A stretch of DNA of 64,000 nucleotides from positions 248,001 through 312,000 of the forward strand of contig JAIYAE010000004.1 of NCBI GenBank assembly GCA_027489175.1. Direction: 5' to 3'. The stretch is from Rhodobacter sp. Its GTDB lineage: Bacteria > Pseudomonadota > Alphaproteobacteria > Rhodobacterales > Rhodobacteraceae. The position numbers were made by a program, and so were the translations under genes. Positions 1 through 64,000 of the stretch are shown piece after piece (position 1 is the stretch's first letter; each line of letters starts with the position of its first letter). The notes under the pieces are model-generated. The model was not told the origin of the DNA, ran no database searches, and saw only the letters and a program-made list of their open reading frames with translations.

Positions 1-391
1 GCGGGTGCATGAACAGGTTTTCCCAGATCGACGCGGCCACGGGCGGCATAACGAAGAACGGCGCGATCACCAGGATACGAAGCACGCCTTGACCCTTGAC
101 CGGCTGGTCTATCAGCAAAGCGATCAGGATGCCCAAGACAACCGTAATCACCAGAACCCCACCCACCAGCAGCAGCGTGTTGGTCAGCGCCAGCCAGAAA
201 TCAGGCGAGTTGAAGAACCAGACATAGTTGTTGAACCCGACCCAGCCCGTCCGGTCCGGCGACAAAAGCCGGTACAGCCGGAACGAAAAGTAGGCCGTCA
301 TTGCCAGCGGCACGATCATCCAGATGAACAGGACAAGCACCGAGGGTGCCACCATGAAGCGGGCGGCCAGGCGGGTGGAATGCGTGGACAT
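1..391 (-). CDS. smoF: Sugar/polyol ABC transporter permease (SmoF-like), partial
   Basis: N-terminal about 130 residues of a MalF-type inner-membrane permease; the rest lies beyond the left window edge. The start at 391 has GGAG about nine bases upstream; an in-frame ATG at 400 abuts that GGAG and is less likely. The visible part has a first membrane helix (VLVLFIWMIVPLAMTAYFSF), the 'F-N-N-Y' segment common after TM1, and a second helix rich in V/L/I. It follows the SmoE-like binding protein on the same strand, as permeases do in smo operons. Family assignment is firm; polyol specificity rests on the neighbour. Confidence 0.85.
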   Translation of the reverse strand, partial: MSTHSTRLAARFMVAPSVLVLFIWMIVPLAMTAYFSFRLYRLLSPDRTGWVGFNNYVWFFNSPDFWLALTNTLLLVGGVLVITVVLGILIALLIDQPVKGQGVLRILVIAPFFVMPPVAASIWENLFMHP

Positions 392-431
392 GGGGCGCAT
401 CTCCGGCAGGTTCAGGGGGGTGCGAAAAGGG

Positions 432-485
432 TCGGGCGGTTGGGCCGCCCGAAGTTGTCCGGGGCCAGCGAAGGCCAGCCCCGGA
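432..485 (-). promoter_or_regulatory. Two tandem stem-loops between binding protein and permease genes
   Basis: Perfect 8-bp stem at 432-452 (TCGGGCGG / CCGCCCGA, 5-nt loop) and perfect 8-bp stem at 458-485 (TCCGGGGC / GCCCCGGA, 12-nt loop). They lie immediately 3' of the binding-protein stop codon on the minus strand, with no U-tract. Such intercistronic hairpins usually protect the binding-protein mRNA or partially terminate, giving more binding protein than permease. Confidence 0.6.
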
Positions 486-492
486 GGGGAGG

Positions 493-1803
493 TTACTGGA
501 TGTAGCCTGCGGCTTTCATCTCTTCTGCAACGGCGGCCTGTGCGGCGGCAAGCGCCTCATCTGCCGTCGACTGGCCAGCAAGTGCGGCCGAGAAGATTTC
601 GCCAACCGTCGTAGCCACACCGGCAAACTCGGGGATCGCCACGAACTGCACGCCTACGTAAGGCACCGGTTGCACGGTAGGCTTGGTCGGGTCAGCCGAG
701 TTGATGCTGTCCAGCGTCATCTTGGCGAAAGGCACCTTCTGGTACTCGGGGTTCTCATAAAGCGAGGTCCGCGTTCCCGGAGGCACGTTGGCCCAGCCTT
801 CTTTCGAAGCGACAAGGGCAAGGTAGTCCTTGTTCGTGGCCCAGTTGATGAAGGTCTTGGCCGCTTCCTGCTTCTGCGACGAAGCCGGGATTGCCAGGCT
901 CCACGCCCAAAGCCAGTTGCCGCGCTTGCCCAGGCCGTTGTCGGGGGCCAGCGCGAAGCCAACCTTGTCGGCAACGGTGCTGTCCTTGCCGGTCACGAAG
1001 GATGCCGCCACCGTGGCGTCAATCCACATGCCGCACTTGCCCTGATTGAACAGCGTCAGGTTTTCGTTGAAGCCGTTGTTTGACGCACCGGGCGGGCCGT
1101 AGTTGTTCATCAGGTTCAGATAGAAGTCGAGCGTCGCCTTCCATTCCGGGCTGTCGAACTGCGGGTTCCAGGCCTCATCAAACCAGCGCGCGCCGAAGGA
1201 GTTGGACATGGCGGTAAGGAAGGCCATGTTCTCGCCCCAGCCGGCTTTGCCGCGCAGGCAGACGCCATAGATTTCGGCGTCCTTGTTCGTCATCGCGGCC
1301 GCGGCCTTTTCGATGTCGGCCCAGGTCGGCGCGTCAGGCATGGTCAGGCCAGCCGCTTCCATCAGGTCGGTGCGGTACATGACCATCGAGCTTTCGCCAT
1401 AGAACGGCGCAGCGTACAGGTTGCCGTCAACCGTCAGGCCGCCCCGGATCGCGGGCAGGATGTCGTCGACGTCATAGTCGGCCGGCAGGTCGTTCAGGCT
1501 GGCCAGCCAGCCCTGCTTGCCCCAGATCGGAACTTCATAGGTGCCGATCGTCAGCACGTCATACTGGCCACCACCGGTGGCGATGTCGGTCGTGACGTTC
1601 TGGCGCAGGACGTTTTCTTCCAGCGTGACCCATTCGACGGTGATGTCGGGGTGCTTGGCGTTGAAGTCGTCCATCAGACCCTGCATGCGGATCATGTCGC
1701 CATTGTTGACCGTGGCGACGGTAATGGTGGTCTGGGCCAGCGCCGATCCCGCAAGGGCCAGCGAGACCGTCGCGCCCAAGAGCGCGCGATACGAAAGTTT
1801 CAT
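493..1803 (-). CDS. smoE: Sorbitol/mannitol ABC transporter substrate-binding protein (SmoE-like)
   Basis: Periplasmic solute-binding protein, family 1 (MalE/polyol type), 436 residues, the length expected for SmoE. Signal peptide MKLSYRALLGATVSLALA ending at ALAQ. It feeds polyols to the permease that follows. The start at 1803 is preferred over the in-frame ATG at 1809 because GGAGGA lies seven bases before it and touches the upstream ATG. It is preceded by a SorC-type regulator and a HAD phosphatase, the same order seen in Rhodobacter polyol operons. Substrate is inferred from family resemblance and context. Confidence 0.88.
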   Translation of the reverse strand: MKLSYRALLGATVSLALAGSALAQTTITVATVNNGDMIRMQGLMDDFNAKHPDITVEWVTLEENVLRQNVTTDIATGGGQYDVLTIGTYEVPIWGKQGWLASLNDLPADYDVDDILPAIRGGLTVDGNLYAAPFYGESSMVMYRTDLMEAAGLTMPDAPTWADIEKAAAAMTNKDAEIYGVCLRGKAGWGENMAFLTAMSNSFGARWFDEAWNPQFDSPEWKATLDFYLNLMNNYGPPGASNNGFNENLTLFNQGKCGMWIDATVAASFVTGKDSTVADKVGFALAPDNGLGKRGNWLWAWSLAIPASSQKQEAAKTFINWATNKDYLALVASKEGWANVPPGTRTSLYENPEYQKVPFAKMTLDSINSADPTKPTVQPVPYVGVQFVAIPEFAGVATTVGEIFSAALAGQSTADEALAAAQAAVAEEMKAAGYIQ

Positions 1804-1907
1804 GAGCATTCCTCCCTCAAGCGAATGAGCAAATCATCGCTGAGTGAATTATTGCTCACACTGCACCATGAGTCGTCAAGCCCCCTCTTCCGCCGCACCT
1901 GCAGCCG

Positions 1908-2864
1908 TCAGCTGCGGGACAGCAGGGCAGTGGCGGTGACCTCATCAGTCACCAAGCCATTGATAATTCTTGATTTCAGTGCGCCGAAGATCGCAGGCAC
2001 CTTGGCTGCACCTGCAGCAATGCCAATCGAGGGCCGATCAAGCCCTGGTGCCACACGCACGCCGCCCGTTCGGCGGTTGGTGCCAAAGTCCAGATACCGA
2101 CCCTCGGCATCAAACACCCAGCCCGCGACTTCGCCAGTCGCACCCCCGGCCTGCATCTCATCCAACTCGGCTCGGGTTACGAAGCCATCCTTCAACAATG
2201 GCGCATCGTCCGACATCTGCCCGACACCCACAAAGACCACATCGGCCTTGCTGGCAAGATCGACCACCCGGCGCACCGAAGGCAGGGCATGGAACGCCGC
2301 GTTCTCCTCTTCCGTGGGCGAGATGACGGGCACCGGCATCGGGTAATGCGGTGCATTCACCTTGTCGGCGATGCGCATGACGACGTCAAAAAAGCTGGCT
2401 GACCCATCGGGGGCGATGTTGCCGTTCAGGCTGACCAGCCGGTGCTGCAGCGCCTCCATCCGCTCCATCGCGTCGACCATGGCGCGCAGGGTTCGCCCGG
2501 TTCCCAGCGCGATGGTCAGGGGGTCAGCCATGCCCAGAAACCGCTCAATCTCGGCCGCCGCCGCAGGGGCAATGGCGCGGACGGGGTCAGCCTCACGGCC
2601 CAGCGACGGCATCACCCGGACGCGGCCCAGGCCAAAGCGGGCCTTCAGCGCGGCCTCAAGGTCCATGCAGGTTGCGATCCTGTGGTGCAGACGGACGTGG
2701 ATCAGCCCTTCGGCCATCGCCCGGCTGATCAGGCGTTGCACCCGCTGCCGCGAGATGCCGAGTTCGGCGGCAATCTCATCCTGCGTCAGCCCACCGACAT
2801 AGGACAGCCACCCAGCGCGGGCGGCTTCATCCTGGGGGGTGGGGTCTGGATCGGCGCGGCTCAT
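1908..2864 (-). CDS. SorC-family sugar-binding transcriptional regulator
   Basis: 318-residue regulator: N-terminal helix-turn-helix (LTQDEIAAELGISRQRVQRL, about residues 26-45) followed by a C-terminal SorC/DeoR-type effector domain with the IALGTGRTL phosphate-sugar loop. It probably controls the polyol operon in which it is embedded. The ATG at 2864 overlaps the HAD stop as ATGA, so the two are translationally coupled; an upstream extension of the frame runs through the HAD gene and is not coding. Confidence 0.88.
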   Translation of the reverse strand: MSRADPDPTPQDEAARAGWLSYVGGLTQDEIAAELGISRQRVQRLISRAMAEGLIHVRLHHRIATCMDLEAALKARFGLGRVRVMPSLGREADPVRAIAPAAAAEIERFLGMADPLTIALGTGRTLRAMVDAMERMEALQHRLVSLNGNIAPDGSASFFDVVMRIADKVNAPHYPMPVPVISPTEEENAAFHALPSVRRVVDLASKADVVFVGVGQMSDDAPLLKDGFVTRAELDEMQAGGATGEVAGWVFDAEGRYLDFGTNRRTGGVRVAPGLDRPSIGIAAGAAKVPAIFGALKSRIINGLVTDEVTATALLSRS

Positions 2865-3538
2865 ATCTGCTTCCTTAGCGCGGGGAAACTCGGGAAGACT
2901 TCGGCAAAACTTGCGAACCGGTGATGCGGGGTCAGATCCCTTGGCACGTCCGGAAAGGCAGGCTTCATGTGGCTTCCGCCGACAAAATGCCAGACCTGCA
3001 TCCCTGCAGCCAAGCCCGCCTGCAACCCCGGAAGGCTGTCTTCCACCACGATGCAGTCTTCCGGTGCGGTCTGCATCTCCCGGGCCACATGCAGAAACAG
3101 GTCCGGCGCGGGCTTGCCATGCGCCACAAGGCTGGCGGTATAGGTGACCGGCCCCAGCCTTTCCCACAGCCCAACCCGGCGCAACGACATCTCCACCCGC
3201 CGGGGCGAGGAGGACGTGGCCACCGCCACCGGCAGCGCAAGGTTTTCCAGGAAATCCTCGACCCCCGGCATGATTGACAGTCGATCCTCGAACGCGGCGA
3301 GGAGGCGATTGCGGTACTCTTCCTCAAAGTCGGCAGAGAGGTCGAGCTGAAAGTCCTTGCGGATGATCTGCATCACCGTGGGATAGCTGCGCCCAAGGAA
3401 GTGCCGGGCGACATAGGCAAGGTCGACCTCGACACCCCGGCACGCCAGCTGTTCGATCAGCATCTGGGCGCTGATCACCTCGCTGTCGATCAGGACGCCG
3501 TCACAATCTAGGATGACAAGTTTCATGCTGGGCGTCAT
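2861..3538 (-). CDS. HAD-superfamily phosphatase/phosphoglucomutase-like hydrolase
   Basis: 225-residue HAD hydrolase, subfamily IA, cytosolic. Motif I is DCDGV (nucleophile Asp11, acid/base Asp13), motif II ATSSSP, motif III lysine in GKPAPD, motif IV VVEDS. It is the first gene of the polyol operon, so a sugar- or polyol-phosphate is the likely substrate; a beta-phosphoglucomutase-type mutase is possible. The start at 3538 has only a weak GAGAA upstream; an in-frame ATG lies at 3526. Confidence 0.87.
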   Translation of the reverse strand: MTPSMKLVILDCDGVLIDSEVISAQMLIEQLACRGVEVDLAYVARHFLGRSYPTVMQIIRKDFQLDLSADFEEEYRNRLLAAFEDRLSIMPGVEDFLENLALPVAVATSSSPRRVEMSLRRVGLWERLGPVTYTASLVAHGKPAPDLFLHVAREMQTAPEDCIVVEDSLPGLQAGLAAGMQVWHFVGGSHMKPAFPDVPRDLTPHHRFASFAEVFPSFPALRKQI

Positions 3539-4060
3539 AGCGCAGAAATTCTCACCAAACGAGTGGGCGCGTGCAGGCAGGTGGGGATGACTGGTTTAGG
3601 CCGGGAGAAAGCCCCCCCGCGCGACGAACGGGGCGCCGCCATGACACGGGTGCCCAGGCTGACAGGCTGAGGGGTTCGGTGCTGCCATGGATCTTGCCAG
3701 AAGGGATGTCAGCCCGCCAAAGCCGGATAGGTTTGACGTCTGAGGATAGCCCCCTGCTGGCGAAAGTGGCCCGTCCGCACTGAATGCAGGTCGAAGGCGG
3801 GAAGGGCGTCAAGGACCACCCTTGCAACCTGCGTATCAAGCCGCCCTGCCTGGCACTCGCCCAAGCCGTGTGTTCCTGCCTGAGGGTAGCGGCGGCCGGT
3901 TTCCCGGGAAGGCGTGCCCACCTTTCCCGCCCATCCTTTCAAATGTTTGAGGGTGGCTCAAACGGGCTGGAATGCCCGGCCGGGTTATGAAAGGCTTCTC
4001 GTCGGAAGCAATTCTGATGTCTGTATGTCGGCATCCTTTCGTGAGTTTGACGAGGTTTAG
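3539..4060. other. Intergenic region between the polyol operon and the EPS locus
   Basis: About 520 bp between divergent genes. Reading frames here have protein-unlike composition and no good ribosome-binding site, so no gene is called. It must carry the promoters for the polyol operon (minus) and the exopolysaccharide genes (plus). No clear operator palindrome was recognised. Confidence 0.5.
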
Positions 4061-4861
4061 ATGCCAGTGACAGAGCCAAAGCCTTTCCGGCAGACTAGTA
4101 TTGCCGGGGTTGCGGTCGCAGCTGTATCTGAAGCCGATCTGGTTGACCGGATGATTGAAGATTGTTGCGCAAATCGCGGCAGTGAAGCGGTCGTGCCTGT
4201 CGTGGTCGCAGATCTGAACGGGCAGGCCATCTCGATGAAAGAGACGAATCGCGACTATGCCAAAGCGCTGGCTGCGGCGGATATCGTGCATGCGGACGGG
4301 CAGTTCATCGTCTGGCTGTCCCGGATCCTGCCCGGAACGGCCATTCCAGAGCGCACGGCCACAACCGACCTTATTCACGCCTGCGCGCGTGGGGCGGCGC
4401 AGAACGGGCTGGGCTTCTACCTTCTGGGCGGCTCGGAAGACATCAATGCGCGCTGCGCGGACGAACTGGTCCGCCGTTACCCCGGGCTGAAGATTTCCGG
4501 CCGCAGGAATGGCTATTTTCCGGACGAGGAGGAAGAGGCCGTCGTGGCGGCGATCAATGCAAGTGGCGCGGATGTTCTGTGGGTTGGGCTTGGCAAACCG
4601 AAAGAGCAGATCTTCGCAATGCGAAACCAGGGTCGGTTGACCTGCAGCTGGATCGTGACCTGCGGCGGGTGCTTCAACTTTGTCGTTGGCACCTATCGGC
4701 GCGCTCCGCGCTGGATGCAGGCATCAGGTCTGGAATGGTTGCACCGCATGGCGACGGGGCCACGCTATCTGATCTGGCGGTATCTGGTGACCATTCCCCA
4801 CGCGCTGGCGATCGTCTTTGTCAGGGACGTGCTGCGGTTGCGGGGCAGGCTGGAAGAGTGA
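4061..4861 (+). CDS. WecG/TagA/CpsF-family glycosyltransferase
   Basis: 266-residue GT26-family enzyme that adds a sugar (N-acetylmannosaminuronic-acid or N-acetylmannosamine type) to a lipid-linked precursor at the inner membrane. Family marks are the HADG acceptor/donor motif (about residue 71), GFYLLGG, LWVGLGKPKEQIF, and the C-terminal RAPRWMQASGLEWLHRM block. The usual Phe-Asp-Phe before that block reads F-N-F here. It is the first gene of a run of plus-strand EPS genes overlapping by a few bases. The sugar transferred cannot be told from sequence. Confidence 0.9.
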   Translation: MPVTEPKPFRQTSIAGVAVAAVSEADLVDRMIEDCCANRGSEAVVPVVVADLNGQAISMKETNRDYAKALAAADIVHADGQFIVWLSRILPGTAIPERTATTDLIHACARGAAQNGLGFYLLGGSEDINARCADELVRRYPGLKISGRRNGYFPDEEEEAVVAAINASGADVLWVGLGKPKEQIFAMRNQGRLTCSWIVTCGGCFNFVVGTYRRAPRWMQASGLEWLHRMATGPRYLIWRYLVTIPHALAIVFVRDVLRLRGRLEE

Positions 4862-5820
4862 CGGGTGCAGCCATTCAGGATGTGGTGCATGCAACGGTCT
4901 GCATTGCGACCTACCGGCGCCCGCTTGGCCTGCGCGCCCTGATCGAAAGCCTGAACGCGCAGGAGTTTGCCACGATCCGGGCCGAGGTCAGCCTGGTGAT
5001 CGTGGACAATGATCCGGCAAACCCTGCCGCGTCCGATCCGGCCGAGTTGGGCCGTCTGTCGCGCTGGCCGGTCCACTATCTGATGGAGCACACGCGTGGC
5101 ATTGTCGCGGCCCGAAACCGGGCCTTGGACGCGGCAAGTGATACCACGGATTACATCGTCTTTGTGGATGACGACGAGACGGTCGTGCCCGGCTGGCTTG
5201 AGGCGTTGATCCGCACCCAGATCGATACCGGAGCCGCAGCCGTCCAGGGGCCGATGGTTGCACGCTACGAAAATTCACCCCCCGACTGGATCCGGCAGTT
5301 GCAGATCTTTGATCTTGGCCCGTTTGAACAGGGCGCGCGCCTTGGATTCGCGGCCACTGGCAATTCGTTGGTGGACGCCCGGTTTCTGCGCGCGAACGGC
5401 TTGCGCTTTGACAGCCGGTTCAACACCTCTGGCGGCGAGGATGAAGAGTTTTACGGCCGCCTGCGCGATGCGGGGGGCGTGATCCGCGCTGCAGCGCGCG
5501 CCGTCGCCTATGATGAGGTGCCGACAGCGCGGATGACCCTGCCTTGGGTCTTGCGTCGGTCCTTTCGCAAGGGAAACACCCTTGGGCGTGTCGCACTTTT
5601 GCGCCGACGGCATCGGGTGCTGCGGTTCCTGAAAGGCGGTGGCGCGATGGCGCGCGGGACTGCGCTGTTTCTGGCGGGTTGCGTGACCTCAAAGCCCAGG
5701 CGCATTCGCGGTCTGATGGAGCTTTGGCGCGGTGCGGGCATGCTGGCCGCATTTGCAAACTTTCGCTTTTCTGAATATAGTGCCGAGCTGGTGGCCAAGG
5801 ACCGGGGAGCTGGCGTTTGA
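4858..5820 (+). CDS. Family 2 glycosyltransferase
   Basis: 320-residue GT2 (GT-A fold) enzyme: N-terminal TVCIATYRRP, a DxD-like VDDDE metal/donor motif near residue 100, and GEDEEF, the acidic catalytic patch. The GTG start forms a GTGA overlap with the preceding gene's stop; a longer upstream frame lies inside that gene. It acts on the cytosolic face, extending the lipid-linked repeat unit. No membrane helices. Confidence 0.85.
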   Translation: MTGAAIQDVVHATVCIATYRRPLGLRALIESLNAQEFATIRAEVSLVIVDNDPANPAASDPAELGRLSRWPVHYLMEHTRGIVAARNRALDAASDTTDYIVFVDDDETVVPGWLEALIRTQIDTGAAAVQGPMVARYENSPPDWIRQLQIFDLGPFEQGARLGFAATGNSLVDARFLRANGLRFDSRFNTSGGEDEEFYGRLRDAGGVIRAAARAVAYDEVPTARMTLPWVLRRSFRKGNTLGRVALLRRRHRVLRFLKGGGAMARGTALFLAGCVTSKPRRIRGLMELWRGAGMLAAFANFRFSEYSAELVAKDRGAGV

Positions 5821-5821
5821 C

Positions 5822-6748
5822 ATGAGGCCCGGGTCCACTGTGCCGCGGTTTTCGATCATCATTCCGGCGCGCAATGCGGCAGCTTTTCTGGGTGAGACGC
5901 TGAAAAGCGTTCTCGCGCAAAGCTTTGCTGATTTTGAGGTGGTGGTGATCGACGACGGATCAACCGATGCAACCGCCCACATCGCCCGTGATTTCCAGAC
6001 GGACGACGCCAGGGTCAAGGTACTTTCCGGTCCGGGGCGCGGGGTAAGCGCCGCGCGCAACGCCGGGTTTGGCGCATCGGTCGGTCCGGTCCTCCTGTTC
6101 CTGGATGCGGACGATCTGTTGTTGCCCGACAGTCTGCTGCGGTTTCACACCGCTCTGGAGAGCTCCGCACTGTCCGCCGCCCTCGGGGAAATACAAAGGA
6201 TCGCAGAAGACGGATCACCCCTGCCCGGCAACAGCAACACAGCACTGGCCGAAGGCGGTGGGCATCTGACCAAGCTCTTGCGCAAGAACTTCGTGGTGAA
6301 TGGCGGGGCGCTCGCCATCCGGCGCGAGGCCATTGAGGCCATCGGCGGCTATGCCACCGACCTTGCCTATGGTGAGGATTGGGAATTCTGGTGTCGGCTT
6401 GCCGAACGCGGGGACTTTGCCATCGTCCCGGGTGGACCGGTGCTGGCGTACCGCCAGGTGGCAAGTGGCGCGAATTACCGGGCCCGTGGCTCGGTCTTTG
6501 CGCTCAAAGTGCCCTGCATTGAAAAGGTCGCGGCGAAGGAAAGCCTGCGGCTGCACTACGGACTGAAACTGAACCGCCTTCTGCGCAGCCGTCGGATTGA
6601 TGTCTTCTGGTCGGGGGTTCGCAGCGAGTTTCAGTTCGGAAGCAAGGCAAGGGCGATGATGATTGCCGCTGCCGGAGCCTGTCTTTACCCGGACAGTCTG
6701 GCCAAACCAGACTTGGCCCTGCGCTTTCTGAAAAGCCTTGGACGGTAA
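5822..6748 (+). CDS. Family 2 glycosyltransferase
   Basis: 308-residue GT2 enzyme: FSIIIPARNAAAFLGETLKS at the N-terminus, DDGSTD, metal-binding FLDADD (about residues 87-92) and the YGEDWEFWCRL acceptor motif with the catalytic ED pair. It starts one base after the preceding stop. It is different in sequence from the neighbouring GT2, so it probably makes a different linkage in the same polysaccharide repeat. Confidence 0.88.
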   Translation: MRPGSTVPRFSIIIPARNAAAFLGETLKSVLAQSFADFEVVVIDDGSTDATAHIARDFQTDDARVKVLSGPGRGVSAARNAGFGASVGPVLLFLDADDLLLPDSLLRFHTALESSALSAALGEIQRIAEDGSPLPGNSNTALAEGGGHLTKLLRKNFVVNGGALAIRREAIEAIGGYATDLAYGEDWEFWCRLAERGDFAIVPGGPVLAYRQVASGANYRARGSVFALKVPCIEKVAAKESLRLHYGLKLNRLLRSRRIDVFWSGVRSEFQFGSKARAMMIAAAGACLYPDSLAKPDLALRFLKSLGR

Positions 6749-6751
6749 GGG

Positions 6752-8083
6752 ATGAAAGATAGCCGCCTGTCATGGTCCGACCTCAAGGCCTTGTGGCGGC
6801 CCGGTGGCGCCGGGTTTCTGTTCATCGTCTTCGCGATTTTCCTGAACAGCACGGACATGTTCAGCATAGTCCTCGGCGGCGGCAGCGTGGCTTCGGCGCT
6901 TGATCTCTTCGTCTTGCTGCCACTCCTCTATTGGTTGGCGCGCAACTTCGGTTTCCTCATCCGGGGCGTGATGGCGGTGCCAGAACTGTCGGCCCTGCTG
7001 GCGCTTGCCTGCGTGTCGATCTTGTGGAGCGTTGAACCAGGGGCCACGGCCTGGCGGTTGTTGCCCCTTGTCGTGACGACCGCGGCCGCAATGGCTTTTG
7101 GCAGCCGGGTGTCGTTGCGGACACTGATCATTGGCTTGGGGCTGCTGGCCGCTTTCATCACGATTGTCTGCTATCTGGCTGTCGCGACCCTTCCGTCTGC
7201 GCGGGGGATCGCGCCATGGACCAACACATGGCGCGGTGTCTTCAACCACAAGAACGGACTTGGGGCGTCCTGCATGCTGATGCTGATCAGTGCGACCTCG
7301 GCCGCGATCCTGTGCCAGGGTCGGGCGCGCGGGTTCTTTGCCGCAGTGGCCTGTGGCGCAGCCTTTCTGCTGTTCCAGTCGGAATCCCGCACGTCGCAGG
7401 CGATCTCGATGATTTCGATGACGGCGCTGACCGTCGGCATGCTGTCGCGGGGTCGGGCGCTGCTTTGGGGGGTAAGCTATATCCTCTTCGTGGCTTGCCT
7501 CGTCGGGCTGCTTACCTTTCTGTTCGCCAGCAGTTCGGCTGATCCGATCTTCAGCCTCATCGGACGCGAACCAACGCTGTCAGGGCGCCTGCCGCTGTGG
7601 GCGATAACCTGGCCCAACGTGATCGACCGGCTTTGGCTGGGATATGGATATGCCGCCTTCTGGGACCCGGACCGGCACGCCGTGATCGCAATCGCCCGAG
7701 ATTACACGATCGGTTACGTGCCCTACTATTCGCACAGCGGCCTGATCGAGACCCTTTTGAACACCGGCCTGGTCGGACTGACCTTGCTGGTGATCCTGCT
7801 GGTGCGGGCCGTGGCCACGGTCTTCTCCGGCTTCCGGCGCGGCATGGCGCTGCCCGAGCTGGTTGCGGCACTGGTCATCCTGATTGCCTTCGTCCTGTTG
7901 AACCTGACCGAAAGCACCGTCCTGTCCCGGCAAAGCATGATCTGGATGGTGTTCGTCGCGGTGGTGACAAAGCTGGGCAACATCGCGCGGGCACAGGCGC
8001 GCATTGGGGCGCAGCCCGCGGTACAGCGCTATCGCTGGGCGAAAGCATCTGGCCTTGAGCCGGGATTGCGGGGAAAGCAGTAG
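6752..8083 (+). CDS. O-antigen ligase / Wzy-type polysaccharide polymerase
   Basis: 443-residue polytopic membrane protein with about ten to twelve hydrophobic helices and a large periplasmic loop containing SHSGLIETLLNTGLVGL, the conserved His-containing WaaL/Wzy (Wzy_C) loop. It probably polymerises repeat units on the periplasmic face (ExoQ-like); ligase activity cannot be excluded from sequence. It ends in a 1-bp overlap with the flippase gene. Confidence 0.87.
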   Translation: MKDSRLSWSDLKALWRPGGAGFLFIVFAIFLNSTDMFSIVLGGGSVASALDLFVLLPLLYWLARNFGFLIRGVMAVPELSALLALACVSILWSVEPGATAWRLLPLVVTTAAAMAFGSRVSLRTLIIGLGLLAAFITIVCYLAVATLPSARGIAPWTNTWRGVFNHKNGLGASCMLMLISATSAAILCQGRARGFFAAVACGAAFLLFQSESRTSQAISMISMTALTVGMLSRGRALLWGVSYILFVACLVGLLTFLFASSSADPIFSLIGREPTLSGRLPLWAITWPNVIDRLWLGYGYAAFWDPDRHAVIAIARDYTIGYVPYYSHSGLIETLLNTGLVGLTLLVILLVRAVATVFSGFRRGMALPELVAALVILIAFVLLNLTESTVLSRQSMIWMVFVAVVTKLGNIARAQARIGAQPAVQRYRWAKASGLEPGLRGKQ

Positions 8084-9492
8084 TGGGCTGGTTCTTCCTT
8101 CCCCGCATTCTGGCCGCCCTGATGACGCTGGTCTCCGTCATGGTGCTGACCCGGGCGTTGGGTCCGGTCGACTATGGCCGGTTCAACCTGATCATGGTTG
8201 CAGGTACGGTCGCCTATGCCGGGCTTTTTGCCTGGCTGACAGCGTCGATCAGCCGGTTTCACACCACCGAAGAGTTTGGTGGCCGCGCCTTGCCAGTTGC
8301 CCTTGGAACGGCACTGCGGCTGGGACTGGGGCTTTTGCCCGCAATGGCTTTGATGCTTTTCCTGCTGCCGGAAAGCTTTCAGCTGTGGGTCGGGCTGGGC
8401 CTGATCTTCTGTTTGTCCCATGCCATGCATGAAATCGGCCTGTCCGGGCTGCGGGTCCAGCGCATCGGTCGCATCTACGCTGTGGTAACGCTGCTGCGGC
8501 CGTTGCTGGGCGTGTCGCTGGCGCTGCTCTTGGTGGTTTACGGCTATGGCTATGCCGGGGCATTGCTTGGCATGGCACTTGGGGCGGCGCTTACCGGGCT
8601 CTGGGCGCTCTGGCGGGTTGGTCGGCGGACGGGACTGGACACGCCAGACCGGTGGATGCTGAAACGGTTCTTCAGCTTTGGAACGCCGCTTGCGCTGGTC
8701 TCGTCAGGATCGATGCTGTTCATGATGCTGTCCCAGTCGCTTTTGGCGCGCTATGTCGGACTTGACGCCGTGGGCATCTTTGCGGCGGCCCAAGCGCTGG
8801 CCCTGCGTGCGGTCGGGATGCCAATGGACACGATGCGCGGGGTTTCTGCGGTGTCGATCTTTCAGTCCTTTGAAAAGGACGGCCATGCGGGTTCAGACAA
8901 GGAACTAGCCCAGCACTTCTCGCTTCTGATGCTTGTCTCGGTGCCGGTGGTGGCCACACTGGTTCTGGCCAATGACACCGTGGCGCGGCTCATCTTTGAC
9001 CAGGTCTTTCGCGGGGACGTGGCCAAGCACCTGCCGATCCTGGCCGTGGCCACCTTCATTGCGGGCATTCAGGGGGCGTTTTACGGCTTTGCCTTCACCC
9101 TCAGCCACCAGACAAAGCTGCAGCTCTTCATCATGGTCGGGCTGATCGCCGGGCACAGCCTGCTGTCCCTAGGGCTGGTCTGGGGCCTGGGCGCAATTGG
9201 TGCTTCCTGGGCGGTGCTTGCCACTTCTGTCGCAGGCCTGCTGGCCTATGCGCTGATCGGCAAGCGGATCCGGCCCATTGCCCTGCCGCTGGTCGAGTTC
9301 CGGATGATGGGGTTGGCCACGCTTGCCTTTGCGCCCTTTGCCGTCCTAGCCGACCACAATGGGTCGCTGGTCATGGCGGCGGGGCTACTAGTGATCGGTG
9401 GGCTTGCCTTTGTGGCGGTGCTCCATCTGGCAGGCCACACCGGTTTACGCCTTGTTTTGAACGGCTTGCGGCAAAAGACGCGGTCCGGTTAG
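8083..9492 (+). CDS. Wzx-type polysaccharide flippase (MOP/MVF superfamily)
   Basis: 469-residue protein with about twelve to fourteen membrane helices, beginning directly with helix one (GWFFLPRILAALMTLV) and the GPVDYGRFNLI loop typical of polysaccharide translocases. It moves the undecaprenyl-linked repeat unit across the inner membrane. GTG start overlapping the previous TAG by one base. Immediately after the polymerase, as expected for a Wzx/Wzy system. Confidence 0.87.
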   Translation: MGWFFLPRILAALMTLVSVMVLTRALGPVDYGRFNLIMVAGTVAYAGLFAWLTASISRFHTTEEFGGRALPVALGTALRLGLGLLPAMALMLFLLPESFQLWVGLGLIFCLSHAMHEIGLSGLRVQRIGRIYAVVTLLRPLLGVSLALLLVVYGYGYAGALLGMALGAALTGLWALWRVGRRTGLDTPDRWMLKRFFSFGTPLALVSSGSMLFMMLSQSLLARYVGLDAVGIFAAAQALALRAVGMPMDTMRGVSAVSIFQSFEKDGHAGSDKELAQHFSLLMLVSVPVVATLVLANDTVARLIFDQVFRGDVAKHLPILAVATFIAGIQGAFYGFAFTLSHQTKLQLFIMVGLIAGHSLLSLGLVWGLGAIGASWAVLATSVAGLLAYALIGKRIRPIALPLVEFRMMGLATLAFAPFAVLADHNGSLVMAAGLLVIGGLAFVAVLHLAGHTGLRLVLNGLRQKTRSG

Positions 9493-9572
9493 GCGGATCG
9501 TCCGGACCGAAAGTTGCAGATTTCAGATTGTTTGAATGGTAAGGCTGGCTGCAAGAACAGGTGGTGGTCACG

Positions 9573-12143
9573 ATGGTGCACAGCAGGTTGGCAGGAACGC
9601 ACAAGGACATCAAAGCCGTTTCGCGCCGGGGGTTCCTTGCGCGGCTCTTGTCCGGCGTCGCGGTACTGCCGACAGTCACCTTCGGTTGGCCAATCATGGC
9701 ACAGGCCGATGCAAGCTGTCGTGCCGGGCCGGGATTGACGGTCAAGATCGGGCGCGCCGGGGATCGGTGCCTGCAGCTTTTGATCGAAGACCGTCAGATC
9801 GATGATTTGCCGCGCATGCCAGTGCCCGAAGGGGCCACTGTCGACTGGACGCCGGACCCGGATGACCGCTTTGGCGGGCAGGGCAGATTGAACGGCGTTG
9901 GCGGAAACTTTTCCGGCAATGCGCATGCAACTGCGGCACAGGTCTTCTTGCCTTGGCCCAGCATTGCCGGGACCCGACCTGACCTGTTCGCCCCCGGTGC
10001 GGGGATGACGCCGGGAACACTTCGGGCCGACGATCCGGCCGAATGGCAGGTGCTGATCGATGGCAGGCCGGTTCCGGTCAAGTCCGTCTACCGCAAGACG
10101 GTTCCGATCAGAACGGTCCGCACCGCGCCCGAGGTTCAGGCCCATGACCAGCGCCACCTTGTGTCGCTGATGCTTGGTGCGCTGATCCCCGAAGGTGCCC
10201 GCGTTGCGGTCAAGGCGCCGGGGCTGACGGCCGATGCCGTCATCATCAGCCCCGACCAGATTTCCGAAGCCGTCCATGTCTGTCATGTGGGCTATCCGCT
10301 GGCCGGACCGAAGAAGGTCTATGTCGGGCTATGGCTCGGGGTGGACCGCGACGGAAACTCCGGCAGCACCAATACATTTCTGTCCGAGCGGACAAGATGG
10401 CGGCTGGTTGCAGCGAACGGCGGCACGACGGTTGCAAATGGCAGCCTGACCCGGATCAAGGCCGCCGACGAAGCCCATTTTGATGATCTGAACTTCAACG
10501 GCTGCGCCATCTATCAGGCCGATTTCTCTGACGTGAGCGTGGAGGGTGAGTTCCGGATCGAAGTTGAGGGGCTTGGCTCATCGGTGCCCTTTGCCCTTGC
10601 CCCGTCACCCTATGATGAGGTGCTGCGTCTAGCGGCACGGTGGTATTTTCATCAACGCTCCGGGTGCGAAATCACCGCTGAACATGGCGAGGGTCGGACC
10701 CGCCCGCGGAATGGTCATCCAGAAGACGGCTTGAAGGTCTGGCAAACGACTGTGCGGCTGGGGCGGACCTCGGAAGGGTTCCAAAGCGAGCCTGCCGCAC
10801 CGGAGCTGATGGGACGCCAGCCGCAAGAGGTTGAGAATCCGAATGCCTGGGGCGGCTGGCACGATGCGGGCGACTGGGACCGGCGCATTCAGCATACCGA
10901 TGCGGTCTATGAGATGGCCTTGATCATCGAAATGTTCCAGACGGCGCGTGGGTTGAACCTGAACCTGCCGGAAAGCGGCCGCCCCTATGCCGACCCGGCC
11001 GTGCTGTCACGCAAGACGGCAGATGATCGGGGCGATGGGGTGACCGTGCTGCCTGACCTTGTGCACGAAGCACTTTGGGGCATTTCGCTTTGGCGACGGA
11101 CCCAAGGCCCCGATGGCAGCATCATCGGCGGGGTCGAGTACTCCCTTGACGGAATTGCCGGGTCGGTCTCGTGGAACCCGCTGCAGCGGACCTATGCCTA
11201 CGGGCCGGAAGAATGGTCCGCCTACCGCTTTGTCATGGGCGCCGCGAAACTTGGGCACGTCATTGCAACCGTCTGCGGCGACAAGGTGCTTGGCGCCGCG
11301 CTGGTGGACGAGGCCGTGGCAGCCTGGGACTGGGCCGAACTCCAGCTTGCCGGCGGCAGCTCTGAGGGGGACGCGCTGGCGATAGAACGGATCGACAGCG
11401 CGCGCATCCGGGCCTCGGGCGTGCTTTACCGCGCCAGCGGACATGGCGGTGCCCGTGCCGTCTTCGAAGCGCACAACCCGTTCAAGCCGCTGTCAGAAGC
11501 TGGCCGACTTGGCACCAGATCAGACGACTTTCCCTATGCCTGCCACGATTATGTTCAAGCCGGCCAGGAAGGACGAGAGGTCAACGCCGAGATTGCCGAT
11601 GCCATTAGCGCCTGGTTTGCCGGCAAGCTGGACCGCGGTGTGGCGATCGGGCGGGACTACGGGCTGCACGCGACAGAGCAGTATCCCTGGGGTCCGGGGT
11701 GGTTCCGGTTCGGGCCCGGCTCCAACTGGCGCGCGGGTGAAGCGGGGATGGACTGGCTTGCAACCAAGGGCAATGCAGACCGCATTCGGGATATCGTGAT
11801 CGAAGGAATGTGGTTTGGCCTCGGCTGCAACCCGTCAAACGTGTCGTTTGTCCAGGGGCTTGGGAAGCGTGACTTTGCCGATCCGCTGATGACTGACCTG
11901 GAAGGCTACTGCAAGGTCCCCGGCGAGATCAGCATCGGGGTCGCCGCCGGAGAGATGCGCGATTGGGAGAAGGCGAAACTTGAAGGCACGCTTTTCCCGG
12001 CAGATCAGTCCGCCTGGCCGCGCTATGCCCAGATCTTTGAAAGCCGCAGTGCGGTGGTCTGTGCAGAACACGCCATCAGCGCCAATGCGTTAGAATGGCT
12101 TTTTGCCTCGGCCTTCGCGGTCGAGGTGCTGAAAAAGGTCTAG
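9573..12143 (+). CDS. Tat-exported glycoside hydrolase family 9 protein (cellulase-like)
   Basis: About 856 residues. Twin-arginine signal (SRRGFLARLL, Arg18-Arg19) ending near AQADA, a CelD_N-type Ig-like domain (about residues 220-330), then a GH9 (alpha/alpha)6 catalytic domain. DAGDWD supplies the base/nucleophile aspartates (Asp431 and Asp434), and Glu832 in AEHAISANA matches the GH9 acid. Probably cleaves beta-1,4 linkages of the polymer made by this locus, for release or size control. An in-frame GTG lies at 9561; the ATG at 9573 has AGGTGG eight bases upstream. Its place inside an EPS locus is unusual. Confidence 0.88.
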   Translation: MVHSRLAGTHKDIKAVSRRGFLARLLSGVAVLPTVTFGWPIMAQADASCRAGPGLTVKIGRAGDRCLQLLIEDRQIDDLPRMPVPEGATVDWTPDPDDRFGGQGRLNGVGGNFSGNAHATAAQVFLPWPSIAGTRPDLFAPGAGMTPGTLRADDPAEWQVLIDGRPVPVKSVYRKTVPIRTVRTAPEVQAHDQRHLVSLMLGALIPEGARVAVKAPGLTADAVIISPDQISEAVHVCHVGYPLAGPKKVYVGLWLGVDRDGNSGSTNTFLSERTRWRLVAANGGTTVANGSLTRIKAADEAHFDDLNFNGCAIYQADFSDVSVEGEFRIEVEGLGSSVPFALAPSPYDEVLRLAARWYFHQRSGCEITAEHGEGRTRPRNGHPEDGLKVWQTTVRLGRTSEGFQSEPAAPELMGRQPQEVENPNAWGGWHDAGDWDRRIQHTDAVYEMALIIEMFQTARGLNLNLPESGRPYADPAVLSRKTADDRGDGVTVLPDLVHEALWGISLWRRTQGPDGSIIGGVEYSLDGIAGSVSWNPLQRTYAYGPEEWSAYRFVMGAAKLGHVIATVCGDKVLGAALVDEAVAAWDWAELQLAGGSSEGDALAIERIDSARIRASGVLYRASGHGGARAVFEAHNPFKPLSEAGRLGTRSDDFPYACHDYVQAGQEGREVNAEIADAISAWFAGKLDRGVAIGRDYGLHATEQYPWGPGWFRFGPGSNWRAGEAGMDWLATKGNADRIRDIVIEGMWFGLGCNPSNVSFVQGLGKRDFADPLMTDLEGYCKVPGEISIGVAAGEMRDWEKAKLEGTLFPADQSAWPRYAQIFESRSAVVCAEHAISANALEWLFASAFAVEVLKKV

Positions 12144-12152
12144 GCGCAGGCG

Positions 12153-13463
12153 TCAATCCCGCGCCGCAAGCGGATTGGACAGCCCGGTCGGCCTTGCAAG
12201 CGATACGATCAGCGTGTCGCCCGGCAGCAAGGGCGTGTCCATATCGACGTCAACAACCGTACTCTTGCCCTCGCTGCGCCGCAGGGCGGTCAGGGACACG
12301 TTTTGCCCGGCCTGCAGCGTGCCGCTGCCCGACAGGTTCTGATTGAAAAGATTCATCAGCAGCCCGGTATCAAGCACCTTCTTGTAGGTCTCGTCGCGCT
12401 GTTCCAAGAGGGCCGCCAGCCGGGTTTCTTCGAATTTGTCGAGCTGCCTTTGAAGCCGCGCGATCTCGAGCTCTATCGTCGCCAAGTTCGCTTCGATGGT
12501 CAGAAGTTGACTGGCCGTCAGCACGGTGGTCCGCCGAACATCAGCCAGGCGGGTGGCCGGAGCCAGGCCCCGGTCGAGCAGGTCGCGAACCCGCGCTTCC
12601 TCGGCTTCGTCACCTTCCAGCAGTTCGGTCTGCTTGGTCTTCTGTTCTTCCAGAATGGCAATCCGGTCGCGCGCCTTTGCCAAAGATTCCGCCAGAAAGG
12701 CCCGCTCTCCCGCATCGTTCTTTCGATTGAGCGCCAGGACGCGGGTCTGTTCGGCAATCAGTTCATCAAGAATGTCGCCGGAAATGGCAAACTTGGCTTT
12801 TTCTGGCAAAGCGGGGTCCGGGGTGTCGTCAACCTCGGCTGTGATGCGCCACAACTGCACGCGCGCGGCTGCGTTCTCCAAAGCGGCGCGGGCATAGTCG
12901 CTCTGCCAGCGCAGGATCTGGATCGGGTCAGTGGTGGTTACGCCCGCAAGCAGGCTACTGCGCGCGCCTCCCGCCAAGGCAATCGCCTGGCGGGGGGACA
13001 AGTCAGGGCGGAAGGTGATCTCACCCGGATTGGCAACATCTCCCGAGACGATGACCGGCCGATGCTCATAAAGCTCGATGAACACGTCCTCTTCGGTCAG
13101 CTGGATCAGGTTAAGGGCACCATCCTGCCCATAGCGCTTGACCACCTTGCCACGGGTCATCTGCCGGACGCTGTCCAACAATTCCGCCGTGGTCTTGCCT
13201 TCTGCCATCACCGTCCCAAGCCAGACGAGATCAAGGCTCCCGTCCGGCTTGACCACCGTTTCGACCATCGACGTCGGCAGCCCCATCACCGTAAGGCGGA
13301 TCTTGTCGCCCGGCTCGATCAGCCAATCGGAAGTCGCTGCCTGCAGCCCAGAGGCAAAGACTGTCCCCGACACCAAGAGGCCAAGAACCACATCCCGCAA
13401 CCTGCGCTTCCAGATGGCAATTGCGGCGAAACCTGCTGTGCGGATCACTGCAGAGTTGGTCAT
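12153..13463 (-). CDS. Polysaccharide biosynthesis/export protein (OPX, ExoF/Wza-like)
   Basis: About 436 residues. A hydrophobic signal segment (residues 22-40) is followed by a Poly_export domain beginning SDWLIEPGDKIRLTVMG, SLBB-type repeats (RPVIVSGDVANPGEITFRP), and a long coiled coil (about residues 230-350) rich in Glu/Arg/Leu. This is the ExoF layout, forming the periplasmic/outer-membrane export conduit. ATG at 13463 is chosen; a GTG at 13490 overlapping the preceding stop is an alternative. Convergent with the GH9 gene with a 9-bp gap. Confidence 0.88.
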   Translation of the reverse strand: MTNSAVIRTAGFAAIAIWKRRLRDVVLGLLVSGTVFASGLQAATSDWLIEPGDKIRLTVMGLPTSMVETVVKPDGSLDLVWLGTVMAEGKTTAELLDSVRQMTRGKVVKRYGQDGALNLIQLTEEDVFIELYEHRPVIVSGDVANPGEITFRPDLSPRQAIALAGGARSSLLAGVTTTDPIQILRWQSDYARAALENAAARVQLWRITAEVDDTPDPALPEKAKFAISGDILDELIAEQTRVLALNRKNDAGERAFLAESLAKARDRIAILEEQKTKQTELLEGDEAEEARVRDLLDRGLAPATRLADVRRTTVLTASQLLTIEANLATIELEIARLQRQLDKFEETRLAALLEQRDETYKKVLDTGLLMNLFNQNLSGSGTLQAGQNVSLTALRRSEGKSTVVDVDMDTPLLPGDTLIVSLARPTGLSNPLAARD

Positions 13464-13482
13464 ATCTCGATCCAGTCCACCA

Positions 13483-14364
13483 TCAATCACTACGGTTCAA
13501 AGTCGGGCCATCGTTTGAAGGTCCAGCTTCTTTCCATTTATCTACGGTGACATGCCCTGCATCCTGCAGCAAGCTTTGTAGCTGGCGGGCCGCCCGCAAG
13601 CCAAGCCAGAGCAGAATGAAAAGACCATGCAGGAAGAAGGCAAGACTGGCCTGCGACGCCATCAGCAAAAGCCACAGCAACGCGAACATCAACAGCCGCA
13701 CCAGCCGGGACGGAAGCGCCAGCGGCTCTTTCTTCATGTAGCGATAGACCAGGTAGGGTGCCCAGCGCCGGATGATCTGCGCAAAGATCAATGCAGCCCC
13801 CGCGGCCGGAAGATCGAAAAACACTGCCGGAAAGCCGTACTTCACCAGTTGCAGCGGCAGGTAGACGAAAACCCGGGTCATCTTGTCGATGTGGTTGTAG
13901 TACTGAAACAGCTTTCGCAAGAAAACCAGAACCGCCGCCCAAAGTCCGAGGATGCCCAGGACTTCCGGGATGTTGCCATCCGCCAGATGCGACACTCCCG
14001 ATTGCCAGACGCAGGCCCCCCCGGCCACGCCCAAGGCGATAGCCCAGATCCAGGCGGTCGGGATCGAGAACCCACCGCCCGTTTCCTTGAACTTGCTGGA
14101 AAGCTTTCCATCCCGCTCATGTTTCGCGGCGACGAGATCGTTCTCGTAGTACCCGATTTCGTAGACCGACCAGAGTGAGACGTGCAGAAAGACAATCGCC
14201 AGCGCAACAAGAACGGGCGCTGGGCTGAAGGGGACAAAGGCGATCAGGACCAGCAGCAGGTCATCGCCAAGGTTGTCCAGAAAAAAGGCTCGTCCAGTCT
14301 GCGTGTCGCGCTTGTAATGGGATGCGTAGTAAAAGGGGAACTGTCTAAAGTTCAGCCAGTTCAT
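13483..14364 (-). CDS. Polytopic membrane protein, distant UbiA-prenyltransferase-like
   Basis: 293 residues with about seven to nine hydrophobic helices. After the second helix it has a YEIGYYENDLVAAKHE segment where UbiA prenyltransferases carry NDxxDxxxD: Asn75-Asp76 are kept, but the next Asp is Ala79 and the last is Glu83. The start at 14364 has GGAGG eight bases upstream; an upstream ATG at 14418 does not. It overlaps the possible GTG start of the ExoF-like gene, so it is co-transcribed with export genes. Function unknown; a prenyl-phosphate-related role is only a hypothesis. Confidence 0.75.
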   Translation of the reverse strand: MNWLNFRQFPFYYASHYKRDTQTGRAFFLDNLGDDLLLVLIAFVPFSPAPVLVALAIVFLHVSLWSVYEIGYYENDLVAAKHERDGKLSSKFKETGGGFSIPTAWIWAIALGVAGGACVWQSGVSHLADGNIPEVLGILGLWAAVLVFLRKLFQYYNHIDKMTRVFVYLPLQLVKYGFPAVFFDLPAAGAALIFAQIIRRWAPYLVYRYMKKEPLALPSRLVRLLMFALLWLLLMASQASLAFFLHGLFILLWLGLRAARQLQSLLQDAGHVTVDKWKEAGPSNDGPTLNRSD

Positions 14365-14608
14365 AACCTTGCCTCCGGCCTGACTCGGCGTGTCAAACGT
14401 CAATCTGCTGGCCGACATTGGACGGAATGACGCGGCTTGGCAAATGGGCCTTGAAGCCCGCGCGTGATGACCGGGGGGCTGGCGGGGCTTCGGACCCCTA
14501 TTGCGCGCAAAGCCGGGCTGATCGTGTCATCCTGCGCCGCCGCACCGACCGTTCGTCAGTCCGGCCCGGTAAACACGTCACAAAGTCTGGCGAGAGTTGG
14601 ATAAGGGC

Positions 14609-14863
14609 CTATTCGCTTCGGAACATCGTCTGGATCGCCCAGAGAAGTACGCAGATGGCGACAGAGACGGGCGAGGCAAAAGCAAGGCCCAACAGCAGCG
14701 AGGTCCAGATGGAATAGCCGAAAAGCCATGTGCAGAGGGTGATCGCCGGGAAAGAAACCGCACCAATGATTAGGAAGGCACCCGCGGTGATGACGCGATC
14801 AGGGGAAGACTTAACCCCTCTTTTGGCGCGGTCGCCTGCTAGGCCCAACTGTATTCTTGGCAC
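14609..14863 (-). CDS. Small two-helix membrane protein, unknown function
   Basis: About 84 residues with two hydrophobic segments (AGAFLIIGAVSFPAITLCTW and LLLGLAFASPVSVAICVLLW). The start is uncertain: the GTG at 14863 has AGGA only two bases upstream. It is on the same strand as the flanking EPS genes but separated from each by over 200 bp. I do not recognise a family. The clean alternation of helices and short polar loops argues for a real protein. Confidence 0.5.
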   Translation of the reverse strand: MPRIQLGLAGDRAKRGVKSSPDRVITAGAFLIIGAVSFPAITLCTWLFGYSIWTSLLLGLAFASPVSVAICVLLWAIQTMFRSE

Positions 14864-15058
14864 GATCCTGAATCCACCCCGCGACTTAGTTCCACCACCG
14901 TCAGTTCAACGCACGCCACCAACCAAGCAGGCCAGAGGCACTTGTTGGATCCATTTGCCAAGTCCATCCGGCGACAACCGAGGGCTGACAGGTCAGAATG
15001 AAAAAATTGTGACGCGCACGTCACGCTTACTCCCTGACACGAATCGTCGTGCAAAACC

Positions 15059-15112
15059 GGGTTTGAGTAAACCCAAAATTGGACATCCGCCGAATGTAGC
15101 TCGGCGGATGTC
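15059..15112 (-). terminator. Tandem hairpins with T-runs downstream of the sugar transferase
   Basis: A perfect 12-bp stem at 15082-15112 (GACATCCGCCGA / TCGGCGGATGTC, 7-nt loop) is followed on the minus strand by CAATTTT. Next comes a 6-bp stem at 15059-15074 (GGGTTT / AAACCC) followed by GGTTTT. They sit about 100-150 bp beyond the 15209 stop codon in the direction of transcription. A further hairpin at 15173-15197 lacks a U-tract. Read together as a terminator region. Confidence 0.65.
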
Positions 15113-15208
15113 TGCAAAATCTGGGAAAAATGGCACATTTCCGCCGAACGCCCGACCTGTCTCACGGTCACTGACCGGCGACGGCGTCGCTCCGGTCGGG
15201 CGATATTG

Positions 15209-15892
15209 TCAGCAGCCGGTGCCCTTGAAGACGACGCTGACCGTGTCCAGCATCAGCTTCAGATCCGTCGTCACCGAGCAGGTCCGTTCGTAATGTTCGT
15301 CATAGACCGCCCGGTGCGCGAACGAGCAGTCGTTCCGGTCTGACACCTGCCACGGTCCGGTAAGGCCCGGCCGCATGCGATAATAGGCGCTCCCCGGATA
15401 CAGCGCGCGCTGCTCCGGCATCATCGGACGCGGGCCGACCAAGCTCATGTCGCCGCACAGCACGTTCCACAGCTGCGGCAGTTCATCGATCGAAAACTTC
15501 CGGATGACGCGCCCGACGGCGGTGATGCGCGGGTCGTTGGACAGCTTTTGCTTGTCGTCCCATTCGGCCTTGGCGGCTGGATTTTCGCTCAGGTGGCGGC
15601 CAAGACGCTCATCCGCGTTCGGCACCATGCTCCGCAGCTTGACCATCCGGAAGGTCCGGTTGGCAAAGCCGACACGCTTCTGGAAATAGAACGGGTTCGC
15701 ACCGTCCAGCATGACGATCGCAGCCGCGATCAGGATGATTGGCGCAGCGGCAGGCAGCGCCAACAGCACCAAGGTGATGTCAAGAAGCCGCTTGCCAACA
15801 GTCTTGTAGATGCGGGTTCTGGGCTGAGGCTCCAGCCTGGAGCTTGTGACCTTGCTGGTGTCCAACTCATACTCTCGATATGTCGCCTTCAT
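15209..15892 (-). CDS. exoY: Priming sugar-phosphate transferase (ExoY/WbaP-like)
   Basis: 227-residue monotopic bacterial sugar transferase that loads the first hexose-1-phosphate onto undecaprenyl phosphate. Evidence: one hydrophobic hairpin (LLDITLVLLALPAAAPIILI), KLRSMVPNAD, FSIDELPQLWNVL with the catalytic Asp-Glu, MSLVGPRP, and RPGLTGPWQVS. The length matches ExoY rather than the longer WbaP. The start at 15892 is the first ATG in front of homologous sequence; an upstream extension lacks support. It starts polysaccharide assembly for this locus. Confidence 0.9.
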   Translation of the reverse strand: MKATYREYELDTSKVTSSRLEPQPRTRIYKTVGKRLLDITLVLLALPAAAPIILIAAAIVMLDGANPFYFQKRVGFANRTFRMVKLRSMVPNADERLGRHLSENPAAKAEWDDKQKLSNDPRITAVGRVIRKFSIDELPQLWNVLCGDMSLVGPRPMMPEQRALYPGSAYYRMRPGLTGPWQVSDRNDCSFAHRAVYDEHYERTCSVTTDLKLMLDTVSVVFKGTGC

Positions 15893-16496
15893 GGCAAACC
15901 AGCCCCCAAAACAGTGACCAAAAATTTTCCGATTCATCAGTCCATGGGGTCTGCGGGAAACTGCCTCTTTTTCCCTGCGACCATCTAGACGATTCAAAAA
16001 TACCACCTTTTTGACACATTGGTAGCTGCCGCGGTCGTGGCAGCGCAAAATTCGTAGGCAGCGCTGAAAGAAAGGGCAGGGCGCTGCAATCAGAGCGCGA
16101 CCCCGTAAAGCTCTGCACATCCACGGGAATATCTCTACCGTCGCGGCGCAGATCGACTGGGCCAAAGGCGATCAGGCGATTCGCAATGGCGTCCTAAAAC
16201 CGCCAAGCGCAGTGTTTCTAAGATGTCAGAAATATTAAGTTTATGTTAAGATTTAGACCAATTGGGTGACAGCGCGATGGAACGCTGCACGTCCCGTCGA
16301 AAGTGGGGCCAAAGGTGAACGCACAGCAATCGAGTGGTCCGCATCCGCCCGGCAAAGGGTGACCGCCGCGTCACCAAAAACGTGTTGCGCGGCCGGGTCC
16401 AGAGACCCCTGAACCGGCCAGACACCAGCGGCCAGCGCGGGTGTCCGCCGCTGCCCCCCAGTCGTCTTGGCAGCCACCCACTGGCCGCAGCCGGGA
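15893..16496. other. Non-coding region between exoY-like and exoP-like genes
   Basis: About 600 bp with no convincing gene; frames through it are arginine-rich shadows. An AT-rich island at about 16218-16262 interrupts high-GC sequence and includes a CtrA-like box, listed separately. It should contain the promoter of the minus-strand sugar transferase, perhaps with a long 5' leader. Confidence 0.55.
16235..16249. promoter_or_regulatory. Candidate CtrA-binding box TTAA-N7-TTAA
   Basis: TTAAGTTTATGTTAA has exactly the TTAA half-sites with 7-nt spacing of the alphaproteobacterial CtrA consensus. It lies in the AT-rich island about 345 bp upstream of the minus-strand priming transferase. Such AT-rich words are rare in this GC-rich sequence, but a single match can be chance. 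Confidence 0.45.
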
Positions 16497-18527
16497 TCAC
16501 GCGGCTTCGGGTTTGCCGTCTTGCGGAAAATACAGCGACCCCTCACCGAATTGCTTGAGTTGTGAGGTCTTGACGCGCGTCGCGACGATGGCTGTCGGCC
16601 GCACGCCAACATCGGCCAGAAGCTTGAGCATGCTTCTGATCTCTCGTCTGGTCGTGCTTTTCCAGCGCGCAAAGATCAGCACGGCATCGCAGCCACCACT
16701 CAGGGAAGCGATATCCATGCGCTGCAGCAGAGGCGCAGTATCCACAAGAATCCGATCATAGGACTCTCGCAGCCGTTCAAGGCGCGCCGTCAGGTCATCG
16801 CTCGTAACGGGCGCGCCTTGCGCCTCTGTGCGCTGCGGTGCCGGGTCCAGGCTCAGCTGGCCCCAATCGGCATGGGCAGCGATATGGCGGTCCGCCTTCA
16901 CCCCGTTGGATTTGCCACCCGACCGGGTGACCGGAACAGGGTCTTGGCTGAAGGGCGAATTCCAGAAATCCAGATCGACCAGTAGCACCCGCTCACCGGC
17001 CTCGGCGCAGGCGGCAGCAAGCATCAGCATCGCGGTTGTGCAGCCTTCGCCTGGGCTGCACGCCAGCCCTGCGATGATCTTGGTGTTTCGACCGTCCCGC
17101 CCTGCCAGAATGCTTGCCCTAAGCTTGCGTGCAAAGCGCATCATCCGGGGGGAAATCGTTGGCGGTTTGGTCAGCACGCGGTCTGGCAGCGTTTCGACGG
17201 CTTCCGCTTCCGGGACCACGCCGATGAAGGACAGGCCGGATGCGGCTTCATACTCACGCACGGTGCGCAAGCTTTTCTGGTGCAGTTCCTGCAGCACAAG
17301 CGCCAATGACGCCATCCCGGCCCCCAGGACGGCCAGAACAAGCGCGATCTGCCGCGCCTTCGGCTCGGACGGTTCAAGCGCCGGGCGGGCAGCGGAAATC
17401 ACGCGCGCGTCGGCATCAAGGTATCTTTCCTGCTGCGTTCTCCGGCTGAGTTGCGTGATGAAATCCCGATAGATCGCTTCCGACACGGCGATGTCATTCT
17501 CGATCCTGCGCAGTTCGGCACTGTGCCGCGCCTGCCGCGTCAGGTCGGCGTGCAGCGTCGAAAGCGAGAGTTCCTGCGTCGCAATATCTGCACGGATCGC
17601 ATCGCGGGTTCGCGTCGCCTGGGCGACCAGCGCCTCTTGGGCACTCTTGTCGGCCTGTGTGGTGGCCTCGGCCGCAGCGGCCATGGCAAGGTTCAAGTCG
17701 TCCTCTGCCGCTTGCAGGTCAAGTGTGGTGTCACGCAGCTGACGCTCTTTGATCAGGGTCTGGACCTTGATCGTGTTCACTTCCTCTTCCGAGAAGGGCG
17801 CGGCCAGAATGTGGTTTTCAAGCTCGGTATTGAGGTCGGTCAGATTGCGCTGCAGTTCGGTTGTGCGCTCGGCAAGCCAGCCTTGCGAAAGCTCCAGCGA
17901 CCGTCGTTTCGCAACGACCGAGGTGTTGAGGTATTCTTCCGCAAGCGCATTCGCCAGCTGTGCCGATTTCATCGGATCACTGGTCACAAAGCTGATCGCG
18001 TAGACCGCCGAGATATTGCCGACCTGTTCGATGGTGCGTTTCTTGGTGACGGCAGCGATCGTCATCTCACGCAAGATGCGCTCTTGTTCTTCCTCGGAAT
18101 ACTCGGCCAGATCGCTGGGGGGCGATGCAAACTCGGGGTCCTTGGTCAGGTCAAACCGGTCGACCACGCGCTCGATCAGATCCGGCGACCGCAAGACTTC
18201 AAGCTCGCTTTCAAGCGTCGTGTTCGTTGTGGCCGACCCCGAGCTTGTTGGCACAAAGGTGCTGTCCAGGGTGTTTCGCGTGTCGATCATGACCTGGGCG
18301 ACAGAGGTGTATTTCTGCTCCAGAAGCTTGGCGCCAATAAACCCGATGATCCCGAAACCAAGGCCCGCAAGAGCGATCCAGATCAGTCCGCGCCGCAGGG
18401 CCAGCACCATGTTCCGCAGGACGATCACGTCCGTGTCGGCCACCGTTGTTTCAATGCTTTCCGCGAGAAGTTCCCGCTCCAGGAACCCTCCGCTTTCCCT
18501 GTTCATTTCACGCACCCACCCATGCAC
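16497..18527 (-). CDS. exoP: Wzz/ExoP-type polysaccharide co-polymerase with degenerate kinase domain
   Basis: 676 residues. N-terminal Wzz domain between a helix at about 50-70 and one at about 410-430, long periplasmic coiled coil (about 205-385), then a cytosolic BY-kinase-like P-loop domain. The Walker A segment reads SPGEGCTT, with Cys496 where the catalytic Lys belongs. Walker A' (LLVDLDFWNSPF) and B (ILVDTAPL) are present, and the C-terminal Tyr cluster is nearly absent (one Tyr). It controls chain length and links polymerase to export; kinase activity is doubtful. Alternative ATG at 18506. Confidence 0.87.
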   Translation of the reverse strand: MHGWVREMNRESGGFLERELLAESIETTVADTDVIVLRNMVLALRRGLIWIALAGLGFGIIGFIGAKLLEQKYTSVAQVMIDTRNTLDSTFVPTSSGSATTNTTLESELEVLRSPDLIERVVDRFDLTKDPEFASPPSDLAEYSEEEQERILREMTIAAVTKKRTIEQVGNISAVYAISFVTSDPMKSAQLANALAEEYLNTSVVAKRRSLELSQGWLAERTTELQRNLTDLNTELENHILAAPFSEEEVNTIKVQTLIKERQLRDTTLDLQAAEDDLNLAMAAAAEATTQADKSAQEALVAQATRTRDAIRADIATQELSLSTLHADLTRQARHSAELRRIENDIAVSEAIYRDFITQLSRRTQQERYLDADARVISAARPALEPSEPKARQIALVLAVLGAGMASLALVLQELHQKSLRTVREYEAASGLSFIGVVPEAEAVETLPDRVLTKPPTISPRMMRFARKLRASILAGRDGRNTKIIAGLACSPGEGCTTAMLMLAAACAEAGERVLLVDLDFWNSPFSQDPVPVTRSGGKSNGVKADRHIAAHADWGQLSLDPAPQRTEAQGAPVTSDDLTARLERLRESYDRILVDTAPLLQRMDIASLSGGCDAVLIFARWKSTTRREIRSMLKLLADVGVRPTAIVATRVKTSQLKQFGEGSLYFPQDGKPEAA

Positions 18528-18672
18528 CTTTTTCGGCGGCCTGCCGGACGCCTCCGATGCCGCAAGGTAGACGGCTCGTCACCGGCCTGCAATCGATGGA
18601 TTTTGCGCAGCCTGCTGGCCCATGGCCACTGGACCTGCCCGGGAACAGGGAAAAGCACCATTCCAGGACGCA

Positions 18673-18784
18673 GGGGGCGTTCATTGCCAAACGCCCCCAG
18701 ACCGACGCCAAAGCTTCGGCCCGCCGATCATGCGCCTCGGGGTCGGGCGAAGGCGCTGCAGGCAAGCCTTGCGTGCCTGCAGCG
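18673..18784 (-). terminator. Two strong hairpins downstream of the TRAP operon
   Basis: A perfect 11-bp stem at 18754-18784 (CGCTGCAGGCA / TGCCTGCAGCG, 9-nt loop) starts seven bases after the dctP-like stop. A perfect 9-bp stem lies at 18673-18698 (GGGGGCGTT / AACGCCCCC). Neither is followed by a U-run, so they may be 3'-end-stabilising or Rho-assisted elements. Confidence 0.55.
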
Positions 18785-18791
18785 TGTTGGT

Positions 18792-19853
18792 TCAGTTCAG
18801 CTCGCCAGCGCGGTCGGCGGCAACGGCGGTTTCGGCCGTTGCGATGGCCGCGTTGAAGGCATCCAGCACCTCAGGGCCGCCCTTCACATTGGCCTTGAAC
18901 CATTCGAAGACCGGCTCGACCGCAGCCTTGAAGGCGGCCTTTTCCTCGGCCGTAGGCACGTAGATCTCGCCGCCTGCCGCTCGGAAGTCGGCATAGGCCT
19001 GGATTTCCTTGCGCTTCGGGCTGGCGAAGGTGGCCTGCTGCAGGGCGGCAAAGCCATCGACGACGATCTGCTGCTGTTCCGGCGTCAGCGACTTGAACCG
19101 GTCGTTCGACATCCACCAGAAGGCACCCATGTAGCTGTGACCATCCAGCGTCAGATACTTGATCCCGGCATCGGTGAACTTCATCGACATGATGTCGGTG
19201 ATGCCATTCGCCGTGCCTTCGACGACGCCGGTTTGCAGCGAGGTGAACAGCTCCGGCCACGGAATCGGCGTGGGCGAAGCACCAAGCGTGGTGGCCAGCG
19301 TCTGCGGCAGGTCGGCGGGCACGGTGCGCATTTTCAGGCCGGCAAGGTCGCCGGGGGCGGCGATACGCTTCTTGGTGTTGGCATAGTTCCGCCAGCCGCC
19401 GGTGTTGCCGATGGTCATCAGGCGGATCTTGTCACCGCTATCCGCCAGCGCCATGGCCCGCAGCTGGGCGGTAAAGTCGGTGCCGGTCAGCACTTCCTCG
19501 GCCACGCGGTCATCGCTCATCAGGTACGGCAGGTCGAGGACCTGGATATAGGGGAACAACCCCGCCGCCCCTCCGCTGGTCGAGATGTAGATGTCGATGG
19601 TGCCGTCAGCCACCCCAGCCAGGCATTCGTCGCCTTTGGCGCAAAGCTGGGTGCCCATGAAGATTTCCACGCCGATCGCACCGTTCGAGGCGTTCTCGAC
19701 ATAGTTCTTGAACACGACGAGGCCGTCATAATCCTCGTCCTGTTCGTTCGAGTTTGCAGTGGCGCGCAGCATGATGTCCTGCGCCAGTGCCATTCCAGCG
19801 GTGCCCGCCAGAAGCGTCGCCAGAACCAGCGACTTGAGGGATTTCTTCAGCAT
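18792..19853 (-). CDS. dctP: TRAP transporter substrate-binding protein (DctP family)
   Basis: 353-residue periplasmic binding protein with signal peptide MLKKSLKSLVLATLLAGTAG ending at ALAQ. DctP-fold marks include the conserved Arg near KMRTVPAD that contacts carboxylate or sulfonate ligands, and ELFTSLQTGVVEGT. It delivers an anionic substrate to the DctQM permease encoded just upstream in the same operon. The operon also encodes flavin reductase, aldo/keto reductase and monooxygenase, so a sulfonated sugar (sulfoquinovose or its glycoside) is the suggested ligand; this is inference. Start has AAGGAGGAAAC. Confidence 0.9.
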   Translation of the reverse strand: MLKKSLKSLVLATLLAGTAGMALAQDIMLRATANSNEQDEDYDGLVVFKNYVENASNGAIGVEIFMGTQLCAKGDECLAGVADGTIDIYISTSGGAAGLFPYIQVLDLPYLMSDDRVAEEVLTGTDFTAQLRAMALADSGDKIRLMTIGNTGGWRNYANTKKRIAAPGDLAGLKMRTVPADLPQTLATTLGASPTPIPWPELFTSLQTGVVEGTANGITDIMSMKFTDAGIKYLTLDGHSYMGAFWWMSNDRFKSLTPEQQQIVVDGFAALQQATFASPKRKEIQAYADFRAAGGEIYVPTAEEKAAFKAAVEPVFEWFKANVKGGPEVLDAFNAAIATAETAVAADRAGELN

Positions 19854-19890
19854 GTTTCCTCCTTTAGGTTTCTTGTCGGTCTTGAAAGGG

Positions 19891-21180
19891 TCAATCCACG
19901 AACCCCAAAAGCCGGGGCAGTGTCAGCGGGATGGCCGGAACGAAGGTGATCAGAAGGACCACCGCGAACTCGACCAGCAGAAATGGCACGACGGCGCGGG
20001 CAATGGTTTCAACCCGCAGTCCGGACACAGCTGACGTGGCAAAAAGCACCAGCCCCATCGGCGGGGTCAGAAGGCCAATGGTCAGGTTCACCGTCATCAC
20101 GATGGCGAAATGCACCGGGTCCACCCCAAGAGACGTGAAGATCGGTGCCAGGATCGGGCCAAGGATGATGATGGCCGGGCCCGCGTCAAGGAACATGCCC
20201 ACAATGAACAGCAGCAGGTTCACCAGCAACAGCAGATACAGCGGGTTCTCGGTGATGCTGAGCAGCGTCGAGGCCAGAAGCTCTGGCGTATGCGCCAGGG
20301 CCGCCACGGTCTTGAAGGCCATCGCAGCACCAACCAGCAGCATGACGACCGAACTGGTGATGCCCGCCCGGGTCAGCACCCCGGGCACGTCGCGCCAGGT
20401 CAGGGTCTTCAGGATGAAGATCGAGATGACGAAACTGTAGCCGACAGCGACCGCTGCTGCCTCGGTCGGGGTAAAGACGCCAGACAGGATGCCACCCATC
20501 AGCAGGACCGGCGTCATCAGCGGCCAGAAGGCAGCTCCGGCGGCCTTGCCCGCCTCGCCCCAGGTGGCACGCGGCAGGGCCTCAGGAAGCTTGTAGCGGT
20601 CTGCCATCAGCTTGATCGTGATCATCAGGGCGACGCCGATCAGGATGCCCGGCACGATCCCGGCCAGGAACAAGGCAGCCACGCTTTCGCCCATGACATA
20701 GGCGTAGATGATCATGATCCCCGAGGGCGGGATGATCGGGCCGATGATCGCCGATGCCGCCGTGATCGCGGCGGCAAAGGGCTTGGGGTAGCCCTTCTTT
20801 TCCATCTGCGGAATGATGATCGACCCCAGCGCCGACACATCGGCCACGGCGGAGCCAGAGATCCCCGCGAACAGCATGGAATCGACCACGTTCACCTGCG
20901 CCAGCCCGCCCCGGAAATGGCCGACCATCGCCTGCGCAAATCCCACGATCCGGGCCGAGATGCCGCCCCGGTTCATAAGTTCCCCGGCCAGCATGAAGAA
21001 CGGGATCGCCATCAGCGGGAAAGAGTTCATCCCCTCATAGACGTTGCGATAAAGCAGCACGATGTCGCGCTCTTGCCCGTTCAGCCACAACAGGATCGCC
21101 GGGGCAGCAAGCAGGCCAAAGACCACCGGCAGGCCCAGCATCAGGAAGACAAGGAAGAGGGGCAGGAAGAAGCTGAGCAT
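19891..21180 (-). CDS. dctM: TRAP transporter large permease (DctM family)
   Basis: 429 residues, about twelve membrane helices, beginning FFLPLFLVFLMLGLPVVFGL and including PPSGIMIIYAYVMGES and the FTPTEAAAVAV signature loop. Sodium-coupled translocation subunit. The ATG at 21180 abuts the DctQ stop, so the two are translationally coupled, and dctP follows after 37 bp. Confidence 0.92.
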   Translation of the reverse strand: MLSFFLPLFLVFLMLGLPVVFGLLAAPAILLWLNGQERDIVLLYRNVYEGMNSFPLMAIPFFMLAGELMNRGGISARIVGFAQAMVGHFRGGLAQVNVVDSMLFAGISGSAVADVSALGSIIIPQMEKKGYPKPFAAAITAASAIIGPIIPPSGIMIIYAYVMGESVAALFLAGIVPGILIGVALMITIKLMADRYKLPEALPRATWGEAGKAAGAAFWPLMTPVLLMGGILSGVFTPTEAAAVAVGYSFVISIFILKTLTWRDVPGVLTRAGITSSVVMLLVGAAMAFKTVAALAHTPELLASTLLSITENPLYLLLLVNLLLFIVGMFLDAGPAIIILGPILAPIFTSLGVDPVHFAIVMTVNLTIGLLTPPMGLVLFATSAVSGLRVETIARAVVPFLLVEFAVVLLITFVPAIPLTLPRLLGFVD

Positions 21181-21777
21181 CTATTCGGCCCCCGACCCAA
21201 GCAGGATGGTTTCGGGAATGTCCCGCAGCCCCTCGGGCCCCCGGATCAGTGCGTAAACATTGCGCAGGGCCAGTTCGACGGCGACCAGCAACAGCAGGGC
21301 CACGCCCACCAGAAGCGAGGCCATCATCCAGGACTTCGGCACCTTCATCCACGTCGCAAAGTCCAGGCTTACCGGGACACGAAGCGAGTCCGTCTCGAAC
21401 CGGCCACCAAGACCCGTGACCTCGGACCAACCGATGCCAAGCGCGATCCAAAGGACCAGGATCGCGACCGCCATCAGAAAAACCGACATTGCGGTGGCAA
21501 CGACGCGCGGCAGCAGGCGGATCACCATGTCAATGGCGACGAACCCACCCCGGCGGAAGGCGGTGGGGGCCATCAGCCCGGTGGACCATAGCATCAGGAA
21601 ACGCGAGGCTTCCTCGGGCCAGGGGAGCGCGCTGTTCAGAACGTAGCGGAAGAAGACCTGCGCCAGGATCACCACGACCATCAGGCCAAGACAGACAGCT
21701 CCGATCCAGCGGCCAAGCGCCAAAAGCGCGCCGTTGATCATGCCGAGGCCGTTGCAGATGGCCAGAAGTGCGGTCAC
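21181..21777 (-). CDS. dctQ: TRAP transporter small permease (DctQ family)
   Basis: 198 residues with four hydrophobic helices and the conserved WPEEASRFLMLWSTG between helices two and three. Partners DctM in the inner membrane. GTG start with GGAGGAAAC directly upstream. Lies 33 bp after the flavin reductase in the same transcription direction. Confidence 0.9.
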   Translation of the reverse strand: MTALLAICNGLGMINGALLALGRWIGAVCLGLMVVVILAQVFFRYVLNSALPWPEEASRFLMLWSTGLMAPTAFRRGGFVAIDMVIRLLPRVVATAMSVFLMAVAILVLWIALGIGWSEVTGLGGRFETDSLRVPVSLDFATWMKVPKSWMMASLLVGVALLLLVAVELALRNVYALIRGPEGLRDIPETILLGSGAE

Positions 21778-21810
21778 GTTTCCTCCCTTCGTCCCCCTTT
21801 CGGCGGGGGG

Positions 21811-22320
21811 TCAGCCGTCAAATCGTCCGAACCTGCCTTTCGCGAAAACCAGCGGCTCGCCCTCCTCCAGGGTCAGCCGCAGGACCTGTCCTACAATGAT
21901 CAGATGGTCGCCGCCGTCATGCGTCGCGTGCTGGGCGCAGTCAAAGCGGGCCAGTGTGCCCGGCACGGTCGGCACGCCTTCGGCGTTCGGCTGCCAGTCC
22001 AGGCCGTCAAACCCCGGGCCGCCCCGGGAAAACCGGGCGGGAAGGTCAGCTTGCCCCAGCCCAAGCACATGGATCGCGTAGTGCTTCGCCGCGGCGAAAA
22101 GTGGATAGCGTTGCGACGCCTTGGCGGGCGACCACAGGACCAGCGCCGGGTCAAGCGACAGGCTGGAAAAGCTGTTCGCGGTAAAGCCCATCGGCCCATC
22201 GGGGCCTTGGATCGTGACCAGCGTCACGCCCGTCGCAAAGCGGCCCAGCGCATCGCGGAACACCCGCGCATTTGCAGCGTCCAGTACAATCCCGCCCGCG
22301 TGGATACCGCCATCCGCCAT
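21811..22320 (-). CDS. smoA: Flavin reductase, probable FMN-reductase partner (SmoA-like)
   Basis: 169-residue HpaC/flavin-reductase-fold protein: FRDALGRFATGVTLVTI at the N-terminus, the FMN-binding GFTANSFSSLSLDPALVLW stretch, and a C-terminal DHLIIVGQV metal/substrate loop. It supplies reduced flavin to a two-component monooxygenase; the LLM monooxygenase two genes upstream is the obvious partner. The ATG at 22320 overlaps the aldo/keto reductase stop (TGATG). The SmoA name follows the sulfo-SMO gene set and is an inference from synteny. Confidence 0.82.
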   Translation of the reverse strand: MADGGIHAGGIVLDAANARVFRDALGRFATGVTLVTIQGPDGPMGFTANSFSSLSLDPALVLWSPAKASQRYPLFAAAKHYAIHVLGLGQADLPARFSRGGPGFDGLDWQPNAEGVPTVPGTLARFDCAQHATHDGGDHLIIVGQVLRLTLEEGEPLVFAKGRFGRFDG

Positions 22321-23216
22321 CACGCGACCTCATGCCCCTGGGCAAGCGTCAGAAGCTCGAACCAGGTCTGGCGGTCCATCGGCACGCGCAGCGCGTCCGA
22401 GATGCTGGCGATGCGTGACAGGGTGTTGGTGCCAAGAACGGGGATGATCTTCGCGGGATGATGCAGCAGCCAGGCCACGGCGACAGCGGTCCAGTCGGTG
22501 CCAGCGGCCTTGCCGATCGCGTCCATCCGGGCGGAAAGGCCGTCATTCGCCTCGGCCCGCAGGTGCCCGCCAGCCAGCGGACTCCAGGCCATCGGGGGGA
22601 TTGCCCGTTCCTGCAGGAAGGCAAGGTCGCCGCTCGTGAAGGGGGCGCGGCAGTTCAACGACAGCTCGATCTGGTTGGTGACCAGGGGCTGGGTCATGGC
22701 CGATTGCAGCAGGGTGAAATCCCAAGGTCGGAAGTTCGACACGCCGACGGCCCGCACCTTGCCGCCTGCGACCAGGGCATCCAGCGTGCGGCCGGTGTCA
22801 TGATGGTCCATCAGCGGATCAGGGCGGTGGATCAGAAGAAGGTCGATCCGGTCCGTCGCCATTTCCCGCAACGACGCTTCGACCGAGGCGGTGATATGCG
22901 CGGCAGAGGTGTCGTAATGCTTCACCCGCGCCGCCGCATGGCGACCCACGGGCGCAACGATGTCGCATTTGGTGACAATCTCGATCCGGTCGCGCAACCC
23001 CGGTGCGGCCTTCAGCGCGGCGCCCATAAGGCCCTCGGCGGCATAGCCGCCATAGATGTCGGCCTGGTCCATCGTGGTGATGCCTTGGGCAAGGCAGGCC
23101 TCGATCTTGGCCTGCACATGGGCGGGCGAGGTGTCGGGGTCGTCGCCCAGCCGCCACATGCCGTAGACCAGCCGGGACAGGCTGATCGGGCCAAGAGTGA
23201 CACGGTCCATGGTCAT
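22320..23216 (-). CDS. smoB: Aldo/keto reductase, possible 6-oxo-glucose reductase (SmoB-like)
   Basis: 298-residue AKR with the catalytic tetrad visible: Asp in MDQADIYGGY with its Tyr, Lys in EIVTKCDI, His in LLLIHRPDPL. The C-terminal LGTNTLSRI forms the NADPH phosphate loop. In the sulfo-SMO pathway SmoB reduces 6-oxo-glucose to glucose after desulfonation. Its place between an LLM monooxygenase and a flavin reductase, with overlapping stop/start codons on both sides, supports that role. A YdhF/YcsN-type general AKR is the alternative. Confidence 0.82.
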   Translation of the reverse strand: MTMDRVTLGPISLSRLVYGMWRLGDDPDTSPAHVQAKIEACLAQGITTMDQADIYGGYAAEGLMGAALKAAPGLRDRIEIVTKCDIVAPVGRHAAARVKHYDTSAAHITASVEASLREMATDRIDLLLIHRPDPLMDHHDTGRTLDALVAGGKVRAVGVSNFRPWDFTLLQSAMTQPLVTNQIELSLNCRAPFTSGDLAFLQERAIPPMAWSPLAGGHLRAEANDGLSARMDAIGKAAGTDWTAVAVAWLLHHPAKIIPVLGTNTLSRIASISDALRVPMDRQTWFELLTLAQGHEVA

Positions 23217-24373
23217 CAGCGGCGCACTCCATTCCCAAGGGGGGTGGCGGGGGTTGTGGCCGGAACGCGGCCATAGGCATGGGGCAGGGAACAGGTCTTC
23301 AGGCCGGGAAGGACCTTGGTGCCGAACTGGTCACACTCGTCCAGATGCGGATAGCCCGAGAAGATGAAGGCCCGGATGCCCATCTTCTGATAGTCTTCGA
23401 TTTCAGACATGACCTGATCGACCGACCCGACAAGCGCCGCGCCGCAGCCCGACCGCGCCCGGCCGATCCCGGTCCAGAGATGCGGCTCGATATAGCCGAA
23501 CTGGTCCGCCAATTCCCGCGCCCGGGTCTGGTGCGCGACGCCGAGGCTGATGGAATCATGCGCCCGGTCGCGGATCAGCTTGCCGTATTCGTCATCCAGC
23601 TTGGACACGATGTAATCGGCATACTCCCGCGCCTCCGCCTCGGTATCGCGGACGATCATGTGAACCCTCAGGCCGTAGTCCAGCGTCCGGCCATGCGCCG
23701 CCGCCCGGGCATGGACGTCCTGCATCCGCCTGGCGAGCATATCTTTCGGTTCCGGCCACATCAGATAGACGTCGCACTGCGCCCCACACAGCTCCAGCGC
23801 GTCGGGGGAATAGCCGCCGAAGTACAGAAGCGGCCCGCCGTTCTGCTGGTAGGGGCGGGCAGGGTCGGTGGTGATCTTCGAAATCTGGTAGACCTCGCCC
23901 GCATATTCGATGTGGTCGCGCGTCCATGCCTGGCGCAGGATCTCCACCACCTCATGGCTGCGCTTGTAGCGAAAGGCGCTGTCGGCAACCTCGCCCGGGA
24001 AGTCCGACGAGATCACGTTCAGCGTCAGGCGGCCCTCAAGCATGTGGTCCAGCGTTGCCACCGTCCGGGCCAGCATCACGGGCTGCATCTCACCGCAGCG
24101 AATGGCGGCCAGAAAGTTGATCGAGGTCGTGATCGGCGCGCAACCAGCGACGAAGGACAGGGTGTCTTGGCCGACCTGATAGGACGAAGGACACAGGATG
24201 TTGCCGAACCCGTGGCCTTCGGCGCGCTTCACGATGTCGGAACAATGCGCCCAACTGGACCGCAGATCGCCCTCCGGCACGCCAAGAAACCGGTAATCGT
24301 CCGAACAAAGCGCTGCAAACCAGCTGACCTCGCAGGCGTCCAAGTCAGGTGAGGTGATCGGCACGACCGACAT
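23216..24373 (-). CDS. smoC: LLM flavin-dependent monooxygenase, probable sulfoquinovose monooxygenase (SmoC-like)
   Basis: 385-residue bacterial-luciferase-like (SsuD) monooxygenase. Motifs: NILCPSSYQVGQDTLSFVAG, ARTVATLDHMLEGRLTLNVI, GGPLLYFGGYSPDALELCG, and the lid-proximal RARSGCGAALVGS. The N-terminal ITSPDLDACEVSWF is characteristic of the SmoC-type branch as I know it rather than generic SsuD. It would use FMNH2 and O2 to release sulfite from the sugar C6. First gene of the operon; the start at 24373 is preferred because the upstream 20 codons reach into the operator region. Confidence 0.82.
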   Translation of the reverse strand: MSVVPITSPDLDACEVSWFAALCSDDYRFLGVPEGDLRSSWAHCSDIVKRAEGHGFGNILCPSSYQVGQDTLSFVAGCAPITTSINFLAAIRCGEMQPVMLARTVATLDHMLEGRLTLNVISSDFPGEVADSAFRYKRSHEVVEILRQAWTRDHIEYAGEVYQISKITTDPARPYQQNGGPLLYFGGYSPDALELCGAQCDVYLMWPEPKDMLARRMQDVHARAAAHGRTLDYGLRVHMIVRDTEAEAREYADYIVSKLDDEYGKLIRDRAHDSISLGVAHQTRARELADQFGYIEPHLWTGIGRARSGCGAALVGSVDQVMSEIEDYQKMGIRAFIFSGYPHLDECDQFGTKVLPGLKTCSLPHAYGRVPATTPATPLGNGVRR

Positions 24374-24419
24374 GATTCTCTGGCTCCGACTGCGGCTTTC
24401 CTCTTGCGTAGCACTGGCT

Positions 24420-24444
24420 TTGATGTAGATCAATCATGTATCAA
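24420..24444. promoter_or_regulatory. Candidate GntR operator between divergent genes
   Basis: A 25-bp imperfect inverted repeat with 5-bp outer arms TTGAT...ATCAA, in the 87-bp gap between the monooxygenase operon (minus) and the gntR-like gene (plus). AT-rich against the GC-rich surroundings and well placed to control both directions. Confidence 0.45.
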
Positions 24445-24460
24445 TTTTGGATGCGACCTC

Positions 24461-25162
24461 ATGGCCCAACCCGGTTCGCTGCCGCTCTATCAGCAGATCG
24501 CCGAGCTTCTGATCCGCGACATCGCGGCAGGGCGGCTGATCGACGGGGAACGTCTGCCGCCGGAACGGGACATGGCGGTCAACATGGGAATTGCCGTTGG
24601 CACCCTGCGGCAGGCGCTGAAGTCCCTAACGGAAAAGGGGCTGCTTGACCGGGTCCAGGGGTCCGGCAACTATATCCGCGCCAAGGCCGATGCGGCTTCG
24701 GTCTATGCCCTCTTCCGGCTGGAACGGGTCGAAGGGGGTGGCCTGCCCACGGCCCGCGTCCTGTCGGTCGACCGCTGTGCCAAGAACCCCGCGCTGCCGG
24801 CCTTTGGGGCCAGCGCCGAGGGCCATCGCATTCGCCGCCTGCGCTTCCTCTCGGGCCAGGTGGCGGCGGTCGAGGAAATCTGGCTGGACGGGGCCGAGGT
24901 GGACCGGATCGCGCCCGGCGACCTGCTGGAATCCCTCTATCTTTTCTATCGCCAGCGCCTTGGCATCTGGATCTCGCGGGCCGAGGACAGCATCGGCCAA
25001 GGCCCCCTGCCGGGCTGGGCCCCGCCCGAATTTCCGCACCCGCCCGGCACGCCTCTGCCCCTGATCACCCGGGTCAGCTGGGCGCAGGACGGCAGGTCCG
25101 TCGAAGCCTCGGTGACCTGGTATGACCCCGAAACCGTGCGCTATGTGGCGCGCCTGAAATAG
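24461..25162 (+). CDS. GntR-family regulator with UTRA domain
   Basis: 233 residues. N-terminal winged helix (about residues 8-72) with PLYQQIAELLIRDIAAGRL, LPPERDMAVNMGIAVGTLRQ and LTEKGLLDRVQGSGNYI. C-terminal UTRA effector-binding domain (about 90-230). Divergent from the monooxygenase/TRAP operon and 9 bp ahead of a Gfo/Idh/MocA gene, so it is probably the local repressor sensing the substrate or an intermediate. The start at 24461 is chosen; upstream codons fall in the operator. Confidence 0.87.
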   Translation: MAQPGSLPLYQQIAELLIRDIAAGRLIDGERLPPERDMAVNMGIAVGTLRQALKSLTEKGLLDRVQGSGNYIRAKADAASVYALFRLERVEGGGLPTARVLSVDRCAKNPALPAFGASAEGHRIRRLRFLSGQVAAVEEIWLDGAEVDRIAPGDLLESLYLFYRQRLGIWISRAEDSIGQGPLPGWAPPEFPHPPGTPLPLITRVSWAQDGRSVEASVTWYDPETVRYVARLK

Positions 25163-25171
25163 GAAGACGAC

Positions 25172-26275
25172 ATGCTGCGCTATGGGATCATCGGCTGCGG
25201 GATGATGGGGCAAGAGCACCTGCGCAACATCGCCCTTCTGCAAGACGCCAACGTCGTCGCGATATTCGAACCTGACCTGGGCATGCGCGCTGCGGCGTCC
25301 GCTCTCGTTCCCGGGGCAAGGATGGTCGGCTCGGTGGCAGAGGTGCTTGCCGACCCGCAGGTGAACTGCCTGTTGATCGCCAGCCCGAACCACCTGCACC
25401 TTGCGCAGCTGGAAGAGATTGCCCGCATCCGGCCCGTGCCGGTCCTTTGCGAAAAGCCGCTCTTCACCGATCCCGCCGACGCGCCCCGACTGGCAGCCTT
25501 GCGCGCCACTTACCCCGCGCCGATCTGGGTGGCGATGGAATACCGTTACATGCCCCCCGTCGCGCATCTTCTGCGGGAAGCCCAGGCGGCAACGGGTGGG
25601 GTGAAGATGCTCACGATCCGCGAACACCGCTTCCCGTTTCTGCAAAAGGTCGGCCACTGGAACCGCTTCAACCGCAACTCGGGCGGCACTCTTGTCGAAA
25701 AGTGCTGCCATTTCTTCGACCTGATGCGTCTGGTCGCGGGCTGCAATCCGGTGCGGGTCATGGCCAGCGCCGGGCAAGCAGTGAACCACCTTGATGAGGT
25801 GTATGACGGACAGCGGTCCGACATCTGGGACCATGGCTATGTCATTGTCGATTTCGAAAGTGGCATGCGGGCGATGCTGGAACTGTGCATGTTCGCCGAA
25901 GGCAGCCGCTATCAAGAGGAAATCTCGGCTGTAGGGGCGAAAGGCAAGATCGAATGCCTCGTGCCCGGACCGGGGCGGTTCTGGCCTGCCCATCTGGGGC
26001 CTGCCCCGGTGCCGAAAGTCATCCTCAGCCCGCGACATCCGGCCGGGCCTGTTGAACTGGAGGTTCCCGTCGACCCAGCGCTTCTGGCAGCGGGGGACCA
26101 CAACGGATCAACCTTCTATCAGCATCAGGGGTTTCAGCGGGCCGCGACCGGGCTGCAGCGGCCTGAGGTGTCGTTGGAAGACGGCTGGTGGGCCGCTGCA
26201 ATCGGCCAGGCGGCGCAACAAAGCGCGGTGACAGGCCAGGCGGTCGATCTGCGCGATCTTGACGGTATGCCTTAG
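25172..26275 (+). CDS. Gfo/Idh/MocA-family protein; possible NAD-dependent sulfoquinovosidase (SqgA/GH188-like)
   Basis: 367 residues: N-terminal Rossmann fold (YGIIGCGMMGQEHLRNI), the EKP motif in VLCEKPLFTD (Lys for NAD/substrate), and a C-terminal domain with REHRFPFLQKVGHWNRFNRN and VEKCCHFFDLMRLV, where His-x-x-Asp forms the usual active-site pair. Co-transcribed after gntR (9-bp gap) and divergent from the sulfo-SMO-like operon. No GH31 sulfoquinovosidase is present, so this NAD-dependent fold may fill that step, as GH188 enzymes do. A plain sugar or inositol dehydrogenase remains possible. Confidence 0.8.
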   Translation: MLRYGIIGCGMMGQEHLRNIALLQDANVVAIFEPDLGMRAAASALVPGARMVGSVAEVLADPQVNCLLIASPNHLHLAQLEEIARIRPVPVLCEKPLFTDPADAPRLAALRATYPAPIWVAMEYRYMPPVAHLLREAQAATGGVKMLTIREHRFPFLQKVGHWNRFNRNSGGTLVEKCCHFFDLMRLVAGCNPVRVMASAGQAVNHLDEVYDGQRSDIWDHGYVIVDFESGMRAMLELCMFAEGSRYQEEISAVGAKGKIECLVPGPGRFWPAHLGPAPVPKVILSPRHPAGPVELEVPVDPALLAAGDHNGSTFYQHQGFQRAATGLQRPEVSLEDGWWAAAIGQAAQQSAVTGQAVDLRDLDGMP

Positions 26276-26529
26276 CCTCAACCCGTTTTGCGGAAGGGCC
26301 ACGTCGCGCCGAACGCGACTGCCAGGTCGCGAAAGGCGGGATTGTCGGGATGCGGCAGGACAGGCCCCGTTCGCGCCAAGGCCCCTGAATCGCGGGCCGG
26401 GGCGTATACGTCGTGGGGGGCAAGCAAGTCTTTAAAATTCCTTAAAATGAAAAGCCAAGCCCTTGAAATTGCAAGGCCAGAGCCCCTGTCCCTGCCCGGG
26501 ACATCAAACACGCACAAGCTGAAGGGGGG

Positions 26530-26603
26530 TGGAGCGGGCGGCGGGAATCGAACCCGCGTCTTCTGCTTGGAAGGCAGAGGTCTTACCATTACACAACGCC
26601 CGC
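26530..26603 (-). tRNA. tRNA-Gly (anticodon TCC)
   Basis: Complete cloverleaf on the minus strand: 7-bp acceptor GCGGGCG/CGCCCGC, D arm with TGGTA, anticodon stem CTGCC/GGCAG around loop TTCCAAG (anticodon TCC), T arm GCGGGTTCGATTCCCGC, discriminator T, and an encoded CCA at 26530-26532. Decodes GGA (and GGG by wobble). Confidence 0.95.
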
Positions 26604-26827
26604 GTTGCTCTCGGTAGGTATTCGGGCCTGATCAGTTCGTCAAGGCACGGCAGAAAGTCCTGCAGGTGCAGCGCCTCGTCGGGACCAATTCTAAATGGCA
26701 GATCAGGGTGGAAGCGGACCTTCGCTGCGAATTCGACGCCTTGATTGTCACCGAAGACGTAGACACCGGTTGCCGTCATGCCAAACCTGACGAGACGTAA
26801 GTCCTGAACCGATTTCCGGCCCCCAAG

Positions 26828-27613
26828 TCAGTAGTTGCCCACCGTCCTGGACTCTGTTTCCCTGACCAAAGCCAGGGAACCGGACAACGCATTGCTGAAC
26901 AGACGGACGTCGGTAAGAAGCGACGCAAAGTGAAATCCCTGACCGAGCATCGATCTCAGCATCCCGGGCGAGCCGGTGTGAACCCCGGCGATCCGTCCCA
27001 CTGCTCGGGTTCGTGCGGCGATCTGGGCAATCGCCTCGATCACCTCCGGCGCGGTCGGTTCCAAGGTGGGTTCATACCCAAGCGATAGTCCCAGGTCAGA
27101 CGGGCCGACATAGACCCCGTCAATGCCCTCGACGGCAAGGATCGCATCAAGATTGGACAAGGCTTCGCGAGTCTCGATCATTGCCAGCACAACCACCGTC
27201 GCATTCGCAGTTCGGGCATAGGTGGCACCATGCACCAGATTTGCGCGGGTCGGGCCGAAGGACCGCCCACCAAGCGGCGCATAGCGCGAAGCCTCAACCA
27301 GACGGCGGGCGTCGTCGGCGGTGTTGATCATCGGGCAGATCAGACCTGCAATGCCCGCGTCGAGGCACTTCATGATGATGCCGGGTTCGTTCCACGGCAC
27401 GCGGGCCAGGACCGGCGCGGGAAGGCCCTGAAGCACCTGGCACATGGTCAGCGCCATCTGGTAGTCGATCAGCCCGTGCTGCAGGTCGACGGTGACCATG
27501 TCGAACCCGGCCCTCCCCATGATTTCGGCGGTGACGGCAGACGGAATGGCGCACCAGCCGTTCACGGCGGTGCCACCGGCAGCGAAATGGGCCTTCAGGT
27601 CGGTGATCGGCAT
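26828..27613 (-). CDS. HpcH/HpaI-type class II aldolase
   Basis: 261-residue metal-dependent pyruvate-type aldolase of the HpcH/HpaI/citrate-lyase-beta family. Evidence: DMVTVDLQHGLID (catalytic His), a substrate Arg in VLARVPWNE, VVLAMIETREAL (metal Glu), and GIDGVYVGPSDLGLSLG (metal Asp). It retro-cleaves 2-keto-3-deoxy or 4-hydroxy-2-keto acids to pyruvate plus an aldehyde in the cytosol. Last gene of the seven-gene HisD1 operon, fitting a final carbon-carbon cleavage. Start at 27613 has GGAG; upstream in-frame codons lie in the preceding gene. Confidence 0.88.
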   Translation of the reverse strand: MPITDLKAHFAAGGTAVNGWCAIPSAVTAEIMGRAGFDMVTVDLQHGLIDYQMALTMCQVLQGLPAPVLARVPWNEPGIIMKCLDAGIAGLICPMINTADDARRLVEASRYAPLGGRSFGPTRANLVHGATYARTANATVVVLAMIETREALSNLDAILAVEGIDGVYVGPSDLGLSLGYEPTLEPTAPEVIEAIAQIAARTRAVGRIAGVHTGSPGMLRSMLGQGFHFASLLTDVRLFSNALSGSLALVRETESRTVGNY

Positions 27614-27623
27614 GATGACTCCT

Positions 27624-28307
27624 TCAAGCAAGCCAGTCGCGCAGGGCGCGCAACGTGGCCTCGGGTTGTTCGAGTGGCGGAAGATGTGCCGCATTGGCGA
27701 TGATATGCAGCCGCGACTGCGGGATCAGGTGGTGCATCAGTTGATGGCGGTCAAGCGGGCAAAGCTTGTCCTCGGCCCCCATCAGCACAAGTGCGGGGCG
27801 CTTGAAGGCCGCCAGCGTCGCTTGCTGGTCGGGCCGGTCGCGCAGGGCGCGGGACTGGCGCGCAAAGACCTGCGGCCCGAGCGACAGCGCCATGTCCATG
27901 CAGAGGTCGAGGATCGCGGGCTGGTTCGGGCCGGGGCAAAGGTAGTTCGGCTTCATCTCACGGCGCATGACATCGTCAAGCTCGCCCGCCAGCACCCGCG
28001 CGATCTGCGGGGCGCGGCGGGCTTGGGCGGTGGCCGTCTCGGCCCGCGGGTTGGTGTCAAGAAGGGCAAGCCGGGTAACGCGGTCCGGGGCCTGGCGCAG
28101 GATCTCCATCGCAAGGATGCCGCCCATCGACAGCCCGGCGAGGGCAAAGGTCGGTGGCGCGTCGGACAGGAAATGCGCCGCAAGGGCGGGCATCGAGTCG
28201 GCGCTGGTGGGGATGTGGTGGATCACCGGCACGCCAAGGTCGGCATCGATCCCGCCCCACATCCGGGCGTCGCACATCATGCCGGGGATCAGGACCAGCG
28301 GCGTCAC
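27624..28307 (-). CDS. Alpha/beta-fold hydrolase
   Basis: About 227 residues: LVLIPGMMCDARMWGG (oxyanion-side HG-like loop), nucleophile elbow GLSMGG with catalytic Ser, Asp in MGAEDKLCPLD, His in IANAAHLPPLEQP. Cytosolic esterase, lactonase or C-C hydrolase. The start is uncertain: GTG at 28307 has AAGGA eleven bases upstream, and that Shine-Dalgarno lies inside a perfect palindrome; a TTG at 28316 is too close to it. Ten bp separate its stop from the aldolase start. Confidence 0.83.
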   Translation of the reverse strand: MTPLVLIPGMMCDARMWGGIDADLGVPVIHHIPTSADSMPALAAHFLSDAPPTFALAGLSMGGILAMEILRQAPDRVTRLALLDTNPRAETATAQARRAPQIARVLAGELDDVMRREMKPNYLCPGPNQPAILDLCMDMALSLGPQVFARQSRALRDRPDQQATLAAFKRPALVLMGAEDKLCPLDRHQLMHHLIPQSRLHIIANAAHLPPLEQPEATLRALRDWLA

Positions 28308-28313
28308 CAGGAC

Positions 28314-28358
28314 CAAATTCCTTCGAAGGAATTTGCAAATCTTTTCGAAAAGATTTGC
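28314..28358. repeat. Two abutting perfect palindromes between operon genes
   Basis: A 22-bp perfect palindrome (28314-28335, arms CAAATTCCTTC / GAAGGAATTTG) is followed by a 24-bp perfect palindrome (28335-28358, arms GCAAATCTTTTC / GAAAAGATTTGC), sharing one base. They fill nearly the whole gap between the MetE-like and hydrolase genes. On the minus strand the first contains the hydrolase ribosome-binding site. Confidence 0.85.
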
Positions 28359-28361
28359 GCC

Positions 28362-29483
28362 CTAGCCCACACGTCGCGCGCCTTCCTTCAGCGTCGCAAG
28401 CTTGGCCCAGGCGATCTCTGGGTCCACCGCGCCAAAGCCTGCAAAGGTGCCAAAGCCGCAGTCCGATCCGGCGATGACGCGGTCTGTCCCCAGGATATTG
28501 GTGAACCGCTCCAGCCGCTGTGCAACAAGGTCTGGGTGTTCGACGAAGTTCGTCGTGGTGTCCACCGCGCCGGGGATCAGGACCTTGTCGTCGGGGATTT
28601 CCCGCGCCCGGTCGCGGAAGACGGTCCATTCGTGGCCGTGGCGGGGATTTGCCGTCTCGAACAGGATGTAGCGGGCGGGGACGGACATCAGCAGCGGGAA
28701 GACCTTCGCCATATCGATGTCGCAGACATGCGGGCCTTCGTAGTTGCCCCAGCAGATGTGCAGCCTGATGCGGTCTTGCGGCAGGCCGTCCAGTGCATGG
28801 CGCAGGGCTTCGACATGTGTGTTGGCCGTCGCCAGAAATTCGTCGTCCGACAGGTGGGTGAAGAGCATGTGGCGCGACAGCGCAAGGTCGGGGCAGTCAA
28901 GCTGCAGGTCCAACCCTGCGTCAAGGATCGTCTGGTATTCCTCGCGCATCGCATCGGCGAGGGCGTGAAGGTAGGCCTCTCGCGACGGGTAATGGGCGTT
29001 CTGCAGGAAAAGGCTGATCACACCGGGTGAGGCCGCGTTCATGAATCCGCGCTGAACCCCATGCGCAGCCATCGCGGATTTCAGGTTGGCGATATCCCTT
29101 TGCAGCTCTCCCTGGCCCTTGGAGGCGACCGGCCCCACGCATTGCGGGCGGGCGTATTTCGGGGTGCCGCCTTCCTTGGCCAGCCGGTCGAGGAAGGTCG
29201 GGAACAGCTTCAGATCGGCCGGCGCATTGCGCGGGCTGTCGCCGCCAAAGCCGGTGTAGCGGTCCTTCACATAGGTCGCGTAGCTGATCTTCGACGCCTC
29301 GCCGTCCGAGACGATGTCGATCCCCGCCTCTTTCTGCCGCCGCACGTTTTCGCTGACCGCGCGGGTCATGCAGGCGTCGAAAGCGGCAGGGTCATGGGCC
29401 TCGCCGCGCTCGCGGCCGAAGAGGAAGTCCACCACCTCCTGTGGGCGGGGAAGCGATCCGACATGAGTGGCGAGAAGGGGCAT
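28362..29483 (-). CDS. Cobalamin-independent methionine synthase C-terminal-like protein (MetE-C family)
   Basis: 373 residues, a single TIM-barrel like the C-terminal half of MetE and archaeal MetE proteins. Starts LLATHVGSLPRPQEVVDFL. The expected zinc ligands are seen: His and Cys in HICWGNYEGP, a Glu in LFETANPRHGHEW, and a late Cys in GSDCGFG. It lacks the N-terminal folate-binding half, so it is unlikely to be a full methionine synthase. In this catabolic operon a methyl- or alkyl-transfer (demethylation) or Zn-thiol step is plausible. Flanked by 9-bp and short gaps, so co-transcribed. Confidence 0.85.
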   Translation of the reverse strand: MPLLATHVGSLPRPQEVVDFLFGRERGEAHDPAAFDACMTRAVSENVRRQKEAGIDIVSDGEASKISYATYVKDRYTGFGGDSPRNAPADLKLFPTFLDRLAKEGGTPKYARPQCVGPVASKGQGELQRDIANLKSAMAAHGVQRGFMNAASPGVISLFLQNAHYPSREAYLHALADAMREEYQTILDAGLDLQLDCPDLALSRHMLFTHLSDDEFLATANTHVEALRHALDGLPQDRIRLHICWGNYEGPHVCDIDMAKVFPLLMSVPARYILFETANPRHGHEWTVFRDRAREIPDDKVLIPGAVDTTTNFVEHPDLVAQRLERFTNILGTDRVIAGSDCGFGTFAGFGAVDPEIAWAKLATLKEGARRVG

Positions 29484-29492
29484 GGGAACCTC

Positions 29493-30461
29493 TCAGAGCA
29501 GGCGGCCGGTCAGGCCGGCGGGATCGTCGGTGGCGACGACGCGGTAAAGGCTGGATTCGCCTGTCATCGAGGGCGCGAGGCTGTGCTCCAGCCCCGGCGG
29601 GATAGCTGCCGTATCACCGGGGTTCAGAACCGTGGACCCGCCCGACCAACCAAGCCGCCAGTGGCCACGCATCGGCATCAAGACCTCGTGCTTGGTCAAC
29701 GTATAGGGCGTGTCTGGGATGGAGTTTCGCGACAGGAACTCGACCTCAAAACCCGGACGGTCGCGCAGCTTGCCGTGCGCACCGATCACTTTGGCGGGCT
29801 GGCGGTCAGAAAGCGCCATGAGGTCCCAATACCGGGCGACGTGGTTCGGGATCACCTCGGCGGTGGTGGGTTCAGGGAAGGCCTTCAGCTCCTCGTCGGT
29901 CAGCAAGGGCATCGGCGGCACGCCGTCGGGCAGGCTTTGCCCCTTCTTCGTGTCGTAAAGCTTGCCGTTTTTCCCCAGGATCAGCCCGTAATCCTTGGCG
30001 TCGGTGATGACCTGCGGCGCCCAGATCACGCCGCCCCCGGCATCGTCGCCGCCGAGGATCGCCATGATCATCCCGTAATCGGTGCCGACATTCTCGAACG
30101 CCCGGAAGATGCCTGTAGGGATGTTGAAAATGTCACCCTCTTCGGCAATGAACTCTCCCGCCGTGCCCCAGCGGCCCCAGAAGAACCGCCAGCGGCCCTT
30201 CAGCACGAAGAACACCTCGGCGGTGCGGTGGGAATGGAGCGAGTTGCGGCAGCCCGGGGGTTGCCCCGCCGCGCCGATGTTAAAGCCGGGCGTGTCGACG
30301 ATATGGACGTGCTGATCGGGGCTTTCCGACACGCCGCCGCCGATGATCGTGAAGTTCTCCTTCCTGTCGCTGCCTGGGGTATGGGCATCGATGAAGGCGG
30401 TCTTGCAGGGCCGAAGGTCGCCGTAGCGGACGATGCGGGCTTCCATCTCTTGCGGGGTCAT
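29493..30461 (-). CDS. Bicupin (gentisate-dioxygenase-like) protein
   Basis: 322 residues with two cupin domains. The first (about residues 50-135) has HSHRTAEVFFVLKGRWRF, keeping a His-x-His...Glu metal set. The second (about 240-315) has KHEVLMPMRGHWRLGWSG followed by GLEHS. This resembles gentisate 1,2-dioxygenase-like and sugar-acid bicupins; the activity is unknown. Start at 30461 has AAGGATAAAAGAG; codons upstream belong to the preceding gene. Five bases separate it from that gene's stop. Confidence 0.8.
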   Translation of the reverse strand: MTPQEMEARIVRYGDLRPCKTAFIDAHTPGSDRKENFTIIGGGVSESPDQHVHIVDTPGFNIGAAGQPPGCRNSLHSHRTAEVFFVLKGRWRFFWGRWGTAGEFIAEEGDIFNIPTGIFRAFENVGTDYGMIMAILGGDDAGGGVIWAPQVITDAKDYGLILGKNGKLYDTKKGQSLPDGVPPMPLLTDEELKAFPEPTTAEVIPNHVARYWDLMALSDRQPAKVIGAHGKLRDRPGFEVEFLSRNSIPDTPYTLTKHEVLMPMRGHWRLGWSGGSTVLNPGDTAAIPPGLEHSLAPSMTGESSLYRVVATDDPAGLTGRLL

Positions 30462-30466
30462 CTCTT

Positions 30467-31441
30467 TTATCCTTGGTAGGAGTGGTCTGGGTGGCTGAGC
30501 AGGATCTGTTTCCAGATGGAAACCTCGTCCCACAGGCTGAATTCGCGGCGTAATCCCCAGGGGCCGAACTCGGCGTGGGTGAAGCCCATGATATGAACCG
30601 GTGCCCCGGTCGGGGCGCCGAAGAGACCGAAGCCGGTGTGATGGCCGTCCAGCGACCAGCGAATGGCGGCGCGGTTGGGTTCACCGGGATCGGCGCGGCC
30701 GATCTGGTGGTGGATGGTGAAATTGGCATCGGGGAACGCGGTGCGCAGTTGCATCCACTGCGCTTCGGCGAACGGGATGCCCCAGCCGGTGACGCCACCC
30801 GCATGGCTGAGGTTTACCGCCCGGTCGTAAGTGCGGCGAATGACGGCCACGTCCTTGGCCATGATCGCCGTCAGAATGTCGGCCAGCCGCTGCCCCAGTG
30901 GATGGTCGTTGCCGCGGCCTTTGTAGGGTCCGGGAAGGTCGATCGCTGGCGTGAAGGGCCGCCGGGCCCTGTCCGGCCCGCCCTCGCGCGCAATCGAGGC
31001 GCGCGCCCAGGCTTCCGGGCTGTGGCCCAACTGGCGGACCATCGCCCCTATGTCATAGCAAAGCCATTCGTCGGTGATGACCTCATCCTGCACATAGCAA
31101 TCGGCGATGCAGCGCGCGGCCACCACCTTGCCGGTTGGGGGGCCAAAAACCCCGTGCCCGCTATGGGTCCCGATGATCATGGATCGGTGCGAGGAGAGGT
31201 AGCCATTGGCCTCATCCCCCGACCAGATGACGTCGTCCCCGTAGATCTGCCGGTCGGGAAAGGCGGCCAAGCTGGCGAGGGTGTCGTTGATTACATCGAC
31301 GTTGCCCGTCATCACCCCAAGGGTCGACCGGGCGATCATGTCCTTGCCATAGGCCTGATGCAGCAGGGCGATCTGGCGACCTTCCCAGATTTCGTAGGTC
31401 ACGCCCTGAATGTAGTCGGGCAGGGTGGCGAAGCGTCCCAT
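30467..31441 (-). CDS. SnoaL-like (NTF2-fold) two-domain protein
   Basis: 324 residues with two tandem SnoaL-like/NTF2-like domains (about 20-165 and 175-315). Signs are IYGDDVIWSGDE in the first and PDANFTIHHQIG...IRWSLDGHHTG...IMGFTHAEF in the second, matching polyketide-cyclase-like and ester-cyclase proteins. Related to the larger protein at 42212-43369 in the same regulon. Start at 31441 has AAGGGACGAG; the longer upstream frame overlaps the SDR gene. Reaction unknown; isomerase, cyclase or hydratase chemistry is typical of the fold. Confidence 0.78.
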   Translation of the reverse strand: MGRFATLPDYIQGVTYEIWEGRQIALLHQAYGKDMIARSTLGVMTGNVDVINDTLASLAAFPDRQIYGDDVIWSGDEANGYLSSHRSMIIGTHSGHGVFGPPTGKVVAARCIADCYVQDEVITDEWLCYDIGAMVRQLGHSPEAWARASIAREGGPDRARRPFTPAIDLPGPYKGRGNDHPLGQRLADILTAIMAKDVAVIRRTYDRAVNLSHAGGVTGWGIPFAEAQWMQLRTAFPDANFTIHHQIGRADPGEPNRAAIRWSLDGHHTGFGLFGAPTGAPVHIMGFTHAEFGPWGLRREFSLWDEVSIWKQILLSHPDHSYQG

Positions 31442-31452
31442 TCTCGTCCCTT

Positions 31453-32217
31453 TCAGCCTGCGGTCCAACCGCCATCGACGATCAGCGAGGTGCCGGTGAT
31501 CAGCCCCGCCGCGTCCGAAGCAAGGAAGGCGACCGCGCCCATGATGTCCTCGACCTCGCCCACGCGGTTCAGCTTGATCTTCGACGCGATCCAGGCGGCG
31601 CGTTCCGGGTTGGCGAAGGTGGCGGCGGTCAATGCGGTGCGGATGAAGGTCGGCGCGATCGTGTTGACGCGGATGCCGTGCGGTCCCCATTCGATGGCCA
31701 TCGACTTGGTCATGCCTTCGACCGCGTGCTTGGTGGCGGAATAGACCGCGCGCTCCGGCCCGCCGACATGGGCCATCTGGCTGGTGATGTTGATGAGGCT
31801 TCCCGGTTTGCCCTCGGCCAGCAGGCGCTTGGCGACGGTGCGCGTCAGGAAGAAGGCCGCGCGGACGTTGAGGTCTGTGACGGCGTCGTAATCACTGGGC
31901 GTCGTGTCGATGGCAGGGGTGTGGCGTGCAAGGCCGGCAGAGTTGACCAGCGCATCGAAGGCCGGACGCGCGGCCAGCGCGGCCTCGGTCGCGGCGACGT
32001 CGGTGATATCGAGGGGGAGGATGTCGGCCTTCAGACCAGCCGCCCGCATCTCCGCGGCCAGGGCACGCAGTTCGGGTTCCCGGCGGGCGCAGAGCGTGAC
32101 CTCGGCGCCCTGTTCCGCCAAGGCCACGGCGCAGGCCGCCCCGATGCCCGAAGACGCCCCCGCCACCAGCGCGCGGCGGCCGTCCAGGCGGAAGGAGGGC
32201 GTGCGCGGCAGGGTCAT
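31453..32217 (-). CDS. Short-chain dehydrogenase/reductase (SDR)
   Basis: 254-residue classical SDR: cofactor motif GASSGIG (about residues 20-26), NSAGLA in place of NNAG, catalytic Ser in [14 protein letters not shown] (Tyr-x-x-x-Lys), and C-terminal [20 protein letters not shown]. An NAD(P)-dependent alcohol/ketone step. The start at 32217 overlaps the HisD-like stop by 4 bp (ATGA), so it is coupled to it. An upstream in-frame extension lies within the HisD-like gene and is discarded. Confidence 0.9.
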
Positions 32218-33524
32218 TCGGCGGCGGTCCCGTATTCCACGTTGCGGCCGCCATAGCGGCGGACGCGGATGTTGCACTGCTCGGCATGGCCGACGAAGCC
32301 CTCCAGCATGCACAGGCGGCTGCCATATTCGCCGATCATCGCGGCGGCGGCGTCGGTCGTGACGCGCTGATAGCTGTGGGTTTTCAGGAACTTTCCAACC
32401 CAGAGCCCGCCCGTGTAGCGCCCGGCTTTCTTCGTCGGCAGCGTGTGGTTGGTGCCGATCACCTTGTCGCCATTTGCCACATTGGTTCGCGGCCCAAGGA
32501 ACAGCGCGCCGTATGAGTGCATGTTCTGCAGGTACCAGTCGTCACGGTTGGTCATGACCTGCACATGCTCGCTGGCGATGTCATTGGCGGTGCCCAGCAT
32601 TTCGTCATGGCTGTCGCAGAGGATGACCTCGCCATAGTCGCGCCAGCTGACGGCAGCGGTGGCGGCGGTGGGAAGGATTTGCAGCAGGCGGTCAATCTCG
32701 GCCAGAGTGGCGTCCGCGAGCTTGCGGGAGTTGGTGACAAGGACGGCGGGAGAGTTGTAGCCATGCTCCGCCTGGCCAAGAAGGTCGGTTGCGCAAAGCT
32801 CGGCATCGACGGTGTCGTCGGCGATGACCATCGTCTCGGTCGGGCCAGCAAAGAGGTCAATGCCAACGCGACCGTACAGCTGGCGCTTGGCTTCGGCGAC
32901 ATAGGCGTTGCCGGGACCGACCAGCATGTCGACGGGTTTGATGGTTTCCGTTCCCAAGGCCATGGCGCCGACGGCCTGCATGCCGCCGAGGACATAGATC
33001 TCATGCGCGCCGCCCATGTGCATCGCGGCGACGATGGCGGGGTGGGGCGCGCCGTTCACCGGCGGGGCGGAGGCGATGATCCGGGGGACACCGGCAACCG
33101 AGGCGGTCAGGACGGACATGTGCGCGCTGGCGACCATCGGGAACTTGCCGCCGGGGACGTAGCAGCCGACCGACTGGACCGGGATGTTGCGGTGACCAAG
33201 GATCACGCCGGGAAGGGTTTCCACCTCCACATCCGTCATGCTGGCGCGCTGCACCTCGGCAAAACGGCGGATCTGGGTCTGGGCAAACCGGATATCCTCG
33301 ATATCGCGTGGGGCGACCTTCTGGATGGCGGCGTCGATTTCGGACGGGGTCAGGCGGAAGGCAGGCGGGTCGTAGTTGTCGAACTTCACCGACAACGCGC
33401 GCACGGCCGCATCGCCCCGGGTTTCGATATCGGTCAGGACCGATTCCACCGTTGCCCGGACCTGCGCATCATCCGCCGCCCGTTCCGCCTCGGGCTTTCC
33501 GCGCTTGAGCCAGGTGATTGCCAT
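32214..33524 (-). CDS. Histidinol-dehydrogenase-family enzyme (HpsN-like), paralogue 1
   Basis: 436-residue NAD- and Zn-dependent dehydrogenase of the HisD fold, which oxidises a primary alcohol through the aldehyde to a carboxylate. The metal and catalytic set is complete: Gln/His in LLGQAEHGY, Glu-His in ASEHVQV, Asp and His in [13 protein letters not shown], and a C-terminal His in [10 protein letters not shown]. It is far from his genes and leads a catabolic operon, so histidine synthesis is unlikely; HpsN-like sulfopropanediol or other alcohol oxidation is the nearest known role. A LacI-type operator sits just before its ribosome-binding site. Confidence 0.88.
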
Positions 33525-33533
33525 GTTCGCCTC

Positions 33534-33549
33534 TTGAATACGTTTGCAA
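33534..33549. promoter_or_regulatory. LacI-type operator, site a
   Basis: TTGAATACGTTTGCAA matches the local consensus TTGCATACGTATGCAA at 14 of 16 positions with the central CG. It lies 10 bp upstream of the HisD paralogue 1 start. Confidence 0.65.
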
Positions 33550-33655
33550 TATGATTAGTCCCGGGCCTCGGGCAAGGCAAGAGGCATCTGCGACCAGACC
33601 ACCTTCATGTTCAGGCGCAGGCGATTCTGGCGCGATGAGGCAGCGGAATCAGGAA

Positions 33656-33671
33656 TTGCAGACGTATGCAA
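33656..33671. promoter_or_regulatory. LacI-type operator, site b
   Basis: TTGCAGACGTATGCAA matches the consensus TTGCATACGTATGCAA at 15 of 16 positions. It lies 58 bp upstream of HisD paralogue 2, in the same divergent spacer as site a and centred 122 bp from it, a distance that could support looping. Confidence 0.7.
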
Positions 33672-33728
33672 ACACCGCTACAACAGGGCAAACAGTCACG
33701 CCCGCTTGCCGGGCCGAAAGGAGCCGAA

Positions 33729-35024
33729 ATGTCCGCCCAGTCCGAAGCCAGCCTTTTCGCAAAAGTCACCTGGGTCAAGGCCCCCACACGCAGCGCCGAG
33801 AATGACAACAAACCGGTGGCCGAACTGGTGGCGGGGGTGCTGGCGGACGTGAAGGCCCGGGGCGATGCGGCGGTGCGGGAGTATTCGGCCAAGTTCGACA
33901 AGGTCGAGATTGGCGCGCTGGAGATCACCTTGGCCGAGCGGGAGGCGGCGGTTGCGGCGCTGGACCCGCAGACCCAGAAGGACACCGAATTTGCCATCGC
34001 CAACGTCCGCCGCTTTGCCGAGGCGCAGCTGGCGACGATCCTGCCCCTGGACATGGAAGCGCTGCCGGGGGTGCACATGGGCCATCGGGTGATCCCGATT
34101 GACCGGGTGGGCTGCTATGTGCCGGGCGGGCGGTTCCCGCTGTTGTCGGCGCCGATCATGACCATCGTTCCGGCCAAGGTTGCCGGGGTGAAGGAGGTGA
34201 TCGCTTGTCTGCCGCCGAACGCCCATCAGGCGATGGTGGCGGGGTGTCATCTGTCGGGCGCGGACCGGGTGTTCCGGATCGGGGGCGCGCAGGCGATCGC
34301 GGCGATGGCTTACGGGACGGAATCGGTGCCGGCGGTGATGAAGATCATGGGACCCGGCAATGCCTTCGTGAACGAGGCGAAGCGGCAGGTGTTCGGGCCG
34401 GTGGGGATCGACCAACTGGCAGGGCCGTCGGAGATCTACATCCTGGCGGACGAGACCGGGGATGTGGAGATGATCGCGACGGACCTCCTGGCGCAGGCCG
34501 AGCATGACGTGAGGACGCGGGTGGGGCTGATCACGACGGACCGGAAACTGGCCGAGGCGGTTGTGGCGGAAGTGGAGCGGCAGCTGGAGGGGCTGTCCAC
34601 AGCCTCGGTCGCCGCGCCTGCGTGGCGGGATTATGGGGAGGTTGCGGTGTGTGAGGATGAGGCGGCGATGATCGCCTATTCAGACTGGATCGCGGCGGAG
34701 CATCTGCAGGTTCATACCCGGGACCCGCATGGGATGGCGGCGAAGCTGACGAATTATGGGTCGCTGTTCATCGGGGAACTCGCCAGCGTGGTCTATTCGG
34801 ACAAGTGTTCCGGGACGAACCACACGCTGCCGACGATGGCGGCGGGGCGGTATACGGGGGGGCTTTGGGTGGGGGCCTATGTGAAGATCGCGACGCATCA
34901 GTGGCTGTCGGAAGAGGGCGTCAAGCAGGTTGCCCCTCCGGCGGCGCGTCAGGCGGCGAGTGAGGGGCTGGAGGGTCACCGGCGGGCGGCGCAGCTGCGG
35001 CTGGACCGGATGCAGGTGCGCTGA
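33729..35024 (+). CDS. Histidinol-dehydrogenase-family enzyme, paralogue 2
   Basis: 431-residue HisD-fold dehydrogenase with the same complete active site as its divergent neighbour: LLAQAEHDV, AAEHLQVH (Glu-His), [13 protein letters not shown] (Asp, His), and EGLEGHRRAA (His). The two differ clearly in sequence, so this is not a recent duplication. The start at 33729 has AAAGGAG six bases upstream; the longer frame from 33666 begins next to the operator and is rejected. Single-gene unit ending at a strong terminator. Not adjacent to any histidine gene. Confidence 0.88.
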   Translation: MSAQSEASLFAKVTWVKAPTRSAENDNKPVAELVAGVLADVKARGDAAVREYSAKFDKVEIGALEITLAEREAAVAALDPQTQKDTEFAIANVRRFAEAQLATILPLDMEALPGVHMGHRVIPIDRVGCYVPGGRFPLLSAPIMTIVPAKVAGVKEVIACLPPNAHQAMVAGCHLSGADRVFRIGGAQAIAAMAYGTESVPAVMKIMGPGNAFVNEAKRQVFGPVGIDQLAGPSEIYILADETGDVEMIATDLLAQAEHDVRTRVGLITTDRKLAEAVVAEVERQLEGLSTASVAAPAWRDYGEVAVCEDEAAMIAYSDWIAAEHLQVHTRDPHGMAAKLTNYGSLFIGELASVVYSDKCSGTNHTLPTMAAGRYTGGLWVGAYVKIATHQWLSEEGVKQVAPPAARQAASEGLEGHRRAAQLRLDRMQVR

Positions 35025-35072
35025 CTGTCCACGGTGGACATTTTAGGGTTTTGAAGCCGGATCAATAGCTTA

Positions 35073-35104
35073 AAGGGCCGCGTTAAGCGGCCCTTAACTT
35101 TTGC
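35073..35104 (+). terminator. Rho-independent terminator after HisD paralogue 2
   Basis: Perfect 9-bp stem AAGGGCCGC / GCGGCCCTT with a GTTAA loop (35073-35095), followed by AACTTTT. Lies between two convergent genes, so it may also stop the amidase transcript from the other side. Confidence 0.8.
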
Positions 35105-35116
35105 CCACACGGACTT

Positions 35117-36469
35117 TTAGGGGTTCGGACGCTGGACGGAATGGTCGGTTGCCCGTTCAAAGGCATGACCTGCCGCGCAAAGAAGGTCTTCGTCGCCGTG
35201 CCGCGCGATCAGTTGCAGACCCAGCGGCAGACCGTTTTCAAACCCTGCGGGCAGCGACAGGGCCGGTTGGCCGGTCAGGTTGAAGGCGATGGTGCGCATC
35301 GGGGTCCAGACGGCCTTCTCGCCGTCAAAGGCGGAGAACGGCAGCGCGGGCGTCAAGGTGGTGGCAGTGAGGATCAGGTCATATCCGTCCATCGCCTGCA
35401 GCATCTCGGCGGTCAGGCGGGTTTGGGCTTCGCGGGCTTTCGCCAGGTCTTCCGGGTCGATGGCAGCACCGAAAGCCAGGCATTGCAGGGTTGGGCGACC
35501 GTAGTCGCTGGCATGGTCGCGGATCAGGGTGCGGTGTTCCTCCAGCGCTTCGGCGTGGAGGATCACTGAGGCGGCGGCCTCGTGGGGGGCGTAGTTGGGC
35601 AGCGTCACCAGGGTGATCTGTGCGCCGAGGAGGGAGATGGTCGACGCGGCCTCGTCCATGGCGCGGATGAGGGCCGGGGTTGCCTGCGGGTCGTCGGCGA
35701 ACCAGTCGCGGGCGTAAGCGATTTTCAGGCCGGTGATGGGTTGGCCGATGCGGGCGGAGGCGGGGCGCCATTTGCCTTCGGTCATCGCGTCGAGGGCGAG
35801 GGCGGCTTCTTCCACCGTCGCGGCGAGGGGGCCGATGTGGTCAAAGCTGGGGGAGAGTGGGAAAGCCCCGCTGCGGGAAACGCGGTCGTAGGTGGGCTTG
35901 AGGCCGACGCAGCCGGAGTAGGCGGCGGGGGAGCGGATCGAGCCGCCGGTGTCGGTGCCGATGGCGAGGCGGACGAGGCCTCCGGCGACCGCAGCGGCAG
36001 AGCCGGAGGAGGAGCCGCCGGTGATGTGGGCGGGGTTCCAGGGGTTGCGGGCGGGCGGGTCGGGGAGGGTGAGGTCGGGGCCGACCATCGCGAATTCGTA
36101 GGTCGCGACTTTGCCGATCAGGACAGCGCCTTGGGCGCGAAGGCGGGCCACGGCGGGGGCGTCGGTGTTAGCGATGCGCCCCGCAAGGACGCGGGAGCCG
36201 GAGGTGGCGGGTTGGCCTGCCACGTCGATCAGGTCTTTCACGGCGATGGGCAGGCCGCACAGGGGGCCGGGGTCCCCAGCGGCAAGCAACGTGTCGGCGC
36301 GTTCGGCCTGGGTGAGGGCATCGGCGGCGATGTGGGTGAAGGCGTGAAGCCGAGGGTTGCGGGCGGCGATACGATCCAGCACGGCCTGTGTCAGGGCGCG
36401 GGAGGTGAGGGTTCCGCCGCGCAACATCGCGGCGGCCTCAGGCAGTGAAAGGTCCGCGGGATCGGTCAT
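35117..36469 (-). CDS. Amidase-signature hydrolase (AtzE/GatA-like)
   Basis: 450-residue amidase-signature enzyme. Catalytic Lys in LPIAVKDLIDV, the cis-Ser in GGSSSGSAAAVA, and the nucleophilic Ser in IGTDTGGSIRSPA are all present, so it should be active on an amide or ureido C-N bond. Its ATG overlaps, as ATGA, a 51-residue gene resembling AtzG/GatC, the small subunits that pair with AtzE and GatA. Seventh gene of the ABC-transporter/lacI operon. Substrate unknown; no other tRNA-amidotransferase subunits are nearby. Confidence 0.88.
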   Translation of the reverse strand: MTDPADLSLPEAAAMLRGGTLTSRALTQAVLDRIAARNPRLHAFTHIAADALTQAERADTLLAAGDPGPLCGLPIAVKDLIDVAGQPATSGSRVLAGRIANTDAPAVARLRAQGAVLIGKVATYEFAMVGPDLTLPDPPARNPWNPAHITGGSSSGSAAAVAGGLVRLAIGTDTGGSIRSPAAYSGCVGLKPTYDRVSRSGAFPLSPSFDHIGPLAATVEEAALALDAMTEGKWRPASARIGQPITGLKIAYARDWFADDPQATPALIRAMDEAASTISLLGAQITLVTLPNYAPHEAAASVILHAEALEEHRTLIRDHASDYGRPTLQCLAFGAAIDPEDLAKAREAQTRLTAEMLQAMDGYDLILTATTLTPALPFSAFDGEKAVWTPMRTIAFNLTGQPALSLPAGFENGLPLGLQLIARHGDEDLLCAAGHAFERATDHSVQRPNP

Positions 36470-36621
36470 TCGGACCTGTCGAGGTAGGCCTGAACCTTCG
36501 CGACTTCGCCGCGAAGGTGCTGTGCCCCGGCCCAGGCGGCGGCGAAGGCCTTGGCGTCCAGCGTCAGGCCAAGCGCGGAAAGGCGGGCGCGGAATTCGGT
36601 TTCGGTGAAATCGGTTTTCAT
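36466..36621 (-). CDS. Small AtzG/GatC-like protein
   Basis: 51 residues, ATG at 36621, TGA at 36466-36468. It overlaps the lacI stop by 4 bp (ATGA) and the amidase start by 4 bp (ATGA), so translation of all three is chained. It reads as two helices: FTETEFRARLSALGL, then AKAFAAAWAGAQHLRGEVAK. The LGLTLD turn resembles DUF4089/AtzG-like proteins, which bind and stabilise AtzE-type amidases as GatC does GatA. Too short for most gene finders; similarity is judged by eye. Confidence 0.72.
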   Translation of the reverse strand: MKTDFTETEFRARLSALGLTLDAKAFAAAWAGAQHLRGEVAKVQAYLDRSE

Positions 36622-37634
36622 CGCGTGTCCCCGTAGCGGCGGGTCGAGCCGCGGATCACCAGTTCCCCGCCAAGAACGACATGCCGCGAGCCGCTGTCGT
36701 CACCTTCGATGCGGGCCAGCAGCATCGTGACGGTTTCAGCGACCATCGCGTCGACGCGCTGGCGGAAGCTGGTCAGGTTGTAGGCGGGCCAGGCGGCGGG
36801 GGGGACGTCGTCGAAACCGACGACCGAGACGTCTTCCGGCACCTTGAGACCCAGTTCGAAGCGCAGCACGTCCATCACGGCGAAGGCCATATGGTCATTG
36901 GCGACGAAGACCGCGTCCGGGCGGCGGGAGGTTGCGAAGAGCTCTCTCGCCGCGGATTGGGCGGTGCGGTAGTCGAAATTGCCTTCAGCGCGGGCGAAAA
37001 GCTCTTTCCCTGCCTCGGCAAGGCCGGCGCGAAAGCCGGCCTCACGGTCAATCTGGGTGGTGGCCCCAGAGAAACCCGCGATATAGGCGATACGCTCGTG
37101 CCCCAGCGCGCAGAGGTAATCGGCCAGCGCCTTGCCCCCGGCGAAGTTGTCAGAGGTGACGGAATAAAGATTCTTGTCGGCATGGCCCCGGTTGAAAAGG
37201 ACCACGGGCAGGCCGGTGGATTGGCAGCGCTTGGCGAGGTCCGACGACAGCGAGACCGAGGCGAGGACGATGCCGTCAACCTGGTAATCCATGATCTCGG
37301 ACACGACCTTGTCGACGTTGTCGACGTTGACGGGGGCAAGGAAGATCAGGACGTGGTAGCCGACCTTTTGCAACTCGACCGACAGGCGTTCGACCATCTC
37401 GGGGTAGAAGTAGTTTTCCAGGTAGGCGACGACCAGTCCGATGATGCGCGATCTGCCGGACTTCATCGCACGGGCCAGGACGTTGGGGCGGTAACCCAGT
37501 TGCGCGGCGGCGGCGCGGACTTTCTCGGCGGTCTTTTGCGAGACCGAGGAGCCGGGGGTGAAAACGCGGCTGACGGCGGATTGGCTGACGCCCGCGAGGG
37601 CTGCCACTTCGAGGGATGTTACCTTGTCAGCCAT
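36618..37634 (-). CDS. LacI-family transcriptional regulator
   Basis: 338 residues: N-terminal helix-turn-helix (TSLEVAALAGVSQSAVSRVF, residues 6-25), hinge helix LARAMKSGRSRIIG, then a periplasmic-binding-protein-like effector domain (about 60-335) with FVANDHMAFAVMDVLR and SVVGFDDVPPAAW. Probably the repressor acting at the four 16-bp palindromes found near it. It is encoded inside one of the units carrying such a site, so it should autoregulate. Fifth gene of the ABC operon, 57 bp after the ATPase. Confidence 0.9.
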   Translation of the reverse strand: MADKVTSLEVAALAGVSQSAVSRVFTPGSSVSQKTAEKVRAAAAQLGYRPNVLARAMKSGRSRIIGLVVAYLENYFYPEMVERLSVELQKVGYHVLIFLAPVNVDNVDKVVSEIMDYQVDGIVLASVSLSSDLAKRCQSTGLPVVLFNRGHADKNLYSVTSDNFAGGKALADYLCALGHERIAYIAGFSGATTQIDREAGFRAGLAEAGKELFARAEGNFDYRTAQSAARELFATSRRPDAVFVANDHMAFAVMDVLRFELGLKVPEDVSVVGFDDVPPAAWPAYNLTSFRQRVDAMVAETVTMLLARIEGDDSGSRHVVLGGELVIRGSTRRYGDTR

Positions 37635-37691
37635 GTTGCCTCCGACCTGCGGGGGCAGTCTTGGGGGAGAATGCAGGGCCGGGCAAGCCCG

Positions 37692-38729
37692 TCATAGGCG
37701 TTGGCCGGTCTTGGCGTCGAAGAGGTGGATCTTGTTGGTCGGGATCGCCACATGAAGGGGCGCGCCGATAGCGATGCGAAAGTCCTTGTGGGCGCGGACG
37801 GAGACGAGGGCGGCGCCGATGCGGACGGAGACGAGGGTGGCGTCGCCGAGAAGCTCCATCGAGTAGACGGGGGCGGTGAGTTGGGCTGGTTCGGGGCTGA
37901 CGCGGACGTCTTCAGCGCGGAAGCCGAGGGTGACGGGGCCTTGGCCCGGGGCAGGGATGGCGGTGCCTTCGGCGCGGAAGGTGCCGTCGGTGATCTCACC
38001 GGGGATGAGGTTCATGGCGGGGGAGCCGATGAAGCTGGCGACGAAGGTGTTGGCGGGGCGGTCGTAGATCTCGGTCGGGGTGCCAAGCTGCTGGACGAGG
38101 CCCTGGTTCATCACGACGACGCGGTCGGCGAGGGTCATCGCCTCGATCTGGTCATGGGTGACGTAGATCGTGGTGCGGCGGAGCGTGTGGTGCAGGTGCT
38201 TGATCTGCGCGCGGGTCGAGACGCGGAGCTTGGCGTCGAGGTTCGACAGGGGTTCGTCCATCAGGAAGGCGTTGGGTTCGCGGACGATGGCACGGGCGAG
38301 GGCGACGCGCTGGCGCTGGCCGCCGGAGAGGGCTGCGGGACGGCGGTCGAGGAAGGGGCCAAGCTCGACCATCGCGGCGGCTTTCATGACGCGGTCGTGG
38401 TGTTCGCTGGCCGGGATGCGGCGGACTTTCAGGGGGAAGCGGATGTTTTCGTAGACCGTGAGGTTCGGGTAAAGGCCGTAGGACTGGAACACCATCGAGA
38501 TGTCGCGGTCTTTCGGCTCCAGCGCGTTGACCATGCGGTCACCGATCCAGATCTCGCCTTCGGTCACGTCTTCAAGGCCCGCGATCATCCGCATTGTGGT
38601 GGTCTTGCCGCAGCCGGAGGGGCCGAGGAAGACGATGAACTCGGCATCTGCGATGTCGAGCGACAGGTTGTCGACACCGACGTAGGAGCCCCAGCGTTTC
38701 GAGACGTTCTGCAGACGGATCTGGGCCAT
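37692..38729 (-). CDS. Carbohydrate-type ABC transporter ATPase (MalK/UgpC family)
   Basis: 345 residues. Walker A GPSGCGKTT (about residues 36-44), Q-loop VFQSYGLYPN, signature LSGGQRQRVALARA, Walker B AFLMDEPLSNLD, H-loop VTHDQ, and a C-terminal TOBE/OB regulatory domain (about 235-345). Energises the two permeases directly upstream, 3 bp after the second permease stop. Confidence 0.93.
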   Translation of the reverse strand: MAQIRLQNVSKRWGSYVGVDNLSLDIADAEFIVFLGPSGCGKTTTMRMIAGLEDVTEGEIWIGDRMVNALEPKDRDISMVFQSYGLYPNLTVYENIRFPLKVRRIPASEHHDRVMKAAAMVELGPFLDRRPAALSGGQRQRVALARAIVREPNAFLMDEPLSNLDAKLRVSTRAQIKHLHHTLRRTTIYVTHDQIEAMTLADRVVVMNQGLVQQLGTPTEIYDRPANTFVASFIGSPAMNLIPGEITDGTFRAEGTAIPAPGQGPVTLGFRAEDVRVSPEPAQLTAPVYSMELLGDATLVSVRIGAALVSVRAHKDFRIAIGAPLHVAIPTNKIHLFDAKTGQRL

Positions 38730-38732
38730 GGG

Positions 38733-39611
38733 CTACCCTTTCACGGCGCCGGCGGTCAGACCGGAGACGATCTGGCGCTGGAAGAAGAGGACGAGGATGA
38801 ACAAGGGCACGGTGGCCGAGACGACGGCGGCGACGGCGAACATGACGTTGCCCTCGTTCTGGATCGAGCCGAGGAAGCTGGCGATCTTCGGGACCATGGT
38901 CTGGTTTTCCTGGGCGAGAAGCATCGAGGTCACGGCGAAGTCGTTGTAGCCGAGCAGGAACGAGAAGAGGCCGGTGGTGATGACGCCGGGCCACATCACG
39001 GGGATGATGACCATTCGGAAGGCCTGAAACCGGGTGCAGCCGTCGACCATGGCGCTTTCGTCGAGGTCCTTGGGGATCGACAGGAAGAAGCTGTGCAGCA
39101 TCCAGAGGGTGAAGGGCTGGTTGATCGCCACAAGGACGATGATCGTCGTCGGCAGGACACCCCAGATGTTCAGCTGGAAGAACGGCAGCATGTAGCCCGA
39201 GACCAGCGTGATATGCGGCATGGCGCGGAAGATCAGCGCGGCGATCAGGATCCAGAAGGCGTAGCGGTAGCCGGAGCGGGCGAGGGCGTAACCGCCCAAA
39301 GTGCCGATGGTGAGGGAGATTAGGGTGACGGAGACCGTGACGATCAGGGTGTTGATGGCGGCCTTCCAGAATTCGTTCTGCACCCAGGCGCCTTCGTAGC
39401 CGGCCAGCGTGAAAGCTGACCCGGTCTGCGCCTGGGTACGCGTGCCCTCGATCGCCATCCACCAGGACTGCCGCGAGAAGAAGTCAGCCTCGACCTTGAA
39501 GCTGCCCCAGACGGTCCAGGCGAAGGGGAAGGCGGCGGCTATGACCCAGATCGCCAGGAAGGCGAGGATCAGGGCGTTCAGCGCGGCGGGGCGGCGGGTG
39601 GCGACGCTCAT
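38733..39611 (-). CDS. ABC transporter permease (MalG type)
   Basis: 292 residues with six helices. First helix ALILAFLAIWVIAAAFPFAW, followed by WTVWGSFK, typical of MalG-like subunits. The EAA loop reads ESAMVDGCTRFQAFRMVIIP with the conserved Gly, which docks the ATPase. Start at 39611 lies one base beyond the preceding stop; upstream codons belong to the first permease. Confidence 0.9.
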   Translation of the reverse strand: MSVATRRPAALNALILAFLAIWVIAAAFPFAWTVWGSFKVEADFFSRQSWWMAIEGTRTQAQTGSAFTLAGYEGAWVQNEFWKAAINTLIVTVSVTLISLTIGTLGGYALARSGYRYAFWILIAALIFRAMPHITLVSGYMLPFFQLNIWGVLPTTIIVLVAINQPFTLWMLHSFFLSIPKDLDESAMVDGCTRFQAFRMVIIPVMWPGVITTGLFSFLLGYNDFAVTSMLLAQENQTMVPKIASFLGSIQNEGNVMFAVAAVVSATVPLFILVLFFQRQIVSGLTAGAVKG

Positions 39612-39612
39612 G

Positions 39613-40644
39613 TCAGACCGCCTTCTGGTTGAACTCACGCCAGGTGCGGCGGAGGACGGGGGCGAGGAGGATCAGAACGCCGACAATGGTGATGACCGAG
39701 GTCGCGGCGGCGGAGCCGAACAGCTGGGCGTCCTGACCGACAAGGTCGTTGAAGACAAGCCAGCTGAGGGAGGTCGCGTTCGCCTCGGCCGAAAAGCCGA
39801 CGATGGGCTCGAAGACGCGGAAGTTGTCCATCAGCTGGACGAGGGCGACGAAAGTGGCCAGCGGCGCGAGGTGGGGGATGATGACGTGGCGGATCACCTC
39901 CCACCGGCTTGCCCCGTCAATTTTCGCGCTTTCCACGGTGTCCTGCGGGACGGTCTGGAGGCCCGCGTAGAAGACGACGAAGGAAAAGGGGCCGTTGGTC
40001 CAGACGCCATAGACCAGAAGGACGATCCAGGTCAGGGCTGGCGAGGCGCGGAGCGAGAGCGTCGGGTCGCCAGTCAGGCTTTGCAGGGTGGCCCCGAGAA
40101 TGCCGGAGGGGTTGAACATCCAGGCGAGGATCAGCGAGCCGACGAGCGGTGTGATGATCATCGGCAGGATCGAGACGAAGATCGTTGGGCCCTTCAGGAG
40201 GGCGGGCAGCGTGTTCACCGCCAGCGCGATGGCGAAGCCAAGGGCCATGGCGAGGGGGGTCACCAGGAAGCAGTAGACCAGGGTGAAGGACAGCGCCTTG
40301 TAGAAGGGCAGGTTGAAGATTTGGCTGACGATATCGCCAAGGCCTTGATTGTCGGCGAAGATCGCGCCGATCTCGTCCACAGCCAGGTGGTTGCGGTTCA
40401 GGTAGTTGGCGAAACCTGCGAATTGGCCGAGGGGCTGTTCCGCCTCAAGCTTCGCCATTGCTTCGGTGTCGATCCGGGTCTGTTCGGAGCAGCCGAAGGG
40501 ATCGCAGTTTTCCACCGTGATCAGGACGGCTTCGTGCTGGACGAACAAGGACTGCACCACGACCGAGACGATGGGCAGCGTGATGAAGAGGACCATCGCC
40601 AGGATCGAGGGGAAGATGAAGACGAAGAACGTGCGATGCGGCAT
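39613..40644 (-). CDS. ABC transporter permease (MalF type)
   Basis: About 343 residues with six to seven helices and a periplasmic insertion after helix one (about residues 35-90, containing NCDPFGCSEQ, where two Cys could form a disulfide). EAA loop ESAKIDGASRWEVIRHVIIP. Start chosen at ATG 40644 with a weak GGAT upstream; a TTG at 40686 would add 14 residues. Separated from the binding-protein gene by two hairpins. Confidence 0.87.
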   Translation of the reverse strand: MPHRTFFVFIFPSILAMVLFITLPIVSVVVQSLFVQHEAVLITVENCDPFGCSEQTRIDTEAMAKLEAEQPLGQFAGFANYLNRNHLAVDEIGAIFADNQGLGDIVSQIFNLPFYKALSFTLVYCFLVTPLAMALGFAIALAVNTLPALLKGPTIFVSILPMIITPLVGSLILAWMFNPSGILGATLQSLTGDPTLSLRASPALTWIVLLVYGVWTNGPFSFVVFYAGLQTVPQDTVESAKIDGASRWEVIRHVIIPHLAPLATFVALVQLMDNFRVFEPIVGFSAEANATSLSWLVFNDLVGQDAQLFGSAAATSVITIVGVLILLAPVLRRTWREFNQKAV

Positions 40645-40714
40645 CAGGGCAATCCGGGGCTGGGGGGCGGCATGGCCCCGGGACAACGCTACAGCAAGGG
40701 TGGGGGTTAAGGAG

Positions 40715-40763
40715 GCCCGGCTGCAAGAAGGTTTTGCAGCCGGGCAGGGCGCGAGGTCGCGCC
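40715..40763 (-). promoter_or_regulatory. Intercistronic stem-loops after the binding-protein gene
   Basis: Perfect 12-bp stem at 40715-40745 (GCCCGGCTGCAA / TTGCAGCCGGGC, loop GAAGGTT), and a 7-bp stem at 40748-40763 (GGCGCGA / TCGCGCC) immediately after the binding-protein stop. No U-tract. Likely stabilises the binding-protein mRNA or attenuates permease expression. Confidence 0.65.
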
Positions 40764-40764
40764 G

Positions 40765-42012
40765 TTACTTCAGGAAGCCGCCTTCTTTGGCAGCGGCGTC
40801 ATAGGCGGCCTTCACGTCGGCGAGGGCTTGGTCCGCGTCTTCCTTGCCGGCGATGAAGTCGGCGAGTTCGGCCGACAACGCGGTGTGCAGAAGGCCCATG
40901 TAGGGCTGCATCGGATAGGCGCGCGCGCCGCCCTTGGCATTGCCGATCACGCCAACGGCGGTCGGGCCCGGTTCAAACCCTGCGACCAGCCAGGTGGCGG
41001 CAGTCGGGTTCGCGGCGATGGTTTCCGGAGAGATGCCCTTGACCATGGCCTGGAACGAGGCCGCGGCGTCTTCGTCCGAGATGTTCTTCGCGATGGTGAA
41101 GCCGTCCCACCACAGCGCAGCTCCCGGGATCGTGCCGCCGCCGATGGTCGGTGCCGCCGCAAAGCCGGTGTTGGCCGCCACCTCAGCATTGGCGGTGGCC
41201 GGGTCGGTTGCCGCGCCTGCCAGCGAGCCCCACTGGTTCATGATCGCGACATTGCCTGCGTCCCAGAGCTTGTTCAGCTCATTCGCGTCATAGGTCAGGT
41301 AGTCGGGGTTCATGAAGGTGGTCATGGCGCGCATGGTTTCCAGAACCTTGCGACCGTTGTCGTTGTCGATGGCAAGCTCGGCACTGCCGGGGGCGAAGAA
41401 TTCGTCACCGGTGCCGAGGTAGAGGTTCACGAATTCAGCCGCGAGGTCCCAGCCGGGCTTGTTCGAGGCCGCAAGCGGATATTCCATCAACCCCGCGTCC
41501 TTGATCGCCTGCGCGGCGGCGAGGACTTCTTCGGTGCTGGTCGGCACGGCGACGCCTGCCTTTTCCAGAATGTCCTTGCGGTAGAACATGTGCTGGCCGT
41601 TGCCCATGAAGGCGATGGCCATGACCTTGCCGTCGATCTTGATCAGCTGGTTCGGCTGCAGCGAGGCGCCGTATTTGGCGACAAGATCATCCAGCGGGCG
41701 GATCAGGTCGTCATTAAGAAGCGGCACGATGGAGTTGTTGGCGACGACGGCGACGGTGTATTCCGCCGGGTTCACGGTGAGGGCGGGGCCCTGGATGTTC
41801 TTGTGCTCGGCCGTGGCATTCGCCGTGACGGTCACATCGGCGGTGGCGCAGGACAGGGCCACGTCGTTGACGATGCGCAGCGCCTCGAAGTCGTTCGACA
41901 GGATGCGGACCGAGCCCGCGCCCTCGATCCCGCAGTCGGCGAAGGCGGCGGTTCCGGCCAGGAGTGCGGCCAGGCTGACTGCACCCGCCGCGAAGGTTTT
42001 GGTGAATTTCAT
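40765..42012 (-). CDS. ABC transporter substrate-binding protein, family 1
   Basis: 415 residues. Signal peptide MKFTKTFAAGAVSLAALLAG ending at AFADC. Family-1 (MalE-like) fold with VMAIAFMGNGQHMFYRKDIL (the hinge segment common to sugar binders) and IMNQWGSLAG. The mature protein begins near an unusual DCGIEGAG. The ligand is not predictable; regulation by the LacI-type site and the enzyme set point to the same unknown compound. Start at 42012 chosen for the signal peptide and the AGGGG upstream. Confidence 0.9.
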   Translation of the reverse strand: MKFTKTFAAGAVSLAALLAGTAAFADCGIEGAGSVRILSNDFEALRIVNDVALSCATADVTVTANATAEHKNIQGPALTVNPAEYTVAVVANNSIVPLLNDDLIRPLDDLVAKYGASLQPNQLIKIDGKVMAIAFMGNGQHMFYRKDILEKAGVAVPTSTEEVLAAAQAIKDAGLMEYPLAASNKPGWDLAAEFVNLYLGTGDEFFAPGSAELAIDNDNGRKVLETMRAMTTFMNPDYLTYDANELNKLWDAGNVAIMNQWGSLAGAATDPATANAEVAANTGFAAAPTIGGGTIPGAALWWDGFTIAKNISDEDAAASFQAMVKGISPETIAANPTAATWLVAGFEPGPTAVGVIGNAKGGARAYPMQPYMGLLHTALSAELADFIAGKEDADQALADVKAAYDAAAKEGGFLK

Positions 42013-42107
42013 TTGGTGGTTCCCCTCTGCTGGCGATGGCTCGCCCGTTGGCTTGGCCTTACGGCGGGACTCACTCGGTCCCGGCTCTTGCGGAAGGTAA
42101 GCATCTT

Positions 42108-42123
42108 TTGCATACGATTGCAA
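42108..42123. promoter_or_regulatory. LacI-type operator, site c
   Basis: TTGCATACGATTGCAA matches the consensus TTGCATACGTATGCAA at 14 of 16 positions (both mismatches at the centre). It lies 95 bp upstream of the binding-protein start. Confidence 0.7.
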
Positions 42124-42164
42124 ATACTATGTGCGAGGGCCTGCCGCAGGTTGCCCGGAATGCA

Positions 42165-42193
42165 AAACGGCCCGCCTTTCGAGCGGGCCGTTT
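42165..42193 (-). terminator. Rho-independent terminator after the second SnoaL-like gene
   Basis: Perfect 11-bp stem AAACGGCCCGC / GCGGGCCGTTT with a 7-nt loop, followed on the minus strand by TTTTGC (the run overlaps the stem end). Begins 18 bp after the 42212 stop, so the ABC operon starts a new transcript downstream. Confidence 0.8.
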
Positions 42194-42211
42194 GCCGGTC
42201 TTGGTGGCAGC

Positions 42212-43369
42212 TCAGTCGGCTGCGAGGCCCGCAGCCTTGACGTCGGCCATCTGCGCCAGCTTGACCTGGACCAGCGCCGAGGCCTCGTCATAGACGCGCC
42301 ATTCGTCGACGATCTTGCCGTTCTTGTAGTGGAAATGGGTGATGCCCATGATCTGCACCCGCTTGCCCGTCGGTGCGCCAAGGTGGTTCAGGATGCCGTA
42401 GCCGATATGGTGGCCTTCCATGATCCAGCGGACGGCGACTTTCTCGCCGCCTTCCTCACACGGGGTGGAGCAGATGTGGTGGACGGTGAAGGCGGCATCG
42501 GGGATTGATCCGATCAGGCCGAGCGTCTGGTGGATGATCGCGGCGTGGCCGTAAAGCTCGGCCATCAGCGGGCCGTGGTACTGCGCGGTAGGGGCGTAGA
42601 CCTTGGCGATGGTGCCCAGCATCTTGCGGTTGAAGACGTCGTGCAGCCAGCGGATCGTATGGCGTTCGAGGTCGGTGGCGGCGAGGCTGAGGTCCGGCTC
42701 GGCCTCGGGCGGGTACTGGCCGATTTGCGCGCGGTTTTCGCCGATATCCAGCGAAACCATGCCCTTGTCGAAGGCCGCCTTCGCAATGCGCTCGGCATAG
42801 CCCTGCACGTCGATGCCCAGTTGCTGCAGGATAGCGGTGGTATCGGCGACGACCCACTCGCGGTAGATCTTGTTTTCATAGATCATGCAGTCGGCGACGG
42901 TGCGGCTGGTGAACATCCGGCCGGTGGCGGGCCCGAGGTGGCCGTTCTGGCTGTGCCGCCCTGTGCCGGTGACGAGGTGCGAGGTGTAAAAGCCGTCGTC
43001 CTCGTTCCCTTTCCAGATCACATGGGTCGCCATGCCGCGGCGTTCGGGGAAGGAGACGAGGCGCTGGATCGTGTCGCGGACGACCTCTTCGCGCGTGTAA
43101 AGCGTGCCGGTGGTGCCGTAGAGCACGCAGTTGTGGGTGTAGTGGCTGTAGATCAGGCCGATGTCGCGTTCGTCCCAGATCAGGTGGGTGCAGCGGACGA
43201 TGTAGTCGACGATGTCGGTATAGATCGCATCGAACCCGCGCATCGGCTGGGTGCGCTTGGCGTTCTGCGGCGCAAGGTCGGTGTAGTCGTGCCGCTCGAC
43301 CTGCATCACCCGTCCCGTCGTCGCGGGCGTCAGGTCGCCGCCTTTCGTACTGGTGGACTTTTCCGACAT
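42212..43369 (-). CDS. SnoaL-like (NTF2-fold) two-domain protein, larger paralogue
   Basis: 385 residues: an N-terminal extension of about 40 residues, then two NTF2/SnoaL-like domains. The first has CTHLIWDERDIGLIYSHYTH, the second AFTVHHICSTP...VRWIMEGHHIGYG...IMGITHFHYKNGKIVDEW. Resembles the protein at 30467-31441 along both domains. ATG at 43369 has GGAGAG nine bases upstream; ATG at 43375 is an alternative. Own operator and own terminator, so a single-gene unit of the LacI regulon. Function unknown. Confidence 0.82.
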   Translation of the reverse strand: MSEKSTSTKGGDLTPATTGRVMQVERHDYTDLAPQNAKRTQPMRGFDAIYTDIVDYIVRCTHLIWDERDIGLIYSHYTHNCVLYGTTGTLYTREEVVRDTIQRLVSFPERRGMATHVIWKGNEDDGFYTSHLVTGTGRHSQNGHLGPATGRMFTSRTVADCMIYENKIYREWVVADTTAILQQLGIDVQGYAERIAKAAFDKGMVSLDIGENRAQIGQYPPEAEPDLSLAATDLERHTIRWLHDVFNRKMLGTIAKVYAPTAQYHGPLMAELYGHAAIIHQTLGLIGSIPDAAFTVHHICSTPCEEGGEKVAVRWIMEGHHIGYGILNHLGAPTGKRVQIMGITHFHYKNGKIVDEWRVYDEASALVQVKLAQMADVKAAGLAAD

Positions 43370-43449
43370 CGTCATCTCTCCAACTGCGCCGCTTCGCGAC
43401 TCATCGAAAAGCAAAGCATCGTTCCATGTCGTGGAACAAGTGACCTGTT

Positions 43450-43465
43450 TGGCATACGTATGCAA
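43450..43465. promoter_or_regulatory. LacI-type operator, site d
   Basis: TGGCATACGTATGCAA matches the consensus TTGCATACGTATGCAA at 15 of 16 positions and contains the perfect palindrome GCATACGTATGC. It lies 80 bp upstream of the larger SnoaL-like gene. Confidence 0.72.
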
Positions 43466-43650
43466 GCGCTATTCGTAGTCGGGGCAAAATACTTTGCCGG
43501 CGACCTGCGGCTGCCCCACGGGACGCGGCGGCTTTGCGGCTTCGGAAAAGCGGGACCGGACTTGGGGGAGGTCCTGGCGACCTATTGTCCAGAAGACCTT
43601 TCGCAGACCCGGCTGGTTGAGCCACATATGGCAAGACCCACGGCCCCAGG

Positions 43651-45309
43651 TCATTGACCGCGATTTGTTGGGCTACCTTGGCCTTCCGGTCCGAAGGTCT
43701 CTTGCTGGATTCGGTCCTCTGGGACACCAGAGGCAATGAGGCCACGCTGGATGCTGGACTGAAACTCAGCCGGGCCGCAAAGCATGTAGTGGGCGCGTGG
43801 ACCCGCCCCAAGGGAAAGCAGATCCTTTGCGGTGATCCGGCCCTGCCGGTCATAGTCCACACCGGGCCGATCGGTTGGCCTTGGCTGGCTGTAGAGCACA
43901 AGGCTGTGCAGATTGGCGTTGGCGTCCACAAGGCCTTTCACCTCATCGCGAAAGGCGTGGGTGGCGCCGTTTCGCGTCGCGTGGACATACCAGACAGGTC
44001 GGTTTTGCTGGCTGACATTTTCCCACAAAGCGGACAGCATCGGGGTCAGGCCGACGCCGGCGCTGACCAGCACCAGCGGACAGTCCGGGCCGGGCAGGGT
44101 GAAGTCGCCCGAGGGCCGATGCGCTGCGATGACGCTGCCCTCATGGACGTGGTCATGCAGGAACTGCGAGACAAGCCCCCCGTCCGTCCGCTTCACGCTG
44201 ATGCGGTAGAACCGGCGGTCCTGCGGAGGCCCGGACAGGGAATAGGACCGACTGGCGATACTGCGCTGGCCGGGAATTTGCACCTCGATTGGCAGGTGCT
44301 GCCCGGCCTGAAACGGGTCGAGCGGGCGGTCATCTGCGGGCACCAGGTAGAAGGAGGTGATGTCCTGGCTTTCGCGGACCTTGCTGGCGATCTTCAGCTG
44401 CCGCGACAGGTGACCAAGCCCTGCCCACCGCAGCGACACCGCACCTGGGCGATCAATCACGGCATCGATGTCGACCGTGATGACACGCCGGGCGTCCGGA
44501 TCATGGGTATGGTCGGGCGACCAGTCGATCTTGGCGCGCCCGGTCAGGTGCAAGAGCCCGCCAGTTTCAAAATCGATGATCAAGAGGCCCACGCGGGGGT
44601 CGGCAACCAGGTTGCCGATGGTGTTGAAGAAATTGTTGCCGGCATAATCGGGGATCAGCAGACGGCGGGGCCCGTCCACGCGGACAAAGCCCGGCGCGCC
44701 ACCCCGGTGGCTGGCGTCGTAGCCGCGCGCGTTGCCCGCGGCTTTGGGATGGCCAGAACCGATGAAGAAGGTGTCGGCGGCGGCAATGCGGGCGATCTGG
44801 TCCTTGGTCAGGGCTTCTGACCGTTGGACTTTGCCGGGCACGGTTTTGACGCGGGTTACGGCACGTTCGTGGATGTACTGCGGGCAGTTCCCGAAGCTTT
44901 GGCGGATATCGATTGCATAGCCATGTCCGGAAGGTCGGGCATGGCCGCTAAAGCGGTTGCGGCGGCGGGTCGCCAGTTCGATCCCCAGAACGCCGATCTC
45001 GGTTCCCGAAGCGAAGGCAGCGGCAAGCGGGTCGTCCGCCAGAAGCGAGGTGTTCAGCGTGATGTGGCGCGGGTCGGGCGAGGTGGCAAAGCCGTTCGGC
45101 CCTTCGACCAGCGTGACCCAGGTCAGGCCCGCCGCATCCCCGCCCGCGACCACGAGGAACGGCAAGGAGGTGTAAAACGCGCGGTGCTGTTCCGGGAGGT
45201 GGTCACGGATAAAGCCGCCGACACGCGCTGCCATGTCGCCCACGCCCGCGCGGGCCTGCGCGGCACGCTCACCTTCGTGGAAGGGATTGGGGATGTCTGT
45301 CGGGGTCAT
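43651..45309 (-). CDS. PNPOx-like/ferredoxin-reductase fusion flavoprotein
   Basis: About 552 residues. N-terminal PNPOx-like split-barrel flavin domain (about 30-280; FFIGSGHPKAAGNARGYDASH, GNLVADPRVGLLIIDF), then a ferredoxin-NADP reductase module: FAD-binding SRSYSLSGPP, NAD(P)-binding GVGLTPMLSAL, and MLCGPAEF near the end. No C-terminal CxxxxCxxC 2Fe-2S domain, unlike longer relatives. Electron-transfer oxidoreductase of unknown substrate. ATG at 45309 is chosen; upstream codons are Arg-rich although a GTG at 45369 overlaps the GST stop. Confidence 0.82.
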   Translation of the reverse strand: MTPTDIPNPFHEGERAAQARAGVGDMAARVGGFIRDHLPEQHRAFYTSLPFLVVAGGDAAGLTWVTLVEGPNGFATSPDPRHITLNTSLLADDPLAAAFASGTEIGVLGIELATRRRNRFSGHARPSGHGYAIDIRQSFGNCPQYIHERAVTRVKTVPGKVQRSEALTKDQIARIAAADTFFIGSGHPKAAGNARGYDASHRGGAPGFVRVDGPRRLLIPDYAGNNFFNTIGNLVADPRVGLLIIDFETGGLLHLTGRAKIDWSPDHTHDPDARRVITVDIDAVIDRPGAVSLRWAGLGHLSRQLKIASKVRESQDITSFYLVPADDRPLDPFQAGQHLPIEVQIPGQRSIASRSYSLSGPPQDRRFYRISVKRTDGGLVSQFLHDHVHEGSVIAAHRPSGDFTLPGPDCPLVLVSAGVGLTPMLSALWENVSQQNRPVWYVHATRNGATHAFRDEVKGLVDANANLHSLVLYSQPRPTDRPGVDYDRQGRITAKDLLSLGAGPRAHYMLCGPAEFQSSIQRGLIASGVPEDRIQQETFGPEGQGSPTNRGQ

Positions 45310-45365
45310 GGTCCTGCTCTTTGACATGGCGCGCCGGTGACCGGGGCCCCGGCGCGGTTTGGTTG

Positions 45366-45992
45366 TCACACCAGCTCCGGGATCGGGGAGGCGGCCATCG
45401 GCACGAAGTTCGGCTGCGCCTCAATGCGGGCCAGCCAGGCACGGATATTGGGGTAGGGCGCGAGGGCGACGCCACCTTCGGGCGCGTGCGCGATGTAGCT
45501 GTAGCCTGCCACGTCGGCGATGGTGATGCTGCCTGCGGCCAGCCAGTCACGGCCCGCCAGATGCGCGTCCATGACCTTGAACAGGTCATGCGCCTTGGCA
45601 ACCGCAGCCGAGTGATCGTGGCCAGTGCCGAAGACCTTGACCAGACGCGCGGCGCAGGGACCGGCGTAGATGTTGTCGGCAGCCACGGTCAGCCAGCGCT
45701 GGACCTCGGCGGCGGCCCTCGCCTCATCCGGCAGCCAGTGCGACCCCCGGGCGTAGGTCTGCACCAGGTAGATCAAGATCGCATTGCTGTCAGATAAGGT
45801 GTGCCCGTTGTCGTCGATTGCAGGGACCAGACCGAAGGGGCTGATCCGAAGGTAGGCAGGCGCTTTGTGGGCACCATTTGCCATGTCGAGGTCGATGGTT
45901 TCATACGGCAGGCCAAGAAAGGCCAGCATCAGTTCGACCCGATGGCAGTGGCCCGATTTCGGGTTGCGGTAGAGTTTGATCGGGGTGGTCAT
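45366..45992 (-). CDS. Glutathione S-transferase family protein
   Basis: 208 residues: thioredoxin-like N-terminal domain with KLYRNPKSGHCHRVELMLAF and the gamma-loop SDSNAILIYL (cis-Pro and Ser/Asp glutathione contacts), then an all-helical C-terminal domain with ITIADVAGYSYI. Cytosolic conjugation or isomerisation. Divergent from a LysR gene that probably regulates it, and directly upstream of the flavoprotein gene on the same strand. Confidence 0.9.
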   Translation of the reverse strand: MTTPIKLYRNPKSGHCHRVELMLAFLGLPYETIDLDMANGAHKAPAYLRISPFGLVPAIDDNGHTLSDSNAILIYLVQTYARGSHWLPDEARAAAEVQRWLTVAADNIYAGPCAARLVKVFGTGHDHSAAVAKAHDLFKVMDAHLAGRDWLAAGSITIADVAGYSYIAHAPEGGVALAPYPNIRAWLARIEAQPNFVPMAASPIPELV

Positions 45993-46100
45993 TGGTTCTG
46001 TCCTTTCGGTCGACGTTTCAGGCGTGGGGCTGCCCCGTTGCGTTCAACCGAAGCTAATTCCTTTGCCAAATCGAAAGAATACGGCAATGTTGGAAGTCAC

Positions 46101-46119
46101 TATTCTGCATTACGGAATA
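46101..46119. promoter_or_regulatory. Candidate LysR-type binding site
   Basis: TATTC-N9-GAATA inverted repeat six bases before the LysR start and about 110 bp before the divergent GST gene. A second inverted pair, TTGCC-N15-GGCAA, lies just upstream. Typical size and placement for autoregulation of a LysR gene; weak evidence. Confidence 0.35.
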
Positions 46120-46124
46120 AAAAG

Positions 46125-47024
46125 ATGGACCGGATACAGATGCTGGAGGTGTTCGTCGCCGTCGCCGAGGCCGGCAGTTTTGCCGGTGGCGCACGGGCGA
46201 CGGGTCTAAGCCCGCCATCCGTGACGCGCGGCGTGAACGAGTTGGAGGAACGCCTTGGCGCGCGACTTTTCCTGCGCACGACGCGGGTGGTGCGGCTTAC
46301 GGATGTGGGCCGGGGCTATCTGGAGGAGGTGCGCGGCATTCTGGCGGATCTGCGGGCGGCCGACGATCTGGCCTCTGGCACAGCGGCAGAGCCGACTGGC
46401 CATCTGCGGGTCACCGCCCCGGTCGAGTTCGGGCATATCCACGTGGCCCCGATCCTTGCCGATTTCCTGGATGCTTATCCAGCGGTGTCGGCTGACCTGC
46501 TGACCGTTGATCGGATCGTGAACCTGGTCGAGGAAGGGATTGATGTTGCCCTTCGGATTGGCGATTTGCCCCCCTCCGGCCTGACGGCGCTGCGGGTGGG
46601 GCAGGTGCGCCGGGTGGTCTGCGCGACACCAGATTATCTGAGAAAACACGGGGTTCCGCAGAGGCCGGCAGACCTTGCCCATCACAAGATCATCTCGATC
46701 GGGAGCATCACACCAACGGCAGACTGGCGGTTTGGCAAAGACCGGGGCGAGGTTGTCCGGTTGAAACCACGGCTCTTGGTGTCGAATGTCGGCGCGGCCC
46801 TGGAATTGGCCCGGAGAGGCTGGGGGGTGACGCGTGCCCTGTCTTATCAGGTTGACCCGGATCTGCAGGATGGCACCCTGCTGACGGTCCTCGACGCCTT
46901 CGAAGCCGAGCGCCTGCCGGTTCACCTTGTTCATCAAGAGGGGCGGCGCGTGACAGCGAAACTGCGCAGCTTTCTTGACTTTGCCCGCGACCGCCTGCGC
47001 GCCTTGCCGGTTCTGAACGGCTAA
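46125..47024 (+). CDS. LysR-family transcriptional regulator
   Basis: 299 residues: winged helix at the N-terminus (MLEVFVAVAEAGSFAGGARA, GLSPPSVTRGVNELEERLGA, RLFLRTTRVVRLT) and a C-terminal periplasmic-binding-like effector domain (GHLRVTAPVEFGHIHVAPIL). CrgA/PecT-like subfamily. The start at 46125 is at the HTH; longer upstream frames run into the divergent GST gene. Likely regulates the GST/flavoprotein pair. Confidence 0.9.
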   Translation: MDRIQMLEVFVAVAEAGSFAGGARATGLSPPSVTRGVNELEERLGARLFLRTTRVVRLTDVGRGYLEEVRGILADLRAADDLASGTAAEPTGHLRVTAPVEFGHIHVAPILADFLDAYPAVSADLLTVDRIVNLVEEGIDVALRIGDLPPSGLTALRVGQVRRVVCATPDYLRKHGVPQRPADLAHHKIISIGSITPTADWRFGKDRGEVVRLKPRLLVSNVGAALELARRGWGVTRALSYQVDPDLQDGTLLTVLDAFEAERLPVHLVHQEGRRVTAKLRSFLDFARDRLRALPVLNG

Positions 47025-47033
47025 AGCGGTTGC

Positions 47034-47063
47034 GTCGGCCCCCCGTCAAGACGGAGGGCCGAC
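47034..47063 (+). terminator. Hairpin after the LysR gene
   Basis: Outer 8-bp stem GTCGGCCC / GGGCCGAC with an inner CCGTC / GACGG stem, 10 bp after the LysR stop, between convergent genes. No T-run follows. Confidence 0.55.
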
Positions 47064-47111
47064 CGATATCCGCCGATAAAAAGCGAAATGCTGCGTCCGA
47101 TGCTGCGGCAC

Positions 47112-47414
47112 TTACTTCCGATAGAGGACCATGCCGGCATGATGCAGCACATCAGGCTCGACGAAGGTGCCGTCGGCGGTAAAGCCGGTGTCATCCCAGT
47201 ACTCGATATAGTTGCCGGTCACCTTGTAGCGGCCTTCGTAGGCGCGCTCCCGGTCGCCACGGGCCTCAACGTAGCGGCCGTTCGGCAAGAGTTCGTGGCG
47301 GATGCGGTTATCGGCCGTGACCCACATCCCGACATAAGGATGCGGGGAAGACCCATGGGCGAACTCTGCGCCCAAGGCCAGAAGGGCGGCGGTGAGAATG
47401 GTCGATTTCGTCAT
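47112..47414 (-). CDS. Atu4866-domain protein, secreted
   Basis: 100 residues: signal peptide (MTKSTILTAALLALGAEFAHG) followed by the Atu4866 domain, a small lipocalin-like beta barrel with YVGMWVTADNRIRHELLPNG, YEGRYKVTG, IEYWDDTGFTADG and LHHAGMVLYR. Function of the family unknown. ATG at 47414 has GAGG seven bases upstream and lies 8 bp past the SDR stop, so the two are co-transcribed. Confidence 0.88.
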   Translation of the reverse strand: MTKSTILTAALLALGAEFAHGSSPHPYVGMWVTADNRIRHELLPNGRYVEARGDRERAYEGRYKVTGNYIEYWDDTGFTADGTFVEPDVLHHAGMVLYRK

Positions 47415-47422
47415 GACGAACC

Positions 47423-48145
47423 TCAATTTGCTGATGCGGTGGGACGGATGGTGATTTCGGTGGTGTCAACACTCGCCGGGGCCTCGATAAGCTGGCGCAC
47501 GGCCCGGGCTATGTCGGCGGGTTGCAAGGCCACGGCGCGGTAATCGCCGATCAGGGCCTGCGTGTCCTCGTGCGTGATGCTGAGGGCGAGTTCGCTTTCG
47601 ACCACGCCGGGATTGACGCAGGTGACACGGATGGCGCGACTTTCCTGGCGCAGCCCGTCCGATATCGCGCGGACCGCGAACTTGGTGCCACAATAGACCG
47701 CCGCCGTCGGCACGGCCTGCAAGGCGCCGATAGAGCCGATATTGATGATCTGGCCTTCGCCCTGCCGTTCCATGACCGGCAGGACAGCGCCGATCCCCCA
47801 GAGGACACCCTTGATGTTCACGTCCACCATGCGCTCCCACTCCTCGACCTTGAGGGCGGACATGGGGGACAAAGGCATCACGCCTGCATTGTTCACCAGG
47901 ACGTCGATCCGGCCCCAGAGGTTAAGCGCTGTCCGCGCAAAATCCTGCATGGAACCAAAGTTGGTGACGTCAAGGAAGGCAGTCGCGATTTCGGCACCTG
48001 ACGCGCGCAAGTCACTGGCGATGGCGTCCAGCCGGTCCGTCCGGCGTGCGCCCATCAGAACCTTCGCACCACATGCGCCCAGTTCGCGGGCGATGCCTTC
48101 GCCAATTCCGCTTGAGGCTCCGGTGATCAGAATGACCTTGTTCAT
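47423..48145 (-). CDS. Short-chain dehydrogenase/reductase (SDR)
   Basis: 240-residue classical SDR: LITGASSGIGEGIA (cofactor loop), NNAGVM, IINIGSIGALQAV (Ser), YCGTK (Tyr-x-x-x-Lys), NPGVVESEL. Resembles the YdfG/serine-dehydrogenase-like group that is often paired with Atu4866 proteins and LysR regulators, as here. Start at 48145 has AAAAGGGAAAGCC; upstream codons are unsupported. Confidence 0.9.
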   Translation of the reverse strand: MNKVILITGASSGIGEGIARELGACGAKVLMGARRTDRLDAIASDLRASGAEIATAFLDVTNFGSMQDFARTALNLWGRIDVLVNNAGVMPLSPMSALKVEEWERMVDVNIKGVLWGIGAVLPVMERQGEGQIINIGSIGALQAVPTAAVYCGTKFAVRAISDGLRQESRAIRVTCVNPGVVESELALSITHEDTQALIGDYRAVALQPADIARAVRQLIEAPASVDTTEITIRPTASAN

Positions 48146-48258
48146 GGCTTTCCCTTTTCTTGCCGGTAGTTCGGGCAAGATGGACCGCAGCCGCTGTAAA
48201 AGGTATTGCGTCATCGTTGGACTGGGTGGTTAGCCAAACGCGACAATGAGGATGCGGA

Positions 48259-49143
48259 ATGGACTTGAACTTGCTGCCGCTTTTGCTTGCCGTTTCCGAT
48301 GAGCGGAACTTTCGGGCCGCAGCGGACCGGCTTGGCGTCACGCGATCCGCGGTCAGCCAGGGTATTCGCAGGCTGGAAGACAGCGTGGGTCTGCAACTGG
48401 TCATGCGCACGACCCGCGCCGTTCGCCTGACAGAGGCCGGGGAACGGCTGGTGGAGAGTTTGCGCGCGCCGATGGGTGCGGTTCAACAGGCCCTGGAGAT
48501 GAGCGCCGATGCCCCAAGCGGACGGCTACGGCTTGCCGTCACCTCAATTGCCGAAGACTTCCTGTCGGGGCCGTTGCTGGCGCGTTTTGCGGAATCGCAT
48601 CCCAAGGTCACGGTTGACGTGACGGTGACGGACGATGAGCTGGATATTGTGGCACACGGTTACGACGCGGGGGTTCGCCTGGGCGAGGTGATCGAACAGG
48701 ATATGATCGCCGTGCCTGTCGGCGGCCCCCAGCGCGAAGTCGCGGCGGCTTCACCGACCTACATAGCGCACCATGGCGCACCCGTTCATCCACGGGACCT
48801 GCTTCGGCACCGTTGCATCGGGTGGCGACCCAGTCCCGACACGGCGCCCTGGCGGTGGGAGTTCGAGCAGGACGGCAAGCCCTTTGACGTCATGGTCGAT
48901 CCGCAGGTCACGACCAACGATCTGCGTCTGATGTTGCGTGTGGCGCTGGCCGGAGGCGGCATCACCTTCGCTACGCGGGACTGCATGCGAGAGCATCTTG
49001 AAAGCGGGGCGCTGGTGCCGCTTTTGACGGAGTACTTGCCGCCGTTTCCCGGGTTTCAGCTTTACTTCCCGCAGCGCAAGCACATGGCGCCAAAGCTGCG
49101 GGCCTTGGTCGATCACGTCCGGCGGTGGCGTTTTCCCAGCTGA
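48259..49143 (+). CDS. LysR-family transcriptional regulator
   Basis: 294 residues: HTH (LLPLLLAVSDERNFRAAADR, GVTRSAVSQGIRRLEDSVGL) and effector domain (GRLRLAVTSIAEDFLSGPLL). Divergent from the SDR/Atu4866 operon with a 113-bp spacer, so presumably its regulator. Start at 48259 has GGATGCGGA. Confidence 0.9.
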   Translation: MDLNLLPLLLAVSDERNFRAAADRLGVTRSAVSQGIRRLEDSVGLQLVMRTTRAVRLTEAGERLVESLRAPMGAVQQALEMSADAPSGRLRLAVTSIAEDFLSGPLLARFAESHPKVTVDVTVTDDELDIVAHGYDAGVRLGEVIEQDMIAVPVGGPQREVAAASPTYIAHHGAPVHPRDLLRHRCIGWRPSPDTAPWRWEFEQDGKPFDVMVDPQVTTNDLRLMLRVALAGGGITFATRDCMREHLESGALVPLLTEYLPPFPGFQLYFPQRKHMAPKLRALVDHVRRWRFPS

Positions 49144-49150
49144 GGGGTGT

Positions 49151-49180
49151 GCCGCGCGCCGCCACAAGGCAGCGCGCGGC
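49151..49180. terminator. Hairpin between convergent LysR and beta-lactamase genes
   Basis: Perfect 9-bp GC stem GCCGCGCGC / GCGCGCGGC with a 12-nt loop, between two convergent stops; no U-tract on either strand. Confidence 0.5.
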
Positions 49181-49189
49181 AGTCGCGCC

Positions 49190-50074
49190 TTACCGGCTGG
49201 TCACGACCTGCATGGCGGCTTCAGAAAGCGCGATCACCGCGGCGTTGCGGGTATCAAAGTCGGCTTCTGCATCCGACAGGAAGATGGCGATGAAATAGGG
49301 CTTCCGATCCGGCGGCGTCACCATCGCGACGATGTTGCGGTTGAAATCGGCACTGCCCGACCGGTCTGCAACATGCCAGCCCTCTGGCGTGCTTGCACGG
49401 ATCAGCGCGCCGGTGACGCCGCCACCGCTCATCCAGTCGACGAGTTGCGTTCGCGACCTGAGGGACAGGGCGTCCCCCGTCAGCAATGCCGCCATGGTCG
49501 AAGCCATCGCATCCGGACTGGTCGTATCCCTTGGATCGCCGGGAATGAAGGTGTTCAGCTCGGGCTCGCGGCGGTCAACGCGGCTGATCGGATCGTCGAT
49601 CGCGCGCAGGAAATCGGTCACGCTTTCAGGGCCGCCGATCCGGTCGATCAGCAGGTTCGTGGCGGTGTTGTCGCTCATGTCCAGTGCGGCGTGACACAGG
49701 TCACCCACGCTCATGGTCTTGCCGACCATCGTTTCGGTGACTGGTGCGTAGTCGAGGATGTCCTCTGCCTTGATGGCAATCGGTTCGGCAAGGGCGATCT
49801 CGCCCGCATCCACACGGTTCAGAACCGCGCCGCACAGCATCATCTTGAAGGTGCTGGCCATCAGGAACCGTTCGTCGGCGCGGTGGCTGAAGGACCAGTC
49901 CGAACCGCTGTCGCGGATCACAAGCCCGACGCGCGCATCAAGGTCACGCTCGATCTGGTCGATGGTAGCGGCAAGGTGCTGCTCGGGGTCATTGGCAAAG
50001 ACGGGCGCGGGGGCGAGCAACCCGAAAGAAAGCCCGGCTGCCAGAAACGGAAGCACAGATGAAAGGGGTATCAT
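49190..50074 (-). CDS. bla: Class A beta-lactamase, CARB/PSE-like
   Basis: 294 residues, periplasmic; signal peptide MIPLSSVLPFLAAGLSFGLL cleaved near VFA. Active-site motifs: STFK (Ser74-Thr-Phe-Lys77), SDN in MSDNTATN, the omega-loop EPELN with general-base Glu, and DRSGS, an Arg-Ser-Gly where most class A enzymes have Lys-Thr-Gly, as in carbenicillin-hydrolysing CARB/PSE enzymes. Divergent AmpR-like LysR next door suggests inducibility. Start at 50074 has AAGGATG; upstream codons are unsupported. Confidence 0.92.
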   Translation of the reverse strand: MIPLSSVLPFLAAGLSFGLLAPAPVFANDPEQHLAATIDQIERDLDARVGLVIRDSGSDWSFSHRADERFLMASTFKMMLCGAVLNRVDAGEIALAEPIAIKAEDILDYAPVTETMVGKTMSVGDLCHAALDMSDNTATNLLIDRIGGPESVTDFLRAIDDPISRVDRREPELNTFIPGDPRDTTSPDAMASTMAALLTGDALSLRSRTQLVDWMSGGGVTGALIRASTPEGWHVADRSGSADFNRNIVAMVTPPDRKPYFIAIFLSDAEADFDTRNAAVIALSEAAMQVVTSR

Positions 50075-50173
50075 GGGATCATCCTTGTCTGGAGCGACGG
50101 CGCGCCATCCTGCCCTGTCGCCGGGGTATGGCGAGGGATGACGGACGGCCATCGATGGGTAAAACATGTGAGG

Positions 50174-50185
50174 CATCAATTGATG
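50174..50185. promoter_or_regulatory. Palindrome CATCAATTGATG in the bla promoter region
   Basis: Perfect 12-bp palindrome 100 bp upstream of the beta-lactamase start and about 80 bp upstream of the divergent LysR start. A candidate AmpR-type recognition site. Confidence 0.4.
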
Positions 50186-50240
50186 TCACTGCATGCCATC
50201 TATCCTGCCGCTTTACGGCCCTCAAACGACAAAGTATCAC

Positions 50241-50269
50241 CATTGGCATTAGCTGGAGTAATGCCAATG
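50241..50269 (+). promoter_or_regulatory. Inverted repeat with the ribosome-binding site in its loop
   Basis: Perfect 11-bp inverted repeat CATTGGCATTA / TAATGCCAATG separated by GCTGGAG. The GGAG is the Shine-Dalgarno of the LysR gene, and the right arm contains both candidate start codons (50261 and 50267). Could be an operator for autorepression or an RNA hairpin controlling initiation. Confidence 0.65.
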
Positions 50270-51157
50270 GACCGGCCAGATCTGCCGCTGAACGGGCTCC
50301 GCGTGTTCGAAGCCGCCTACAGGCAAGGCAGTTTCACGCGTGCGGCCATTGAGTTGCGGGTTACGCAGGCCGCGGTCAGCCACCAGGTGGCGCGGCTTGA
50401 GGATCGGCTGGGTGTCACCCTCTTCGTGCGTGCGTCCGGCGGATTGGTGCCGACCGATGAAGCGAGAGCGCTTTACCCCGTGCTGGAACACGGGTTCGAC
50501 GCGATGGCACGGACGCTGGACCGGATCACCGGACACCGTGACATCGAGACCTTGAAAATCGGTGTTGTCACTACCTTTGCCGTGGGTTGGCTTTTGCCGC
50601 GACTGCCTGCGTTTCGTCGGACTCACCCGACCATCGACCTTCGAATCTCGACCAACAACAACCGCGTCGAGATCCTGCGTGAGGGGCTGGACATGGCGAT
50701 CCGCTATGGTGCCGGTTCTTGGTCCGGGCTTGAGGCGGAGGTCTTGCTTGACGCGCCGCTTGCCCCCCTTTGTGCGCCGGCGATTGCCGAGTATTTGACC
50801 GACCCTGAACATCTTGGCCGTGAAGTCCTGCTGCGAAGCTACCGCAACGATGAATGGCCGCGCTGGTTTGCAGAAGCGGGTTCAACCTGTCCGCCCCTGA
50901 CCGGCCCGATGTTCGATTCTTCTCTGGCGATGGCCGACATCGCCATGGAAGGCGGCGGGGTGGCCTTGCTTCCCGTCGGCATGTTCACGCGCAGGATTGC
51001 TGATGGACGGTTGGTTCAACCGTTCTCTACGCTTCTGCCTGCAGGCAGTTACTACCTGACCTGGCCCGCGGACCGGCCGCTTACACCCGCCATGGAGGAT
51101 TTCAGGCGCTGGCTAAAGTCGGTTTCGGCGTCGACACCCACCCGTGCGGCTGACTAG
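50267..51157 (+). CDS. AmpR/GcvA-type LysR regulator
   Basis: 296 residues: DLPLNGLRVFEAAYRQGSFT, then the HTH AIELRVTQAAVSHQVARLED, the N-terminal form seen in AmpR/GcvA regulators. The effector domain starts near LKIGVVTTFAVGWLLPRL. Divergent from the class A beta-lactamase (192-bp spacer), the standard ampR-bla layout. ATG at 50267 has GGAG about eight bases upstream; ATG at 50261 is too close. Confidence 0.88.
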   Translation: MDRPDLPLNGLRVFEAAYRQGSFTRAAIELRVTQAAVSHQVARLEDRLGVTLFVRASGGLVPTDEARALYPVLEHGFDAMARTLDRITGHRDIETLKIGVVTTFAVGWLLPRLPAFRRTHPTIDLRISTNNNRVEILREGLDMAIRYGAGSWSGLEAEVLLDAPLAPLCAPAIAEYLTDPEHLGREVLLRSYRNDEWPRWFAEAGSTCPPLTGPMFDSSLAMADIAMEGGGVALLPVGMFTRRIADGRLVQPFSTLLPAGSYYLTWPADRPLTPAMEDFRRWLKSVSASTPTRAAD

Positions 51158-51209
51158 CAACCCTGTTCGTCCGCTTAGGGCCACCCGCTTCAGGAACCCT
51201 TGCGCTCAC

Positions 51210-51248
51210 TGTCACTAAGTGTCATATGGGGTTTGTCACTTAGTGACA
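51210..51248. promoter_or_regulatory. Two tandem TetR-type operators
   Basis: TGTCACTTAGTGACA (51234-51248), a perfect 7+1+7 palindrome, and TGTCACTAAGTGTCA (51210-51224) with one mismatch. Their centres are 24 bp apart, ending 57 bp before the TetR start. Confidence 0.72.
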
Positions 51249-51305
51249 GCCTTAACGAGGGGCGGCCTTCCTCTCGGATCCTGAAAGAGCGAAACGAGGG
51301 AAAGG

Positions 51306-51923
51306 ATGACAGACGAACCGAGACTGGAAAGCGCGCGTCTTGCTGTTTCCCGCCATGCAGCACGGCTGTTTTGGGAGAAGGGTTTCGACGCGACGAGCGG
51401 TGATGACATCGCTGCCGCGGCCGGTATCTCGACCCGGACCGTCTGGCGATATTTCCGGTCGAAGGAAGCTTGCGTCGAGCCGGTGCTGAAAGTCAGCGAG
51501 TTGCGCTTCGCGGCGCTGCTGAAGCAATGGCCGAAGACCGAGAGCATCGACCAATTCCTGGCCCGTTCCATGGCGGCATTCGTAACAGACGATGCCATGG
51601 TCCGGGACAGCATCGCCGCCGTCAGGATCCTTGCGGTCCTGCACCGCGAGCCCGCACTTCGTTCGGCGTGGCTTATGGCGTGCCACGAAGCGGAGGTGGA
51701 GCTTGTCGGCGTCGTTGCTGACCGTGCCTCGCGCGGCGTTGACGACTTCGCAGTCAGGCTGTGCGCGGCTTCGATCACCGCGGCGATGCGCCTGGTGGAC
51801 GAAGAGATTAGTTCGGCCGTCATCAACGACGGCCTGCGTGTGAGTACAGAAGAGGTGACGGCCCGCATCGTCCTCGCGATCCGGGCAGGTGCCATACTCC
51901 CCATCTGCGACGCCGTCGCCTGA
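51306..51923 (+). CDS. TetR-family transcriptional regulator
   Basis: 205 residues: N-terminal HTH with ARLFWEKGFDATSGDDIAAA and AGISTRTVWRYFRSKE (about residues 20-55), then an all-helical ligand domain with the C-terminal MftR-like type seen in actinobacterial regulators. Two operator copies upstream suggest autoregulation, and the prolyl oligopeptidase gene 56 bp downstream is probably controlled with it. Start has GAGGGAAAGG. Confidence 0.9.
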   Translation: MTDEPRLESARLAVSRHAARLFWEKGFDATSGDDIAAAAGISTRTVWRYFRSKEACVEPVLKVSELRFAALLKQWPKTESIDQFLARSMAAFVTDDAMVRDSIAAVRILAVLHREPALRSAWLMACHEAEVELVGVVADRASRGVDDFAVRLCAASITAAMRLVDEEISSAVINDGLRVSTEEVTARIVLAIRAGAILPICDAVA

Positions 51924-51979
51924 CGGCGGTGTCCGATCTCTGGCCGAAGGGCTGAGAGAAAAAACAAGGAGCCGAAACC

Positions 51980-54211
51980 ATGACTGCAAAGTTCACCCGG
52001 TTCGCCGGACGCAAGTCCACGCGCAGATTGTGCACAGGACTGCCGGAAAGAAAGGGAAGGGTCCCGACGAAAATGGACCTTCTTCGTGGGGCAGCCGTGG
52101 CGCTGGTCACGTTCATCGCCCCAGCACTTGCAGAGGAGACAGCGACGATGACCTACCCGGAAACCCGTCAAGGCGATGCCGCAGAGGTGCACTTTGGCGT
52201 GACTGTCGCCGACCCGTTCCGCTGGCTGGAAAACGACGCGCGAAAGGATGCCGAGGTTGCACAATGGATCGAGGCGCAAAATGCGCTTTCCACACCCTAC
52301 CTGAAAGGCCTTCCTGGCCGGGACGTCTTTCATCGCCGGTTGACGGCTATCTTGGACCACAAAACCCTGGCCCCACCTGTGGAACGTGACGGCCGATATT
52401 TCTTCACCCGGACCGGCGGGCTCGACAGTCAAACGCAGCTTTTGGTGCGCGATGGCGCCGATGGCGTGGACCGCATCCTGATCGACCCGAACACCTGGTC
52501 GGATGACGGCACCGTGGCCCTGGCCGAATGGGCAGCCTCTGGCGATAGCGCGTTTGTGGCTTTCGCCATGCAGGACGGCGGATCGGACTGGCGGACCATT
52601 CGCGTCATGAACACGACGACGGGCGCAATGCTGAACGACACGGTGGAATGGGCCCGGTTCACCAACATTGCCTGGCATCCAGATGGATCGGGGTTCTACT
52701 ACGCCCGGTTTCCTGAACCCGAGGCGAATGCAGTCTTCAGCGCCAGTGTTTCTGGCCACGCCGTCTATTTCCATGCACTTGGTTCGGACCAGTCTGAGGA
52801 TCGGCTGATCCATGCGCCGACACCGGGGCAAGCGCTGCTGCACACGGTCGATGTCACGCCGGATGGGCGGTATCTGATCATCTACACCTCGGCCCTGACT
52901 GGGGGTGTTGCGGTCACCGTGACAGACCTGTCTTCCGCCGATCCCGCGGCTGAAACCATCGTCGAAAGCTACGATGACAGTTGGGTCTTGCTGGGCAACG
53001 TCGGCACGAAACTCTTTTTTGCGACACAGAAGGATGCGCCCCGGGGTCGGGTCGTGACACTGGACCTGTCGGACACGGAGCGCGCGTTTTCCGAACTGAT
53101 TCCGGAACGTTCCGATGCGGTTTTGCGCGAAGGTGGGTCAGCGGTCCTGGGCGACCGGATCCTTCTGTCCTATACGGTCGATGTCCAGTCCCAGGTTGAG
53201 CTTTACCGGCTGGATGGAACGTTCGACGCCACTGTCCCTCTGCCGGGGCCGGGAAGCACCGGGATCGTCCGCGGCAGTCCCGGTGTGAACGAGGCGTTTT
53301 TTGCCTTCACCAGTTATGATGCGCCGCTGACCGTTCTACGCCTGGACGTGGATGCCAAACGCACGACCGTCTGGGCCGAGCCCAACATCGCGGTCGACCT
53401 AGACGGGATCAGTGTGGAACCGCACTTCTACACCTCGAAGGATGGAACGCGGGTGCCCCTGTTCATCGTCCGGCGCAAGGACGTCGCAGGTCCGGCACCG
53501 ACGATGCTTCATGCCTATGGCGGTTTCGGGATCAGCATGGTGCCCCATTTCTCACCGGCTGCCATGGCATGGGTCGAACAGGGCGGCGTCTATGCTTTGG
53601 CAAACATTCGAGGCGGGGGCGAATACGGCCAGGCATGGCATCATGCCGGTCGGCGCGCCAACAAGCAGAACGTGTTCGATGATTTCATCGCTGCGGGTGA
53701 GTATCTGATCGGCCAAGGCATCACGCCGTCCGACGGCCTCGCGATTCATGGGGAATCCAATGGCGGCCTCTTGATCGGCGCGGTCGTCAATCAAAGGCCG
53801 GACCTCTTCGCGGCAGCCTTGCCGGGGGTAGGGGTGCTTGACATGCTGCGGTTCGACCGCTTCACCAGCGGCGCCACCTGGGTTGAGGAGTTTGGCAGCC
53901 CGTCTGTCGAGGAAGAGTTCCGCACCCTGCTGTCCTATTCCCCCCTTCACACCGTCCGCGAAGGCGCGCGCTATCCGGCTATTCTTGTGACCACGGCGGA
54001 TACGGACAACAGGGTCGTGCCGGCCCATTCGTTCAAATACGCGGCCACGTTGCAGGCCGCCGACATCGGGCCCCGGCCGCACCTTTTGCGCGTGGAAACC
54101 CGCGCGGGTCACGGGGCTGGCAAACCAACCGCCATGGTCATCGAAGAACTCGCCGACATGTGGGCCTTTGCCGCCCACTGGACCGGGCTTGTGGTCACGA
54201 AAGTCAACTAA
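51980..54211 (+). CDS. Prolyl oligopeptidase family serine peptidase (S9A)
   Basis: 743 residues: N-terminal seven-blade propeller (about 95-455) and C-terminal alpha/beta hydrolase domain with nucleophile in HGESNGGLLIGA, Asp in TADTDNRV and His in RAGHGAGKP. FRWLEND early is typical of S9A. Cleaves short Pro-containing peptides. Start at 51980 has a strong AAGGAG eight bases before, but the signal-like segment DLLRGAAVALVTFIAPALA follows an internal Met at 52073, so the true start may be there, giving a periplasmic protein. Confidence 0.9.
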   Translation: MTAKFTRFAGRKSTRRLCTGLPERKGRVPTKMDLLRGAAVALVTFIAPALAEETATMTYPETRQGDAAEVHFGVTVADPFRWLENDARKDAEVAQWIEAQNALSTPYLKGLPGRDVFHRRLTAILDHKTLAPPVERDGRYFFTRTGGLDSQTQLLVRDGADGVDRILIDPNTWSDDGTVALAEWAASGDSAFVAFAMQDGGSDWRTIRVMNTTTGAMLNDTVEWARFTNIAWHPDGSGFYYARFPEPEANAVFSASVSGHAVYFHALGSDQSEDRLIHAPTPGQALLHTVDVTPDGRYLIIYTSALTGGVAVTVTDLSSADPAAETIVESYDDSWVLLGNVGTKLFFATQKDAPRGRVVTLDLSDTERAFSELIPERSDAVLREGGSAVLGDRILLSYTVDVQSQVELYRLDGTFDATVPLPGPGSTGIVRGSPGVNEAFFAFTSYDAPLTVLRLDVDAKRTTVWAEPNIAVDLDGISVEPHFYTSKDGTRVPLFIVRRKDVAGPAPTMLHAYGGFGISMVPHFSPAAMAWVEQGGVYALANIRGGGEYGQAWHHAGRRANKQNVFDDFIAAGEYLIGQGITPSDGLAIHGESNGGLLIGAVVNQRPDLFAAALPGVGVLDMLRFDRFTSGATWVEEFGSPSVEEEFRTLLSYSPLHTVREGARYPAILVTTADTDNRVVPAHSFKYAATLQAADIGPRPHLLRVETRAGHGAGKPTAMVIEELADMWAFAAHWTGLVVTKVN

Positions 54212-54333
54212 GAGCTTCGGACCGGATGCAACTTTTGGTTCGTGCTGCACATCAGCCCGATCGGCCAAGGTGGCCGATCGGAATTCATCGAAAGGTTGCA
54301 GGGACCTGCCATCGGGAAAGGAATGAAAACGCC

Positions 54334-54477
54334 ATGCGAGAATCGAAAAGTTATGGACTTAAGAACGGCGTGCGACCTGACGGGCAGGTGGGCGTGTCCT
54401 TGCCGGACGATCATCATGCCCAGGGTCGGGGGATGCCGGACCGCTGGGATGTGACTTGCCGCAGGTGGCAGCCATGA
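54334..54477 (+). CDS. Possible 47-residue small protein coupled to GNAT gene
   Basis: A short frame with AAGGAATGAAAACGCC before its ATG, whose TGA overlaps the acetyltransferase ATG as ATGA. Composition is polar (MRESKSYGLKNG...) without motifs I recognise. It could be a translated leader or a chance frame. Confidence 0.3.
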   Translation: MRESKSYGLKNGVRPDGQVGVSLPDDHHAQGRGMPDRWDVTCRRWQP

Positions 54478-54893
54478 CCCAGATCCGTCCTGTCGAAGGA
54501 TCCGCGAACGACGCACGCGACCGGATTCTGGCGCTTCTTGATCGCCACTCTCAGGCCTTCGGGAAATCGTTCAGGTCCGAAGCGGTGGTCTTCGAAGCGC
54601 ATGAAGAGGGTATTTACCTTGGCGGTCTGTCCGCCCGTTTCTCGCCCGATCTGAAGTGGGTGTTCGTCGAGCTTCTGGCGGTGGCCGAGGAAGGCCGTGG
54701 CAAGGGGATCGGCCGCCAACTGATGGCGCGCCTTGAGGAAAAAGCAGGTTCGCGGGGGATGGAGGGCATATGGCTCGACACATCCTCGTTTCAGGCGCCC
54801 GACTTCTACGAACGTCTGGGCTACCGCGAGTTTGGTCGGATCGACGGGTATCCCGCGAACGTAGCACGTCAGTTTTTCCTGAAGCGACTCTGA
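54474..54893 (+). CDS. GNAT-family N-acetyltransferase
   Basis: 139 residues, GNAT fold: FVELLAVAEEGRGKGIGRQL contains the acetyl-CoA pyrophosphate-binding R-G-K-G-I-G loop, and APDFYERLGYREFGRI is motif B. Cytosolic; acyl acceptor unknown. Start at 54474 has AGGTGGCAGCC upstream. Confidence 0.88.
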   Translation: MTQIRPVEGSANDARDRILALLDRHSQAFGKSFRSEAVVFEAHEEGIYLGGLSARFSPDLKWVFVELLAVAEEGRGKGIGRQLMARLEEKAGSRGMEGIWLDTSSFQAPDFYERLGYREFGRIDGYPANVARQFFLKRL

Positions 54894-54944
54894 ACCTTTC
54901 AGGCGCGGCAGGACGCCCCCGGTGGGCTGAAGGAAAGGAAGAAA

Positions 54945-55886
54945 ATGCACAGCAAGTCTGAGAGTTGGTTCCTGCAACCCGACAAGACCACAAGGCCACC
55001 GCAGGTGCCGGCGGATGCGGAGTACCACCGGGTTTTCGCAGGCGAAGAGCGGCGGATTGTCCGCGGAGTCGTCGCGATCATCCTGCTGTTTGCCGGCCTC
55101 ATCGGCTTTGCGCAACTGTGCCTCGCTATCGCCTCGACGATCGACACACAGGTCCTGGGTCGGACCGGCTTCACGCCGCTGCAGCACGCTGCCGGTGCGT
55201 TCGCTTTGGCTTTGCTTATTCCTTACAGCATGTTGCTTCAGCGTTTGCTTTATCGAGTTCCTGCCCGCTCACTTCATTCGGTTGCGGGGCATTTCCGGTT
55301 CGGGGTGTTCGCCCGGTCCTTGCTTGCCTTCGGCCCCGTCCTGTTGATCGTCATGTCGGTTGGGTTTCTACTGACACCTGGTGAAACGATCCCATGGAGC
55401 ACGGCTGATCTGGTCGCATTCTTCATCATCGGCATGACGCTGACCCCTCTGGCGGCCGCTGGTGAGGAATACGGGCTTCGTGGCTTGATGTTCCGCGTTG
55501 TCGGCAGCTGGACACGTGGGACCGAGGCTGGCGCTATCCTTGGCATCCTTGTCACGACGGTCGTTTTCTCGCTGCTTCACGGCACACTTGACCCGTACAT
55601 TCTTGGCTCATACCTCGTGCTTTTCGGTGCGATGGCGATCATAACCTGGAGAACGGGGGGTCTTGAGGTCGCCGTCGTGCTGCACGGGGTCTACAACGTC
55701 AGTGCGCTTGTCCTTGCTACCACGCTTCACCTTGACCTGGGAGGCGACCTGAGCAGCCGTGGCGAAATCGCCGGGACCCCGGTCAATCTTGTGCCAAGCG
55801 CCGGGCTTGCGGTAATCACCGCGATCATCTGGTGGACAACGCGGAAATCCGGACCCGCCCGCACGCCGCCGATATCAGGCGACTGA
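54945..55886 (+). CDS. CPBP-family intramembrane metalloprotease
   Basis: 313 residues, about eight membrane helices. Catalytic motif 1 is AAGEEYGLRGLMFR (EExxxR), and FSLLHGTLDPY supplies the motif-2 His; a further acidic/polar helix follows. CAAX-protease/bacteriocin-processing family; substrate unknown. The start has AAGGAAAGGAAGAAA upstream. Fifty-one bp after the GNAT gene, same strand. Confidence 0.87.
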   Translation: MHSKSESWFLQPDKTTRPPQVPADAEYHRVFAGEERRIVRGVVAIILLFAGLIGFAQLCLAIASTIDTQVLGRTGFTPLQHAAGAFALALLIPYSMLLQRLLYRVPARSLHSVAGHFRFGVFARSLLAFGPVLLIVMSVGFLLTPGETIPWSTADLVAFFIIGMTLTPLAAAGEEYGLRGLMFRVVGSWTRGTEAGAILGILVTTVVFSLLHGTLDPYILGSYLVLFGAMAIITWRTGGLEVAVVLHGVYNVSALVLATTLHLDLGGDLSSRGEIAGTPVNLVPSAGLAVITAIIWWTTRKSGPARTPPISGD

Positions 55887-55924
55887 TCTCGGCCGCACCA
55901 ACGGCCTAGAACCGACCGGTCCCA

Positions 55925-56533
55925 TCAGCGCGAACGCACCGGGCGGAGCGCATCGAACGCCGCATCCAGCTTTTCGCCAAGCGAGGCGTCCTGGCCGGGG
56001 GTGAAGTGGGCCAGCGCGACGTCAAGGCAGGCAAGGGATGCGTGGATCAAGGCGTCCGCCTCCAGGCGTCGGGCAGGTGCATCGCCCAGACGATGCGCGA
56101 TTTCCGGGCCAAGACAGACCGCCCACACGATGTGCTTCTCGATCGTGTGGGCGCGCAGGCTTGCCGTGGCGTTGATCACACGCATGGTTCTGGCTGCAGC
56201 CTCCGGGTCGCGATCGACGTTGTCGACAAGGATATCGTAGCCGCGCCGCAGTGAAAGCCAGACATCTTCGCCCTGCGGCCGGGCCCTTACGATTTCAAGG
56301 ATTCGCTCACCGAACGCGGCATGTCCTGCGACCACGATGTCCTCTTTCGTCGCAAAGTACCGGAAAAAGCTTCGCCGCGAGATGCCGGAGGCAGATGCGA
56401 TCTCGTCGACGGTCACGCCATCGAACCCTTTTTTGTCGAACAAGTCTAAAGCAGTAGCGGCAATGGATGCGGCAACTGCGTCTGCCTTGATCGTCCTGAG
56501 CGAACGGCCAGGAGCCACGGAAGAGGACTGCAT
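55925..56533 (-). CDS. TetR-family transcriptional regulator
   Basis: 202 residues: HTH (ALDLFDKKGFDGVTVDEIAS, ASGISRRSFFRYFATKED) and a helical ligand domain. Divergent from an aldo/keto reductase with an operator-like palindrome between. ATG at 56533 has GAGG nearby; the longer frame to 56614 crosses that palindrome and is rejected. Confidence 0.88.
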   Translation of the reverse strand: MQSSSVAPGRSLRTIKADAVAASIAATALDLFDKKGFDGVTVDEIASASGISRRSFFRYFATKEDIVVAGHAAFGERILEIVRARPQGEDVWLSLRRGYDILVDNVDRDPEAAARTMRVINATASLRAHTIEKHIVWAVCLGPEIAHRLGDAPARRLEADALIHASLACLDVALAHFTPGQDASLGEKLDAAFDALRPVRSR

Positions 56534-56552
56534 TGACACCTCATGCAATTTT

Positions 56553-56569
56553 TGGCACACCGTGCCAAT
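56553..56569. promoter_or_regulatory. TetR-type operator
   Basis: Perfect inverted repeat TTGGCAC-ACC-GTGCCAA, 19 bp upstream of the tetR start and 48 bp upstream of the aldo/keto reductase start. A degenerate second copy with TGCC...GGCA follows at about 56582-56595. Confidence 0.7.
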
Positions 56570-56592
56570 ATATTTCCTAGATGCCAGTTTAG

Positions 56593-57606
<1,014 letters not shown>

Positions 57607-57643
57607 TCCGCGCAGGTCTGCTGGTTCGCACCAGCCGGGCGCG

Positions 57644-58474
57644 TCACTTCCATGTGTCGGCGACGCGTTCGGCAAAGGCACGGAATGACGTGGGCCGCTG
57701 CCTTGCCACCTGATCGACGCCCAATGTCGTGCAATCCTCGGCGCCTGCCGCAATGTCCACGTCCATCTGCGTGAGTGTTTCAGCGTAGTCACGCGGCAGA
57801 CCTTGCGCGATGAAGCGGGCAGTCAAGGCGGATGGGGCCAGCGACAGGTGGCGTATCGGCCGGCCAAGGGCCGAAGTGATGGTTGCCGCGATGTCGTCAT
57901 AGCTCAGGGCTTCCGGCCCCGTCAGCACGACGTCGGAGTTGAGCGGCGTCGTAGCGGTCAAGCACGCGGTGGCCGTTGCAGCAATGTCTTCGGCGTCGAT
58001 GAAGCCGACACGCCCGGTGCCGGTCGCGCTGTAGATGATCCCTTCATCTCTCACTGTCGCGGCGTGCGGCCCTTCCGAGAAGTTCTGCATGAACCAGGAA
58101 GGGCGCAGCACTGCCCATTCCGGGGCGTTTTCTGCCAGCCAGGCATGCACCTCACCCATCATCGGACCGCCGGCGGGCAGAAGCGAAGAACTGAGCAGAA
58201 CAAAGCGATGAACGCCGCGTTCGATTGCTTGCTGCAAAAGAGGTTGCATGACCGCCAGGTGATCGGTGCGATCGGTTGGTGCGACAAGGTAGACCGCATT
58301 GCATCCATCGAAGGCCGATGCGGAAGACAGGTCTGCCCAATTGAAGGGCCTGTCATGCGGGCCATCGGGCTTGCGTGTGCCGATGGCGAAATCGATGCCC
58401 TTTGCGGCCAAGTGCGATGCAACGCGGCGACCCGACTTGCCCTTGCCACCGGTGATGAGGATCCGCGCACCCAT
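57644..58474 (-). CDS. NmrA-like NAD(P)-binding protein
   Basis: 276 residues, atypical SDR: cofactor loop LITGGKGKSGRRVASHLAAK at the N-terminus, VYLVAPTDRTDHLAVMQPLL, and VGFIDAEDIAATATACL. It has no Tyr-x-x-x-Lys catalytic pair, so it is a quinone-oxidoreductase-like or redox-sensing protein. The ATG overlaps the upstream SnoaL-like stop by one base (TGATG). Confidence 0.87.
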   Translation of the reverse strand: MGARILITGGKGKSGRRVASHLAAKGIDFAIGTRKPDGPHDRPFNWADLSSASAFDGCNAVYLVAPTDRTDHLAVMQPLLQQAIERGVHRFVLLSSSLLPAGGPMMGEVHAWLAENAPEWAVLRPSWFMQNFSEGPHAATVRDEGIIYSATGTGRVGFIDAEDIAATATACLTATTPLNSDVVLTGPEALSYDDIAATITSALGRPIRHLSLAPSALTARFIAQGLPRDYAETLTQMDVDIAAGAEDCTTLGVDQVARQRPTSFRAFAERVADTWK

Positions 58475-58911
58475 CAGGCTGCCCCTGCGAAGGCGGCGGC
58501 GGCGGCCTTGCTGCCGCCCAAAGCTGCCAGCACGACCAGCGGGTTCCAATAGTCGCGGTAGTGCGCAATGCGGCCATCCCGCAGGCTGACCACCGAAATG
58601 TAATCCTGATTGTAAGGCGCACCTGTGTCCGCGCCTTGGCCGTTGCAGGAAAACTCGAAAATCACCGTCTCACCAGCGGCATGGACGCTGCCAAGGTCCA
58701 TCTTCCCGAAGCTGAGCAGGGGGCCAAGCCTTTCCAGATGGGCCGCAAGCGCAGCTTTTCCATGCAGCCGCTTTGGCAGGCCGTCCGGGGCATAGGGAAA
58801 CTCGAACACGACCTCCTCTGCGAACATGTCGAGCAAGTTGTCCGCCGGGGCGAGCCGGTCACCCAGTGCGGAGCGAAGCAGGTCAGAGAAGTTTTCAAAC
58901 TTGTCAGCCAT
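58474..58911 (-). CDS. SnoaL-like/NTF2-fold protein
   Basis: 145 residues, single NTF2-like domain: EEVVFEFPYAPDGLPKRLHG, then VIFEFSCNGQG and YISVVSLRDGRIAHYRDYW. Forms a two-gene operon with the NmrA-like gene, a frequent pairing, and is divergent from a TetR gene. Reaction unknown. Confidence 0.87.
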   Translation of the reverse strand: MADKFENFSDLLRSALGDRLAPADNLLDMFAEEVVFEFPYAPDGLPKRLHGKAALAAHLERLGPLLSFGKMDLGSVHAAGETVIFEFSCNGQGADTGAPYNQDYISVVSLRDGRIAHYRDYWNPLVVLAALGGSKAAAAAFAGAA

Positions 58912-58967
58912 GGTGGAACCTCGTATGGATGGAACGGTAACGTATCGACGATATAGGAGGCCTTTCG

Positions 58968-59591
58968 TTGGAACGCAACCGTTCCGTCCTAAAATCCAAG
59001 CGAAAGCCGTCCGGGGCCGCCGTGCAAAGCGCCGAGCTGACCGACGCGCTTTATCGGGCCTTCTTTCAGGAGTGGGCGGAACGCGGCTTTGCTGCCATCA
59101 GCCTTGAAAGGGTGGCGGCCAAAGCCGGGGCTGGCAAAGCCGCGATCTACCGTCGCTTTTCGTCACATCACGCCTTTGCCGCGGCAGCGGTGACAGCACT
59201 TGGGCTGTCGCTGGCCATGCCCGAGGATCACGGAAGCCTTGAGGCTGACGTCCTCGCCTTTCTGACGCGCCTGAGGGCGGTCCTGCGCCATCCGATGATC
59301 CGCCGCATCCTGCCGGACCTTCATGCCGAAGCAGCGCGGTCTGCTGCCATGCGGGATTTGAACACTCAGGTGGCCCAAGCGCGCCGGGCGCAGGCGCAGG
59401 TCATTTTGGACCGCGCAATCGCGCGGAACGAGCTGGACCCGTCCGTTGACCGCGATCTCGCCCTCGATCTGCTGCCTGCACCGCTTTACTGGCGTATGGT
59501 GGTGTTGGGGATCACCCCCACGCGCGGCCAACTTGCGGCCGAAGCCGAAGCAATTGTTGCGGCAATACAAGGGTCTGTTCGGCGGCGCTGA
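58968..59591 (+). CDS. TetR-family transcriptional regulator
   Basis: 207 residues: HTH (FFQEWAERGFAAISLERVAA, KAGAGKAAIYRRFSSH) and a TetR_C-type ligand domain. TTG start supported by a strong GGAGG eight bases before. An 8-bp inverted pair GGAACGGT (58931-58938) / ACCGTTCC (58978-58985) flanks the start and may be the operator for this gene and the divergent SnoaL/NmrA operon. Confidence 0.88.
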   Translation: MERNRSVLKSKRKPSGAAVQSAELTDALYRAFFQEWAERGFAAISLERVAAKAGAGKAAIYRRFSSHHAFAAAAVTALGLSLAMPEDHGSLEADVLAFLTRLRAVLRHPMIRRILPDLHAEAARSAAMRDLNTQVAQARRAQAQVILDRAIARNELDPSVDRDLALDLLPAPLYWRMVVLGITPTRGQLAAEAEAIVAAIQGSVRRR

Positions 59592-59627
59592 CCGCGCAGG
59601 GCACTTCGCAAGCAGCGCTTCTTGGGC

Positions 59628-60686
59628 CTATTCCGTCGTCACCCTCGCAACAAACCTGGCAATGGCATCCACGACCGCAGACGAAATCGGAAGGTTCGGA
59701 TCGGCGTAGGTCGCAAGGTTCGCAGCGGGATCATCGGATGCCACATGCTTGAGGACGTGATTGACCTCCGCAATCAGGGCGAGGGTGGCGTCAGGTGCCG
59801 CATCTGCCAGCATCCGTGCATCCGCGACGCTGACCTGCAGGTCGCTTGTACCCTGGACCACCAGCATCGGAACGTTGACCTGAGCTGCCAGAACAATGGG
59901 ATCGTAGGACATGGCGTCGATCAGGAAGCCCTGAACCTTAGGCGCAAACAGGGGGCGGAGTGCGGCGCTCATCCCGGCCCCGTTGACCCGCTCTGCACGA
60001 GCAAATGCCGCAAGCGCCGCTTCGGCCTCCGCAAGGAAAGGTGCATTCGCGGGGTTGGCGCGCAGCTGGTCCCGGATCACCTGATCCAACGGTCGGCCGA
60101 TGCTTGCGATCAGGATCAACCCCCAGGCGTGCGGCAAACGCGCCATGGCCGCCAGGGCGACAAGGCCACCCTCGCTGTGTCCGATCGGGATAACGCAGCG
60201 CGGGCCGCCCCTTGCAGGCAGCCTGGCCTGGATGGCTTTTGTCCAGGCAGACAGGTCCTCGCCATAGCGTGCGATCGTCACGTCGTTCGGGTCCGACACT
60301 GCGTCTGCGGACCCGAACATACCGCGCTTGTCGATGCGCACCGAAGGATACCCCCGTGCGGCCAACGCTTCGGCAAGCAGTCGGTAGGGCGCGGCCACAA
60401 TGCCCAACGGCGAATTGCCGTCGCGGTCAGTCGGCCCTGAACCGGGCACGATCAGAAACACCGGTGTTTCCGACGGAAGCGGCATCGGGCCGTGCGGCAA
60501 GGTCAAGGTTCCCTTCAGTACGCCGGCAGGGCCCGGCGCGGTCAGCTCCTCGTTCACGTGCATCGTCTCTCCACTTTCCATAACGCGGTCAGTTTGTGCG
60601 CTGCCAAGCGAAGTCGCCGCGACAGCGCCAAGCGCTACCAGCGCTCGAGTGAGGATGACGGCGGGCCGCCTGGTCCGCCTAGGCAT
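59628..60686 (-). CDS. Secreted alpha/beta hydrolase
   Basis: 352 residues. An Arg-rich start and hydrophobic segment (MPRRTRRPAVILTRALVALG) form a likely signal sequence ending near GSAQ. Oxyanion loop LIVPGSGPTDRDGN, nucleophile IGHSEGG, His in IAEVNHVLK, all typical of the YqkD/serine-aminopeptidase-like S33 type. The start overlaps the methionine aminopeptidase stop by 8 bp, so it is translated from the same message. Confidence 0.87.
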   Translation of the reverse strand: MPRRTRRPAVILTRALVALGAVAATSLGSAQTDRVMESGETMHVNEELTAPGPAGVLKGTLTLPHGPMPLPSETPVFLIVPGSGPTDRDGNSPLGIVAAPYRLLAEALAARGYPSVRIDKRGMFGSADAVSDPNDVTIARYGEDLSAWTKAIQARLPARGGPRCVIPIGHSEGGLVALAAMARLPHAWGLILIASIGRPLDQVIRDQLRANPANAPFLAEAEAALAAFARAERVNGAGMSAALRPLFAPKVQGFLIDAMSYDPIVLAAQVNVPMLVVQGTSDLQVSVADARMLADAAPDATLALIAEVNHVLKHVASDDPAANLATYADPNLPISSAVVDAIARFVARVTTE

Positions 60687-61533
60687 CAAGGGCTGCCAGG
60701 TCGACACCCGGGGCATCCAGTCGCTGGGGGGACAGCGTGAAGATCTCGAACCCGTCCGCGGTCACGCCGATCGAATGCTCAAACTGCGCCGACAGGGACC
60801 GGTCCCGGGTGACGGCGGTCCAGTCGTCGGACAGCATCTTTACCTCTGGCCGCCCGAGATTGACCATCGGTTCGACAGTGAAGATCATCCCTTCGCGCAG
60901 CTCTGGTCCCGTGTTCGGTTTGCCGAAGTTCAGGATATTCGGCGAGTCGTGAAACACCTGTCCGATCCCGTGACCGCAAAAGTCGCGAACGACAGAGCAT
61001 CGCTCGGCAGTCGCGTAACTTTGGATGGCATGGCCGATATCGCCCAGACGCGCGCCGGGGCGGACCGCCCGGATGCCGCGCATCATTGCTTCGTGTGCGA
61101 TGCGGATCAGCCGTTCGGCCGCCCGCTTCGGCTTGCCGACCGCGTACATGCGACTGGAATCGCCATACCAGCCGTCAAGGATCAGCGTCACGTCCACGTT
61201 CACGATGTCGCCCTCGCGCAGCTGCCTTGCGTTCGGGAAACCGTGGCAGACCACGTGATTGACTGACGTACAGCAGGCATATTCATAGCCTTTGTAGCCA
61301 AGTGTGGCCGGACGTGCGGCATGCGTTGCCGCGAAGTCGAGGACGAAGCTGTTGATCTCGGAAAGGGGTGTGCCGTCCCGGACGAGGCTGGCCACGCCGT
61401 CAAGGCAGCTGGCAGTCAAGGCCCCGGCGCGGCGCATCCCCGCAAAGGCGTCTGGTCCGTAGAGCTTGATGCTTTCTGTTCTGCGGGCGCTGTGCGCCGG
61501 CGGGGCGACGGGCACGTCGATATAGGTCTGCAA
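60679..61533 (-). CDS. map: Type I methionyl aminopeptidase
   Basis: 284 residues, pita-bread fold. All five metal ligands are visible: two Asp in VNVDVTLILDGWYGDSSRMY, His in GHGIGQVFHD, Glu in MIFTVEPM, Glu in QFEHSIGV. Removes initiator Met from nascent proteins. TTG start at 61533 with AAGGA nine bases upstream. It is divergent from a ParD-like gene rather than in a ribosomal context, so it may be a second, non-housekeeping map. Confidence 0.93.
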   Translation of the reverse strand: MQTYIDVPVAPPAHSARRTESIKLYGPDAFAGMRRAGALTASCLDGVASLVRDGTPLSEINSFVLDFAATHAARPATLGYKGYEYACCTSVNHVVCHGFPNARQLREGDIVNVDVTLILDGWYGDSSRMYAVGKPKRAAERLIRIAHEAMMRGIRAVRPGARLGDIGHAIQSYATAERCSVVRDFCGHGIGQVFHDSPNILNFGKPNTGPELREGMIFTVEPMVNLGRPEVKMLSDDWTAVTRDRSLSAQFEHSIGVTADGFEIFTLSPQRLDAPGVDLAALDA

Positions 61534-61602
61534 ACGATGGTCCTTCTGCGGTCTTTGCCAAGGTTTCGGCGCCGAGCGATTGACGGGTGACAGGGGATGA
61601 AT

Positions 61603-61626
61603 ATACGTTTCATATATGATTCGTAT
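61603..61626. promoter_or_regulatory. AT-rich operator between map and parD-like gene
   Basis: 24-bp near-palindrome, 20 of 24 positions symmetric, built as ATACG...CATATATG...CGTAT. Lies 24 bp before the ParD-like start and 70 bp before map. Its composition contrasts sharply with flanking GC-rich DNA; a likely binding site for the ParD-like protein itself. Confidence 0.6.
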
Positions 61627-61649
61627 GTCGATGAAAAGGAGAGACCCGG

Positions 61650-61856
61650 ATGGGCATCGTGAAGATCGCCGACGCGCTGCATGAGGAGTTGCGCCGGTCC
61701 AGCGTGGTCATGTGCCGGTCGATCAACGCCCAGGCGGAGTTCTGGATGAAGGTCGGCATGTTGGCCGAGGCGAACCCCGGCCTGTCCTTTACCGAGATCA
61801 TGGCCGAGCAACGGAAGCTGGCCGATGTGAAGGCGCCCGAGATCTACGCCGCCTGA
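61650..61856 (+). CDS. ParD-like antitoxin-family protein
   Basis: 68 residues: VKIADALHEELRRSSVVMCR (ribbon-helix-helix-like N-terminus), SINAQAEFWMKVGMLAE, and a C-terminal tail GLSFTEIMAEQRKLADVKAP. Matches the ParD-like family, DNA-binding antitoxin-type proteins. AAGGAG precedes the ATG. No ParE/RelE toxin gene is adjacent; its only close partner is the divergent methionine aminopeptidase gene. Confidence 0.85.
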   Translation: MGIVKIADALHEELRRSSVVMCRSINAQAEFWMKVGMLAEANPGLSFTEIMAEQRKLADVKAPEIYAA

Positions 61857-61941
61857 CGCCGCGTCGTCGGCGCATATGCAGGTAGCGGGTCGCGGAGCAT
61901 GTTTGTCCGGCAGAATGGCCGTCCCCGACCGCCCAGAACGG

Positions 61942-62898
61942 CTATCCAGCGGACTCGTCGCCCTTCTCAACCAGTACGGCCAAGGTGGCGGCTGCGTTCC
62001 TCAGGGCCGTTCGCCCCTGGTCCCAGACCTCGGGACCCGTACCGAAATGCCTAGCAAGCCAGGCAAAGGTCATGCGCCGCGTCACTTCCAGCGCATCGGG
62101 AACTTCGGCCTCGGTCTCTTTTGCGTCAAGCCCGGCGATACCCCCAAGGCCATGGCCCACATTGGCAATGGTCAATAGGGCGTCCGCTCCTGGCGCGTCG
62201 GTGAAGGCATCGGCGTGCCAGTCGGGGCCGCGCGGCGTGAAGTGCGGATCGTCGTCCGCCCCGCAGACCACCAGAAACGGCTTTCGCATCGTGCTGAAGT
62301 CGACGTCGAAAAAGGGAAATCGCGCGGCGCTTTCGGGGGTGAGGGTGTCGCCGCCCCGACCGGGGGCAGCCAGCAGGACGCCTGCTCCGATGCGCGGATC
62401 CAAGAAATCTTCCCCTTGCAACCGTGCACCAAGCAGCAGCGCCGAAGTATGTCCGCCAAACGAATGCCCGGCCACCGCGATCCGGGAACGGTCAAGGCGC
62501 CCCGCCACCGCCGGCGCCTGCCGCTCTACCTCGTCAAGCTGGTCAAGGATTGCGCGCATCTCGGCCACCCTTTCCCGCCAGTAGAAGGGCGCTTCTGATC
62601 GGTCCGGCCCCAATCCGCCCACGCGAGAGCTTGCGTGCGTCGGCTGGATGACCGCAAGGCCGCGCTCTGCCCAAAACTGGACAAGCGGCGCATAGCCGTC
62701 CTTTGACGGAGTATACAGCGACGGCCCGTATCCATGCGAGAACAAGACGATGGGAAGGTCGCGGCCCGCAGCTGGCGCGGTCAGCCGAAGCTCCAGTTCC
62801 GGACGGTCCGGCAAGGTCAGCCGGATCGGGGTATAGGCCACGGTCAGTGCGGGTTTGGGTGTCGGCAGTTGCCGGGCGATGTCGATCAGTCGGTTCAT
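61942..62898 (-). CDS. Alpha/beta hydrolase (PAF-acetylhydrolase/dienelactone-hydrolase-like)
   Basis: 318 residues: PIVLFSHGYGPSLYTP (HG oxyanion loop), nucleophile AVAGHSFGGHTSALL, Asp in VVCGADDDPHF, His in IANVGHGLGG. No signal peptide, so cytosolic. Esterase or lipase of unknown substrate. Downstream of and on the same strand as the SDR at 62970, about 70 bp apart. Confidence 0.87.
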   Translation of the reverse strand: MNRLIDIARQLPTPKPALTVAYTPIRLTLPDRPELELRLTAPAAGRDLPIVLFSHGYGPSLYTPSKDGYAPLVQFWAERGLAVIQPTHASSRVGGLGPDRSEAPFYWRERVAEMRAILDQLDEVERQAPAVAGRLDRSRIAVAGHSFGGHTSALLLGARLQGEDFLDPRIGAGVLLAAPGRGGDTLTPESAARFPFFDVDFSTMRKPFLVVCGADDDPHFTPRGPDWHADAFTDAPGADALLTIANVGHGLGGIAGLDAKETEAEVPDALEVTRRMTFAWLARHFGTGPEVWDQGRTALRNAAATLAVLVEKGDESAG

Positions 62899-62969
62899 TC
62901 TTCAGCTTTCCTTTGGGCGCAACGACAGCTCGCATCTGCTGCCGCTGCTGTTGGCGGGCCGTCAGTTCA

Positions 62970-63728
62970 TCAAGCGGCAGAGCGGCGATGTTCCTGAAAC
63001 AGAGCCTCGGCATCGGGCCCGGCGGGCAGAACGATCGGGGCGTCGACATCGGTGACGGCACGCCAGACCGCGTTCGCCACATCCTGTGCCGTCGTCTTTT
63101 CGGTCGCGTTCCGCAAAGACTGGAAACGGGCTTGCATGAAGGCGCCGTAGGCATCGGGAACATCCATCCCCATACGCGCCACGGCGTTCTTGCCGAACGC
63201 GGTCTCTGGCGCGCTCCCGGGAAGAACGAGACGGGTCCGAATGCCAAACTCAGCGGCTTCCAGGGCGAAGCTCTCTGTGAACGCGTTCACCGCAGCCTTG
63301 CTGGCCGAGTAGATCGAGAGCGCAGGCAGCGGAAGCAACGTGACGCTGGAGCTGATGTTGACGATCACGCCGCTTCGGCGCTGGCGCATCTGGGGCATCA
63401 CAGCCCGTGTCATTGCCATGGTGCCAAGCACGTTGATCTCAAAAAGCTCGCGCGCCTTGTCGATGTCAGCCCCTTCCAGCACGTTCAGCATTCCGACGCC
63501 GGCATTGTTGACCAGCGCGTCGATCGGCCCGGCTTCGGCCAGCGCAGACGTGATGCTTTGGGGCTTGGTGACGTCAAGCGGAAGGATGAGAAGGCGATCC
63601 GATAAAGGAAGTCCATCGGTTGCAGGCGTGCGCATCGTTGCAACAACCTCCCAGCCTTTGTCCAGGAAGCGACCGGCGATGGCCTGTCCGAAGCCCGAGG
63701 AACAGCCGGTGATAAGAATACGGGGCAT
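62970..63728 (-). CDS. Short-chain dehydrogenase/reductase (SDR)
   Basis: 252-residue classical SDR: ILITGCSSGFGQAIAGRFLD (cofactor loop), LVNNAGVGM, VNISSSVTLLPLP (Ser), YSASKAAVNAF (Tyr-x-x-x-Lys). No C-terminal membrane anchor. Start at 63728 has AGGAGAGACCCA. Divergent from an AraC-type gene, its likely activator, with which it forms a common regulatory layout. Confidence 0.9.
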   Translation of the reverse strand: MPRILITGCSSGFGQAIAGRFLDKGWEVVATMRTPATDGLPLSDRLLILPLDVTKPQSITSALAEAGPIDALVNNAGVGMLNVLEGADIDKARELFEINVLGTMAMTRAVMPQMRQRRSGVIVNISSSVTLLPLPALSIYSASKAAVNAFTESFALEAAEFGIRTRLVLPGSAPETAFGKNAVARMGMDVPDAYGAFMQARFQSLRNATEKTTAQDVANAVWRAVTDVDAPIVLPAGPDAEALFQEHRRSAA

Positions 63729-63800
63729 TGGGTCTCTCCTTATTTGTGTGACGAGGAGATAGACGCGCTGGGGTGGACAATCTATATTCTGAAGTCCGCG

Positions 63801-64000
63801 ATGATTAATCAAAAGTCCGAAAACATGCCCGAACTTCCTTCAGACCCGTTGTCCAGCGTGGTGGCGCTTCTCAAACTTCGTCCGGACATCTCGAAGATGG
63901 TCGAGGCCGGGGGGCGCTGGCAGGTCGAGCGTGCCGATATGGCCAGCCCGTTCTACGCCGCCATTGTGGAGGGACGCGCGCGTTTGCTTGTGAAAGGGCA
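63801..64000 (+). CDS. AraC-type regulator with cupin domain, partial
   Basis: First 66 residues before the right window edge: LPSDPLSSVVALLKLRPDIS and a beta-rich AraC-binding cupin start (GGRWQVERADMASPFYAAIV, then EGRARLLVKG). The C-terminal HTH lies outside the window, so the family call rests on this N-terminal pattern and the divergent SDR gene. Confidence 0.7.
   Translation, partial: MINQKSENMPELPSDPLSSVVALLKLRPDISKMVEAGGRWQVERADMASPFYAAIVEGRARLLVKG

Follow-up and report, generated by a model that had tools for sequence, protein, structure and literature searches.

A gene cluster in the window, the whole 64,000-nucleotide stretch of Rhodobacter sp. DNA analysed here, very likely forms an operon for the uptake and oxidative desulfonation of the plant sulfosugar sulfoquinovose (SQ), fed by a TRAP importer and equipped with an intracellular sulfoquinovosidase, SqgA. 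The unusual feature of the cluster is its TRAP importer; the enzymes come from known families. The genes named in the initial annotation were all recovered at its coordinates and on its strands, in the expected Pfam families. The letters of the sulfo-SMO genes are those that we take to belong to the Agrobacterium tumefaciens cluster (smoA-I).

18792..19853, minus strand: dctP-like TRAP solute-binding protein (PF03480, 6.8e-54), with an N-terminus that by eye resembles a signal peptide
19891..21180, minus strand: dctM-like TRAP large permease (PF06808, 1.4e-117)
21181..21777, minus strand: dctQ-like TRAP small permease (PF04290, 9.1e-22)
21811..22323, minus strand: smoA-like flavin reductase (PF01613, 6.3e-34; FerA-like, below cut-off), with a similar gene in the same place in A. 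tumefaciens locus L080
22320..23216, minus strand: smoB, predicted 6-dehydroglucose reductase (aldo/keto reductase), best PDB matches 7bbz/7bby
23216..24373, minus strand: smoC, predicted FMNH2-dependent sulfoquinovose monooxygenase (luciferase-like), from identity to and clade with 7olf/7oh2
24421..24445, minus strand: putative operator/promoter element upstream of smoC, direct repeat ATTGAT-N5-ATTGAT
24461..25162, plus strand, divergent: GntR/UTRA regulator (PF00392 and PF07702), which has a GntR/UTRA counterpart at this position of the A. tumefaciens cluster
25172..26275, plus strand, divergent: sqgA, predicted GH188 NAD+-dependent sulfoquinovosidase (Gfo/Idh/MocA), from PDB matches and contact residues

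Adjacent minus-strand genes either share up to 4 bases or leave gaps of at most 37 bases. The eight-gene set recurs in identical order and orientation in 29 of the 80 SmoC loci fetched (the 80 top scorers among at least 586, biased towards relatives of the window, with Tabrizicola the nearest named relatives among them) and in all four annotated plasmid records inspected, one of them from the cultured Ruegeria sp. TM1040, and the arrangement is therefore more than chance. This recurrence, together with the counts of SmoC-DctP linkage, rules out a one-off gene order.

The initial annotation, which had called the cluster a variant in transport, understated the TRAP system: far from being a local variant, it is a common form in Rhodobacteraceae and is also found in a second, unrelated SQ pathway. 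Among 394 Rhodobacteraceae genomes, SmoC is present in 166 (E 1e-100) and DctP in 144 (E 1e-75), the latter mostly beside SQ genes, and 111 genomes contain both (Fisher p 4e-27). Among the 102 genomes in which both genes could be placed (12 of the 111 had no listed SmoC place, 3 of which were placed later and 9 of which fall outside the distance count), DctP and SmoC are 4.0-5.1 kb apart in 95 and on separate contigs in 7; none has them far apart on one contig. This DctP is missing from the remaining 55 of the 166 genomes with SmoC, so the TRAP system is not needed for the sulfo-SMO pathway. When the 80 loci were classified by our own score thresholds within 9 kb of SmoC, the other sulfo-SMO clusters carried ABC systems or no recognised importer; the latter include 17 loci with SqgA, in 5 of which the contig ends less than 2 kb past SmoC. 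At L047, a GH31 locus, a gene resembling DctM (232 bits) stands roughly 10 kb off and was not counted as TRAP.

The same TRAP system is also found in the absence of SmoC. Of 33 genomes with DctP and no SmoC, 21 hold full clusters, apparently of sulfo-EMP type, around the TRAP genes, with an isomerase, a PfkB kinase, a LacD-type aldolase and SqgA, and 19 of the 21 also have a DeoR regulator. We infer the pathway from these gene families; the only isomerase that was tested reaches 279 bits against a cut-off of 700 for the sulfoquinovose isomerase model NF048012. The other SmoC-less loci comprise two partial EMP-type clusters (L119, L133), four that keep SmoB (L116, L123, L134, L143), and six with neither SmoB nor an SQ isomerase in the stretch (L114, L117, L125, L126, L132, L141), among which L125 has SqgA and L141 is a 3.6 kb contig; the DctPs of L126 and L133 are distant. 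In the DctP tree (64 rows, one of them the outgroup; 18 of 61 inner branches open and the bootstrap not settled), the 34 rows labelled SMO, including the four SmoB-only loci, and the 23 labelled EMP, including the two partial clusters, are intermixed, and supported branches force at least three changes of the SMO label and at least five of the EMP label. The TRAP system is linked to SQ catabolism across unrelated pathways.

DctP, DctQ and DctM are encoded together, with all three Pfam models over cut-off, and a family search of the cluster genes found no ABC importer (SmoF-type receptor); the proposal that a TRAP importer stands in place of the ABC system holds for this cluster. All 50 matches listed by Foldseek for the structure model of DctP (pLDDT 74, below 50 at residues 154-160 and 199-239) are TRAP receptors, with 16-27% identity, and R176 is conserved in the alignment, in a motif that we take to be that of the ligand-binding arginine of SiaP. 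DctPQM is very probably a sulfoquinovose TRAP importer, with SQ or an SQ glycoside as candidate ligand, because these compounds are the factor common to both pathway contexts. It is also conceivable that the sulfo-SMO enzymes sit beside a TRAP system for another solute, such as an organic acid or a small sulfonate, with SQ taken up by a separate transporter. The usual ligands of TRAP receptors are carboxylates, or small sulfonates such as isethionate; the isethionate-binding IseP (PDB 8t9t/8te9) is among the nearest solved folds, and many sulfo-SMO clusters are without a TRAP. The DctP model shares the receptor fold of IseP-like proteins at 21-22% identity, and the ligand proposed for DctP, a sulfosugar or its glycoside, is much larger. 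A different solute seems unlikely given that DctP keeps its distance to SmoC in all 95 genomes with both on one contig, that this DctP also accompanies SqgA in 21 clusters of another SQ pathway, the two contexts being mixed on the tree, and that these clusters have no other obvious substrate in common than SQ or its glycoside.

The second departure from the known clusters concerns glycoside cleavage. No GH31 protein was found in the cluster or in the whole 94%-complete draft genome, in a search whose positive controls worked, as the initial annotation had stated for the cluster. Its implication that a glycoside-cleaving enzyme is absent was wrong: the Gfo/Idh/MocA gene that it had listed is, by sequence, a GH188 NAD+-dependent sulfoquinovosidase, SqgA, with predicted cleavage activity, and a missing sulfoquinovosidase is ruled out by this gene. 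The protein matches PDB 8zn9 (4e-156) and 8qc3/8qc2 (SqgA, about 1e-107), and the eight SQ contacts of ArSqgA, which include the sulfonate triad R166/L170/K172 of that enzyme (PMC10755693), are all conserved, as K95, Y124, R153, L157, K159, E176, H180 and H310. The same eight are kept in 85 of 85 other aligned SqgA sequences (rows above 300 bits, 59 of them from the 80 SMO loci and 26 from the 33 loci without SmoC). Thus, the description of the cluster as a variant stands for transport, with TRAP for ABC, and falls for glycoside cleavage, where GH188 is present and has already been published for Roseobacter sulfo-SMO clusters (PMC10755693).

By sequence, the enzyme core is that of the sulfo-SMO pathway. 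The window monooxygenase is 83 and 82% identical to PDB 7olf and 7oh2, which bear the deposition names methanesulfonate sulfonatase / alkanesulfonate monooxygenase and which we take to be SmoC. In the monooxygenase tree the SmoC clade has 100/100 support, and 7olf is placed next to the SMO locus of A. tumefaciens. SmoB has its best PDB matches in 7bbz/7bby (E 1e-140, the next match being 1.6e-62), deposited as aryl-alcohol dehydrogenase and presumably SmoB. The flavin reductase partner of a sulfo-SMO cluster is present (PF01613), and the pair SmoB and SmoC, given in PMC13372026 as the rule for such clusters, is adjacent and ordered as in L080. The combination of monooxygenase, aldo/keto reductase and flavin reductase, which the initial annotation had read as a sulfo-SMO core, is thus borne out by the PDB matches and the SmoC clade.

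The substrate of these enzymes could be a related sulfonated sugar or aglycone (sulfofucose or another sulfoquinovoside) instead of SQ, as a Paracoccus isolate is described to degrade sulfofucose (PMC12421959) and enzymes of such clusters can be broader in range. We regard this as very unlikely: SmoC is close to 7olf and so to the A. tumefaciens locus, the SqgA residues that touch the SQ hydroxyls and sulfonate are conserved, and the published sulfofucose cluster is tied to an ABC system and ED-type enzymes (PMC12421959). SsuD-like scavenging of alkanesulfonates as a sulfur source, in which the reductase and the importer would be unrelated, is barely credible. Window SmoC does match the SsuD model TIGR03565, with 238 bits, under the cut-off of 518, but the monooxygenase tree refutes this reading: the protein falls outside SsuD/MsuD (100/100), and grouping with SsuD is what the initial annotation had named beforehand as fatal to its proposal. 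The sole SsuD over cut-off in 61 family genomes (582) is 35% identical to window SmoC, and SmoB and SqgA are present.

We suggest the following model for SQ use by this strain. In the periplasm DctP would bind SQ and its glycosides, for example sulfoquinovosyl glycerol, which DctQM would then carry inward on an ion gradient. SqgA starts directly with the Rossmann fold and no signal peptide was seen in it; it would cleave the glycoside inside the cell with NAD+, and such intracellular cleavage means that the importer must admit the glycoside in addition to free SQ. FMNH2 would be provided by the flavin reductase for SmoC, which would convert SQ to 6-dehydroglucose and sulfite, and SmoB would convert 6-dehydroglucose to glucose. 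The GntR/UTRA protein may govern the divergent promoters via the direct repeat, which is probably a GntR operator or a promoter; we infer this function, and likewise the inducer. The repeat, as ATTGAT-N5-ATTGNT, precedes smoC in 78 of the 79 regions examined (79 of the 80 loci, L075 being left out as its SmoC start was not located by the script), the exception being L014, from Tagaea. Across the 3.77 Mb genome, a longer pattern with up to 3 mismatches allowed has a single site.

The A. tumefaciens locus L080 has SmoC, SmoB and the flavin reductase in the same order, a divergent GntR/UTRA gene in the same place, and the same direct repeat upstream of smoC. In contrast to the window, with its GH188 SqgA and TRAP DctPQM, L080 has GH31 and an ABC importer, and the window does not belong to this form of the cluster. 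By content it falls in the group of marine Roseobacter sulfo-SMO clusters, which share the SMO core and GH188 in place of GH31 (PMC10755693), although the main text of that paper contains neither 'TRAP' nor 'transporter'. Hybrid sulfo-EMP clusters with a FucI-type isomerase (PMC9594981) and a Vibrio hybrid pathway (PMC13372026) have been described, and the 21 Rhodobacteraceae clusters of such type share TRAP DctPQM and SqgA with the window but differ in being without a monooxygenase, in their DeoR regulator (19 of 21), and in listed enzymes that leave the sulfonate uncleaved. A TRAP importer for SQ was not found described in the literature searched, which comprised main texts. TRAP in the transporter sense did not occur in the searched main texts, which cover part of the papers naming the SMO route; the uses of 'TRAP' shown for PMC12421959 are trap columns, while PMC10507020 and PMC6386719, whose titles concern taurine-using gut bacteria, contain 'sulfoquinovose' and TRAP words.

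About 10 billion tonnes of SQ are made a year (PMC10755693), and its import has been called poorly characterised (PMC8873060). We think it likely that DctPQM typifies a dedicated and mobile TRAP family for SQ and sulfoquinovosyl glycerol, the first TRAP for a sulfosugar glycoside, which would travel with GH188 SqgA, would have been recruited repeatedly by two or more unrelated routes (oxidative desulfonation and glycolysis of the sulfo-EMP type), and would be a main SQ uptake system of Rhodobacteraceae. In many members the family would stand beside a MauG-like di-haem protein; a MauG search of the window's own genome, run without a positive control, was empty. The DctP family offers a concrete ligand-binding test and, in genomes, a marker that the glycoside is taken up and not just the free sugar. 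It also provides a natural case of one importer serving two pathways. In one of them sulfur is set free as sulfite; in the other it would stay in a C3 sulfonate.

All genes named in the initial annotation were recovered at their coordinates, and family models placed each in the expected family.

24373-23216, minus strand: monooxygenase gene, first in transcription order
Minus strand, transcribed after it in this order: aldo/keto reductase, flavin reductase, DctQ, DctM and DctP, with DctP ending at 18792
From 24461, plus strand: GntR/UTRA gene
25172-26275, plus strand: Gfo/Idh/MocA gene, downstream of the GntR/UTRA gene

We delimit the unit as 18792-26275, because exopolysaccharide-type genes (Wzz/kinase-like, sugar transferase) lie to its left and different, catabolic-looking genes to its right. 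The latter (26828-32313, minus strand) encode an HpcH/HpaI aldolase, an alpha/beta hydrolase, a cobalamin-independent methionine-synthase-like protein, a cupin and an SDR. The source genome is a draft (3.77 Mb, 39 contigs, 94% complete), and Tabrizicola are the closest named relatives at the locus among the best 80 SmoC loci of GTDB species genomes.

The monooxygenase is 83% identical to PDB 7olf and 82% to 7oh2, after which the bit score against solved structures drops from 736 to 198. Their depositors named them a methanesulfonate sulfonatase and an alkanesulfonate monooxygenase; we take both to be SmoC. A grouping with SsuD would have spoken against the initial assignment; instead, a fully supported branch of a 24-sequence tree separates 22 SmoC rows, the window protein among them, from a single SsuD and a single MsuD. 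A search of the window genome gave no further SmoC or SsuD, the next match reaching only 36 bits. The aldo/keto reductase matches PDB 7bbz and 7bby (E 1e-140), both deposited as aryl-alcohol dehydrogenase and presumably SmoB. In the tree, 7olf adjoins the Agrobacterium tumefaciens protein, whose cluster has a similar flavin reductase in the same position and carries a GH31 enzyme and an ABC importer, as PMC9594981 reports for that species.

The initial annotation had considered glycoside cleavage to be missing, a view the Gfo/Idh/MocA gene overturns. Its product matches PDB 8zn9 (4e-156) and, at about 1e-107, the two SqgA entries 8qc3 and 8qc2; PMC10755693 classes such proteins as GH188 NAD+-dependent sulfoquinovosidases. 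All eight sulfoquinovose contacts given there for ArSqgA are kept in the window protein (K95, Y124, R153, L157, K159, E176, H180 and H310), as they are in 85 of 85 other aligned SqgA sequences. No GH31 turned up in the draft window genome, in line with what was first proposed for the cluster: it gave no match to the A. tumefaciens enzyme (positive controls, 3/3 matched) or to PF01055 (matched in 6 of 14 control genomes). GH188 in such clusters is already known, since PMC10755693 also reports it as near-universal in marine Roseobacter sulfo-SMO clusters.

The 87-base smoC-gntR spacer contains ATTGATACATGATTGATCTACATCA at 24445-24421 (minus strand). The direct-repeat motif ATTGAT-N5-ATTGNT was present upstream of smoC in 78 of the 79 loci examined, across all importer and sulfoquinovosidase classes; with both strands of these loci counted (3.03 Mb), there are 96 sites in total. 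A longer pattern has one site in the window genome at up to 3 mismatches (reversed control, 0). Among 33 loci with the same TRAP importer in SmoC-less genomes, the repeat is present in two, both retaining a GntR gene. The repeat is a putative GntR operator or part of a promoter, and could be either.

Importer and sulfoquinovosidase classes (assigned by us) among the best 80 of at least 586 SmoC loci in GTDB species genomes
TRAP with SqgA, all in the window's eight-gene order: 29/80
TRAP, contig ending before the sulfoquinovosidase: 1/80
Partial TRAP at contig end: 1/80
SmoEFGH-type ABC with GH31: 15/80
GH31, no SmoF-type ABC nearby: 4/80
SqgA with another ABC nearby: 13/80
SqgA, no recognised importer: 17/80

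TRAP was found beside GH31 in none of the 19 GH31 loci among these 80. One Hyphomonas SMO cluster has, in TRAP's place after the SMO genes, a gene for a 570-aa putative membrane solute symporter, recognised by eye (L021:12545-14254).

Across 394 Rhodobacteraceae genomes, SmoC occurs in 166 (E 1e-100), DctP in 144 (1e-75) and SqgA in 193 (1e-60). The DctP set is sharply bounded, with 142 matches at 63-100% identity, two near 50% and no others under the E limit. Both proteins, SmoC and DctP, are encoded in 111 of the genomes (Fisher p 4e-27), nine of which lack a known SmoC place; in 95 of the 102 with both places known (99 listed, 92 of them at 4.0-5.1 kb, plus three more at 4.5-4.8 kb), DctP lies 4.0-5.1 kb from SmoC, and in seven the two are on different contigs. 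Rhizobium sp. SL42 and Ruegeria sp. TM1040 each carry, downstream of TRAP, a 'putative sulfate exporter family' gene (L150:9188-10147, L147:12357-13382) whose product may export sulfite or sulfate.

The TRAP ligand is best indicated by the 33 DctP genomes that lack SmoC, for all of which the DctP surroundings were fetched. In 21, the same TRAP accompanies SqgA, a FucI-family isomerase, a PfkB kinase and a LacD/DeoC-type aldolase, and 19 of these loci also have a DeoR regulator and 16 a 2-hydroxyacid dehydrogenase. The enzyme families were read from one locus, L112; its isomerase matches SftI, the model for sulfoquinovose isomerase, with a score under the cut-off. Judged from sequence, and by the enzyme families given in PMC9594981, this type is a hybrid sulfo-EMP-type cluster. 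Two further loci are partial sulfo-EMP-type, and six were assigned to no class. The remaining four keep SmoB, two with flavin reductase and SqgA (L116, L143), one with flavin reductase (L123) and one with neither (L134); SmoC gave no match in their fetched stretches (tblastn E 1e-5) or genome-wide at 1e-100. They may have lost the first enzyme and kept the remainder, or use another oxygenase in its place. L125, one of the six without a class, combines SqgA, GntR, TRAP and the SMO-type direct repeat, and its fetched stretch shows no SmoC or SmoB. SMO and EMP contexts are mixed on the DctP tree, where supported branches require at least three changes of the SMO label and at least five of the EMP label, the tree being only partly resolved (18 of 61 inner branches open, bootstrap not settled).

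A gene for a MauG-like di-haem cytochrome c peroxidase (TIGR03981-like, below cut-off; L112:10046-11890) lies near TRAP in 18 of the 21 sulfo-EMP-type loci (DctP flank) and 8 of the 29 SMO loci with TRAP and SqgA, downstream of DctP in L054, L065, L070 and L078. It occurs in 2/17 SqgA loci without a recognised importer and 0/19 GH31 loci; a search of the window genome, run without a positive control, gave no match, and none of the papers found for MauG together with sulfoquinovose is on this subject by its title.

That the same importer is linked to two unrelated pathways points to the substrate common to both as the TRAP ligand. Because SqgA starts straight at its Rossmann motif and requires NAD+, we infer that glycoside cleavage should be cytoplasmic, and the importer should therefore take the glycoside as well.

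The SMO core, GH188 and the regulator type are already known. No TRAP importer for sulfoquinovose was found in the literature open to search, and four plasmid records annotate the cluster genes by family only. The TRAP form of the sulfo-SMO cluster is widespread, not rare.
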